Origin: an uncultured Chthonomonas sp.
GTDB taxonomy: Bacteria > Armatimonadota > Chthonomonadetes > Chthonomonadales > Chthonomonadaceae
Reading direction: 5' to 3'
NCBI GenBank assembly: GCA_903859705.1
Contig: CAIONQ010000174.1
Span: 1-42,108 of the forward strand
DNA length: 42,108 nt
Both the position numbers and the translations under genes were made by a program. The notes under the pieces are model-generated. The model made no database searches and was not told the DNA's origin. It worked only from the letters and a program-made list of their open reading frames with translations. Shown here in pieces: positions 1 to 42,108 of this stretch. Each line of letters starts with the position of its first letter. Position 1 is the stretch's first letter.

Positions 1-146
1 ATTGCCTGAACTCCATCTCACAGAAGATTATCGGACAATTCGACGTTGGCAACCAAAATGACTCTATTAAATTCGAAACCAGACCGATATATCAACTACA
101 GGTTCGACAGCCTACGCGCCAATAAGATGCGATAGCCCTGGCATTA
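1..146 (+). other. Broken 5' part of the vWA gene
   Basis: No single frame is open through this stretch, yet pieces look like the N-terminus of the vWA protein that follows. Frame 3 is open from the window edge to a TAA at 123-125 and reads FETRPIY near 72-92. Frame 2 then reads TTGSTAYAPI (95-124), which resembles the metal-binding DxS/TxS loop of vWA domains. Frame 3 resumes at 126 with DAIALAL, the usual first helix after that loop. A second reading is possible: frame 2 ends with TGA at 59-61 overlapping an ATG at 58-60 (ATGA), which could be a preceding gene coupled to a start at 58. Either way the metal-site loop is split over frames, so this is a frameshifted gene or an assembly error. 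Inference from short peptides only. Confidence 0.4.
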
Positions 147-806
147 GTGCGCCGGTGCCTTGAAAAGATCGTGCGCGTAATGTTGCGCCGCAGCATGCGC
201 GGCAACGCAATTAGCCCTCGCTATCACGTATCGATGATAGCATACAACGAGGATGTCGAAGATCTGTTCGGCAAGGTGTGCAGCATATCTGAATTGGAAA
301 GCATGCGCATTCCAACGATTACCCCGGCTGGAAGAACAAACACAGAAGCTGCTTTTGCCGCTGCTCTTCAGTATTTACGGCATTATGAGCACGAATTCCA
401 GGATGGTCCAGCTCCGATGGTGTGCCACCTTACCGACGGTGAGATTAACGAAGGATCAACGAACTTGACGGACATATGTAACGAAATCCGTTCCATTTCT
501 AACCGTGATGGATCCACTCTCATTCAGAATATTTACATTGGCGATAGCCTTCTGCGCACCCCCATTGGGGACGCACGAACGTGGCCAGGAGTATTAGACA
601 GGTCTACAATCAAAGAAACACATGTGCAGCACCTGTACGACATTTCCAGCCCGTTGCCTGAATCCTATGCAAAGGTGCTTGCCGAAACAGAAGGATACTG
701 CCTGCAGCACGGAACTCCTATGCTTATTCCTGCCGAGACACCCGGCATTGTTGAGCTGGCATTCGCGATGAGCGGCGCGACACCATTCAAATCTGGGCGC
801 GATTAA
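147..806 (+). CDS. von Willebrand factor A (TerY-like) domain protein, 5' end disrupted
   Basis: vWA domains bind a divalent metal and mediate protein-protein contacts; TerY-type vWA proteins are often encoded beside PP2C phosphatases and Ser/Thr kinases. This reading gives 219 residues. Visible family features are the strand after helix 1 (YHVSMIAYN, about residues 26-34), the second metal-site motif GRTNTEA (62-68) with its conserved Thr, and the third, HLTDGE (94-99), with its Asp. The first metal-site motif (DxSxS) is missing because the gene starts too late: homology-like sequence continues to at least 126 in this frame, GTG 147 has no ribosome binding site, and the missing motif appears split over frames upstream. 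There is no signal peptide or membrane span, so the protein is cytoplasmic. It lies 20 bases before the PP2C gene, probably in the same operon. The domain call is solid; the true start is unresolved. Confidence 0.75.
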   Translation: MRRCLEKIVRVMLRRSMRGNAISPRYHVSMIAYNEDVEDLFGKVCSISELESMRIPTITPAGRTNTEAAFAAALQYLRHYEHEFQDGPAPMVCHLTDGEINEGSTNLTDICNEIRSISNRDGSTLIQNIYIGDSLLRTPIGDARTWPGVLDRSTIKETHVQHLYDISSPLPESYAKVLAETEGYCLQHGTPMLIPAETPGIVELAFAMSGATPFKSGRD

Positions 807-826
807 ACCACCATCGGAGCACATAA

Positions 827-2182
827 ATGTCCTACAACTCTGAGAACCCTGGATCAGGAATAATCGTTCCAGATCCAGGCTCGCCTGCACCTCAATGGGA
901 TGCGATACAACGTGGCGAAGGTAGCCTTTTCCTGGGATACAGGCGCGCCAGAGAATATGATAATTCTGACGGCGAAGGGCAGGATCGCTGCGCCATAACA
1001 ATTTGCGGGCAAACTGTTATTGCAGTGCTTGCCGATGGCGTCAGCCAGTCTTTCGCCGGGGAGATCGCTGCTTACGCGGTTGTACAAACCGTAACAGAAG
1101 CACTGACTCAGGCAATCAAAACCGCACGGATAGCTGAGTGCTTTGCCCAGATGCCTTTGCTGCTTCAAAGTGCAGCACGGCATTACGCAATCGACGTGCT
1201 GCAGAAACCCCTCCCTGATGAGATTCCTGACATTCGACGAGAACTCCTCGAAGAAATGCGCGTAGGGGGTTCGCAGGCAGTATTCGGCGCATTCTGCTAT
1301 AACATGCGGTCAAAAATGCTAACAGCAGTTCTTCTTGGGGATGTTAGATTACGCTACCTGACACCTGATGGGCCTCAGATGTTGGAGTCTGGCGCTATGG
1401 GTAGATTTACAGTTACCTCGGACCCTAACAGCCCGTTGAATGGTATCGCAGTAACTACTCAGCTGCCCGTTGCTGTTATTGAAAATGTGGAGATGGCGTG
1501 GATCCACAGCGATGGTGTTCCCGATAGCTGGGGTGCCGCGCCCTCAAATCTCTTTGACAGCAACTGTCTGTTAGAGGCGCTTAACCACTGGGCGCGTAAG
1601 GATGATGCAAGTATTGTTGGGTTTGCATCTACGAGCGCGATAAGCTGGGCTGCTCAAAATGAGCCGCCCGTCATATCGGCACCCCCTTCAGAGCCAAGGC
1701 TGCCGTTTGGTTTATCTGTTTCAAGAACACCAAAACCCAACCCAGAGCCCGAAATTGCACATGCAGAAGAACAGCCGCCATTGTATCTTCCGCCCGTAGC
1801 TACGGAGCCTGAGTACAAGTACCAGCCACAAGAAGTCAGACCGACGAAGTCTGCTATACCCCGGCTAACCCTGGAAGCAGTTGCAGGCGTGGCAGTAGTG
1901 TGCTTTGTAATCGGGATAATGATTGGTCGAAACCGCCCACAGGCAGTTGTTCCCGTCCCTACTACCAACAATACCAACTCGAAGCCAGCCAAAGCCAACA
2001 CACCAACGGACCAGAAGGCGCTATCACATCAGCTGCATGAAACGCGAGTTGCCCTGAAAAACAAAGAGTTGATCCAATCCTGTAATTCAAACATCACCAG
2101 TGATTTACAGAGCACCATTGATGCGGCGTCTAGAGCTATCAGCGAATGGAAAGCGGCACATCAAGACGACAAGGACGAGTGA
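827..2182 (+). CDS. Membrane-anchored PP2C-type Ser/Thr protein phosphatase
   Basis: Predicted to remove phosphate from Ser/Thr residues in the cytoplasm. The N-terminal 270 residues carry PP2C landmarks: GQDR (51-54), VLADG (67-71), GDVRL (171-175), HSDGVPD (228-234) and DDASIVGF (259-266). The aspartates at about 53, 70, 229 and 260 fit the metal-binding set. The usual DGMGG is replaced by DGVSQSF, as in the divergent PP2C_2 type. A Pro/Glu-rich linker (280-345) leads to one membrane span (about 349-367), then an exported tail of about 80 residues with two Lys/Gln-rich helical stretches. The catalytic domain is therefore inside and a small domain outside. ATG 827 has GGAG 8 bases upstream. 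It ends one base before the protease gene start, so the two are tightly coupled. No kinase is present in this window; one may lie to the left. Confidence 0.88.
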   Translation: MSYNSENPGSGIIVPDPGSPAPQWDAIQRGEGSLFLGYRRAREYDNSDGEGQDRCAITICGQTVIAVLADGVSQSFAGEIAAYAVVQTVTEALTQAIKTARIAECFAQMPLLLQSAARHYAIDVLQKPLPDEIPDIRRELLEEMRVGGSQAVFGAFCYNMRSKMLTAVLLGDVRLRYLTPDGPQMLESGAMGRFTVTSDPNSPLNGIAVTTQLPVAVIENVEMAWIHSDGVPDSWGAAPSNLFDSNCLLEALNHWARKDDASIVGFASTSAISWAAQNEPPVISAPPSEPRLPFGLSVSRTPKPNPEPEIAHAEEQPPLYLPPVATEPEYKYQPQEVRPTKSAIPRLTLEAVAGVAVVCFVIGIMIGRNRPQAVVPVPTTNNTNSKPAKANTPTDQKALSHQLHETRVALKNKELIQSCNSNITSDLQSTIDAASRAISEWKAAHQDDKDE

Positions 2183-2183
2183 C

Positions 2184-3239
2184 ATGTCGCCAGATCCAGA
2201 TAACAAATTCGCGTCGCTGCCTCCACTTCCCGGCAAAAAGCCCGATCAATCTGCCCCTAAAGCTACGGCCCAGGTGCACAAAGGGAGGTTTGATGCAGCA
2301 CCCCCACAACCTGCCAACCAGCTAAATGCAGTGCCTGTGCAGAAGCCCACGCAAGCGCCGGCTCAGCCGCAGGGTCAAACGAACACAAACACCCAGATTC
2401 CCATATCATTTCCATCCGTGGCGAACCTTAAGTGGATGCAGGCATATGGCAAGTATCTGGCAGCAGGTGTTGCTGCAGCCGTTATTGTATGGATCATAGC
2501 GCGCTCAGGAACAACGGCGGGCGATGGCGGATTAACTACCGATGTACTGGAACGCATTGAGAGTGCTACCGTTTTGATTGAGCGTATGGATCCCAATACC
2601 GGCAAGCCAGCCTTTGTTGCAAGTGGCTTTATTATAGATGGTGGGGCTCATATAGTTACCAACAGGCATGCTGTAGCTGCCTTTGCAGAAGATGCAAGAT
2701 CTGGAACCGTGCGATTTTCAGCCCCCTCTCAATGTACGGTCGTGTTCTTTTCTGGCACACCTCAACAACGGCCAGTATCCGTAGATCCAGGCTCCATCGC
2801 TGTTAAGCCCACAACTCAGGCCTCATTTACTTACGATGACCTGCTTAAGAGCGACCTGGCGATTATCAATGTACCAGCCAGTGTCAAGTCTGAACTGCGC
2901 CTTCCATCACTCACCCTTGGAGATGCATCCCGACTTAAGGAGACCCAGAATGTGTGGCTGTGCGGGTTCCCAATGGCGCTTGCTGGCCTGAATGGTGCAC
3001 CTCCTACGCCATCCGTTCAAAAACACGATATCGTAAACCTTTACCGGGATAGCAGCGGCCAACCCACCATTCTTCAACTTAGTGGTAGCGGCACGCATGG
3101 AAACTCGGGCGGACCGATCCTCACCACAGACGGCACGGTGGTTGGCGTGTTTGATCAGAGAATCGGGAGCCAGGAGTCGCTCACACGCGCCATCGCAACC
3201 CAGTATATTCAGCCATTTGTTACTCAGCTTAATCACTGA
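2184..3239 (+). CDS. Membrane-anchored trypsin-like serine protease with motif-bearing cytoplasmic tail
   Basis: A 351-residue protein with a cytoplasmic, Pro/Gln-rich N-tail (1-80), one membrane span (about 88-106) and an exported trypsin/HtrA-fold domain. The catalytic triad is visible: His162 in TNRHAV, Asp224 in SDLAII and Ser308 in GNSGGP. No PDZ domain follows, unlike DegP/HtrA. I prefer ATG 2184 over longer frames because AAGGA lies 8 bases upstream and because the resulting start MSPDPDNKF matches the starts of the two following proteins. The tail holds KFASLPP (8-14) and RFDAAPP (35-41), the two copies of the motif shared across this cassette. It follows the PP2C stop by one base. 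Likely role: an extracytoplasmic protease tethered to an inner signalling complex; the substrate is unknown. Confidence 0.88.
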   Translation: MSPDPDNKFASLPPLPGKKPDQSAPKATAQVHKGRFDAAPPQPANQLNAVPVQKPTQAPAQPQGQTNTNTQIPISFPSVANLKWMQAYGKYLAAGVAAAVIVWIIARSGTTAGDGGLTTDVLERIESATVLIERMDPNTGKPAFVASGFIIDGGAHIVTNRHAVAAFAEDARSGTVRFSAPSQCTVVFFSGTPQQRPVSVDPGSIAVKPTTQASFTYDDLLKSDLAIINVPASVKSELRLPSLTLGDASRLKETQNVWLCGFPMALAGLNGAPPTPSVQKHDIVNLYRDSSGQPTILQLSGSGTHGNSGGPILTTDGTVVGVFDQRIGSQESLTRAIATQYIQPFVTQLNH

Positions 3240-3317
3240 CAGGTGTAACACAATTTACTAATGCTGTTACTGAATAGGCGTGTGTGTCAGCACTTAAATT
3301 CAGGAGAGATAACTCAC

Positions 3318-4151
3318 ATGTCAGATCCAACTCCGGAAAAGCGATTTTCTGCAGCGCCTCCATTAGCCGCTAAACCAACCCAAACTACATCTACACCGCC
3401 AAAGCCATCCGTGCCGCCGGCATCAAATCCCACTCCCTCCGCCTCGTCTCAGACCGAAGGGCCAGCCTCAAGCAGGTTTTCATCGCCCCCTGTCCCGCTG
3501 GCTGGTAAGAGTCCTTCATCACCAGTTACAACAGTCGCTCCAAAACCCGTGAGCGTCAATACGGCAATACCATCAACACCTAAGCCGCTAACTTCGGCCC
3601 CCACCTTGCCACCAATCATTATGAAGTGGGCCCCGCAACTCGCCGTCGTATTGGTTGTGTTCTGCATTATTGGGTTTGTGCTCAAAGGCTCTCATGGTGA
3701 CGTTACCACGCCACCTCCCCCAAAAAATGATGAGCTAAGAATTCAGGCAGAGCATAACATAGCCACTATTTTGAAAACGGAAGACCAATTGCTTGCTTCG
3801 CGACAATCAGACGATAAGGGTGTAACAGCAGAAGATTGTCAGGGCGTAATGTCGGAGCTGGGCTCGGTTAGCAGTTCAAACTGCATTCCAGATACACAAT
3901 CTGCCTTCCAGCACTACAAAGAGTCGTGGAATGAGTTGCAAAGCTCTATCTACGCTTTAGACAATTGGGTGAAAGATCATAAAACAGGGGCAACTCTTAC
4001 AGAAGCTATCTTGCGAACGATGAACGGCTCCATCGTTGGCATGGGAGCAGACATGATACATGAGCACTCGGCCCTGGTAAGCCGCATCCGCAACGCTGAA
4101 AGTGCCGTAAGAACAGCCGAGAACAGTGTGCTTTCCACACTTAAGAACTAG
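3318..4151 (+). CDS. Single-pass membrane protein with [KR]F-PP tail and exported helical domain
   Basis: No known family recognised. The 277-residue product has a Ser/Thr/Pro-rich cytoplasmic tail of about 100 residues, one membrane span (about 106-124), and an exported, mainly helical domain with two cysteines (in EDCQG and SNCIP) that could pair. The tail contains RFSAAPP (9-15) and RFSSPP (53-58), matching the motif in the neighbouring protease and the following protein. ATG 3318 is chosen over an upstream in-frame start because AGGAGA lies 10 bases before it and because MSDPTPEKRF aligns with the starts of its neighbours. The many Ser/Thr-Pro sites in the tail could be phosphorylated and reversed by the PP2C; this is inference. 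It lies 78 bases after the protease gene. Confidence 0.8.
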   Translation: MSDPTPEKRFSAAPPLAAKPTQTTSTPPKPSVPPASNPTPSASSQTEGPASSRFSSPPVPLAGKSPSSPVTTVAPKPVSVNTAIPSTPKPLTSAPTLPPIIMKWAPQLAVVLVVFCIIGFVLKGSHGDVTTPPPPKNDELRIQAEHNIATILKTEDQLLASRQSDDKGVTAEDCQGVMSELGSVSSSNCIPDTQSAFQHYKESWNELQSSIYALDNWVKDHKTGATLTEAILRTMNGSIVGMGADMIHEHSALVSRIRNAESAVRTAENSVLSTLKN

Positions 4152-4216
4152 ATTTTTCAGGGGACAACTCTGGCTATACATGCCAGGTTCCATCTTCACA
4201 TATAGGAGACACATTA

Positions 4217-4900
4217 GTGACACAGGACCCTAACAACCGGAAGCAGGAAAGATTTGGTGCCCCGCCACCTTCAACGCCAAAGCCTTCTGGCGCTGCATCT
4301 CCCGCTCCGGGCGCATCGAAGTTTGTAGAAGAGCCTACCATACCAACACCTGTTGAGCCGCCAAAAGCACGGCCGACAATCGTTGCTGAGACAGCAAAGT
4401 CAGGTTACTCTCCACGATCCTCCAGCGCACCCCAAAACGCAATGCCCTGGGTATTGGCAGCAATTATCCTGGTGCTCTCATTTGTTCATCACAATTCACA
4501 GGCCAATGAGATTGCCGAATTGAAAAAGCTAGACGAGCAAACGAAAGCCGAACTGCAGATCACACATGCCGCCGCGGAACAACTCAAAACTGAAAATGCG
4601 AGCCTGCAGGACCAGTTGGATCAGGCAAACAGGCCACAGGCAGAAGTGCTGGTCAATTTTATTAAGCCAGTATTTGGCAACGGCTACTACGCAAGGGTTG
4701 TCAACACTGGAAGCTCAACCTTGGTGTACACAACACGCATTACCAGGCCATCCACTGGTACTGGTAAAACCTGGACCCTTACTATCGACGCAGGCCGTTT
4801 CACGGATATTGGGGAACAGGAGGGATGGGCTTTTATCTCCGGGGATACCATTACGGTTACGCAGAGCAATCACAAGGCGTACACATTATCATTGCGATAA
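4217..4900 (+). CDS. Single-pass membrane protein with [KR]F-PP tail, coiled coil and exported beta domain
   Basis: Unrecognised family, 227 residues. Order: Pro-rich cytoplasmic tail (1-74), membrane span (about 77-92), coiled coil rich in Glu/Leu/Lys (about 95-140), then a C-terminal domain with alternating strand-like segments (142-227: VLVNFIKPVF, GYYARVVNT, TLVYTTRI, KTWTLTI) that looks like a small beta-sandwich. The tail has RFGAPPP (12-18) and a weaker KFVEEP copy (35-40). Start is GTG 4217 with AGGAG 8 bases upstream; the N-terminus VTQDPNNRKQERF repeats the DP...RF pattern of the two preceding genes. It closes the cassette; the next gene is a phosphoketolase after 179 bases. The exported coiled coil plus beta domain suggests a sensor or oligomer scaffold, which is inference. 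Confidence 0.8.
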   Translation: MTQDPNNRKQERFGAPPPSTPKPSGAASPAPGASKFVEEPTIPTPVEPPKARPTIVAETAKSGYSPRSSSAPQNAMPWVLAAIILVLSFVHHNSQANEIAELKKLDEQTKAELQITHAAAEQLKTENASLQDQLDQANRPQAEVLVNFIKPVFGNGYYARVVNTGSSTLVYTTRITRPSTGTGKTWTLTIDAGRFTDIGEQEGWAFISGDTITVTQSNHKAYTLSLR

Positions 4901-4924
4901 TGGTACGGAGATACAGCTCTGGGC

Positions 4925-5008
4925 GCCGAGACACCTCAACGGCCAGGGCAATAGGTGCGTCTATACGCCATCTGGGGGTTGCAGTCTCGGCACCTGGTTA
5001 AGTAGACT
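4925..5008 (+). promoter_or_regulatory. Candidate promoter and inverted repeat before the phosphoketolase
   Basis: TTGCAG (4979-4984) and TAGACT (5003-5008) are spaced by 18 bases and could form a sigma70-type promoter for the phosphoketolase gene at 5080. An 8-base inverted repeat, GCCGAGAC (4925-4932) and GTCTCGGC (4984-4991), overlaps the -35 side with 51 bases between arms. It could be an operator or a transcript end for the membrane cassette. Seen by eye only. Confidence 0.3.
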
Positions 5009-5079
5009 GAAAATGCGGAACTATGAGTGTGGAACAATTCATACGTTTACCGCGTTAGTTGTAAGAACCGAGGTGCCCT

Positions 5080-7446
5080 ATGCAAAGCTATCCAATTACT
5101 GATAATGAAATTGCGCTGATTGATCGTTACTGGCGTGCAGCAAACTTCCTGTCTGTTGGGCAGATCTATCTCCGCGATAATCCCCTGCTTTCTCGCCCCC
5201 TGGAGCTATCTGATGTCAAGCAGATGCTGCTTGGCCACTGGGGAACAACTCCAGGTCAGAACTTTATTTATGCGCACCTTAACCGCGCCATACGGCTTCA
5301 TGATCTGAGCGTTATCTATATTTCTGGCCCCGGCCATGGTGGCCCCGCTCTGGTTGCCAATACCTACCTCGAAGGCACATACAGCGAGGTATATCCCAAC
5401 ATCAGTCAGGATACCGAGGGACTGAAACGGCTGTTTAAACAGTTCTCATTTCCCGGCGGAATCCCCAGCCATGTGTCCCCGGAGTGCCCCGGCTCTATTC
5501 ATGAAGGTGGCGAACTGGGATACTCCCTTAGCCACGCTTTTGGGGCTGTACTGGATAACCCGGATTTGATTGCAGCATGCATTGTTGGCGATGGTGAGGC
5601 CGAAACTGGCCCGCTTGCCACGGCATGGCATTCAAACAAGTTTTTAAATCCTGCCAACGATGGAGCGGTGTTGCCGATACTGCACCTGAATGGCTTTAAG
5701 ATTGCGAATCCCACAGTACTGGCGCGCATTCCTCACTCTGAACTGGAAGCATTGCTAATAGGTTATGGCTGGCATCCACTATTTGTTGAGGGATCAGACC
5801 CTGTGCCGATGCACAAAGCACTGGCTGCTGCTCTGGAAACGGCATTTCAGGAGATTGCCGACATCCAGAAACAGGCGAGAACTTCCGATACGTTTGAACG
5901 GCCCATATGGCCAATGATAGTCTTTCGCTCTCCCAAGGGCTGGACGGGACCAAAGTTTGTTGACGGCAAGCAGGTGGAGGGTGCGTTCCGATCTCACCAG
6001 GTACCGATACCCAGCCCGTATTCCCACCCGGAGAACCTTAAGCTCATCGAAGAATGGCTGCTGAGCTATCGGCCTTCCGAGCTCTTTGATGCAGAGGGGC
6101 GCCTGCTGCCCGAGCTTGCAGCTCTCGCGCCCTCGGGCGAGCGCCGAATGGGTGCCAACCCGCACGCTAATGGCGGTGTACTTCTGCGTGATCTGCGGAT
6201 GCCAGATTACCGGGCGTACGGAATAAATGTAAGTGAACGCGGTGTAACTGGTCCGGGCGATACTCATGTGCTTGGCAAATTTATTCGTGACGTAATCCGC
6301 GTCAATAATGATAGCAAGAATTTTCGTGTATTTGGCCCGGATGAAACGCTCTCCAATGGGTTGGAAGCGGTGATGGAAGTTACTAACCGGCAGTGGCTTG
6401 CGCAGACCATGCAACAGGATGAGTCTCTTGCGCAATCCGGCCGAGTGATGGAAATGCTGAGCGAACACCAGTGTGAAGGCTGGCTGGAAGGCTACCTGCT
6501 CACTGGCAGACATGGCTTTTTCAACTGTTATGAGGCCTTTATCCACATTGTTGATTCCATGTTCAACCAGCACGCAAAGTGGCTCAAAGTTACAAACGAC
6601 ATTCCATGGAGGCACAAAATTGCCTCTCTTAACTACCTGCTTTCATCGCACGTATGGCGTCAAGATCACAACGGCTTTACTCATCAGGACCCAGGGTTTG
6701 TTGATCTTGTTGTGAATAAAAAAGCCAGCATCGTTCGAGTATATTTCCCGCCAGATGCAAACTGCCTGTTGTCCGTTGCAGACCATTGCCTTCGCAGCCG
6801 CCACTACGTGAATGTTGTTGTGGCTGGCAAGCACCCTGCCCCACAGTGGCTAAGCATGGATGAAGCAGAGCAGCACACCGCAAATGGGATTGGAATATGG
6901 GAGTGGGCCAGTACAGATAATGGCATGTCGCCAGACATAGTTATGGCGTGCTGCGGCGATGTGCCAACACTCGAAACATTGGCCGCGGTTTCAATATTGC
7001 GTGAGCATCTACCAGATATCAGAGTACGCGTTGTGAATGTTGTAGACCTCATGAAGCTTCAGCCCAGTTCAGAACACCCACATGGCCTTTCAGACCGTGA
7101 CTTCGACGAGATATTTACAACTGACAAGCCTGTAATATTCGCATTTCATGCATACCCCTGGCTCATTCATCGGCTTACATATCGCCGAACCAATCACGAC
7201 AATTTCCATGTCCGAGGATACAAAGAAGAAGGAACCATTACCACAGCCTTTGATATGACAGTTCTAAATGAGCTCGATAGGTATCACCTGGTTATGGATG
7301 CTATGGATCGGCTGCCCCAAACAGGAGAAGTTGGACTGGCGCTAAAACGCGAGCTAAAAGACAAGCTATTCAAGCATAAACAGTACATTGATGAAAACGG
7401 CATTGATACGCCAGAGATAAGAAACTGGAAGTGGAATCAACTATAA
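5080..7446 (+). CDS. xfp: Xylulose-5-phosphate/fructose-6-phosphate phosphoketolase
   Basis: Thiamine-diphosphate enzyme that splits xylulose-5-P (and often fructose-6-P) with phosphate into acetyl-P plus glyceraldehyde-3-P (or erythrose-4-P), giving a carbon-conserving route to acetyl units. At 788 residues it has the family's normal length. Landmarks are GPGHGGPA near residue 85, the [16 protein letters not shown] segment near 150, the ThDP-binding GDGEAETGP near 170, [11 protein letters not shown] near 418 and [12 protein letters not shown] near 480. No gaps or broken motifs are visible. ATG 5080 follows GAGGTG by a few bases. It stands alone between the signalling cassette and an orphan gene, so it is probably transcribed by itself. 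Confidence in the family is very high; the balance between the two sugar phosphates cannot be read from sequence. Confidence 0.97.
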
Positions 7447-7485
7447 CCTGTTTCTCGACAAGAGTTACACAGATAAATTGATTTC

Positions 7486-7541
7486 TGCAACATGGAAAAA
7501 TGTGCGAAATGTTGCATCATGCTAGCGAGCGAGTATATACT
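7486..7541 (+). promoter_or_regulatory. Promoter with overlapping inverted-repeat operator
   Basis: TTGCAT (7512-7517) and TATACT (7536-7541), spaced by 18 bases, make a good sigma70-type promoter about 60 bases before the orphan gene at 7607. A perfect inverted repeat TGCAACAT (7486-7493) / ATGTTGCA (7509-7516), with 15 bases between the arms, overlaps the -35 box with its right arm. This is the layout expected of a repressor or activator site. It could also fold as a hairpin at the end of the phosphoketolase transcript, but no T-run follows. Confidence 0.5.
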
Positions 7542-7606
7542 GTTTGTAATAGTTATTTTCCATTACCCTCTGGCAGCCACACGCAAAGATGAGAGAGTGC
7601 ATATCT

Positions 7607-8083
7607 ATGGATGACATTAGCAACTATTCACAGGATGTGATGATGCAGCCTGAAGTTTCTCGCACATCTACAACTAGATTGGATGCTGTCGAAGGGCAGT
7701 ATATTGACCATATTCGGTCACTCGCAGCCGAGAAAACCAGGCGCAAAAGCACAGTAATCACTGTAAGTTGCGGGGAAGCGGTGGCAGCGTTTCCAGTTTC
7801 GTTGGTTTCCGGTAACGGAGATCACCCTTTGCCAGGTTTTGTGCGCCTGGTTGCGTTTCTGGAGGAGCAGTCTTGCTCGCAGAAATGTCGCGTATCAGTG
7901 GCAGGCGACATTACAGACCTGGGTATTTTGCGAGAAGCATGGTTGCTTCATAACCTGCCCGGAGATTTCTGGGTACAGGATACGCCTATTGGGCCTATAG
8001 CCCACTTTGGCCACATGGTAACTGCAAGCGAGCTTGCACAGGGCATGCGCATTACTGGCCACCTCAAAGACCCATTACTGTAA
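7607..8083 (+). CDS. Uncharacterised small protein
   Basis: I do not recognise this 158-residue protein. It appears cytoplasmic, with no signal peptide or membrane span. The first 60 residues are polar and charged; the rest looks like a compact alpha/beta domain (STVITVSCGEAVAAFPVSL, then GFVRLVAFLEE, CRVSVAGDITDLGILREAWLL). The cysteines (in VSCGE and SCSQKC) are not arranged as an obvious zinc site. ATG 7607 is preferred over ATG 7589 because GAGAGAG lies about 9 bases upstream, whereas 7589 has no such site. It has its own promoter-like region with an inverted repeat and is closed by a strong terminator, so it is probably a single-gene, regulated unit. Codon use resembles its neighbours. 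Confidence 0.7.
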   Translation: MDDISNYSQDVMMQPEVSRTSTTRLDAVEGQYIDHIRSLAAEKTRRKSTVITVSCGEAVAAFPVSLVSGNGDHPLPGFVRLVAFLEEQSCSQKCRVSVAGDITDLGILREAWLLHNLPGDFWVQDTPIGPIAHFGHMVTASELAQGMRITGHLKDPLL

Positions 8084-8125
8084 CGGTTCATTTATTGTTG
8101 GGATCCCTTCAACAGAGGAATAGCC

Positions 8126-8165
8126 GCCCCTTCCGAGAACTGTAAAGTATCGGAAGGGGCTTTTG
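8126..8165 (+). terminator. Rho-independent terminator overlapping the next gene's ribosome binding site
   Basis: GCCCCTTCCGA (8126-8136) pairs perfectly with TCGGAAGGGGC (8150-8160) around a 13-base loop and is followed by TTTT. It ends the orphan gene transcript. The right arm GGAAGGGG is also the only Shine-Dalgarno-like sequence before the Nudix start at 8168, so read-through RNA would hide that site in the stem. Confidence 0.88.
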
Positions 8166-8167
8166 CG

Positions 8168-8857
8168 TTGAGTATCCACAAAGTTACTGCCTACATCACA
8201 AGAACTGGCTCAGACGGCCTTCCCCAGCTCCTGGTGTTCCGTCATCCGGAGGCAGGAGTTCAGCTTCCCGCCGGTACCGGCGAAGACGGTGAAACCTCGG
8301 AATCTTCCGTTTTACGCGAAGCGTGGGAAGAGACCGGGCTAAGTTGCCTCTGGCTATCTTGCCATCTACATACAAGCACAGAACAGCTTCCAGAGGGCAG
8401 CCATATGCTGCAGGCAACGGTGCGTGTGCTGCAGGAGCCCTCGCCATTTTCAGATTCTCTGCCTGTTCCTATGGGAGGCGGCATGTGGGTGGAAAGAATG
8501 CTTCGAGGAGCCACATGCAGATTCGTAGAGGCAGATTCAACCGGCGATTACGCCCGAGTATGCTTCGACCTTTTTGAAGCGCGCGACGGCGAACTGTTTC
8601 TTGTTACAGAAACGTACGGATGGGTTCCGGCAGCCGCACTAAGCCGGGAAGTAACAAGACACCACTTCCATCTAAGAACAACACTTGAAACAGCCGATGC
8701 ATGGCTTCATGATGGCGATGTGCCAGGTTGTGAACTATTCTGGCTGTCATTTGCAGAGGCATCGCAGACCCTTGTGCCACCGCAGAAGCTATGGCTTGAG
8801 TCTGTTATTGACCGCCTGGAAGCGGCTACAGTACGTGATGCTGCCAAAAGTGATTGA
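8168..8857 (+). CDS. Nudix hydrolase
   Basis: Nudix enzymes hydrolyse nucleoside diphosphates linked to another group. The complete Nudix box G-x5-E-x7-REUxEExGU is present near residues 36-58, from GTGEDGE to REAWEETGL, including the metal-binding REAWEE. At 229 residues it is longer than the minimal 130-150-residue fold, so a C-terminal extension (about 150-229) may set specificity. The start is TTG 8168: MSIHKVTAYITR is a typical first strand of the fold, and GGAAGGGG sits 8 bases upstream. That site lies inside the right arm of the preceding terminator. It is followed after 15 bases by the GH9 gene, with which it is probably co-transcribed, although no functional link is evident. The substrate cannot be told. 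Confidence 0.88.
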   Translation: MSIHKVTAYITRTGSDGLPQLLVFRHPEAGVQLPAGTGEDGETSESSVLREAWEETGLSCLWLSCHLHTSTEQLPEGSHMLQATVRVLQEPSPFSDSLPVPMGGGMWVERMLRGATCRFVEADSTGDYARVCFDLFEARDGELFLVTETYGWVPAAALSREVTRHHFHLRTTLETADAWLHDGDVPGCELFWLSFAEASQTLVPPQKLWLESVIDRLEAATVRDAAKSD

Positions 8858-8872
8858 GCTGCGAGTACTATT

Positions 8873-11542
8873 ATGAAGAGTTACCTACGATCTAATCGCT
8901 TCATCGGCACCTTTGCCAGTGCCCTACTGGTCTTCTCAACCGGGTGCCACCACGGTGTGGCGGAAGAAGGAGGTATGGCCCCGCCGCTGCCTTCCATTGG
9001 CGATGAAACCAACCCACTCGGGTTGATGCCAGTGGGATATAGCGCATTACATATCCTCAGTACAAATACTCTTGAACTGTTTGTAGTAACCACACAGCCT
9101 GTTGGTGGTACACCAGATGAATGGGGATTCGGCCCTTCCGCAGGCGAATCCGCAATACCTTCAGAGCGCCATTTCAAAGTTACAGCAAATGGTAAAGAGT
9201 TTTCCGTAGCAAAGTTGGGATATCGGCGGCAGGTGCTGTACGCTCCTCTCAAGCGCCGAGATCTGCGAATTGGGTGTTACATTACTTTGCAGCTTACCGG
9301 TTCCATTCCAGAGGCAGCAAAGGTATCGGTCACCAATCCAGATGGGGACGTGTGGGAATCTGGAAAGCATCGTTTTGAAGCAGTGGCAAGTAACGAACGG
9401 GTAAACCCGGCAATCCATGTAAACCAGGTGGGCTATATTCCATCGATGCCAAAATTGGCGATGGTAGGCGCATTTCTTGGCTCAGCGGGCGAGCTTGAAC
9501 TATCCGAAGGAACTGAGTTTAAACTGCAGGATAGTCAGGGCAAATCTGTACTTCGCGGTTCTTTGCATTCTCGCAAGGAGCAAGGGTGGAAAGATAACCC
9601 TCAGCCGTACCAGCACGTTCTTACTGCAGATTTCAGCGCTTGCAACACACCAGGAGTGTATACGCTGCATGTTTCCGGGCTGGGGAAATCCTATCCGTTT
9701 CGAATCGATAACACCGTGGCATCTGCCTTTGCAAGAACATACGCCCTGGGCCTGTATCACCAGCGCTGCGGCACCGATAACGCCCTGCCATTCACCAGGT
9801 TTACGCACGATCCTTGCCACCTCAAACAGGTTCAGGTGCCAACGCCAGCCACCGATTTCCCGGTAACGCAGAAACAGATCAATGGAATGTCGGCCAACGC
9901 AGACAAAGATCCGCATCACAAAGCGACGCGTATGAAGGACGTAGACAGCTCACTCTATCCCTACGACAATAAATCGCCCATACCTATGGCGGGTGGCCAC
10001 CATGATGCAGGGGATTATAGCCGTTACACCATCAACAGTGCACAACTGATACACACTCTGCTGTTTACGGCAGATTGCGTTCCAGGTGCCTCAAAGCTGG
10101 ATAACCTCGGCATACCGGAAAGCGGTGATGGCAACAGCGATATCGTACAGGAAGCGCTATGGGAAATAAAATTCCTGAGCAAAATGCAGGATAAGGATGG
10201 CGGCTTCTACTTTCTGGTCTATCCCAAAACGCGCGCGTATGAGAATAACTCCCGTCCGGATCCCGGCGATCAACAGGTAGCATTCCCCAAGAACACATCT
10301 GCAACCGCTGCTGCTGTTGCTGCGCTCGCTCAGGCCGCAGGCAGCCCAGCCCTGCACGCAGTTAACCCTGGCATTGCAAAGCAATGCCGGGATCAGGCTG
10401 TGCGTGGCTGGCAGTTCCTGGAGAAGGCATGGGCAACTCACGGCGAAGACTCATCCTACCAAAAGATAACGCACTATGGAGACGTGTTTCAGGATAAAGA
10501 TGAGCTCGCGTGGGCTTCTGCCGAACTGTTCTTGAGCACCGGAGACGAAAAGTATCAACGGTATCTTTTGAGCCACTTTGATCCGTCCGATAAAGCTACC
10601 ATCCACTGGAGTTGGGAACGCATGTTTGAAGGGTACGGGTGCGCAATTCGCAGTTGTGCCTTTGCTCGCCATGTTGGCAGAAGCGGCGCCTCCAGGTTGG
10701 ATGCGGCATTTGTGCAGAAGTGCAGGGATCAGATACTTGCCTGCGCGCAAGATCGCCTGGATTGGAGCGCTGCCAGCGCCTACGCCACCCCTTTTCCGGT
10801 GGCAAGCAAGCGCTTCCGGTCCGCATCCTGGTACTTTTCAGTTAGCCAGGCGTTTGATATTCTCACTGCACAGTTGTTAAAGCAGGACGACGAGCAGTGG
10901 ATGCCGGCCATCACCGAAGCACTTAATTTTGAGGCAGGCTGCAACCCCGTAAACGTTACGTTCGTTACGGGCCTCGGGTATCGCCGACAGCGCGAGGTAG
11001 TTAGCCAGTATGCTCAAAATAGCCGCCATCTACTCCCGCCTACCGGCCTGCCCATTGGCAGCGTAACGGCAGGTTTTACTTACATGGATAAATACAAAAA
11101 GGAGCTTGGTGCGGTGGCATTTCCATCGGCATCTGACAAGGATTCCCCCTACCCGTTTTACGATAGATGGGCAGATACGTTTAACGTAAACCAGGAGTAC
11201 ACTGTGCCCGTTCAGGCACGCAGCCTGGCGGTGGCCACCTATTTGATGACACGCTTTGGAGATAGCGATCAGAAGTGGCGAAATGCAGACGCGCACATTG
11301 AAGTTGGAGCAGTTGTCGCTGGCAAGCCAGTTCATGCCCATCTGAAAGCTGGCAGCAAAGGCCTACCAGATTTCAGCCAGGCGCAAATAGTGTGGGAGTG
11401 TTCCGATCTTGCCGATCCCCAGTTTGGACAGGAGTTTACAATACCGGCAAATGCGGCCGCAGGCAAACACTGGATTGAGGCAGAAGCAATGTGGCCGGAT
11501 GGAAGGCGTGTATCTGCTATTCTGGACTACGAATTGCACTAA
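8873..11542 (+). CDS. Glycoside hydrolase family 9 (cellulase/endoglucanase-like), exported
   Basis: GH9 enzymes are inverting beta-glucan hydrolases, mostly endo-1,4-glucanases. The 889-residue protein has an N-terminal hydrophobic signal ending STGC (imperfect lipobox, so lipoprotein or secreted). An extra domain of about 150 residues of unknown type follows, then the N-terminal Ig-like domain of GH9 (HVNQVGY near 182-188). The (alpha/alpha)6 barrel carries GGHHDAGDY near 373-381, with the catalytic Asp, and a late segment WADTFNVNQEY near 765-776, whose Glu is the likely proton donor. A C-terminal Ig-like domain (about 800-889) ends the protein. ATG 8873 has only a weak ribosome binding site and follows the Nudix stop by 15 bases, so translation may depend on coupling. 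Its TAA overlaps the tsaB stop on the other strand. Confidence 0.92.
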   Translation: MKSYLRSNRFIGTFASALLVFSTGCHHGVAEEGGMAPPLPSIGDETNPLGLMPVGYSALHILSTNTLELFVVTTQPVGGTPDEWGFGPSAGESAIPSERHFKVTANGKEFSVAKLGYRRQVLYAPLKRRDLRIGCYITLQLTGSIPEAAKVSVTNPDGDVWESGKHRFEAVASNERVNPAIHVNQVGYIPSMPKLAMVGAFLGSAGELELSEGTEFKLQDSQGKSVLRGSLHSRKEQGWKDNPQPYQHVLTADFSACNTPGVYTLHVSGLGKSYPFRIDNTVASAFARTYALGLYHQRCGTDNALPFTRFTHDPCHLKQVQVPTPATDFPVTQKQINGMSANADKDPHHKATRMKDVDSSLYPYDNKSPIPMAGGHHDAGDYSRYTINSAQLIHTLLFTADCVPGASKLDNLGIPESGDGNSDIVQEALWEIKFLSKMQDKDGGFYFLVYPKTRAYENNSRPDPGDQQVAFPKNTSATAAAVAALAQAAGSPALHAVNPGIAKQCRDQAVRGWQFLEKAWATHGEDSSYQKITHYGDVFQDKDELAWASAELFLSTGDEKYQRYLLSHFDPSDKATIHWSWERMFEGYGCAIRSCAFARHVGRSGASRLDAAFVQKCRDQILACAQDRLDWSAASAYATPFPVASKRFRSASWYFSVSQAFDILTAQLLKQDDEQWMPAITEALNFEAGCNPVNVTFVTGLGYRRQREVVSQYAQNSRHLLPPTGLPIGSVTAGFTYMDKYKKELGAVAFPSASDKDSPYPFYDRWADTFNVNQEYTVPVQARSLAVATYLMTRFGDSDQKWRNADAHIEVGAVVAGKPVHAHLKAGSKGLPDFSQAQIVWECSDLADPQFGQEFTIPANAAAGKHWIEAEAMWPDGRRVSAILDYELH

Positions 11543-12285
11543 TTGGTTGCAACGGGCGGAGCATTTAGTCCTTTGCCCATCGTTATTGGGGGTGGCGAGA
11601 TGTACATGGGCACCACAGAAAGTGCCGTTGTCCCGCTATCGCCTGCTTCAATTCTGGCCGCAGCGATCCTGCCAATCTCCGAAGCTCTGGGATATATTAC
11701 AGAAGAGAACACTACACGCTCAACACCGATGCCTGCGGTATCCAGAATAAGCTCCCGATTGGCATCCTTACTGGCGGCTGGCCCACAAAACACCAGTGTG
11801 CCCTTCAGTTCAGTGGCAGTGGCCGCCAACTCTGCCAGCGGGTACGCGCCCGCTTCCAGCTCCGTGTGAACAGCGTTGCCAGTAAGTTTATAAATGCCGC
11901 TGTACACCACACCGGCCCTACATGGGTGTACGGGCACCACAAACGCATTGGGAATATCACGCACAGATGCGGCCATTGCCACCAGAGATCCCGTGGCATA
12001 TACGGGTTTTTCCAGGAGCTCTGCAAACGTCTTAATGGTCATTATTCCAATACGTACGCCAGTGAAAGAGCCCGGACCAAGCCCAACAGCAAACGCATCA
12101 CACTGCTCCGGGGTGCCCCCTGCATCTGCCAACACCTCGGTAATGTGATCCAGCAGGCGCTCTGAGAGATGCATTCCATGACGAAAAATATGCTCAGAAA
12201 TGAGCACGCCATCTCTAACAGATGCAGCGCTGCACACATCGCCAGAAGTATCCAGCGCCAGTATCAGGCCACTATCTACTGTCAT
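11539..12285 (-). CDS. tsaB: tRNA threonylcarbamoyladenosine biosynthesis protein TsaB
   Basis: TsaB partners TsaD and TsaE in making the t6A modification at position 37 of ANN-decoding tRNAs. The 248-residue product shows the ASKHA-fold start LILALDTSGD (7-16), the HGMHLSE segment (36-42) and the hallmark GPGSFTGVRIG (70-80). It is somewhat longer than the about 230-residue E. coli protein but otherwise ordinary. Its ATG overlaps the tsaE stop (ATGA, 12282-12285), so the two are translationally coupled. At the 3' end its TAG shares the bases CTAA (11539-11542) with the TAA of the convergent GH9 gene, leaving no room for a terminator. Confidence 0.95.
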   Translation of the reverse strand: MTVDSGLILALDTSGDVCSAASVRDGVLISEHIFRHGMHLSERLLDHITEVLADAGGTPEQCDAFAVGLGPGSFTGVRIGIMTIKTFAELLEKPVYATGSLVAMAASVRDIPNAFVVPVHPCRAGVVYSGIYKLTGNAVHTELEAGAYPLAELAATATELKGTLVFCGPAASKDANRELILDTAGIGVERVVFSSVIYPRASEIGRIAAARIEAGDSGTTALSVVPMYISPPPITMGKGLNAPPVATN

Positions 12286-12788
12286 TCTGCGTCTCCTTCC
12301 GCTCTCAAGCCTTGCAGCGTGGGGAGCCCCGTCAATTGATCCAGAATTTTGTAAGCGCGCTTCCCTACAGCAGTAAGCTGAATTTGCCGCTGTCCGTTTG
12401 AGGCCGGATCATTGCTGTGCATAATCGCAATTGATAGGCGCTCCGCTGGCAATATCGGGTCTATGCGGCTGGCCCACTCGATGGCTACCACTCCATCGCG
12501 ATCCAGATAATCGTACAGGCCAATAGACTCAGCATCTTCAGGAGAGTTCAACCTGTAAGGATCGATGTGAAATAGCGGAACTCTTCCACGGTACTCTTGC
12601 ACAAGGGTAAAGGTTGGGCTAGTAACCGGGTCTATTACCCGCAATCCAGTGCCAATACCCTGTATAAGGGTGGTTTTGCCAGCACCGAGATCGCCTTCAA
12701 GTGTTAGCAAATCCCCTCCTGCTAACAAAGAGCCAAGCTCTCTGCCAAGCAGAAGGGTATCTGCTGCGGATTTCAGCACAAACAGCAT
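12282..12788 (-). CDS. tsaE: tRNA threonylcarbamoyladenosine biosynthesis ATPase TsaE
   Basis: P-loop ATPase that drives the TsaB-TsaD t6A synthase cycle. The Walker A motif GDLGAGKTT is at 32-40, followed by SPTFTLVQEY (57-66), HIDPYRL (about 74-80) and VAIEWASRI, all typical of the family. It is 168 residues long, near the usual 150-160. ATG 12788 is preceded by TAGGA, whose TAG is the stop of the upstream GH172 gene (gap 8 bases), and its own stop overlaps the tsaB start. It is therefore embedded in one transcript with a secreted glycosidase and pyrF. Confidence 0.95.
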   Translation of the reverse strand: MLFVLKSAADTLLLGRELGSLLAGGDLLTLEGDLGAGKTTLIQGIGTGLRVIDPVTSPTFTLVQEYRGRVPLFHIDPYRLNSPEDAESIGLYDYLDRDGVVAIEWASRIDPILPAERLSIAIMHSNDPASNGQRQIQLTAVGKRAYKILDQLTGLPTLQGLRAEGDAE

Positions 12789-12796
12789 CCGATATC

Positions 12797-15628
12797 CTAC
12801 TTCACCGGCTCAAGGCCGATGGCATCCACACCGATGAGGTAGTTTGCAGACATCGGGTTCTTATCAACCGCTCGGAATGTGATGCGATGTGCGCCCTTTG
12901 TAAGAGTAACATGCCCCAGTGAGCTCCGGCCCTTTGGCAGTACACCCTGGCTAAAGCAATCTACCGGGTCACCAACCTCTTTGCCATCCAGCAGCACCTG
13001 AACAATTCCATAATCCCCAGCGGTTGTGAAGTAGGCAGCCAGATTGTAGGTGCCATCCGCTTGAACAGGCAGTTCCAGGCTTACTTCGGCACCCTTTTTG
13101 TTGCCTGTAAACCAGAGCTGACTATCGCCGCTCCAATCCGCACCAAAATCCGTCATACCCTGAACAGAAACGTCCCCATCATGATGGTCCAGAATCTTAA
13201 GGCTCTCCCCTTCCACAGTGTAGGCGTAGCGAACCCGCATTACGCGCACAAAGTCGAGGATGAGGGTTCGGTGCTCGGATGCTGCCCGGTCGGATTTACA
13301 GAAGAGTGTCACCGTATGTGCACCTGCCGTTAAGTGCAGGTTATCACCAAGTCGGATAATGCGCCGGCCCTGCCCTGGCTCGGAGGCATCAACAACCACA
13401 CCTGGGCTGTCGGCATCCACAGAGCCAGTAACCGTTATGCTTGCTGCCTGCCTGCCCACACCAACCTCAAGGCTATAGTCGCCGTCAACCGATACATTAA
13501 CAGGGATCTTAAGATACGATCCACCATCCGCAGGAGACCAACGGATGGCACCGTATCCGCTGAATGCAGCGCTGGCGGGCATCAGGGCTAACTTGCTGCC
13601 AGCATCTTTCTCGATGCTGCCAATGAGCGACTCTACTTCAGTAGCCATGCGCTCTTTCTTGCTGGCTTCCAATCGAACGTAGTCTAGATATACAGATTTG
13701 CCACCCGGTACCCGAAGCGTGCAAACATGTTCGCCCTTCATTAGCTGGATTACCGCAGATACATCGCCTCTGTCTCGCGCCGGATTTTGCAGATCAGGAT
13801 AGTCTCCAGTTTCAATGGGGTTGCCATCGATCAGAACCTGAACGGCGCTTGCAGAATTGGGGCCCGAAATTGCGGAAGCCACAAATCGATAGTAATCGGA
13901 TGCAGAGGCTGTGAACTTAAAGCTGGACTCACCTGCTGGCACGGTTACCAGCTTTCCGCCGCTGGCTTCTGGCCGGAAGTCATCATCCGAAACGACTGCG
14001 GTTTTACCACCAGACCAGGAGAGGCCTTCCGCCTCCAATACGTTATCAACCTTGATATGCGCAGGTGTGAGTTGATCTGGCTTTATGGGCGACCAATCGT
14101 GCGCGGGGCTATCCAGGTACCAGTAGGCCACGCTGCTGTAAGCTGCCCCGGGATAATCGTTCGTACCACCATGCTCAATGTCCACTTTGATGTGCTTCTG
14201 GAAAGGAACACAATCTGTTATCTGGTAGCGGTAAGCAGAAATTCGTGAGAACTCGTCGCTCTTAACACTGCAGCCATGGTAAGCCACATTGAACGGCCCC
14301 TGATCGAAGTACCAGCCGCCAGTGTAGAAATCTTCGGTGCCAGTGCCGTGGATCGAAGGGAAGGTATCGGCATCGGTGTAGATCTTCTCATCACCTTCCA
14401 GAAAACCGATGCCCCTGTCTCCCTGCATATCCGTGTGCTCACCAACATACTGTCCACGGCCATTCATTTCCAGAATATGGTAGTGCTCGCCTGCGACCGT
14501 TGTTTGGCGATGCCACTGTGCGTGAAAGTACCCGGCATTCTTCAGGGCATCTGGCTCTCTCTTGGCCTCTATGGTGCAATCCACGCGTCCAATGGGGGTT
14601 TTGCCATAGTTGGTTAACTCAAAGCGTGCGCTCTTGCCAAAAGGCATCGGCCAGTACACCACGTAATCAGTGTCTGTCATTGCAGATGGCAATGCACGGT
14701 AACGCTGATCTCCAAATCCGACACCAAAGAAGTCACCAACGGGTGCTTCGATTGCCGGCTTCTTTGCGCCATCCCAGTAAACGCGCAGTACCGTCTGGCG
14801 AAGCGTAGCCCGCGTTGCAGGCGTTATCTTCATCCGGATCTGCTGAACTACACCGGAACCTGTAAGGTTAGCAAAGGAGCGTGTAACGCCCGGCTTTAAT
14901 GAAAAGTGCCCGGACTTCTGTGCCGGGTTGGTCACGGTTGGCTTCGGATCTTCTCCCAACCTCTGCCACTGGCTCACGATGCTGCTAAGGTGCTGCTGAT
15001 CCTGAGAAGTGAGGTGTGGAGAGTACGTATCAACCTTAGTTCCATCCGGAAACAGCTGATACTGCACATGGTAGTACATACCACCCGGATCGGTTACTTC
15101 GATGTGGCAGCCCTTCTGGAAAGGCATAGGGAAGAAGGAGTACCAGCCACCGCTGCGATGCCCAACAATGGGAGTTACAAATGGGGCCACTTTGCCAGTA
15201 AAGAAATCCTGCATCTGGCAATCAATACGGGGAGTATCTTCACCGTCAAAGAAGATCTTCAGGTGGCCGGCTGCATTGGCAGACCAGAAACGATAGATGC
15301 AACCCGGGCCGCGGATATCGCTGAGGATCGCTTTGTTACCTTCACGCCGCAGAAAATGATCTGCATCGCCGTTTCCACCACTGTGGTCGTAGCTGGCGTC
15401 CATTACGCATTTGGTGTCGCGCAGCATCGGCAGCAGGTCGAACCTATCCATAAGTGCAAGGCCATATGGCAGCGGGGCCGTGTTAGGCACGCTTGCGCGG
15501 GGCGCCTTTGCGTAGGTTGAGCCTGGGCCATCGATAGGCGGCGGAACGGGCGTATCTCGCCGCGCAACTCCAAAAGCGGCTGCACCGGCTGTCAGCAGCG
15601 CTGCGGCAGCGAAAGCAGTGGTTCTCAT
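12797..15628 (-). CDS. Exported GH172 (DUF2961) glycosidase with C-terminal beta domains
   Basis: DUF2961 is now family GH172; characterised members act on fructofuranosides/difructose anhydrides or D-arabinofuranosides. The 943-residue product begins with a signal peptide (MRTTAFAAAALLTAGAAAFG). The jelly-roll core (about 45-500) shows LLPMLRDTKC, DGEDTPRIDCQ, GHRSGGWYSFFPMPF, GTGTEDFYTGGWYF (about 427-440) and HGGTNDYPG. The TED glutamate is a candidate catalytic residue. About 430 further residues hold two or three beta domains with recurring ends YLDYVRL, ILDFVRV and GVDAIGL, resembling carbohydrate-binding modules. Start 15628 is preferred over the frame's first start at 15766, because the earlier one overlaps pyrF and places about 46 residues before the signal peptide; AAGGA precedes the chosen start by about 13 bases. 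pyrF lies 49 bases upstream and tsaE 8 bases downstream. Confidence 0.9.
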   Translation of the reverse strand: MRTTAFAAAALLTAGAAAFGVARRDTPVPPPIDGPGSTYAKAPRASVPNTAPLPYGLALMDRFDLLPMLRDTKCVMDASYDHSGGNGDADHFLRREGNKAILSDIRGPGCIYRFWSANAAGHLKIFFDGEDTPRIDCQMQDFFTGKVAPFVTPIVGHRSGGWYSFFPMPFQKGCHIEVTDPGGMYYHVQYQLFPDGTKVDTYSPHLTSQDQQHLSSIVSQWQRLGEDPKPTVTNPAQKSGHFSLKPGVTRSFANLTGSGVVQQIRMKITPATRATLRQTVLRVYWDGAKKPAIEAPVGDFFGVGFGDQRYRALPSAMTDTDYVVYWPMPFGKSARFELTNYGKTPIGRVDCTIEAKREPDALKNAGYFHAQWHRQTTVAGEHYHILEMNGRGQYVGEHTDMQGDRGIGFLEGDEKIYTDADTFPSIHGTGTEDFYTGGWYFDQGPFNVAYHGCSVKSDEFSRISAYRYQITDCVPFQKHIKVDIEHGGTNDYPGAAYSSVAYWYLDSPAHDWSPIKPDQLTPAHIKVDNVLEAEGLSWSGGKTAVVSDDDFRPEASGGKLVTVPAGESSFKFTASASDYYRFVASAISGPNSASAVQVLIDGNPIETGDYPDLQNPARDRGDVSAVIQLMKGEHVCTLRVPGGKSVYLDYVRLEASKKERMATEVESLIGSIEKDAGSKLALMPASAAFSGYGAIRWSPADGGSYLKIPVNVSVDGDYSLEVGVGRQAASITVTGSVDADSPGVVVDASEPGQGRRIIRLGDNLHLTAGAHTVTLFCKSDRAASEHRTLILDFVRVMRVRYAYTVEGESLKILDHHDGDVSVQGMTDFGADWSGDSQLWFTGNKKGAEVSLELPVQADGTYNLAAYFTTAGDYGIVQVLLDGKEVGDPVDCFSQGVLPKGRSSLGHVTLTKGAHRITFRAVDKNPMSANYLIGVDAIGLEPVK

Positions 15629-15677
15629 CGTGAAGCTGGATTCCTTTCCAGATGCGGTTACCGACTTGCGGCAATAA

Positions 15678-16421
15678 TCAAACGAGACTCCATGCGCCCT
15701 GGATCTCGGCTGCGATGTTCTGTGCAGCATCCTTCGGATCCGGAGATGCGTAGATTGGGCGGCCAATTACCAGGTAGCTTGCGCCACGAACCATGGCTTC
15801 GGCAGGAGTGTGCACCCTTGCTTGATCCCCTTTTGCAGAGCCAGCCGGCCGGATTCCCGGGGTAATTACCAGGAACTGCTGGGAGGGGATAGCCTTGCGG
15901 ATAATCTCTATCTCTTGCGGTGAGGCAATAACCCCATCGCATCCGCAGTCTCTCGCAAGAAGTGCCAGGCGTTGTACGTGCTGAGCCATAGATGTTCCCG
16001 AAGCGACCCCGAGTTCATTGTGAAGGGCTTCTTCAGAAATGCTGGTGAGCACCGTTACTCCCAGAATGAGCGGGCGTGGCATGCCGCTTGCCTCTGCTTC
16101 TGTTTTCGCGGCCTCCACGGCGGCTTTTAGCATGGCCGCACCGCCCTGAGTGTGTACCGTTACGCACCACACTCCTAGGCGCACAATGCCGCGCATTGCA
16201 CCGGCCACGGTGTTAGGAATATCGTGGAGTTTGGCATCGTAAAAGATGCGCGATGCCCCGGCGTGGCGCAGAAGTTTTACCGTTTCGATGCCTGTAGAGT
16301 TGGTAAGTTCCAGGCCAACCTTAAACACTCCCACATCGTTGCGCAACAGTTCTACCAGCTCTAATGCCTGCTCTACTGTTTGAACATCCAGGGGCATGAT
16401 AATGTGTTCATGTGGCTTCAT
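15678..16421 (-). CDS. pyrF: Orotidine-5'-phosphate decarboxylase
   Basis: Last step of de novo UMP synthesis: OMP to UMP plus CO2. The 247-residue TIM barrel shows LDVQT (11-15), FKVGLEL (33-39) and the catalytic array DAKLHDIPNT (62-71) with Asp62, Lys64 and Asp67. VTVLTS and ITPGIRPAGSAKGDQ follow, the latter forming the phosphate-binding region with VIGRPI. Length and motifs are those of group I PyrF. ATG 16421 has AGGAGAAGGAAAG just upstream. It lies 73 bases after the M55 peptidase gene and 49 bases before the GH172 gene, so it is probably the second gene of a five-gene run. Confidence 0.96.
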   Translation of the reverse strand: MKPHEHIIMPLDVQTVEQALELVELLRNDVGVFKVGLELTNSTGIETVKLLRHAGASRIFYDAKLHDIPNTVAGAMRGIVRLGVWCVTVHTQGGAAMLKAAVEAAKTEAEASGMPRPLILGVTVLTSISEEALHNELGVASGTSMAQHVQRLALLARDCGCDGVIASPQEIEIIRKAIPSQQFLVITPGIRPAGSAKGDQARVHTPAEAMVRGASYLVIGRPIYASPDPKDAAQNIAAEIQGAWSLV

Positions 16422-16494
16422 CTTTCCTTCTCCTTTGCCATCTACTTGCGGCCACCACAGTGGTTCGCCGCTAAAGAAACTGCCTGCGCCGATA

Positions 16495-17307
16495 TCATCG
16501 ATACCAGAACTGATCCCAGGCCTGCCAGAAGTTTTCTGCAGTTGTATCCACCTGCCTCGGATTAACCACCTCTACACCAGGTTTGCCAATCATATCCACG
16601 GCTCTATCGGAGGTGGCAAGCTGTACAGAGAATGTAACCGGGGGCGTAAATTTGAGGGGTATCGGCCACTTGCGGGCGGTAAGCGCGGAGTAAACCTGGC
16701 CCTCAATCAGGTGGCAGGCATCCACAGCGGGCAGGTGCCGGGCGCTGAACCGGCCAAGGCCCTCCTTTACACAGGCGGTAACTACCTCTTCACCCAGCAG
16801 AGCGCGCACTTCTCGGCACGTTGCGGCATCGCCGCTTGCAAAAACACAGGGAATATCGAAGGAGCCTGCAATCGCCGCAACAATGCCAGATTCTCCAACC
16901 AGAGTGCCGTTGATGGAAGCGTTGTACCAGGCCTGATTGGAAACTGTGTGGCAAAGAATGCCATCCGGCGTGCCCGCCATGGCATGCGCACCTACGAACA
17001 AAACGGCATCGCAACCTTGCTCAAATGGGGTGATGTATCGGCACCAGGGATGCCCAAGTACATAGCTGGCGCCGCTCTCAAGCTTTTCGGGGATCAGGCT
17101 CTTAAAGCTCCAGGCGCCACCGGCACCATGCCCATCCACAACAACAATCTCTGTTGCACCGGCGCGCTTGCAGCCACGCACGGCCGCATTGATTTCGGCC
17201 GTATAAAGTCGCCGTCCTTCCTCATAGAGAGGAGCGCCACCGTTAACCTGATCCCATACCGAGATCCCGGCCACGCCTTCCATATCGCAGAACAGCATAA
17301 CTCGCAT
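16495..17307 (-). CDS. dppA: M55 family zinc D-aminopeptidase (DppA-like)
   Basis: M55 peptidases release N-terminal D-amino acids from short peptides; Bacillus DppA acts on D-Ala-D-Ala-type peptides. The zinc ligands known from DppA (Asp8, Glu10, His60, His104, Glu133) have clear counterparts: Asp8 and Glu10 in CDMEG, His60 in DGHG, His108 in GAHA and Glu139 in GES. His120 in LCHT matches the general base. The length (270) is normal, and there is no signal peptide, so it acts in the cytoplasm. ATG 17307 has GGGGAG upstream at good spacing. Together with the nearby S51 and M28 peptidases it suggests scavenging of small or unusual peptides, perhaps from cell-wall turnover. Confidence 0.94.
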   Translation of the reverse strand: MRVMLFCDMEGVAGISVWDQVNGGAPLYEEGRRLYTAEINAAVRGCKRAGATEIVVVDGHGAGGAWSFKSLIPEKLESGASYVLGHPWCRYITPFEQGCDAVLFVGAHAMAGTPDGILCHTVSNQAWYNASINGTLVGESGIVAAIAGSFDIPCVFASGDAATCREVRALLGEEVVTACVKEGLGRFSARHLPAVDACHLIEGQVYSALTARKWPIPLKFTPPVTFSVQLATSDRAVDMIGKPGVEVVNPRQVDTTAENFWQAWDQFWYR

Positions 17308-17519
17308 GGTTTGGTTCTCCCCGCGGAAGCCTCACAAAAGGCCCTGATTAGTATATCGGATACACACTCCAATTTCGATCATCGTTTCCGTTATTTATGT
17401 CGGAATCCCTGCCTGGGTTGGTAAGTGGCACGGAGATTAGGGAAGTTTCAGGGAGCATCTCCTGCGGCATGGCATCCATGCGCAATTCGGGCAAATCGCA
17501 CGCCATCGGCCCCGCAGCT

Positions 17520-18011
17520 TCAACACGTACTACGGTGTGCCCTGTGAACCACTTCATCCATTATGATGACAAGGCAGACTATGGCTGAAACATCGGCACC
17601 GTCCATTACAAGCAGATTGTATTTATCGGCTAAAACAGCAAATTGTTTATTCACCTGCGCTACGGGCACTCCATCTGCCGTGATCGTGAATTCCCAGTTT
17701 ATCCAATCCCCAACCATCTCATATCTTGTTTCTGGACCATCCACGGCATACCTGGGTTGCGTAAGCGTAAATGGCTCTTTACACACGGTGGCCACCGTTT
17801 TCCCATTGGCTTCGATTTCATAGGTTGGAGCAAATGTAAACAACCGTTGATTAACTTTTGCCAGTTCATTACCATGCGCGTCATGCAATTCCAGTTTATG
17901 CCCTATGGTAAACGCCTGCCCAATTACTTTGTAAACCAGGTTGCCCTGATCGTCGAGGATGTCGTACTTATCGCCGATTGAAAAGATGTGTTTTGAAATG
18001 TGAAGTATCAT
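17520..18011 (-). CDS. LURP-one-related / tubby-like fold protein
   Basis: LURP-one-related proteins have a 12-stranded barrel around a central helix related to Tubby C-terminal domains and phospholipid scramblases; bacterial roles are mostly unknown. The 163-residue product shows the repeating strand pattern DKYDILDDQGNLVYKV, HKLELHDAHGNELAKV, PTYEIEANGKTVATV, WEFTITADGVPVAQV, KYNLLVMDGADVSAI, ending in the central-helix-like segment SAIVCLVIIMDEV. ATG 18011 is chosen over the frame's first start (18068) because GAGGT lies 9 bases upstream and MILHISKHIFS is the normal family start. It lies 86 bases after the S51 peptidase gene and 212 bases before the M55 gene, same strand. Confidence 0.85.
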   Translation of the reverse strand: MILHISKHIFSIGDKYDILDDQGNLVYKVIGQAFTIGHKLELHDAHGNELAKVNQRLFTFAPTYEIEANGKTVATVCKEPFTLTQPRYAVDGPETRYEMVGDWINWEFTITADGVPVAQVNKQFAVLADKYNLLVMDGADVSAIVCLVIIMDEVVHRAHRSTC

Positions 18012-18097
18012 TGGCGTAACCTCGCTTTGCGTATGCGTTGCTGCCCGGCTGAGGTAATAGTGATCCACAACTGCCTATCTCTCTTTTGCCCCTCACG

Positions 18098-18832
18098 TCA
18101 CCCGTTAAACAGCCGCCATGTCCCCTCAGTCACTACTTCAACGTCACCCGCCACAACCTGCACGCCAGAACTATCATCAATCGCATAAGTTGGAACAGGC
18201 ACCTTATTGGCCCAGATCTCAGCGTTTTCGATGGTTGCACTTGTATGCCACTCCGCACCCAGGTGGGCAATAATGTTGAAATCCACCAGGCCTATTCCAC
18301 GGGCGGTTCTAAACTCCATACTGAAGTCGCCCTTTGTAGAATGAAATGTAACCTGCTCAGAAGAAATCACTTCCTGCCGGCACGTGGGTGTTTCGGGGTA
18401 AGTTTCGCCAAACAGGGTCGTAGCTGCCATAGCTCCTGCGCTCACGCCGACATAAACATGTGTATCATCCAGTGTGTGCAGCAGTTCACCCAGGCCTGTT
18501 TCCTTCATCCAGTAACTTATATAAATAGGATCACCGCCCCATACAAGCAGCGCATCGGCCTCTTGTACGGCATTAACCCACACATCCTTACTGATGCTGG
18601 TTAGCGCCGTTAACTCCAACAGACCCAGAGATTTCCAACCGAGCCCACACAGCCTGCCGCTCATCTCCCCACACATGGCCTTAAAAGCGTACTGGCCACC
18701 ACTGGGGAACGGATGCATGCCTGTGGGCACGAATAGTGCATTCGCTTCCGAAATGGGTTTGCCCAGCAATTTCTCCAGCGCGGCCCGTAAGGATGGATTG
18801 GTGATACCAGAAGATGTTAGAAGTAGTTTCAT
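18098..18832 (-). CDS. Peptidase S51 family (dipeptidase E / cyanophycinase-like)
   Basis: S51 enzymes are class-I-glutamine-amidotransferase-fold serine peptidases. PepE cleaves Asp-X dipeptides; cyanophycinases cleave the Asp-Arg storage polymer. The 244-residue product has WGGDPIYIS (98-106) and the nucleophile elbow VGVSAGAMAA (128-137, Ser131). The size fits dipeptidase E. There is no signal peptide. It is divergent from the M28 gene, with 172 bases between starts, and leads a same-strand series of LURP-one protein, M55 peptidase and pyrF. Exact substrate class is not determined; low similarity to classic PepE motifs leaves a general S51 label safer. Confidence 0.86.
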   Translation of the reverse strand: MKLLLTSSGITNPSLRAALEKLLGKPISEANALFVPTGMHPFPSGGQYAFKAMCGEMSGRLCGLGWKSLGLLELTALTSISKDVWVNAVQEADALLVWGGDPIYISYWMKETGLGELLHTLDDTHVYVGVSAGAMAATTLFGETYPETPTCRQEVISSEQVTFHSTKGDFSMEFRTARGIGLVDFNIIAHLGAEWHTSATIENAEIWANKVPVPTYAIDDSSGVQVVAGDVEVVTEGTWRLFNG

Positions 18833-19004
18833 AATGGTTGTCCGATCTATTACGCACTTAGAAGCCGGTCTGGATGAAATGGTTGGTACTTGAACCGAAA
18901 CTGGATTGTACCGCGCGTGACCCCAGTTCTACAATGCAGGAATCCCTATCGTCACCGCGTAAGCTGAAACCATATCTTATGCGTTTCAGATTGGAGTGTG
19001 TACC

Positions 19005-20405
19005 ATGGAACTTCCAGTTGTTCCTCAGGAGGCTTCAGACACCATCCTTGCCGAGTGTTTGGGGCGACCCCGGGCATATTATGAGCTCGGTAAACTTTGC
19101 GATTCGGTCGGAGGGCGCACCAGTGGTGCCCCGAGTGGAGTGAAGGGCGAAGAGTGGGCAGCGGACCTCATGGAGCGATGGGGCCTCGAAAATGTCAGGT
19201 ACGAAACGCTCCCCGTTTTGTGTTGGACGCGCGGTGAACTATCAGTGACCACCGTTGGGGAGTTTGGCTGGAAGCTAACAGCAATCGCCCATGGATACTC
19301 CCCAGAAGCCGCCGATTTTGAGGCCGACCTGATCTCGCTTGGCCACGGTGAGCGCCAGGATTACCTGGATGCTGGCGACAGAGTGAAGGGATGTGTTGTG
19401 CTGTGTGATGAGGGTGTTGCCGAGGGGCACCGCCGCCTGCACCGCTCCGAGAAACTTTTGCTTGCAGCCGAGTTTGGTGCAGCCGCTCTGTTTATGTACA
19501 GCTCTGCATCGGGTGGCCTGCCACGAACCGGCGTGTGCTCCCGATCCAGGGCACCAATTGCCGGTATTGGTATCTCGCAGGAGGATGGCCTGAGGCTGCT
19601 GCGGCAGCTTGAACATGGTACGCCACCGCGAGTGCGCGTATCCATGATCAATAGTTTCACCGAGAGCTCTGCCCGCAACGTAATTGGTGAGCTGCGCGGC
19701 TCGGAGGCACCCGATGAGGTCATCCTCGCCGGTGCGCACCTCGATAGCTGGGACGTTGCCACGGGCGCTACTGATAATGGCCTTGGCTCAGCAATTGTGC
19801 TTGAGATGGGCCGCGTGCTGGCTTCCCTTAGCAGGAGGCCAAAGCGAACGATGCGATTTGCCATCTGGGCAGCCGAAGAGGTGGGCCTGCTTGGCTCGCA
19901 CCATTACTGCCGCGAACACAGCACTGAGCTGGATCAGTTGGCAGCGGTGGTGAACTTTGATATGACGGCCGATCCCTACGGTTTCTGGGTGCCCGGCACG
20001 GGTGACTGCCTCTCTTGTACCCCCGGACTAAAGGTACTGAAACAGCTTGCTGCTCTGCTGGCCCCAATTGGCATGACCTCTGCGGTGGTCAACGTAGCCG
20101 GGCTCCACAGCGATCATCAGCCGTTTATGCTGGAGGGTGTTCAGGCCATAGCCCTACTGGCAGAAAACAAAACACAGGGCGCTCACTACTACCATAGCGT
20201 GGGAGATACTTTTGATAAAGTGTCTCTGCCAGCCATGTGCCGCGCCTCGGCCGTTGGTGCACACACACTGTGGGCGCTGGCAGATGCCGATGAACGGCCC
20301 TTCCCGCGCTGGAATGCGAAACAAGTGCGAGGCCTTATCGATGAAGCCAACCTGTACGGCGCTCTTCAGGCCGAAGGGTTTGATGGGCCACCGATGCATA
20401 TCTGA
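19005..20405 (+). CDS. M28 family zinc aminopeptidase with PA domain
   Basis: Two-zinc exopeptidase similar to glutamate carboxypeptidase-type/Q-type M28 enzymes. The 466-residue product has an N-terminal helical part, an inserted protease-associated domain (about 110-210: VKGCVVLCDEG and following) and the catalytic domain. The metal-site residues lie in GAHLDSW (His, about 245), GATDNG (Asp, about 257), AAEEVGLLGS (Glu-Glu, about 290), VNFDM (Asp, about 318) and YYHSVGDT (His, about 396). ATG 19005 is preferred to GTG 18996 because TTGGAG is 8 bases before it. No signal peptide is visible, which is unusual for PA-domain M28 enzymes, so it may be cytoplasmic. It ends at a strong bidirectional hairpin. 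Confidence 0.92.
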   Translation: MELPVVPQEASDTILAECLGRPRAYYELGKLCDSVGGRTSGAPSGVKGEEWAADLMERWGLENVRYETLPVLCWTRGELSVTTVGEFGWKLTAIAHGYSPEAADFEADLISLGHGERQDYLDAGDRVKGCVVLCDEGVAEGHRRLHRSEKLLLAAEFGAAALFMYSSASGGLPRTGVCSRSRAPIAGIGISQEDGLRLLRQLEHGTPPRVRVSMINSFTESSARNVIGELRGSEAPDEVILAGAHLDSWDVATGATDNGLGSAIVLEMGRVLASLSRRPKRTMRFAIWAAEEVGLLGSHHYCREHSTELDQLAAVVNFDMTADPYGFWVPGTGDCLSCTPGLKVLKQLAALLAPIGMTSAVVNVAGLHSDHQPFMLEGVQAIALLAENKTQGAHYYHSVGDTFDKVSLPAMCRASAVGAHTLWALADADERPFPRWNAKQVRGLIDEANLYGALQAEGFDGPPMHI

Positions 20406-20418
20406 AACGGACAAAACT

Positions 20419-20469
20419 TAGCGCCCGCCGAGATCAACCTTTGCGATCGTGGCGGGCGTTCAAGTTTTT
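20419..20469. terminator. Bidirectional terminator between convergent genes
   Basis: CGCCCGCC (20422-20429) pairs with GGCGGGCG (20451-20458), extended by G-T and A-T pairs, and is followed on + by a short spacer and TTTTT (20465-20469). On - it is followed by TAAGTTTTG. It separates the M28 gene from the convergent zinc-ribbon-like gene. Confidence 0.8.
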
Positions 20470-20488
20470 GGGGCGAGCAGTGTTGAGA

Positions 20489-20695
20489 TCATTGCTCTAC
20501 ATCGTAGAGCTGGGTCGGCACCTGGTCCGTTTCCTCAACCTGCCAGTTATCGCAATCCAGCCTTTTGCAGTGCATCATTTTACGCTCCGTGCCATCTTCC
20601 ATGGATACTATGGCAACGGTCGCAAACCGGCACTCGGCGCATAGCGATGGGTTCATAAGGCGGACGATCTTTAATTTGTCACTTTTGTTATCCAT
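20489..20695 (-). CDS. Small four-cysteine, zinc-ribbon-like protein
   Basis: A 68-residue protein with C-x2-C (Cys19, Cys22) and, after a strand-like segment, C-x4-C (Cys43, Cys48), the pattern of a small zinc ribbon. It is acidic at the C-terminus and shows no membrane span, so it is probably cytoplasmic. ATG 20695 is chosen over a much earlier in-frame start (20854) because AAGGAGGAG lies just upstream, one of the strongest ribosome binding sites in the window, and because the longer form would overlap the STAS-like gene. It lies 53 bases after the STAS-like gene and is probably co-transcribed. Function unknown; candidates are an adaptor or nucleic-acid-binding protein. Confidence 0.75.
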   Translation of the reverse strand: MDNKSDKLKIVRLMNPSLCAECRFATVAIVSMEDGTERKMMHCKRLDCDNWQVEETDQVPTQLYDVEQ

Positions 20696-20748
20696 GATCA
20701 GCTCCTCCTTCGCGGCAGCTACTGCCTGGTGGGGACCCCTCGAGACGG

Positions 20749-21162
20749 TTACGCTCGACGAACCCTTGCCAGTGAACTCAGCCCAAAGCCCGCGTTTGGC
20801 AAACCCTTTACCCTGCAAATAGCCTCCTGCTCCGAAAATGCCCACCGCCAGCATCCAGCTGCGCCACGCTGCATCGCGTTCTTAATCTGATCAACGGTTC
20901 CTACCACGTCCAGAGTTCCACATCGTCTACGAAGAGAGGTGCCAAGGGCTGCAAAGCCATCGAGCCAACTCGCTTCTGGCCCGGGAAAACCGGTTACAGC
21001 AGCCATGTTCAGAACAATATCAAAATGGCCTGCGGCCATAAGGCTCGATACGGTTGCCTGCAGCGATCGCAACACGGCGTCGCTCCAACCTCCCACTATA
21101 TGCACCACAACAACGCCACTGTTGAGGTAGACCGCAATCTGCTCCGCAGTCTCCGCGCACAT
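20749..21162 (-). CDS. STAS-like domain protein (anti-sigma antagonist type), divergent
   Basis: The 137-residue product has the size and strand-helix order of a STAS domain: VVVVHIVGGWSDAVLRSLQATVSSLMAAG, then FDIVLNMAAVTGFPGPEASWLDGFAALGTSLRR and LDVVGTVDQIKNAM. In anti-sigma factor antagonists a conserved Ser after the third strand is phosphorylated. Here the equivalent loop reads GFPGPEASWL, with one Ser (in EAS) at roughly the right place but not in the usual D-S-S/T-G context, so regulation may differ. The C-terminal 30 residues are extra. The ribosome binding site is weak. It leads a two-gene unit with the four-cysteine protein. The family call rests on pattern only. Confidence 0.6.
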   Translation of the reverse strand: MCAETAEQIAVYLNSGVVVVHIVGGWSDAVLRSLQATVSSLMAAGHFDIVLNMAAVTGFPGPEASWLDGFAALGTSLRRRCGTLDVVGTVDQIKNAMQRGAAGCWRWAFSEQEAICRVKGLPNAGFGLSSLARVRRA

Positions 21163-21505
21163 ACCCGCACCCTGCTTTCTTTGTAAGCACGTTGTCCACT
21201 ATTAGCGCAATATGCGGCGATCTGGAGTCCGCCAGTGCTCATCAAGTCAGGGGTCCGACCTCAGATGAGCGCCCGCCGCGTATTGTATCAGGTAGGACTT
21301 CTCTATTTTCAAAAAGGTTCTGGCCTTATGTTGAGAAGAATGGCATAACCCTGATGTGCTGTATTTGATATCTATACTACGTAACAAATTGGCCCACAGA
21401 TGTCAGATAATTGTATGCATCTTTCGCGTCACAATCCAACACGCACCGCGTTCCTATCCATAAGGGCGTGATGCATCTTTACCTACAGAACGCGTATTAA
21501 CTAAT
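21163..21505. other. Intergenic region between divergent genes, with inverted repeat
   Basis: No gene seen. GCTCATC (21237-21243) and GATGAGC (21264-21270) form an inverted repeat around GGGGTCCGACCTC, a phrase reminiscent of REP-like palindromes, but I see only one copy. TATACT at 21373-21378 is a possible -10 box for the gene at 21506, though its -35 is poor and no Shine-Dalgarno precedes ATG 21506. Confidence 0.45.
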
Positions 21506-23509
21506 ATGATGGCAACCACAAAGCACCGTAAACTTAACAAGTGCACTCCACGGCCAGTGCTTAAGCGCATGGCGGGTGGGTTGTGCCTTGTGTTGCCTCT
21601 TTTGTTACTGAATACATCTTCACACGCCCAGTCGCTATCCCTCGGAGCACCATCCGTATCTGGTGCCTTTTCGTTGAACCGCTTTGATAACCTGAGTGGT
21701 TTTCAAGAAGACTACCTGGTTGGGCGCGGTATAAAGGGCCCATACACGCTGGGTTGGAAAGGCCTTCGAGGCGGATCGGAAACGGTTACTCGAGATGGCC
21801 TGTTACTTGTACCGGGTAAGGATTACACGCTGGATGTTAACAGCGGCTCCATCAGCTTTGTGCAGCCCGTGCTTGCCCAACAGATTGTGAAGATTAGTTA
21901 CCAGATTGTGCCTGGTACAGCCCTGCAGAATACGCAGACTGTGATCATCCCACTTTCATGGGCACTGTATCAGAATGGCAAGAGTGCGCTTACCTTCAAC
22001 ACACTCTTCCGTAGCAGTTCTGCAACAACGCAAACCGGCGGTTCTCCCCTGCTCTCTTCTCTCTCGTTTGCAGGCAGCAGCAAGGTGCTTAGCTCTTCCA
22101 CGCTTACCTCTGGCCTCTACCTGGATCTCAGAGGCGGCAACTGGTTCGACAGGTCTTCACTTAGCCTATCCGACCGAACACACCTTGCGATAGCTGATGT
22201 AACCATGAACTACTCCCGAACCGGAAGCCAGTTCAAACCCAATGCTGGAACGCCCACAGTGGCTGGCGCAGCGGCAGGCAAAGAGATTTCGGAGATACTG
22301 ACCCAGCTTCATCCACTATCGTTTGCAGCTATTACTGCCTCATTTAAGCAGACGGTGGACTTGGAAGACCCTGCCGCGCCGAGCAATCCCCTCTCTACCT
22401 CCAGAGTGGGCAATATCAGCATGGCATTGAAACTGCCAGATAAGACTATGGTACAGGCAGGACGCACAGAGTCTACGAGCAGCACACCCGGGCAGGGCGG
22501 AAGCCAGACGATAACGGACAATCTAAAAGTAGACCGCACGATTGCCGGAAAAACACAGGTTGCTGCCAGCTACGATGCCACTGCTTCTCGAACCACAGAT
22601 GCTGGCGGCGCTACCGTGTCGGGCTCCGGTGCCTATAGCCAGCGAGCAGGCCTTTCGGTAACCAGCAAGGCCATCGATCAGGTAAGCCTTACTGGCAGCG
22701 TTAGCACCGCACTTTCCGGTTCAACAAACACGGATACTGGTGCACTCTCTATGGAAGCCACGCCATTTCACAAGGATAAGAAGCTGGCGAAACTTAAGGT
22801 GAAAGCCGGGCTGCAAAGCCAGCTCACCTCCGCGGGTTCTACAAATAGCGCTTCGGCATCCGTTGAGAATGTTGCATTGCCAATACATAACACCACGCTC
22901 AACGGTGGAGTTAACTTTAGCTCCAGCCCTGGTAGAAGCCAGACGGTTGGCCTGCTAGATGTGAACACGAAGCCGCTTAAGTTCCTGGAGCTTAGCGGCG
23001 GTACCAGGCTACGAGATGCCATGCTGGCAGGCAACATACCGGATCCAAATATCGCAAACTCCTACAACATGAAGTTTGCGCTGGGTCCCTCTCGCCTGCT
23101 AAAGCTAACAGGCAGTATGGCCACTAATCCGGAAGCGGCGGATGGCACCATACGGCGCTCGTTGGCTCAGAACATCGGCATTGAGTCGGACTTCAATCTT
23201 GTGAAATTCACCGGTCAGTACGGCTACGAACAGCTGTATGCCACGCCACAGCTATCTAACAGCATGCTGCTTGGGCTGGACTTCCGACTATCAAAGTACG
23301 ATCTGCTTTCCACAGCATGGGAGGGGCATTCGTTGCTCAACACCTCGCTACTGGAAACAAGCATATATCGTTTTGGTTACACAAGGAAACTTGGGAGCGC
23401 ACTGGATCTCAGCTTTACGGGCTCCATGACGCAGCAGGCTGTAAATGGAGTGTTCAACCCCTCTGCTCAGGAGCTAAAAGCCGAAGCAAAACTCGGTTTG
23501 CACTTTTAA
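21506..23509 (+). CDS. Large exported beta-rich protein, probable outer-membrane barrel
   Basis: The 667-residue product has an N-terminal signal (about 20-42: MAGGLCLVLPLLLLNTSSHAQ). A first domain (about 45-140) contains DYLVGRGIKGPYTL and VTRDGLLLVPGKDYTLDVNSGSI, which reads like a small beta domain. Then come some 500 residues of alternating Ser/Thr/Gly-rich amphipathic strands with few charges. It ends ...KLGLHF; a C-terminal Phe after alternating hydrophobic residues is the classic signal for the outer-membrane barrel assembly machinery. This suggests an outer-membrane porin-like or surface structure, and hence a diderm host. No family recognised. Two adjacent ATG codons (21506, 21509) are possible starts, neither with a clear ribosome binding site. 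It ends before a strong hairpin. Confidence 0.8.
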   Translation: MMATTKHRKLNKCTPRPVLKRMAGGLCLVLPLLLLNTSSHAQSLSLGAPSVSGAFSLNRFDNLSGFQEDYLVGRGIKGPYTLGWKGLRGGSETVTRDGLLLVPGKDYTLDVNSGSISFVQPVLAQQIVKISYQIVPGTALQNTQTVIIPLSWALYQNGKSALTFNTLFRSSSATTQTGGSPLLSSLSFAGSSKVLSSSTLTSGLYLDLRGGNWFDRSSLSLSDRTHLAIADVTMNYSRTGSQFKPNAGTPTVAGAAAGKEISEILTQLHPLSFAAITASFKQTVDLEDPAAPSNPLSTSRVGNISMALKLPDKTMVQAGRTESTSSTPGQGGSQTITDNLKVDRTIAGKTQVAASYDATASRTTDAGGATVSGSGAYSQRAGLSVTSKAIDQVSLTGSVSTALSGSTNTDTGALSMEATPFHKDKKLAKLKVKAGLQSQLTSAGSTNSASASVENVALPIHNTTLNGGVNFSSSPGRSQTVGLLDVNTKPLKFLELSGGTRLRDAMLAGNIPDPNIANSYNMKFALGPSRLLKLTGSMATNPEAADGTIRRSLAQNIGIESDFNLVKFTGQYGYEQLYATPQLSNSMLLGLDFRLSKYDLLSTAWEGHSLLNTSLLETSIYRFGYTRKLGSALDLSFTGSMTQQAVNGVFNPSAQELKAEAKLGLHF

Positions 23510-23529
23510 CACTCAACCAAACAGTAGCA

Positions 23530-23566
23530 AACGGCCCGGATTACACACAAGTGTATCCGGGCCGTT
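23530..23566. terminator. Long hairpin terminator between convergent genes
   Basis: Left arm 23530-23546 (AACGGCCCGGAT then TACAC) pairs with right arm 23551-23566 (GTGTATCC then GGGCCGTT) as a 16-pair stem with one bulged base and an ACAA loop. There is no long T-run, but position and strength indicate a terminator for the barrel-like gene and probably also for the acylase gene. Confidence 0.75.
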
Positions 23567-23587
23567 AACGTTGTTACCTACATTATA

Positions 23588-25651
23588 CTATTTGCCAGAT
23601 TTTGACACGGCTGCAATCTGCTTCTTAGAGGCTGCTCTTGCGCGAATGGTGGAGAGCCCGAACATAGTGTCTTTGTACTCTCCCCTTCCAAACTGCACCA
23701 TCTGATCTGTGTAATGCGGGGAATCCGGGGTATGCGCTTCTCCATAAGGCAAAATGCTGTAGGAGTGCACGCCTTTGGGGTCCAGATCCACAATCATTCG
23801 GAAGCTGGAACCGCCGATGCAGTTGATACGGCCATTGATCATTGGCCCGTAGTTTGGTGCAACGGTAGCCGTGGAATCGCCTGGCAGATAGTAACCCAGG
23901 CCAGAAATGGGTGCAGTAACGTTGCCACGTTTGGAGTAATGCACCTCTCCCCACTGGATATCCAGCTTACCATACAGCTTCTTTGCCTTTTCGGCTCCTT
24001 TTATGAGGGCAGAGGTCAGAACCTCAGTCTCATCTTCCGTCCACTCCTTGCCCGCCGCCGCCTTTCGCACGAGAGATATACATCTGTGGTCGGCCTGCAT
24101 CCATTGGGCATACAGCGCAACACCCAGCGCATCAACATTGGCCAGGCCATTCCATCCACGTAGCACCGCAAGTGCATCCACATAAGGCTGGTTGGCGGGT
24201 GTTAGTTTGCGCGGCATCTGCAAAATGGCTTTACGGGCACCCGGCACCCGAGTGTCTGTTGCATATGTCATCGCATTGGATACCGAGATGCGGTTGTCCT
24301 GGTTTAGCTCCTCCGCAAGCCTATCGTATCGGCTGGTGTGGCCATAGGTTGAGATATAGTTCGGCCAGGTTTCGCTAATGCCCGGCCCTTGAGGCGTAAG
24401 CCAGGGTGCCGAGTTCGCATTTACGAGCAATCCGGAAGCTGGATCCTCAATATGCGGCATCTCATCGATAGAAAGAAGATCGCCCCATTTTGTGCCTGGA
24501 TCTGCGCCAGAAACGGTTTTACGCCAATCGTAAGCCGGGTTCCGGCGGGCAAGGTGCGCATTGTATTGATAGCCGATGTGCCCGGCAGTATCCGCATAAA
24601 CGATGTTCCACATGGCCAGCCCGCGCAGCGCAAGTGCCTTACGAAACTCAACAGCGTCTTTCGAGCGTGCCATGGCAAGCATCTCGTCCAGCTGATCCCA
24701 CTCGCCAACAGCACCCAGCTTAACGGCCACCGGTTTGAAGGGAGACATTGGGCCCCATGCGGTGCGTTTGAACGATTGTTCGCTTGTTTTTAGTTCCCCA
24801 TTGTCTCGGTATTTCAGGGAGATCTTAACCGTCTCCATTTTGCGCCACTCACCGTGGTAGTTGTACTCTCCGGGGTGCTCTGCTGAGGTGGAAACCGTGT
24901 AGAGGCTATATAGTGCGGGATCGTTGTTTGTCATACTCCACGCAATGCGGTCTGTATGCCCCATAGCCCCAAAAGGCAGTCCGTTAAGCGTAACCCCGTG
25001 AAACTTGATGTTCTGGCTATAGAGAGAAAACTCATACCAGGCCAACACACCATTCCAGGTGAGATGTGGATCGGCCGAAAGTATAGCATGGCCAGAAGAA
25101 CTGCGCTTACCTGAAACTGCAAACTGATTGGAGCCAATGCCGGCAAAAAGCTGACCGGCTGCATCTTGCAATGGGAATGCAACATTTACGAGCTGAGCCA
25201 GGGCAAGCACATCGGTTGGGGTAACTGGTTGCTCATCTACCCATGCGGGCAGTTTGCCATGCTGTTCTTTAATCGCCCGGTTGGCTCCCTCACAAAATGC
25301 CTCAATCAGCGCCTTCTGCTCGCCGGTAAGGGAGGCAGCCTTTTTACTCGCCTCTGCTTCCAGCCCAAGCGATTGCAGAAAGCCGTCCATCAGCAGCGCA
25401 GATCGGCCTTCAATTTCGGCCATCCTACCGCAAGCCTGATGATAGTTGCGGATCATCAGTTCGGCATTATCAGATGCCATTGCGTAACCCAGGCCCGCCA
25501 TAGCATCCGGAAACCGCTTCGCTTCAATGGATGGCAGACCATATGAATCCCGGTAAACCGTGGATTGCGCCTGAACACTGCCAACGCTGGCAATGCAGAG
25601 TGCGGATAGCATGGGAACCGCAACATAACGAGCTTTGAAACGCAAACTCAT
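23588..25651 (-). CDS. Penicillin acylase family (peptidase S45) N-terminal nucleophile hydrolase
   Basis: S45 enzymes are exported amidases that cleave themselves so that an internal Ser becomes the nucleophile; known members hydrolyse penicillins, cyclic-lipopeptide acyl groups or acyl-homoserine lactones. The 687-residue product has a signal peptide ending near VQAQS. The self-cleavage site GIGSNQFAVSG is present (Ser near residue 174), giving an alpha chain of about 145 residues and a beta chain of about 514. DPHLTWNGVLAWYEF and GLPFGAMGHTDRIAWSMTNN follow, as in the family. ATG 25651 is chosen over the frame's first start (25732) because the signal peptide begins there and GGAGG lies about 13 bases upstream. 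Substrate unknown. Confidence 0.93.
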   Translation of the reverse strand: MSLRFKARYVAVPMLSALCIASVGSVQAQSTVYRDSYGLPSIEAKRFPDAMAGLGYAMASDNAELMIRNYHQACGRMAEIEGRSALLMDGFLQSLGLEAEASKKAASLTGEQKALIEAFCEGANRAIKEQHGKLPAWVDEQPVTPTDVLALAQLVNVAFPLQDAAGQLFAGIGSNQFAVSGKRSSSGHAILSADPHLTWNGVLAWYEFSLYSQNIKFHGVTLNGLPFGAMGHTDRIAWSMTNNDPALYSLYTVSTSAEHPGEYNYHGEWRKMETVKISLKYRDNGELKTSEQSFKRTAWGPMSPFKPVAVKLGAVGEWDQLDEMLAMARSKDAVEFRKALALRGLAMWNIVYADTAGHIGYQYNAHLARRNPAYDWRKTVSGADPGTKWGDLLSIDEMPHIEDPASGLLVNANSAPWLTPQGPGISETWPNYISTYGHTSRYDRLAEELNQDNRISVSNAMTYATDTRVPGARKAILQMPRKLTPANQPYVDALAVLRGWNGLANVDALGVALYAQWMQADHRCISLVRKAAAGKEWTEDETEVLTSALIKGAEKAKKLYGKLDIQWGEVHYSKRGNVTAPISGLGYYLPGDSTATVAPNYGPMINGRINCIGGSSFRMIVDLDPKGVHSYSILPYGEAHTPDSPHYTDQMVQFGRGEYKDTMFGLSTIRARAASKKQIAAVSKSGK

Positions 25652-26291
25652 GGCAGAAATCGAGCCTCCATAGGTTCCAGGCCAATTTAACCAGCCGGAT
25701 ACCGCACCCAGAAAGATATTACGCCAGCGCATATAACGCGCTACGCGCCCTCAGGTGAATTACATAGTTGGTGAGTGTAATCCTCTGCATGAGAGGGTTA
25801 AGTAATGTTTCCACAATAGGTGGTAATTTGTTGTTACACTGGCTGTAAGCTTCATGCAGGGTAATTTCTTTATGTGAGAGCCACACGCTGTTCTGTTTTC
25901 TATCTAGTCGACCGAGTGAGTTTTCTTTTTCGTGCCGCCAACCCAATTCTTCATTTTGCTACTGACTTTGTACAGTGTATTGTCTTTAAGCGAGGGCCTT
26001 GTTGCCGCTTGTCTCCGCTAAAGCGGCGCGACAGAGAACACCCTCGAGCCTCCGTCTATGGTTACGCTACTCACAGTTACCCGTCGATTCCTCGAGGGTC
26101 GGAGACATACTGTATTATCGGCAGGTCGCCGATGGCGTCGCTATGCTCGCCGGGAGGTGAGGGACTTTGATGCGTTCCTATCGGATGGGCGGCATTCCGG
26201 TATTGATTACCCGAGCAGAGATACCATGATTACAGCTGGCGCTGTATGAAGGCTACTCGCACGCTCACAGCTTGATGCGGTGATGCCAGCA
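25652..26291. other. Gene-free 640-base region with inverted repeats
   Basis: No convincing reading frame on either strand. ACCCTCGAG (26040-26048) and CTCGAGGGT (26091-26099) form a perfect 9-base inverted repeat with 42 bases between. CCGCTAAAGCGG (26016-26027) and TCGGCAGGTCGCCGA (around 26118-26132) can each form a small hairpin. The part next to 25651 must hold the promoter and leader of the acylase gene on -. The rest could encode a structured RNA or be decayed sequence. I do not recognise tmRNA, RNase P, SRP or a riboswitch. Confidence 0.4.
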
Positions 26292-26660
26292 TTATTTGCT
26301 TTTACGGAATGCCCGACTTGATAGGGAGATGGAGTTCTGGCACGGATCTTTGCTGTTGGCGAATTCGTAGCCATCTGCATGATGGATACAGCCAAAGTCG
26401 AGGCCGTTTTTTGCAAACTCCGCGCAGGCGGCCCGTACGTCTTCCACATCAAATACCAGTTTTATGATGGATTGGCCGACCTTCAGCCCCTTGGCCGCCG
26501 GGTGGATCATGATGTTTGCTCCACCGGAGGTTGCAATCAGCTCAACAATGCGATCTCCCTCTTCTCTGTGCACTTCAAAGCCGAAGTGCTTTACATAAAA
26601 GGAAACCGTTTCTTCAACGTCACGGGCGTACATTACTATTCTGTTCAACGGAAAGCCCAT
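26292..26660 (-). CDS. VOC (glyoxalase/bleomycin-resistance fold) protein
   Basis: The 122-residue product is one vicinal-oxygen-chelate domain: NRIVMYARDVEETVSFYVKHFGFEV (6-30) is the typical first beta-alpha-beta module, followed by DRIVELIATSGGANIMIHP and the second module IIKLVFDVEDVRAACAEFAKNGLDFG. VOC proteins bind a metal and act as lyases, dioxygenases or drug-binding proteins; this one lacks features that would choose among these. ATG 26660 is preceded by GGGGA at about 7 bases. It lies 37 bases downstream of the ABC exporter gene and may be co-transcribed. Confidence 0.85.
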   Translation of the reverse strand: MGFPLNRIVMYARDVEETVSFYVKHFGFEVHREEGDRIVELIATSGGANIMIHPAAKGLKVGQSIIKLVFDVEDVRAACAEFAKNGLDFGCIHHADGYEFANSKDPCQNSISLSSRAFRKSK

Positions 26661-26697
26661 GGTTCATCCCCTATTCCGATCCTATTACATACGATCA

Positions 26698-28434
26698 CTA
26701 TACGCCAGCAAGGCTTGTTGGCGCCTCGAACTGGGCGCGGTGCAGGCGCTGGTATATTCCATCCACACGCAATAGCTCTTCGTGGCTTCCCTGCTCTGCT
26801 ACGCCAGTTGTATCCACCACCACAATCCGATCGGCATGCTGAATGGTGGATAGACGGTGGGCTATTACCAGGGTGGTTCTGCCTTCGGATAGCTCTATTA
26901 GCGATGTCTGGATTGCACGCTCGGTCTCAATATCCAGCGCAGAGGTTGCCTCGTCCAGAATAAGGATGGGTGGGTTCTTAAGGAACATCCGGGCAATGGT
27001 GAGCCGCTGTTTCTGCCCACCAGAGAGTTTTACGCCGCGCTCTCCTATAATCGTATCATATCCATCCGGCATGGCGGCAATCATCTCATCCAGCTTTGCG
27101 CGCCGTGCCGCATCTGCTATCTCTCCTTCAGTGGCATCCAGGCGGCCATAGGCGATGTTCTCCCTAATGGTGCCACCGAACAGAAATACATCCTGCTGCA
27201 CAATGCCGATGTTGCGGCGCAGCGATGCAAGGGTCATCTTACGAATATCGGTGCCATCTATGGTTATGGAACCTTCCTCTATCTCATAAAAGCGCGGTAC
27301 CAGCGAGCAGATGGTGGTTTTACCCGCTCCGCTTGGGCCAACAAATGCCACCGTTTCGCCGGGATGGATTGTTAAATCGACATTGTTTAGAATGCGGCGG
27401 TTTTTGTCGTAGCCAAAGCTAACACCCCGCAGCTTGATATCGCCTTTTAGGTGGCCAGCGTCTACCGCATCCGGAGCATCGGCAATTTCGCGCTCGGTAT
27501 CCAGCAGTTCGCAGTAGCGTTTGAAACCCGCAACGCCCTTGGGATACGTTTCCAACACCGCGTTGATCTTTTCGACTGGCCGGAAGAATACGTTTACCAG
27601 CAGCAAGAAACCCATAAACCCACCAACCGTAAGCTGATGATGCAGCACGTAATAGGCACCGGCTATCATGACAAACAGCTGCACTATACGCATGGTCATG
27701 TAGCTTAGCGACATGCTTTTGGACATCAGCCGATAGGCATCCAGCTTGTTCTGGCGGTATTTTTCGTTTTCTACCGCGAAGAGCGCCCGTTCGTGATCTT
27801 CATTGGCAAAAGCCTGAACCACGCGGATGCCGCCAACATTCTCTTCTATACGGGCATTAAATCTGCCCACGCTCCCGAATAACTGGCGCATGGTTTGCAT
27901 CATGGCGCTGCCATATCGGGTTGAGATCCAGGTCATAGGTGGCACGATTATTCCAGTAATTAGTGCCAGCGTATGGTTGAGACTGAACATAAGGCAGAAA
28001 GATGCCACAAACGTCATTACTGCAATCACTACATCTTCCGGGCCATGGTGCGCCACCTCACCCACATCCTCCAGATCTTTGGTGACGCGCGCTACGAGGT
28101 GCCCGGTTTTTTGATTATCGTAAAAGCTGAACGATAGCTTCTGGAAGTGATCGAAGGTTTTACGCCGCATCTCCGTTTCGATAGCAATTCCCAGCACATG
28201 GCCCCAATAATTCACCACATATTGGAGGACGGTATTGAACAGGTAGATCAGGAGCAACACACCTGCCGCTGCCAGAATGGGACCCCAGTTCTGCCCCGGG
28301 AGCATTTTATCCACAAATGTGCGAATTGCGAACGGGAACGCGAGTTCCAGCAACCCCGAAATTACGGCACAACCGAAATCCAGTACAAACAGCTTTTTGT
28401 GTGGTGCGTAGTATGTAAAAAAACGTTTGAGCAA
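26698..28434 (-). CDS. ABC exporter half-transporter (membrane and ATPase domains fused)
   Basis: Type I ABC exporter, MsbA/multidrug-like, expected to work as a homodimer or with a partner. The 578-residue product has about six membrane spans (15-310), then the ATPase domain with Walker A GPSGAGKTT (near 363-371), Q-loop NIGIVQQD, signature LSGGQKQR, Walker B ILILDEATSALD and switch His in IAHRLST. I place the start at TTG 28434: AGGA lies 9 bases upstream, and LLKRFFTYYAPHKKLF matches the usual N-terminus of these exporters. The longer frame to 28605 adds 57 residues that look unlike the family. Substrate unknown. The VOC gene follows. Confidence 0.93.
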   Translation of the reverse strand: MLKRFFTYYAPHKKLFVLDFGCAVISGLLELAFPFAIRTFVDKMLPGQNWGPILAAAGVLLLIYLFNTVLQYVVNYWGHVLGIAIETEMRRKTFDHFQKLSFSFYDNQKTGHLVARVTKDLEDVGEVAHHGPEDVVIAVMTFVASFCLMFSLNHTLALITGIIVPPMTWISTRYGSAMMQTMRQLFGSVGRFNARIEENVGGIRVVQAFANEDHERALFAVENEKYRQNKLDAYRLMSKSMSLSYMTMRIVQLFVMIAGAYYVLHHQLTVGGFMGFLLLVNVFFRPVEKINAVLETYPKGVAGFKRYCELLDTEREIADAPDAVDAGHLKGDIKLRGVSFGYDKNRRILNNVDLTIHPGETVAFVGPSGAGKTTICSLVPRFYEIEEGSITIDGTDIRKMTLASLRRNIGIVQQDVFLFGGTIRENIAYGRLDATEGEIADAARRAKLDEMIAAMPDGYDTIIGERGVKLSGGQKQRLTIARMFLKNPPILILDEATSALDIETERAIQTSLIELSEGRTTLVIAHRLSTIQHADRIVVVDTTGVAEQGSHEELLRVDGIYQRLHRAQFEAPTSLAGV

Positions 28435-28782
28435 TTGAAAGTATCCTGTTCGATCGAGCCTGTCCGCGTGACTACCTGAAGTCCTATAGTAATTTGTCGC
28501 GCTTCCTGGGGCCGTTGCTAAGATGATCTGCCAAATCATCACTCCAAGTATCAGACGCCAGAAATGCGCGATCCCAATTGACTGTACGATTGAGGAATGC
28601 TGCACAGCTTATCTTTGTTGGTTTGGCGGCCTGATATTTCTGACGCTTACGTAGTGCGATCGCTTGCAATCTGCCGTTGCCCCTGAAACGAGTACGCAAC
28701 GGGAGGATTGCAACCCTCTGTTTTGGAACACAATCCGTAGCCCGCACAGGCGGGCGTTATTGTGCAGGGCCGGGTGAATAAA
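28435..28782. other. Divergent intergenic region with two hairpins
   Basis: Lies between the ABC exporter (-) and the UroD-like gene (+) and must hold both promoters. A long imperfect hairpin occupies 28664-28713 (listed separately). A second perfect one, GCCCGC-ACAG-GCGGGC (28740-28755), is followed by GTTATT and sits about 28 bases before ATG 28783, so it could act as an attenuator or leader hairpin. No small gene is convincing here. Confidence 0.5.
28664..28713. repeat. Imperfect 15-pair hairpin
   Basis: TTGCAATC (28664-28671) pairs with GATTGCAA (28706-28713), and CCGTTGC (28674-28680) with GCAACGG (28696-28702), leaving a small internal loop and a 15-base terminal loop. It could be a structured leader, an operator or the remnant of a palindromic mobile repeat. 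Only one copy is seen here. Confidence 0.5.
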
Positions 28783-29862
28783 ATGGTAGGTACTAACAAA
28801 CTAACGACCCGGGAGCGCGTATCCCGGATGTTTGATCACAAAGAGGCGGATAGAATCCCCGTTTATGATGAACCCTGGGGATCAACCATTGAGCGCTGGC
28901 GGCGCGAGGGCATGCCCGGTGGCGTGAGCTATATCGACTATTTTGGCCTCGATAATATTGTTGGTGTTGGGGTAGATAACAGCCCACGGTACCCAACGCA
29001 GGTTCTGGAGCAAACAGAAGATTATCGCATCCACACCACAGCATGGGGAGCCACACTTAAGGACTGGAAGCACATTGGGGGCGTGCCAGAGTTTCTGGAT
29101 TTTAAGGTGAAGGACCGTATTAGCTGGCAAGAAGCGAAAGCGAGGATGGCTCCCGATCCGGATCGCATCCCGTGGGAGCACCTCAAAAATAACTATGCCT
29201 GCTGGCGCAATGAAGGTGCCTGGATACAGGGGCACCTGTGGTTCGGATTTGATGTAACCCACTCATGGACGGTTGGAACAGAGCGCATTTTAATGGCGCT
29301 GATCGAGGATCCCGACTGGTGCATGGACATGTTTAACCACTTTCTGGATGTGGACCTGGCCCTTATGCAGCAGGTGCTGGATGCTGGCTACACCTTTGAT
29401 AGCGTTACCTGGCCCGATGATATGGGTTACAAGCACAATCAGTTCTTCTCGGTGAAAACCTACAGAAAGCTGCTTAAACCCTTTCATAAACGGGCCGTAG
29501 ACTGGGCACATGAACGCGGCATTAAGGTGCGGCTTCACTCCTGTGGAGATGTTAATCCGTTTATACCAGATCTTCTTGAAATTGGAATAGATGCCCTGAA
29601 CCCACTGGAAGTGAAAGCAGGAATTGATCCTATTCACATCAAAAACAGCTTCGGCGATAGGCTGACCCTACACGGTGGCATTAACGCAGTGTTGTATACC
29701 GATCCGGATGCGCTGGATGCGGAGATGCGCAGCGTTATCCCGCAGCTAAAAAAGGATGGTGGCTATATCTTCTCCACCGATCACTCCGTGCCGGATAGCG
29801 TGAGCCTCGAGCAGTTTCGGCATGTTGTGGAGCTGGCAAAAGAGCTGGGCTCTTACGAATGA
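28783..29862 (+). CDS. Uroporphyrinogen decarboxylase (URO-D) superfamily protein, methyltransferase-like
   Basis: The 359-residue product is a URO-D-fold TIM barrel, but of the catabolic, MtaA-like branch often found in sugar-degradation loci rather than heme-pathway HemE. Family features are the start LTTRERVSRMFDHKEADRIPVYDEPWG, the strand-end segments TFDSVTWPDDMGYKHNQFFS and VRLHSCGDVNPFIPDLLEIGIDALNPLE (with the His-x-Cys-Gly motif of cobalamin/methyl-transfer members), and LHGGINA. ATG 28783 is preferred over GTG 28762 because MVGTNKLTTRERV matches family starts; the ribosome binding site is weak (GGGTGA). It lies 44 bases before a secreted glycosidase-like gene and is probably its operon partner. 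The true reaction is unknown. Confidence 0.85.
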   Translation: MVGTNKLTTRERVSRMFDHKEADRIPVYDEPWGSTIERWRREGMPGGVSYIDYFGLDNIVGVGVDNSPRYPTQVLEQTEDYRIHTTAWGATLKDWKHIGGVPEFLDFKVKDRISWQEAKARMAPDPDRIPWEHLKNNYACWRNEGAWIQGHLWFGFDVTHSWTVGTERILMALIEDPDWCMDMFNHFLDVDLALMQQVLDAGYTFDSVTWPDDMGYKHNQFFSVKTYRKLLKPFHKRAVDWAHERGIKVRLHSCGDVNPFIPDLLEIGIDALNPLEVKAGIDPIHIKNSFGDRLTLHGGINAVLYTDPDALDAEMRSVIPQLKKDGGYIFSTDHSVPDSVSLEQFRHVVELAKELGSYE

Positions 29863-29906
29863 TCTGCGATGCGTAACGCATTATTCTCGTTTCAGGATAA
29901 GTAGAC

Positions 29907-31088
29907 ATGAAGTTTGTAAAGACGGCCATAGTGCTGTTTTGCCTGGCCTTAACAGCGGTTCTGCCTGCCATTGCGCAGCCGCGTGAAAAGCATCTTATAG
30001 AGTATGGGTGGGATGTTCCCTACCCCTCACAAATGGCCGCAATGAAAAGCTCGCTGGAGAGCAGCCCGTTTGATGGCATTATCTATCGACTTGCGGGCGG
30101 TTACAATGCATTCGGCAAAGCAGAGCTTACACCGGATAAATTTGCTGCAGATATCCGCACACTTGGTAGCCTGCACCTTAAACAGGTAACTCATAACTTT
30201 GTGCTTATATGGGGAACTGCCGAGCCCGGTTGGGATTGGTTTGATGATGCGCAATGGGCTATGGTGCTGAACAATGCCAAACAGCTTGCCCGGGCAGCAA
30301 AGGCATCTGGATCAAAAGGCATCTGCTTCGATCCGGAACCGTACGATGTTAACCCCTGGAAGTATTCCAGCCAACTGCATGCCAATACTATCACGTATCC
30401 CCGTTATCGGGCGCGAGTTAAAGCATGTGGCGCCGAGTTTATGCGCGCACTGGAATCTGAGATACCCGGGCCGGAATTGCTTACATTCTTCCACCTGAGC
30501 CTGTTTACAAGAATGTTGGATGAACCAAATCTGACTGCCGTTGAAGACAGATTAAAGCGTGAAAACTGGGGACTGATGGCAGATTTTTTGATTGGGATGC
30601 TCCAGGGTGCCTCACAGATAGCCCGGTTTATCGATGGCAACGAGATGAGCTACTACTATCAGGGCAGCGAGCCCTTTTTCAAAGCGTACCAGAGCATCCA
30701 CAGCCGGGCCCTCAGCCTGGTCCCGCCAGAACTACGGGCTAAGTACACACGGCAGGTGGAGGCTGGGCAGGCTCTGTACGTCGATAGGCTGTTTGGGCTC
30801 ACTTCACCCACCTATGATGCTTACCTCGCGGCAAGGCTTACCACTGCGGAACGAGCGGAGTGGTGCCACCATAACACCTACTATGCGCTCTACACATCCG
30901 ACGATTATGTGTGGTGCTACAGCGAACATATGAGCTGGTGGGATCGCAAGAACAACATTCCGCCCGGGCTGGATCAGGCCCTTCGATCTGCCGTTTTGCA
31001 GATTAAGGCTGGCCAGCCTCTGGGTTACCAGATTGAGCCCACTATTCAGGAGGCTCTGAAACGGCCACGGCCTGCTGCGGCAAAGTAA
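29907..31088 (+). CDS. Secreted protein, predicted glycosidase-like barrel, unknown family
   Basis: The 393-residue product has a clear signal peptide (MKFVKTAIVLFCLALTAVLPAIAQ). The mature part reads like a TIM barrel of the GH-A/alpha-amylase sort: GIIYRL and HNFVLIWGTAEPGWDWF are followed by SKGICFDPEPYD, whose acidic residues at a strand end resemble a catalytic site. LLTFFHLSLF, GNEMSYYYQG and DDYVWCYSEHMSWW follow, where YSEH is a second possible catalytic Glu at a later strand end. I cannot assign a numbered GH family. ATG 29907 is preceded by AGGA at about 10 bases. It follows the UroD-like gene by 44 bases and ends at a strong hairpin. Confidence 0.75.
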   Translation: MKFVKTAIVLFCLALTAVLPAIAQPREKHLIEYGWDVPYPSQMAAMKSSLESSPFDGIIYRLAGGYNAFGKAELTPDKFAADIRTLGSLHLKQVTHNFVLIWGTAEPGWDWFDDAQWAMVLNNAKQLARAAKASGSKGICFDPEPYDVNPWKYSSQLHANTITYPRYRARVKACGAEFMRALESEIPGPELLTFFHLSLFTRMLDEPNLTAVEDRLKRENWGLMADFLIGMLQGASQIARFIDGNEMSYYYQGSEPFFKAYQSIHSRALSLVPPELRAKYTRQVEAGQALYVDRLFGLTSPTYDAYLAARLTTAERAEWCHHNTYYALYTSDDYVWCYSEHMSWWDRKNNIPPGLDQALRSAVLQIKAGQPLGYQIEPTIQEALKRPRPAAAK

Positions 31089-31094
31089 TCGAAA

Positions 31095-31132
31095 AATGGG
31101 GTGGGCTTCCATTGCAGGCAGCCCACCCCATT
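31095..31132. terminator. Bidirectional terminator between convergent genes
   Basis: AATGGGGTGGGCT (31095-31107) pairs perfectly with AGCCCACCCCATT (31120-31132) around a 12-base loop. The A-run on the left gives a T-run on -, so it ends the EF-hand gene on that strand, and it also lies just after the secreted barrel gene on +. Confidence 0.85.
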
Positions 31133-31154
31133 CAAATTCAATTACCAGTTTCGC

Positions 31155-31727
31155 TTAGCGACCTCTGCCGCCAAAGCCACCGGGTCCGCCAGGGCCTCCC
31201 GGTCCGCCGGGTCCGCCGGGTCCGCCAGGACCGCCGCCGCGTCCGCCACGGCTACGCAGCTCTTCCAGTTGCTTCTTCTGATCGGCCGTCAGTATTTTCG
31301 CAACCTTTGCGTCTACTTCTTTCTGCAGAGCATCAAACTGCTTCTTCTGAGCATCGGTAAGTTTCAGTCGGTCGGCCAGCATACCCGGCATCAGCTGACC
31401 GGGGCGGAAGCCGCCGCCACGCCGCTCGCCGCCCGGCCTGCCACCACCACCACCTGATGCGGCCACTTTGCGGAAAAAGGCACGGATTTGATCTGGAGTA
31501 ACGTATCCCTTTTTGGCCGTGTCAATCTGATCATACAGACCGATGTATCGCTTATCGGTAACCTCTGTGCGTTGCAGTTTGCCATCATGATTCTTGTCCA
31601 TGGCCATGGCCTGCTTAACTGCACCCTCTGCAGGGTCTCCACCTTGCGGAGGCTGTGCGGATGCCGAAACAGCAAGTGCTGCGGCAGCCGCGGCAATTGC
31701 ACCCATATGCCTGACTAATTTGCTCAT
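31155..31727 (-). CDS. Secreted EF-hand / Spy-like protein with Gly-Gly-Pro tail
   Basis: The 190-residue product has a signal peptide (cleavage near VSASAQ), a clear EF-hand calcium loop DKNHDGKLQRTE (44-55) and a second, weaker one at DTAKKGYVTPDQ. A Gly-rich hinge leads to a helical segment rich in Lys/Gln/Leu (DRLKLTDAQKKQFDALQ and following) that resembles Spy/CpxP-type LTxxQ repeats, then a C-terminal run of six GGP units ending GGFGGRGR. Likely periplasmic or extracellular, calcium-dependent; function unknown. ATG 31727 has GGGAG at 7 bases. It is the last gene after the giant glycosidases (gap 61 bases). Confidence 0.82.
   Translation of the reverse strand: MSKLVRHMGAIAAAAAALAVSASAQPPQGGDPAEGAVKQAMAMDKNHDGKLQRTEVTDKRYIGLYDQIDTAKKGYVTPDQIRAFFRKVAASGGGGGRPGGERRGGGFRPGQLMPGMLADRLKLTDAQKKQFDALQKEVDAKVAKILTADQKKQLEELRSRGGRGGGPGGPGGPGGPGGPGGPGGFGGRGR
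31176..31235 (-). repeat. Nine-base tandem repeat encoding Gly-Gly-Pro
   Basis: About six 9-base units of the GGTCCGCCG type (on +) encode the GGP repeats at residues 165-184 of the EF-hand protein. Such a run can change length by slippage in units that keep the frame. Confidence 0.8.
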
Positions 31728-31788
31728 TGTGTTCTCCCACGCTTTATAAATGCTGGCCCACTTGCTGCCATTATCTCACGGCACCATT

Positions 31789-34700
31789 CTACCGTTTCAA
31801 ACGCTCAATTGCGACATCGACTTTTGTTCTCCACGCATCCATCACATCTGGATTGGTGGAAAAGTGCGTCATATCCAGGCAGATGCTCGATGGGATTTGT
31901 AGTGCATTCTGCGCTTCTCGTACGGCTGCATCACGTCGTCCGCTTTTGATTGCCGCCCCGGTTAACTGGCTTAACAGGTGGAAACAGTCCCAATCCTGCA
32001 CTCCTTGTGCAAGCATCTCCCAACGTATGCTATCTATTGGTTTCTCAACAGACGCCTGCCTTGCCGGGGTGCGCGGCGGGTAGAACATGCGGCCATCCCC
32101 GTTGCCCCATACGCCTGAGCTTTGATCGTTATAGCTCATTGGATCTTGCCAGCAGTTTTGCGCACTGTTCTTAAATTGAGATGAAGAGCTCCACCAGGTG
32201 GTTTCCCAGATTAGAATGCCCTGCACATGGTACTTCCAGGTTTGCCACAGCCACATACGCAACTCAGTGCCAGGATGGTCTATAAACAGCGTGCAGAATG
32301 GCGCCTTAGGGCCGGTGCAAACATACCACCAGACCTCTTCTCCCACCTTCTGCCTCTCTGCTGTGATTGCCGGATCTGCGGCAAACTTAGGGGTAATCGG
32401 GCACCATAACTGAACGCTGCCCAATAGTGGCTGTTTGAACCCCTCGGTAAGCATCCGCTTTAATTTAGGGAAGTACTTTGCAAGGCGAGCCATGCCATCC
32501 ACAACCCCGGCATAGTCTTCCGGCTGAGGCTCATCGTACCAGTACACGTAAGCCTTATCAATCCAGCCCATCTTCTCAAGATGTGCCTGAAGCAACTTGC
32601 CGTACTCGGTCATAAGCCGATCGTATTCCAGGCTTTCCGGCTTGTACCCCATAAACTGCCCGCGCTCGAAGTTAGGGTATCGACCTCCGCCCAACCCCTG
32701 TATAGCAATGGTGAAGCTGTTGAATTTTGAAAGGTATGTGGCCGCTGCGGCATCGAAATCCGTGAAGTCGATCTTCACATGGTCGATGTTACTATTTGTT
32801 AGCGAAACCTTATAGGGATGCAGAGCCATAGGATCGTAGGGTGCCATCCTGTGCTGTTCAAAATCATTCATATACAGGGCCCACTCGCGTTCCAGATCTG
32901 TTTCGGATGTGAGGCCATGGAAACTGCGCAAATTGCCTGCCGAAATACCGAAGCCGCTGCGCAAAGCGGTTTGCGGCGGCAAATCGAAGCCACGAACAGT
33001 TAATGCAATGGGAATGTGTATACTGGATTTGCTGGCATTCAGGGTGATTTCGCCACGCCTCAATCCTGGCTTTTGCCCCGCAGGTAGCGTAAGCGTTATC
33101 CAGATACAGGTATTGCGCCCGGAAAGCAGTTGGATGGAGCCATCGGAAGGCAGTGGCACCAGCGGATCTGGCCAGTTGCCCGAGGCACCTACTGCATCGG
33201 TGGGAACCTGCACTTGCACACGCACCGCCTCGCGCAGTTGAATGCTCTTTACCGGGAGTGCATCACCATTTTCGGCTATAAACCTGCCAACAGCAGCCCT
33301 CACAGTTCTTGCAGTGCCTGTGCCACGAAGCACTAATTGAAACGATACCCGCTCTCTGCCTGCCCCGCTGATTTCAATCGGAGCAGCCCGCGGGCGCAAT
33401 GGTGGTGGTGGTGGCCGATCTTCGGATACCTTCCTGCCTGCCCCGCACCACCAGATGTTCGCAAATGAGGCCGAACCAAGCAGCTTTCCATAGTTGGTTG
33501 CATACAGTTCTGGAACCGTGCCAGCAAGCCGGACAACGTAGGCTGGACTTCTTTCCCCTGTTCTCGTTATCGATAACTCATTCCAGATTGGCCCGGTATT
33601 ACGATGAACGAGGGAGGCAGACATGCGGGCACTTCCCTGCACTGGGGTAGCCGTTGTGCGGATTACTACCGTTGGGGTGGTGTTTTCTGGCGTTCCTTCT
33701 GTTAGCTTAAGCTGCAGCGCCTTATTGCCCGCGCCAGAAAGAGTTGCTGTTAGCGCAATGGCAGCGGCAGAAGAGGCTGCACTCTTTAGATCCACATGGA
33801 ATGATGGGTCCGCAACAATTACCTCCGCAAAGGCCGTGTTGCCCACTTCTGTACCAAACCGCTTGGAAAGGCTGGCTTCAAATGTGTAGCCATCTACCTG
33901 AAAGCTGCCCGGGCGCACGCCACCCGGTCCAGGTTTTGCAGCGCTGGATATCTTAACAAAAACCTCACGCGCATCGCGCAAGCTATCGGGAGCTGAGATC
34001 GTTTGTGGTTCAATACCAGTTATTCTTGCTGGCGCACTCCAGGTTGTACAATCTGCGCTAAATTGAACAAGGCAATCGCCTTCCGTGTGGTATGGCTGGG
34101 TAATAGTTATTTTTGCACGGTGCATAAGTGTGCCTGCCACGTTATGCCTGTACACAACCTCGGCCCCGGGGCCAAACACCCATCGGTTCGAGTTAAAGTA
34201 GGCCGAATGGTGCAGCAATGCGCGGGCAGAATTGGAGCCATCTGAACTGAGCGGTGCTACGAATTTGTAGGCATCGCCGGAGATCTGTTCCCCATCACCA
34301 AGCATCCCAACGCCGGAAAGTGCCCGATATATTGGGATAACTGGGATCAGGGATATGTCTGCAAACTGCACCGTGCCCTTTAGATGCCATTGCCCCATCC
34401 TCAAGAATGCAGACTGTACTTCCTGTGGTGTAGTAAATACAAAGCTGTAAGGCTGCCAGTTTGGCGAGCCTTCAAAGTCCCGATTACATGGCTCCAATCC
34501 GCTAATGATGGTGGAGGCAGTAGAACCCGGTGTTATCCGCGCACGAAAGCGAATGCGGTACGCAGTTTCGGCCCGTAACCCGGCTGGCAATCGCCGCCAT
34601 GCGCTCATATCATCCCCGGTGCCATTAATAGCGAGGATGGCACTGCGCCCGTGCTGCAAACGATTGCCGGTGCCTTCCGGCAAACTCCAGCCATCTCCGG

Positions 34701-34794
34701 ATTTCAACGAGACATCCATCCGGCCCTGAGCGCTGCCTGCCAACGCGCACGTGATGCTGGCAACAACTGCCAGAACACATAACCTGAAATTCAT
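31789..34794 (-). CDS. Exported DUF4091 / GH123-like glycoside hydrolase
   Basis: GH123 enzymes are N-acetyl-beta-galactosaminidases using an Asp-Glu pair and substrate-assisted catalysis; DUF4091 proteins share the fold. The 1001-residue product has a signal peptide and an N-terminal beta domain (about 25-150), then a long beta-sandwich region (150-580). The barrel starts near LRSGFGISAGNLRSF. KAYVYWYDEPQPEDY holds the expected Asp-Glu pair near residues 753-754, and GILIWETTWW follows near the barrel end. ATG 34794 is preferred to GTG 34803 because GAGAGG lies 9 bases upstream. It is third in a run of giant exported glycosidases, 13 bases after the GH42-like gene. Substrate not determined. 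Confidence 0.85.
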   Translation of the reverse strand: MNFRLCVLAVVASITCALAGSAQGRMDVSLKSGDGWSLPEGTGNRLQHGRSAILAINGTGDDMSAWRRLPAGLRAETAYRIRFRARITPGSTASTIISGLEPCNRDFEGSPNWQPYSFVFTTPQEVQSAFLRMGQWHLKGTVQFADISLIPVIPIYRALSGVGMLGDGEQISGDAYKFVAPLSSDGSNSARALLHHSAYFNSNRWVFGPGAEVVYRHNVAGTLMHRAKITITQPYHTEGDCLVQFSADCTTWSAPARITGIEPQTISAPDSLRDAREVFVKISSAAKPGPGGVRPGSFQVDGYTFEASLSKRFGTEVGNTAFAEVIVADPSFHVDLKSAASSAAAIALTATLSGAGNKALQLKLTEGTPENTTPTVVIRTTATPVQGSARMSASLVHRNTGPIWNELSITRTGERSPAYVVRLAGTVPELYATNYGKLLGSASFANIWWCGAGRKVSEDRPPPPPLRPRAAPIEISGAGRERVSFQLVLRGTGTARTVRAAVGRFIAENGDALPVKSIQLREAVRVQVQVPTDAVGASGNWPDPLVPLPSDGSIQLLSGRNTCIWITLTLPAGQKPGLRRGEITLNASKSSIHIPIALTVRGFDLPPQTALRSGFGISAGNLRSFHGLTSETDLEREWALYMNDFEQHRMAPYDPMALHPYKVSLTNSNIDHVKIDFTDFDAAAATYLSKFNSFTIAIQGLGGGRYPNFERGQFMGYKPESLEYDRLMTEYGKLLQAHLEKMGWIDKAYVYWYDEPQPEDYAGVVDGMARLAKYFPKLKRMLTEGFKQPLLGSVQLWCPITPKFAADPAITAERQKVGEEVWWYVCTGPKAPFCTLFIDHPGTELRMWLWQTWKYHVQGILIWETTWWSSSSQFKNSAQNCWQDPMSYNDQSSGVWGNGDGRMFYPPRTPARQASVEKPIDSIRWEMLAQGVQDWDCFHLLSQLTGAAIKSGRRDAAVREAQNALQIPSSICLDMTHFSTNPDVMDAWRTKVDVAIERLKR

Positions 34795-34807
34795 ATCACA
34801 CACCCTC

Positions 34808-37800
34808 TCAGGGCTTCGGGATTCTAAGAAGCCGAACCTCTAATGGCTGAAGCGTTATGGCTGCGTTATGTAGAGCAGCACCGCTCGCCAGCACATCCCG
34901 ATACATTGCCAACTTTCCGCCAGATCGCACATGCACCGTTTCTGGCCGGGTTCCATAGTTCACCATGCTCACAAGCTGGCCATCGGCTGTGCAGCGCCAC
35001 GCCACAGCAGTCTCTATACCGCCAATATCTGAAACAAGAGCAATGGCTGGCCGGATGCTCTTAGTTTCCAGCATCTGTGAAAAGGACAGATGGAAGGCAG
35101 AGCGGTTTACTTTGCCATACTCATAGGGAACCCGGTTTGCCGAAGCGATGGGAGTTAATGCGCGATCATACTCATCTTTCGTAAACGACGTGTTTCCACC
35201 CACAACAATCAGCGTTTTCCCCGGCAACTGAGCAAAGGCCCACAGCGCACGATACTCTTGTTGAGATATGTGCTGTAAGCCGGGCACGATAAGAGTATTT
35301 ATTCCTGCAGGAACGCCACTTTCAAGATCCTGCTCAGTAACAAACCCCGGCTTTAACCCAAAAAATGCCAGCGACTCTGCTATGCGGCCAAAGCAATCAG
35401 AAAACGCTCCTGGCTCCCACGCAGCACCGCAAACACTCCTCAGAATGGTTACCTGGGGGTCCGTTTGCTGAAGTGCCGTTACTTCAACTGCTGCGCGGTT
35501 TAGATCGTAGTTCACGCGGCCAACCGCTTCCGTGCAATCAGGGCGGTGCATGATGCTGCCATAAGTATCGCTCTTCGGATCGAACGAGCGCTCCCACACC
35601 CAGATTACGGTGGCACTCTGGCCATGGATGGCCTCCTGCCACAGGGCAGAATACACATGCTGTGCGGGAACAAACTGCCGATCCCGATCTTCGATAATGT
35701 GGTTTTCGGAGTTGAATACCGGGGCATCCTTCACCGATCGCTGCAGATCATGATCCAGATCGTTCCCGAGCCAACCACTTGCATATCTGCCGGGAGTTCT
35801 GTTGATGAAGTTAACGGAGTCGCAGCCATTGATATCGCTAAACGCCCCGAACTGCCGGGCATCCACCCCATAACGAACTTCGGCGCCATTCACCATGGTC
35901 CAGCTCATCGCCTTGGCATGTACGGCCAACTCTGGCGCAGCGCGGTGCACGGCTTCGGCAAGCATTTTGTGCCACCCAGAGAATGCCTCCCGGTTCCACA
36001 GCAGGTAATCCAGCTGCATGCCGCTCATCGGCGAAGGTTTGAAAGGATCTGGGAGTGGGATAGATGCCATGGCATCGGTGTTGGCTGCGTTCTGCGTAAA
36101 CCGGGTGTTCCACAGACGGTTTACTTCGGCAAGGCTGTGGTACTTGTTGGCAAGAAATGCATGCCAGGCTTCCAGCCCAGTCTGGCAGGGCTCTTCCATA
36201 TTCACAGGCTCGTTAGAAAGACAAATGCTGTGCAGTGCGGGATAGCCACGAAGCGGTGGAATAAGATCTGAAACGAACTTTTGCAGCAGTTCTCGAGACT
36301 CCGGAGCGTGAATACAGTACTGCAGAAAGCCCTCACGATGCTTCTTGAGGTGCGGGAACTTCGCCAGCATCCAATCCGGGAAGTAGTGCGGACTTATGAG
36401 CAGGTTGATGGCCACGCCAGCCTTTTGCGCGCGCACCAGTAGGCGCTGCATCTCCTCGATGGGCCCGCGTTCTAAAACACCCTCGCGAGGATAGAGTGCG
36501 GATGGGCCAATCTCAATCTGGATAATATTGGCACCGTAACCCGGTAGCTTTTCCAGATCCTGCCTTACTTGGCCGAATGCGCCGTATCCAGTAAAGAACA
36601 CCGGGCCAGCACCCAGGTTTTTGCCAGAACGAGAACCTGCAGATCGCCCACCAATAAAGGAGCTGTGGCTGATTGAAACCGGCTCATTGGCGGTCCATTT
36701 CGGTACAACAGGCAATCTCTTTCCCGCCGTGGCACTTTGCAACGATTGCTGGCAGCGTTGTGCCATTGCCTCCAGCTCCGATAACTGGCTGAGTGCCCGG
36801 CGCACCTCGCCATGAGCAATGTCTTCAGTGGCATATTGCGTGAAGTTGTGTAATATGGTCAGCTGAATTTTGGGGTACGAAACATCCTGCCCGGAGCGCT
36901 GCACCTTATCAAACAAAGCGCTGAGTTTCGGAATGCTGTTCTTAATTGCTTCGGCACGCCGGGAAGCGGAACGCGCTGAGTAGACGCGCAATGTTGTGAG
37001 AGCAGCCGTTGTGGCGCCAGCCCCAATTGATAGTTTAAGCACATGGGGCTGATCATTTTCACCATTGCCTCGCCCGGCAATCAGAATACTGTACACGCCA
37101 GGATCAAAACTGCTCTGCAGCTTTACAGCCGCAGTACGAAGTTGGGCAGTAATGGATTGCGAGCCGCTGCGAGTGACGATTAGACTGAAGGACGCCTCAA
37201 ACTTGCCATCCCCTTCCAACTCATAGACCGCGCGATCTGCGCTGAGGTAGAGACTGTGCTGTGTGCCAGCTGGAACAAGGGCATCGGGCGTTGGGGTTTC
37301 TCCCTCTTCCACCTTCACATCGTCCAACAATAGCTCTTTGCAAGGGCTTTCGGTGCATACGCGTAGGACAAAGCTGGTGTCGCTATCTACGGCTGTAAAC
37401 CGCATCCAAACATGCTGCCAATCGCCACCAGTTGCGGGCAGGCGAAGGCGATACTGCCAGTCATTTCCGCCCCCAATCCAGGCGATGCCGGGATCCTTTG
37501 ACTTGGTCCAGGCACTGATAACATAGCTATGCCCGGGCACAAGCGCCATAGCCTGGTTGCGCCAGAACATGCCATATACATCGGCCCCGAACTCGGTATC
37601 ATTGGTGAGCCTGAGAGCGGTTTTACCGGAATGCGCATCCGTAGTTGCTATGAGTTTTGCAGTGGTGTTTCTCGCCGACCACGACCAGCCATCCGGCACG
37701 CCGCCCCTGTTAACAGCTTCAAACGAGGCGTTCTCGATGAGGTTCTTTCCGGGCTCCAGGCGTTGCGCAGCAATCGCATCCAGTTTTATGCCATCCGCAA

Positions 37801-37870
37801 CCGCGGCAACGCAAAAAATTGAGAATACAACCATCAACGCGCATAGAATATGTCTGTAAGATAAACGCAT
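34808..37870 (-). CDS. Exported beta-galactosidase-like (GH42-type, clan GH-A) enzyme with N-terminal binding module
   Basis: The 1020-residue product has a signal peptide and a CBM4/9-like jelly roll (about 40-190: NLIENASFEA, GVPDGWSW, LLLDDVKVEEG). A helical/beta linker leads to a GH42-type barrel: YFPDWMLAKFPHL is the typical tract of GH42/GH35-like enzymes, ICLSNEPVN (Glu near 554) holds the acid/base, and VFNSENHI (Glu near 722) holds the nucleophile. A flavodoxin/GATase-like domain as in the GH42 trimerisation region (about 830-940) and a final beta domain (MVNYGTRPETVHV, then LQPLEVRLLRIP) follow. ATG 37870 has GGAGAGAG close upstream. It sits 18 bases after the 1277-residue gene and 13 before the DUF4091 gene. 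Confidence 0.85.
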   Translation of the reverse strand: MRLSYRHILCALMVVFSIFCVAAVADGIKLDAIAAQRLEPGKNLIENASFEAVNRGGVPDGWSWSARNTTAKLIATTDAHSGKTALRLTNDTEFGADVYGMFWRNQAMALVPGHSYVISAWTKSKDPGIAWIGGGNDWQYRLRLPATGGDWQHVWMRFTAVDSDTSFVLRVCTESPCKELLLDDVKVEEGETPTPDALVPAGTQHSLYLSADRAVYELEGDGKFEASFSLIVTRSGSQSITAQLRTAAVKLQSSFDPGVYSILIAGRGNGENDQPHVLKLSIGAGATTAALTTLRVYSARSASRRAEAIKNSIPKLSALFDKVQRSGQDVSYPKIQLTILHNFTQYATEDIAHGEVRRALSQLSELEAMAQRCQQSLQSATAGKRLPVVPKWTANEPVSISHSSFIGGRSAGSRSGKNLGAGPVFFTGYGAFGQVRQDLEKLPGYGANIIQIEIGPSALYPREGVLERGPIEEMQRLLVRAQKAGVAINLLISPHYFPDWMLAKFPHLKKHREGFLQYCIHAPESRELLQKFVSDLIPPLRGYPALHSICLSNEPVNMEEPCQTGLEAWHAFLANKYHSLAEVNRLWNTRFTQNAANTDAMASIPLPDPFKPSPMSGMQLDYLLWNREAFSGWHKMLAEAVHRAAPELAVHAKAMSWTMVNGAEVRYGVDARQFGAFSDINGCDSVNFINRTPGRYASGWLGNDLDHDLQRSVKDAPVFNSENHIIEDRDRQFVPAQHVYSALWQEAIHGQSATVIWVWERSFDPKSDTYGSIMHRPDCTEAVGRVNYDLNRAAVEVTALQQTDPQVTILRSVCGAAWEPGAFSDCFGRIAESLAFFGLKPGFVTEQDLESGVPAGINTLIVPGLQHISQQEYRALWAFAQLPGKTLIVVGGNTSFTKDEYDRALTPIASANRVPYEYGKVNRSAFHLSFSQMLETKSIRPAIALVSDIGGIETAVAWRCTADGQLVSMVNYGTRPETVHVRSGGKLAMYRDVLASGAALHNAAITLQPLEVRLLRIPKP

Positions 37871-37888
37871 TCACTCTCTCCCAACGGC

Positions 37889-40800
37889 TCAGTGGCCAGG
37901 CGCATGCAGGATGGCAGTTTCGCCGGGTAGGAACGTGATACCAGAACCAGCTGAGGCAGCCCCCACAGATTGGCCATCTTGCCGAAACAGCTCAGCTCGA
38001 TAACTCCGTAGGCGTCCCAAAATACGCACCTTCGAATTCAGATGTGGCAGCACCAGTATCCTATGAGAGGTGGCAAGCGGTAATCCATCCTGAGACACCA
38101 GTGCAAAGTGGCCATCGGCCCCTGCAATCTCGGTATCGTTCAGTATAACGTTACTATCCGACTCAACAGCCCGGACAGCGCCAGAACGTGCGGTGATTAC
38201 AAACGCACACCCGCCCGGTTGTAGTGATATATCGAGGCCGTTTAACGACATTCGAACCGAATTGAGCCCGGTTGGAGCGGTTGTTGGGCGAACAAAACTC
38301 CACAGTTGCCCGCCATCTGCCAGATCCTGGCGGAACATGCGCACATCTGGTTCCCAGGCAATGGCGGTAGGCGGATGCACGCCAGTTTGCAGGATGAACA
38401 ACCGATACAGCAGCAGATCGTTTTCTGTTGCGGCCGACCGCAATTCGATAGGATCTAGCACCCAGGTAACTTTGCCATCTCCCACTCCAACGGTCTGCAC
38501 TGCTGGCTTTTCCGCTATTGGCGCGCCGCTGAATGGCGCAACAAACGGCTGTTGAGATAGCCCAAGAGCCTCGAATCGGCTACCCAGGCGCGTGTGCCGA
38601 TCTGGCCCAAGCGCAAATTCGCCCGTTACAAGAAGGCGGCAGCCCGCTTTCACCCTCTTCAAGAGAGCATTAAAAGTTGCATCTGCTGGGCAGAATGGAA
38701 TGGGCCATACGAGCGCACGTGCCCCGGCGGGCAGGCGATCCAGGCTTTCCTCATTCACAACACCAAAATCAACGTAACAATCCATCAGTAGAGAAACTGC
38801 CCGATGCAGTGCGTTGTTGATTTCATTGAAATGAGGGCCAATGCGGTTTTGATCGGGAACAATGAGATACAGCGAAGGTACCTGCGCCTGCACATGGGCT
38901 GTTGATAGCAGACGTTGCTCCTGTTGAATGGTGGCAAGCCATGGTTTGGGTACCCCACCCTGCCTCTGTACAAGGCCCCACGGAAACACCATTTCGTCGA
39001 GCTCTTTCCAATCCCACACTGCTGTAAATGCGGCTCCCATGCCTGCAGCGTAGTGGAGGGTTTGTTGAAAGCGCTGAACACATACCTCCGTGTTTAGCCC
39101 ATCTCTGCCTGCCGAGCGTGCATCGTGCTGCTCCTGTGCCCCAAACTCACCCAGGCTCAGCCCCTTGCCCTCAAACCGGCGATCAATTAGCTTAAACTCC
39201 AGCGGAAACTCTTCGATAGGGCCGTAGTAGTGCATGTTTGAAATATCGGTGTAACGCGTGCCAATGAGCTTATCTGCCGGAGACATGGATGGCAGATACC
39301 CCACCAGGGCAATAGCCGCTGGATTGCCAGCACGAATGCCATCCACACTGGCCTTTACCCATCGGTTCAACAGTTCGGCTTCGAAACGCTTTTCATCTGC
39401 GGATCGCACATCGGCCCACCCCGTACTCTTGTGGCGAAGATGCTCGAAAGCATCCGCAGATGTGCCCCAGTCACTCGCTGCGAGCATCGTACTTCCATAT
39501 TTCTGTATCAGGAATGCCTTCCACAGGGCGTGCACTGTTGGCGTATCTGGCACGTCCACTGCCGGTTCGTTCTGCACATCAAACAGTACCCACGGGTATT
39601 TGCGGCATTCGGCAGCCCAGAATTGGCACCAATCTCTTTGAGCTGCCAGTTCTTCATCGGTAAGTGCGATCTCCAGCCAATCGTGGAGGGTAAGCACAAG
39701 GGCAATGCGGTGTTTACGGGCAAGCAATGCAATGGCTGCAACCTGCCTGCGCAGCCGCTGTGGGCGGTTAGAAAGATCAAGGGAGCTATGTTTTCCGTTC
39801 CCTGCGTAGCCGTCTTTTGCAAAAGGTGAAAAATGCAACACGCGCAGCACTCGAACCCCATGAGCCGCCATGCTGGCAAAATCTTGATCCCAAACAGCCG
39901 GAGTTTCGTGCTCAGAGTAGAAAATAGTGCCTGTCTGGTTTGCTCCGCATATAAGGTGTCGGCTGCCATCCACCTCCAGCATGTTGTTGCGCCAGGCAAC
40001 TTTAAAGGGCTGGACTGGGGCGGGAGCATCGAGCACGGCGACAGCCGTTTCAGCAGTATCTGGTATAGGGTGATCTGCCGATTTATCCAACACAGCCCGA
40101 ATGGGGCAAAGCAGGCTGGAAGACTGCAGTATAAAATCGATACCCATCGGAACATCTGAGTTGGCCGGTAGAGATACTCGCTGACGATAGACCAGCTTTC
40201 CCTGTGCCTCCATACGAAGCACAAGCTGCCGGGGGCGTGAGCTGTTGTTGGCAAGCATTACCTGAAACTTAACACGCTCTCCGCGTCGATAGCTTGCATA
40301 CTCCGTTTTGGGGCTGTGTAGATAACACTTCTGGATAAGAACATCGGCAACAGCCGAAAGCAATCGAGCATTTTGAGGCGACCCTTGCAGCAACGGCGTG
40401 CCGGATGTAAGCCCACTGAACCCCCAGCTGGAGCCTCTGTAGACGCCTGCAAAGTTATGCATGATGCTTAACGCTGCCCCTCGCAATGTGTTGTGAGCAT
40501 CGCGTGCTTCCAGAACAGGCACCCATTTGCGATACACTGGCGGAAACACGGCACTGTTGTCGCCAATTAGCCCCACAGCGGAATAGCCGGAAACGCCTTG
40601 CGCAACCAGTGGCGGATTACCGAGCGCCCCAAATGCAGGCGAGGGGCGCACAGATTGCACAGCCTGCAGCGGAAAACCGGGATCAAAAACTCCGATTTGA
40701 TCTGGCCGGAAGGTAACCGCATCACCGGGTGAGCCGCTACGCGCATTTAGTGGGCCACTGGCAACGGCCGGCGCTGCGCCCACATCTGCAGCGGTAACTC

Positions 40801-41722
40801 CTACCCCGGCATCTACCCATTGGGAACCAACCCAACGCACCGGCCTATCAAACGTATATCCATCGGTGCTCAGAAAACTGCCTCCAGCTTTCAGATAGGC
40901 ACTAAACGTTTGCCGAGCCGCTTCGGGAAATAGCGGTCCGCACGGCAACACAACAAGATCAAAATGAGTTGTGTTCAAGATATCTGCGTTCGCCAGATCC
41001 CCGGCGCGCAGGATAGCCGTTTCAAAACCGGCTGCTTTGAGGCCAGTTGCCAGCCCGGCAGGCGTGTGCCCCACCTTGACATCCGCGGGCAACGGGGATG
41101 CATCAAATATGGCAACGCGCCCCCGGCTGTGACTGGCAATGGATGGAAGGTGCAGCTTGGCAACAGTGGGAAGCGTTTCAGTTTCTGCTCCAGAGCGAAG
41201 CACCCAGGTGGCCGCTCCTGCAGACACATCCAGATCGGCAAAATTACAACCAAGCATCAAACGCGTGGTGCTGAGCATATTGCGGGAACCGGGTCCTCGC
41301 GCTTCAAACTTAAATGCAGAGATGGGGATATTCAGAGAATAAGTACCAGAGGGAGTTTCACCCAGGATTTTGCCGGAAATTAGGAGGGGCTGAACCCAGG
41401 CATCCCCATCTTCCTCGATTAACCACAGGTACATAGAGGCACTGGGTGCCGCACTATGGCGTGTGATTGGAATATTGAGCGCAATAGCGTTGGCTGGTAC
41501 CGCAATGTTGAGCGTGTAGTTCGACCAGTGTGGAGGAGCGTCCTTACACTTTATTCGGATGCCCCACGGTTCCTGAGCAATTTCGGAAGGGTGGCCGCCA
41601 TCGTTATTGAGAGACCAGGCCGCCGCCTCGCCAAAGTGTGGAATTGGTGCGGGCGGATCGGCAGGCGCACTCCCGCCTGGCAAGCAAAGGCATGCAAACG
41701 CTGCGGCAACAACACCCCACAT
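37889..41722 (-). CDS. Giant exported clan GH-A glycosidase flanked by two GATase-like domains
   Basis: The 1277-residue product has a short signal peptide (MWGVVAAAFACLCLPGGSA) and an N-terminal beta domain (30-190). A Rossmann/GATase-like domain follows (about 205-300: RVAIFDASPL, FDLVVLPCGPLF, LKAGGSFLSTDGY). After an Ig-like part comes a barrel with VRVLRVLHFSPF, LVLTLHDWLE, FDVQNEPAVD (acid/base Glu near 719) and SLGEFGAQEQ (nucleophile Glu near 859). A second GATase-like domain follows (about 990-1070: ARALVWPIPF, RLLVTGEFALG), resembling the beta-galactosidase A4-type trimerisation domain, then C-terminal beta domains. Related to GH42/GH5-like enzymes, but I cannot assign a family. ATG 41722 has GGGGAGG at 6 bases. 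It is first of the three-glycosidase operon. Confidence 0.82.
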   Translation of the reverse strand: MWGVVAAAFACLCLPGGSAPADPPAPIPHFGEAAAWSLNNDGGHPSEIAQEPWGIRIKCKDAPPHWSNYTLNIAVPANAIALNIPITRHSAAPSASMYLWLIEEDGDAWVQPLLISGKILGETPSGTYSLNIPISAFKFEARGPGSRNMLSTTRLMLGCNFADLDVSAGAATWVLRSGAETETLPTVAKLHLPSIASHSRGRVAIFDASPLPADVKVGHTPAGLATGLKAAGFETAILRAGDLANADILNTTHFDLVVLPCGPLFPEAARQTFSAYLKAGGSFLSTDGYTFDRPVRWVGSQWVDAGVGVTAADVGAAPAVASGPLNARSGSPGDAVTFRPDQIGVFDPGFPLQAVQSVRPSPAFGALGNPPLVAQGVSGYSAVGLIGDNSAVFPPVYRKWVPVLEARDAHNTLRGAALSIMHNFAGVYRGSSWGFSGLTSGTPLLQGSPQNARLLSAVADVLIQKCYLHSPKTEYASYRRGERVKFQVMLANNSSRPRQLVLRMEAQGKLVYRQRVSLPANSDVPMGIDFILQSSSLLCPIRAVLDKSADHPIPDTAETAVAVLDAPAPVQPFKVAWRNNMLEVDGSRHLICGANQTGTIFYSEHETPAVWDQDFASMAAHGVRVLRVLHFSPFAKDGYAGNGKHSSLDLSNRPQRLRRQVAAIALLARKHRIALVLTLHDWLEIALTDEELAAQRDWCQFWAAECRKYPWVLFDVQNEPAVDVPDTPTVHALWKAFLIQKYGSTMLAASDWGTSADAFEHLRHKSTGWADVRSADEKRFEAELLNRWVKASVDGIRAGNPAAIALVGYLPSMSPADKLIGTRYTDISNMHYYGPIEEFPLEFKLIDRRFEGKGLSLGEFGAQEQHDARSAGRDGLNTEVCVQRFQQTLHYAAGMGAAFTAVWDWKELDEMVFPWGLVQRQGGVPKPWLATIQQEQRLLSTAHVQAQVPSLYLIVPDQNRIGPHFNEINNALHRAVSLLMDCYVDFGVVNEESLDRLPAGARALVWPIPFCPADATFNALLKRVKAGCRLLVTGEFALGPDRHTRLGSRFEALGLSQQPFVAPFSGAPIAEKPAVQTVGVGDGKVTWVLDPIELRSAATENDLLLYRLFILQTGVHPPTAIAWEPDVRMFRQDLADGGQLWSFVRPTTAPTGLNSVRMSLNGLDISLQPGGCAFVITARSGAVRAVESDSNVILNDTEIAGADGHFALVSQDGLPLATSHRILVLPHLNSKVRILGRLRSYRAELFRQDGQSVGAASAGSGITFLPGETAILHAPGH

Positions 41723-42108
41723 AGCAACCTCCCCACCCTATAATCGCGAAGTGCATAAGGGATAGGGAACAATCCTTCACCGAATGCGCTGAATCCTGTA
41801 ATGGTGGGGCACCTGGCCAGTGTGATGCGCGGAGAATGCTGCTCAAATGGCTTTACAGGCCAAGAGCAGTACTCACCGGGTTTTCCAGAGTTTGCCATTA
41901 AATGCAACCGTGAGCGCAGCCACCGAAACACACCAGATCAACACAACCAGCTTAATAATGCTCAAGAGTAACTGCTCAGACGGCCGCCTGTTAATGTATG
42001 GTTTTGAGCCGCAATGTCTGTTTTAATTAAATTCCAGAATTGGAGGCGTGGGTGTACCCTGGCATACAGATTGCAAAACTGCCAGCACATTGTGTTGCTG
42101 TTTTCTCA
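41723..42108. other. Upstream region of the glycosidase operon, no firm gene
   Basis: Holds the promoter region for the - strand glycosidase operon, though no clear -35/-10 pair stands out. On - a 30-codon frame from TTG 41965 to TGA at 41873 would encode a single hydrophobic span (IIKLVVLIWCVSVAALTVAF followed by NGKLWKTR). It has no good ribosome binding site or ATG, so I do not call it a gene. Nothing else is seen to the window edge. Confidence 0.4.

Follow-up and report, generated by a model that had tools for sequence, protein, structure and literature searches.

TerY-P-like triads, in which genes for a vWA protein, a Ser/Thr kinase, and a PP2C phosphatase lie together, are widespread. 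To our knowledge, little has been established about the signals that they receive and the responses that they produce. For the biology of these systems, three reports are relevant here: TerY-P acts against T7-like phages (PMC7699616); its make-up includes OB-fold variants and doubled vWA genes, one of them with a degenerate MIDAS (PMC11090510); and sets of a kinase with a transmembrane (TM) segment, a PP2C, and a vWA protein occur near GAP1-N2 GTPases in actinobacteria (Kaur et al., PMC7159879). Kinase control of an ECF sigma factor has been described for PknS-EcfK (PMC13147305).

In this work, we analyzed a locus from an uncultured Chthonomonas sp. whose genome is available as 6.24 Mb in 179 contigs. 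The window, i.e., the whole stretch of DNA analyzed, is contig C174 in full (42,108 nucleotides). Five genes in this window form the latter half of a larger bacterial signaling locus, whose products include two sensor-like vWA proteins and which was cut in two by a transposon. Our leading interpretation, held with middling confidence, is that the reunited cassette encodes a membrane-organized and very divergent TerY-P-type Ser/Thr module with a tethered protease and two tail proteins, which probably reports to a sigma/anti-sigma pair.

Reconstruction of a transposon-split locus

The initial annotation described five same-strand genes starting at position 58. All five are real and consecutive (Table 1), but the first is a 3' vWA fragment rather than a whole gene. 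The start at 58 was misplaced because the first 140 bases form one end of a mobile element with six copies in the genome; the ATG at 58 lies inside this end, and its frame stops after approximately 25 codons. The four ORFs that follow are genuine, lie on one strand, and are tightly spaced. These four have ribosome-binding-site-like sequences, and their likely starts differ slightly from those in the mechanical ORF list.

Bases 1-140 recur at or near the ends of contigs C17, C21, C59, C154, and C77, with different DNA after each copy. A search with the other end of the element, taken from C55, found six left ends in the genome. In every case, the final 10 bases of a left flank are found in one, and only one, of the six right flanks. 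Given this unique pairing, C55 adjoins C174 across one copy of the element, whose termini are imperfect inverted repeats; the duplication at this join is GCATTAGTGC. The join also fits the positions of ackA and xfp, which are adjacent in relatives and here lie on C55 and in the window, respectively; the presence of the motif [KR]Fx(2-3)PP on both contigs; and the open frame with a regained DKSES that results when the element is removed. A frameshift or sequencing error in the vWA gene, our first idea, was dropped in favor of an insertion with target-site duplication.

The assembly was broken at six copies of this one element, and the 10-bp duplications name six contig joins: in addition to C55-C174, these are C157-C21, C133-C59, C59-C154, C107-C17, and C103-C77. 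The element carries a 41-aa transposase-like end that may be ISAs1-like; no match for this end was found in NCBIfam and plasmid searches.

When C55 is read toward the window, ackA is followed on the opposite strand by genes for an HX3CX2C single-TM anti-sigma-like protein and an ECF-type sigma factor, then on the forward strand by vWA1, the kinase, and the start of vWA2. Beyond the element, the remainder of vWA2, PP2C, the protease, orphan proteins 1 and 2, and xfp follow in the forward direction. The Ser/Thr kinase that the initial annotation had sought upstream is thus present on C55, joined through the 10-bp target duplication. No gene for the MoxR-type ATPase proposed as an alternative was found in C55 or in the cassette, and no vWA-MoxR ternary system (MoxR AAA+ ATPase, VMAP/iSTAND) was recognized within the 12.6 kb of C55 or the leading 12 kb of the window.

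Table 1. Features at the start of the window (coordinates of contig C174). Membrane topology is predicted from hydropathy and domain order.
Feature	Position	Strand	Evidence
Mobile-element right end, terminal ...TAAGATGCGATAGCCCTG; outside the cassette, contains ATG 58	1..140	+	Repeats at or near contig ends; divergence from 141
10-bp target-site duplication GCATTAGTGC	141..150	+	Identical 10 bp close the chromosomal flank of the element left end on C55
vWA2 (TerY-like), 3' part	141..806	+	PADLOC TerY E=2.4e-10; frame open across empty site; motifs
PP2C-like phosphatase; Pro-rich linker, TM ~1871-1927, predicted outside tail	827..2182	+	PP2C_2 E=1.1e-4; motifs; triad-PP2C profile
TM trypsin/HtrA-like protease; Pro-rich tail, TM ~2457-2513, predicted outside catalytic domain	2184..3239	+	Trypsin_2 E=2.5e-19; HtrA/MarP matches
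Orphan tail-TM protein 1; Pro-rich tail, TM ~3627-3683, outside domain predicted all-helical (low confidence)	3318..4151	+	No family match; AF2
Orphan tail-TM protein 2; Pro-rich tail, TM ~4430-4486, predicted coiled-coil helix then beta domain (low confidence)	4217..4900	+	AF2
xfp phosphoketolase; island flank, ordinary metabolism	5080..7446	+	XFP_N/XFP/XFP_C domains

Interrupted and degenerate vWA genes

In the assembled genome, vWA2 is broken after codon 36 by the element. The empty site is a single open frame for a 257-aa vWA protein with all three MIDAS parts: DKSES (DxSxS), which sits on C55, and the Thr region GRTNTE (330-347) and LTDG (429-440), which are kept by the fragment in the window. 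The match to the Pfam vWA model is weak (E=0.067) compared with that to TerY (Table 1). Once rejoined, vWA2 is a TerY-like vWA protein with the DxSxS...T...D arrangement that characterizes TerY-P, in a gene that is interrupted as sequenced. The neighboring vWA1 also matches TerY (PADLOC, E=5.3e-8), and its MIDAS is degenerate (DGSEA, GEANTE, and LTTL).

Because vWA2 is interrupted, the present working state of the system is doubtful; in the sequenced genome it may be off, altered, or decaying, and the population may be a mixture of cells with and without the insertion. The insertion also cautions that the cassette analyzed here is possibly not intact. A stronger version of this idea is that transposition into vWA2 has opened an acquired island that is now decaying or dead and devoid of present function. 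The degenerate metal site of vWA1 and the lack of homologues of the orphan proteins in the relatives searched (40 and 100, respectively) agree with such decay. However, the reading frames of all the remaining genes are uninterrupted, and their catalytic motifs and initiation signals are preserved; a degenerate second vWA copy is found also in CoCoNuT systems (PMC11090510). We regard a dead island as quite improbable.

Relationship of the core to TerY-P

The kinase-like protein keeps the K, HxD...N, and D residues and has a long Pro-rich linker and a hydrophobic C-terminus, for which the TM call is weak. Its PADLOC matches are weak (PD-T4-6, PglW, and STK_OB, the last with E=0.006 and covering residues 152-230 only), and the profile scans of the kinase matched neither an OB fold nor a zinc ribbon. 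The PP2C has metal-site Asp motifs at 977, 1025, 1331, 1508, and 1598. Its PP2C_2 match is just under the Pfam cut-off, and the PADLOC PP2C model gave no match.

We also scanned 19 locus proteins with profiles of triads from the same phylum. These profiles recognized vWA2 (1e-20), vWA1 (7e-17), the kinase (7e-6), and the PP2C (1.3e-4, the best match of the triad-PP2C profile in this set), and the rest were not significant. A search of the phylum with the vWA pair found remote matches in five other genomes, each time with the vWA gene beside a PP2C gene and mostly with a kinase gene. One of these loci, L031, is clearly recognized by PADLOC as a TerY-P triad (TerY E=8e-112, PP2C E=1e-44, and STK_OB E=4e-80). 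Judging from these sequence similarities, the vWA/kinase/PP2C core is probably a very divergent TerY-P relative that functions alike. We did not file the cassette as a TerY-P member because it falls short in one defining feature: neither an OB fold nor a zinc ribbon was recognized on the kinase. The divergence of the kinase and the PP2C appears so great that their activity is not assured.

Searches for cassette orthologues in other genomes (250 for PP2C, 290 for vWA, 60 for the kinase, 40 for orphan protein 1, and 100 for orphan protein 2) returned remote vWA matches only, and these sit in vWA-PP2C(-kinase) loci. There were no matches in plasmid searches with vWA, the kinase, and PP2C or in a GTDB-wide scan with the vWA pair. 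A second genome with the whole cassette was not found in the genomes, plasmids, and GTDB-wide scan searched.

A tethered protease that recurs with Ser/Thr phosphorylation genes

The protease, for which ATG 2184 is the likely true start, combines a TM segment with a trypsin domain that has the His (2655-2675), Asp (2850-2873), and Ser (3096-3116) motifs of the catalytic triad, as do tethered HtrA/S1C proteases. In the domain scan, the trypsin domain runs to the C-terminus and no PDZ domain was matched.

The closest relatives in Chthonomonadaceae (26-36% identical) are FHA-TM-trypsin proteins. In three genomes (G012, G002, and G014), the gene order is STK, FHA protein, FHA-TM-trypsin, small tail-TM protein, PP2C, and FHA-TM protein; the domains of the G012 operon were scanned, and those of the G002 and G014 operons were read by eye. 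This STK/FHA/trypsin/PP2C locus is repeated in the family (L091:4744-10456, L093:6531-12236, L094:277-6054, and L089:6347-11761, with L089 read in part). A GTDB-wide scan with the protease family found 11 loci, in Chthonomonadaceae and a few remote ones. Among the latter, Heliobacterium mobile has consecutive genes for a TM STK, a trypsin-like protease with a TM segment, and two PP2C proteins (L108:5835-11225, read by eye), and no kinase or PP2C was obvious by eye in the protease loci of Pirellula, Planctomycetota, and Desulfosediminicola (L110, L112, and L111).

The pairing of a tethered protease with STK/PP2C genes is recurrent, since it is seen in both the Chthonomonadaceae operons and Heliobacterium. 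These findings bear on two claims of the initial annotation. The proposed link between an extracytoplasmic protease and Ser/Thr phosphorylation gains from them, as tethered trypsin-type proteases occur repeatedly in Ser/Thr phosphorylation operons in Chthonomonadaceae and in at least one case beyond. The statement that the arrangement had no known precedent was too strong and is softened here because of this recurrence; furthermore, the core resembles TerY-P, and kinase-TM/PP2C/vWA sets have been described (PMC7159879; PMC7699616; PMC11090510).

Orphan proteins and a shared tail motif

Orphan protein 1, preceded by a ribosome-binding-site-like AGGAGAG before ATG 3318, gave a helical AF2 model (pLDDT 49), and orphan protein 2 a model with a helix at 2-61 followed by strands (pLDDT 57). 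The confidence of both exported-domain models is too low for a fold search. No family and no homologue were found for orphan protein 1 (40 relatives), and no homologue was found for orphan protein 2 (100 phylum genomes).

In the protease and the two orphan proteins, the predicted cytosolic tails start alike (MSPDPDNKFASLPPL, MSDPTPEKRFSAAPPL, and the GTG-started MTQDPNNRKQERFGAPPP). A motif, [KR]Fx(2-3)PP, is present in six copies in four cassette proteins, namely, in the kinase linker, in the tails of the protease (two) and orphan protein 1 (two), and as RFGAPPP in the tail of orphan protein 2. Shuffled tails contained a mean of 0.07 copies and a maximum of three in 20,000 shuffles, compared with the six observed, and these statistics overstate significance because the pattern was chosen after inspecting the sequences. 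No further copy was found among ORFs of at least 150 aa in three stretches of the genome (22,329 aa), and the loci of relatives have three in 112,001 aa of ORFs. Such clustering is unlikely to have arisen by chance. The motif may serve for docking, or it may be left over from duplication of tail-TM segments.

A sigma/anti-sigma pair and the island setting

The sigma factor on C55 is ECF-type (TIGR02937, E=3.7e-19) with matches to Sigma70_r2/r4. The adjacent gene encodes a TM protein with HVSVCRSC (HX3CX2C), to which no Pfam anti-sigma model matched. Regions 2 and 4 next to an HX3CX2C membrane protein are the features of an ECF sigma/ZAS anti-sigma pair. The pair is located at L018:2940-4766, divergent from the cassette; the exported domain of the single-TM anti-sigma-like protein appears FN3-like by eye.

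This pair, divergent from the cassette, and the HtrA/MarP-like protease with its TM segment raise the alternative of a DegS-RseA-style envelope-stress pathway, in which the protease cuts the anti-sigma protein and the kinase, PP2C, and vWA proteins merely tune the response. A Ser/Thr kinase can also act directly on an ECF sigma factor (PMC13147305). We consider this pathway unlikely as the main function, given that the protease lacks a PDZ domain, the cleavage site is purely putative, and the sigma pair is encoded on the other strand. Being transcribed the opposite way, the sigma/anti-sigma genes could also be an unrelated pair.

ackA and xfp are adjacent in several relatives, and in G025 their order and strand match those in the present genome, with ~36 bp between them. 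In the Chthonomonas sp. analyzed here, they are separated by ~9.5 kb, with the element excluded. No counterpart of the anti-sigma-like protein was detected in 40 relatives, which is consistent with its arrival together with the island. As for xfp itself, the nearest relative is in G025, from another family of the order (75%, compared with 70% within the same genus), and horizontal transfer is possible.

The island-like place between ackA and xfp is also relevant to a defense role, which the initial annotation had raised and which is possible by analogy only. In such an anti-phage, TerY-P-like island, the core would sense infection, and membrane effector functions would fall to the tethered protease and the tail proteins. 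The anti-T7-like-phage activity of TerY-P (PMC7699616) and the PADLOC matches (TerY, and weakly STK_OB, PD-T4-6, and RT-Protease) are in line with this scenario, but no nuclease, NTPase, or other known effector lies alongside and the neighbors are metabolic. Moreover, the protease probably faces outward, and its nearest relatives are conserved in Chthonomonadaceae FHA loci that look more like housekeeping signaling. Taken together, an anti-phage island seems improbable.

Proposed mechanism and significance

The domain and TM assignments support the membrane-tethered vWA/PP2C/protease signaling put forward in the initial annotation. The most likely function, in which we have about as much confidence as doubt, is an envelope-sensing complex that ties extracytoplasmic proteolysis to Ser/Thr phosphorylation, with a possible sigma output. 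The exported helical, beta, and protease domains would sense or process something at the envelope, and the membrane-anchored kinase and PP2C would set the phosphorylation state of the cytosolic tails or their partners. The soluble vWA proteins may build the complex, possibly by gripping the tail motif. As output, the protease might clip the anti-sigma protein, or either the sigma factor or its anti-sigma might become phosphorylated. The gene content, the join, the catalytic and tail motifs, and the homologies are observed directly, whereas topology, assembly, sensing, and output are inferred. A more specific and distinctly tentative proposal is a membrane "signalosome," in which vWA adaptors on the repeated motif gather the kinase, phosphatase, outward protease, and two sensors and control the ECF sigma factor; if true, this would be a new route for coupling envelope proteolysis to Ser/Thr phosphorylation. 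A membrane-tied version of a TerY-P-like triad, equipped with an outward protease, docking-like tails in common, and a sigma/anti-sigma pair close by, provides concrete candidates for the input (exported domains), the wiring (tail motif), and the output (sigma).

Comparison with known systems

As in TerY-P triads, genes for vWA, PP2C, and kinase proteins lie together in this locus, and same-phylum triad profiles recognize all four core proteins. Differences are found in the kinase, which in TerY-P has a zinc ribbon or OB fold and here ends with a Pro-rich linker and hydrophobic tail, in the TM segment of the PP2C, in the added protease and tail-TM proteins, and in the order vWA-kinase-vWA-PP2C. 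Type III-A CoCoNuTs (PMC11090510) likewise have two TerY-like vWA genes, one with a full and the other with a degenerate MIDAS; however, the gene between them here encodes a kinase and not an ATPase, and there are no McrB/nuclease genes. The GAP1-N2-linked sets (PMC7159879) share the membrane kinase, neighboring PP2C, and standalone vWA, whereas no GAP1-N2 GTPase or FNIII-repeat partner was recognized at the cassette.

For the protease, DegS/MarP-type enzymes have a similar TM anchor and outside trypsin/HtrA-like domain, but the protein found here has no PDZ domain, one TM segment, and a long Pro-rich cytosolic tail. The Chthonomonadaceae STK-FHA-TM-trypsin-PP2C-FHA-TM operons have phospho-signaling enzymes, a TM trypsin of the same clade, and a small tail-TM protein in common with the cassette. 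In those operons, an FHA domain replaces the Pro-rich motif tail, vWA is absent, and the kinase and PP2C are canonical. What is new in the present locus is the motif [KR]Fx(2-3)PP that is common to the kinase linker, the protease, and both orphan proteins.
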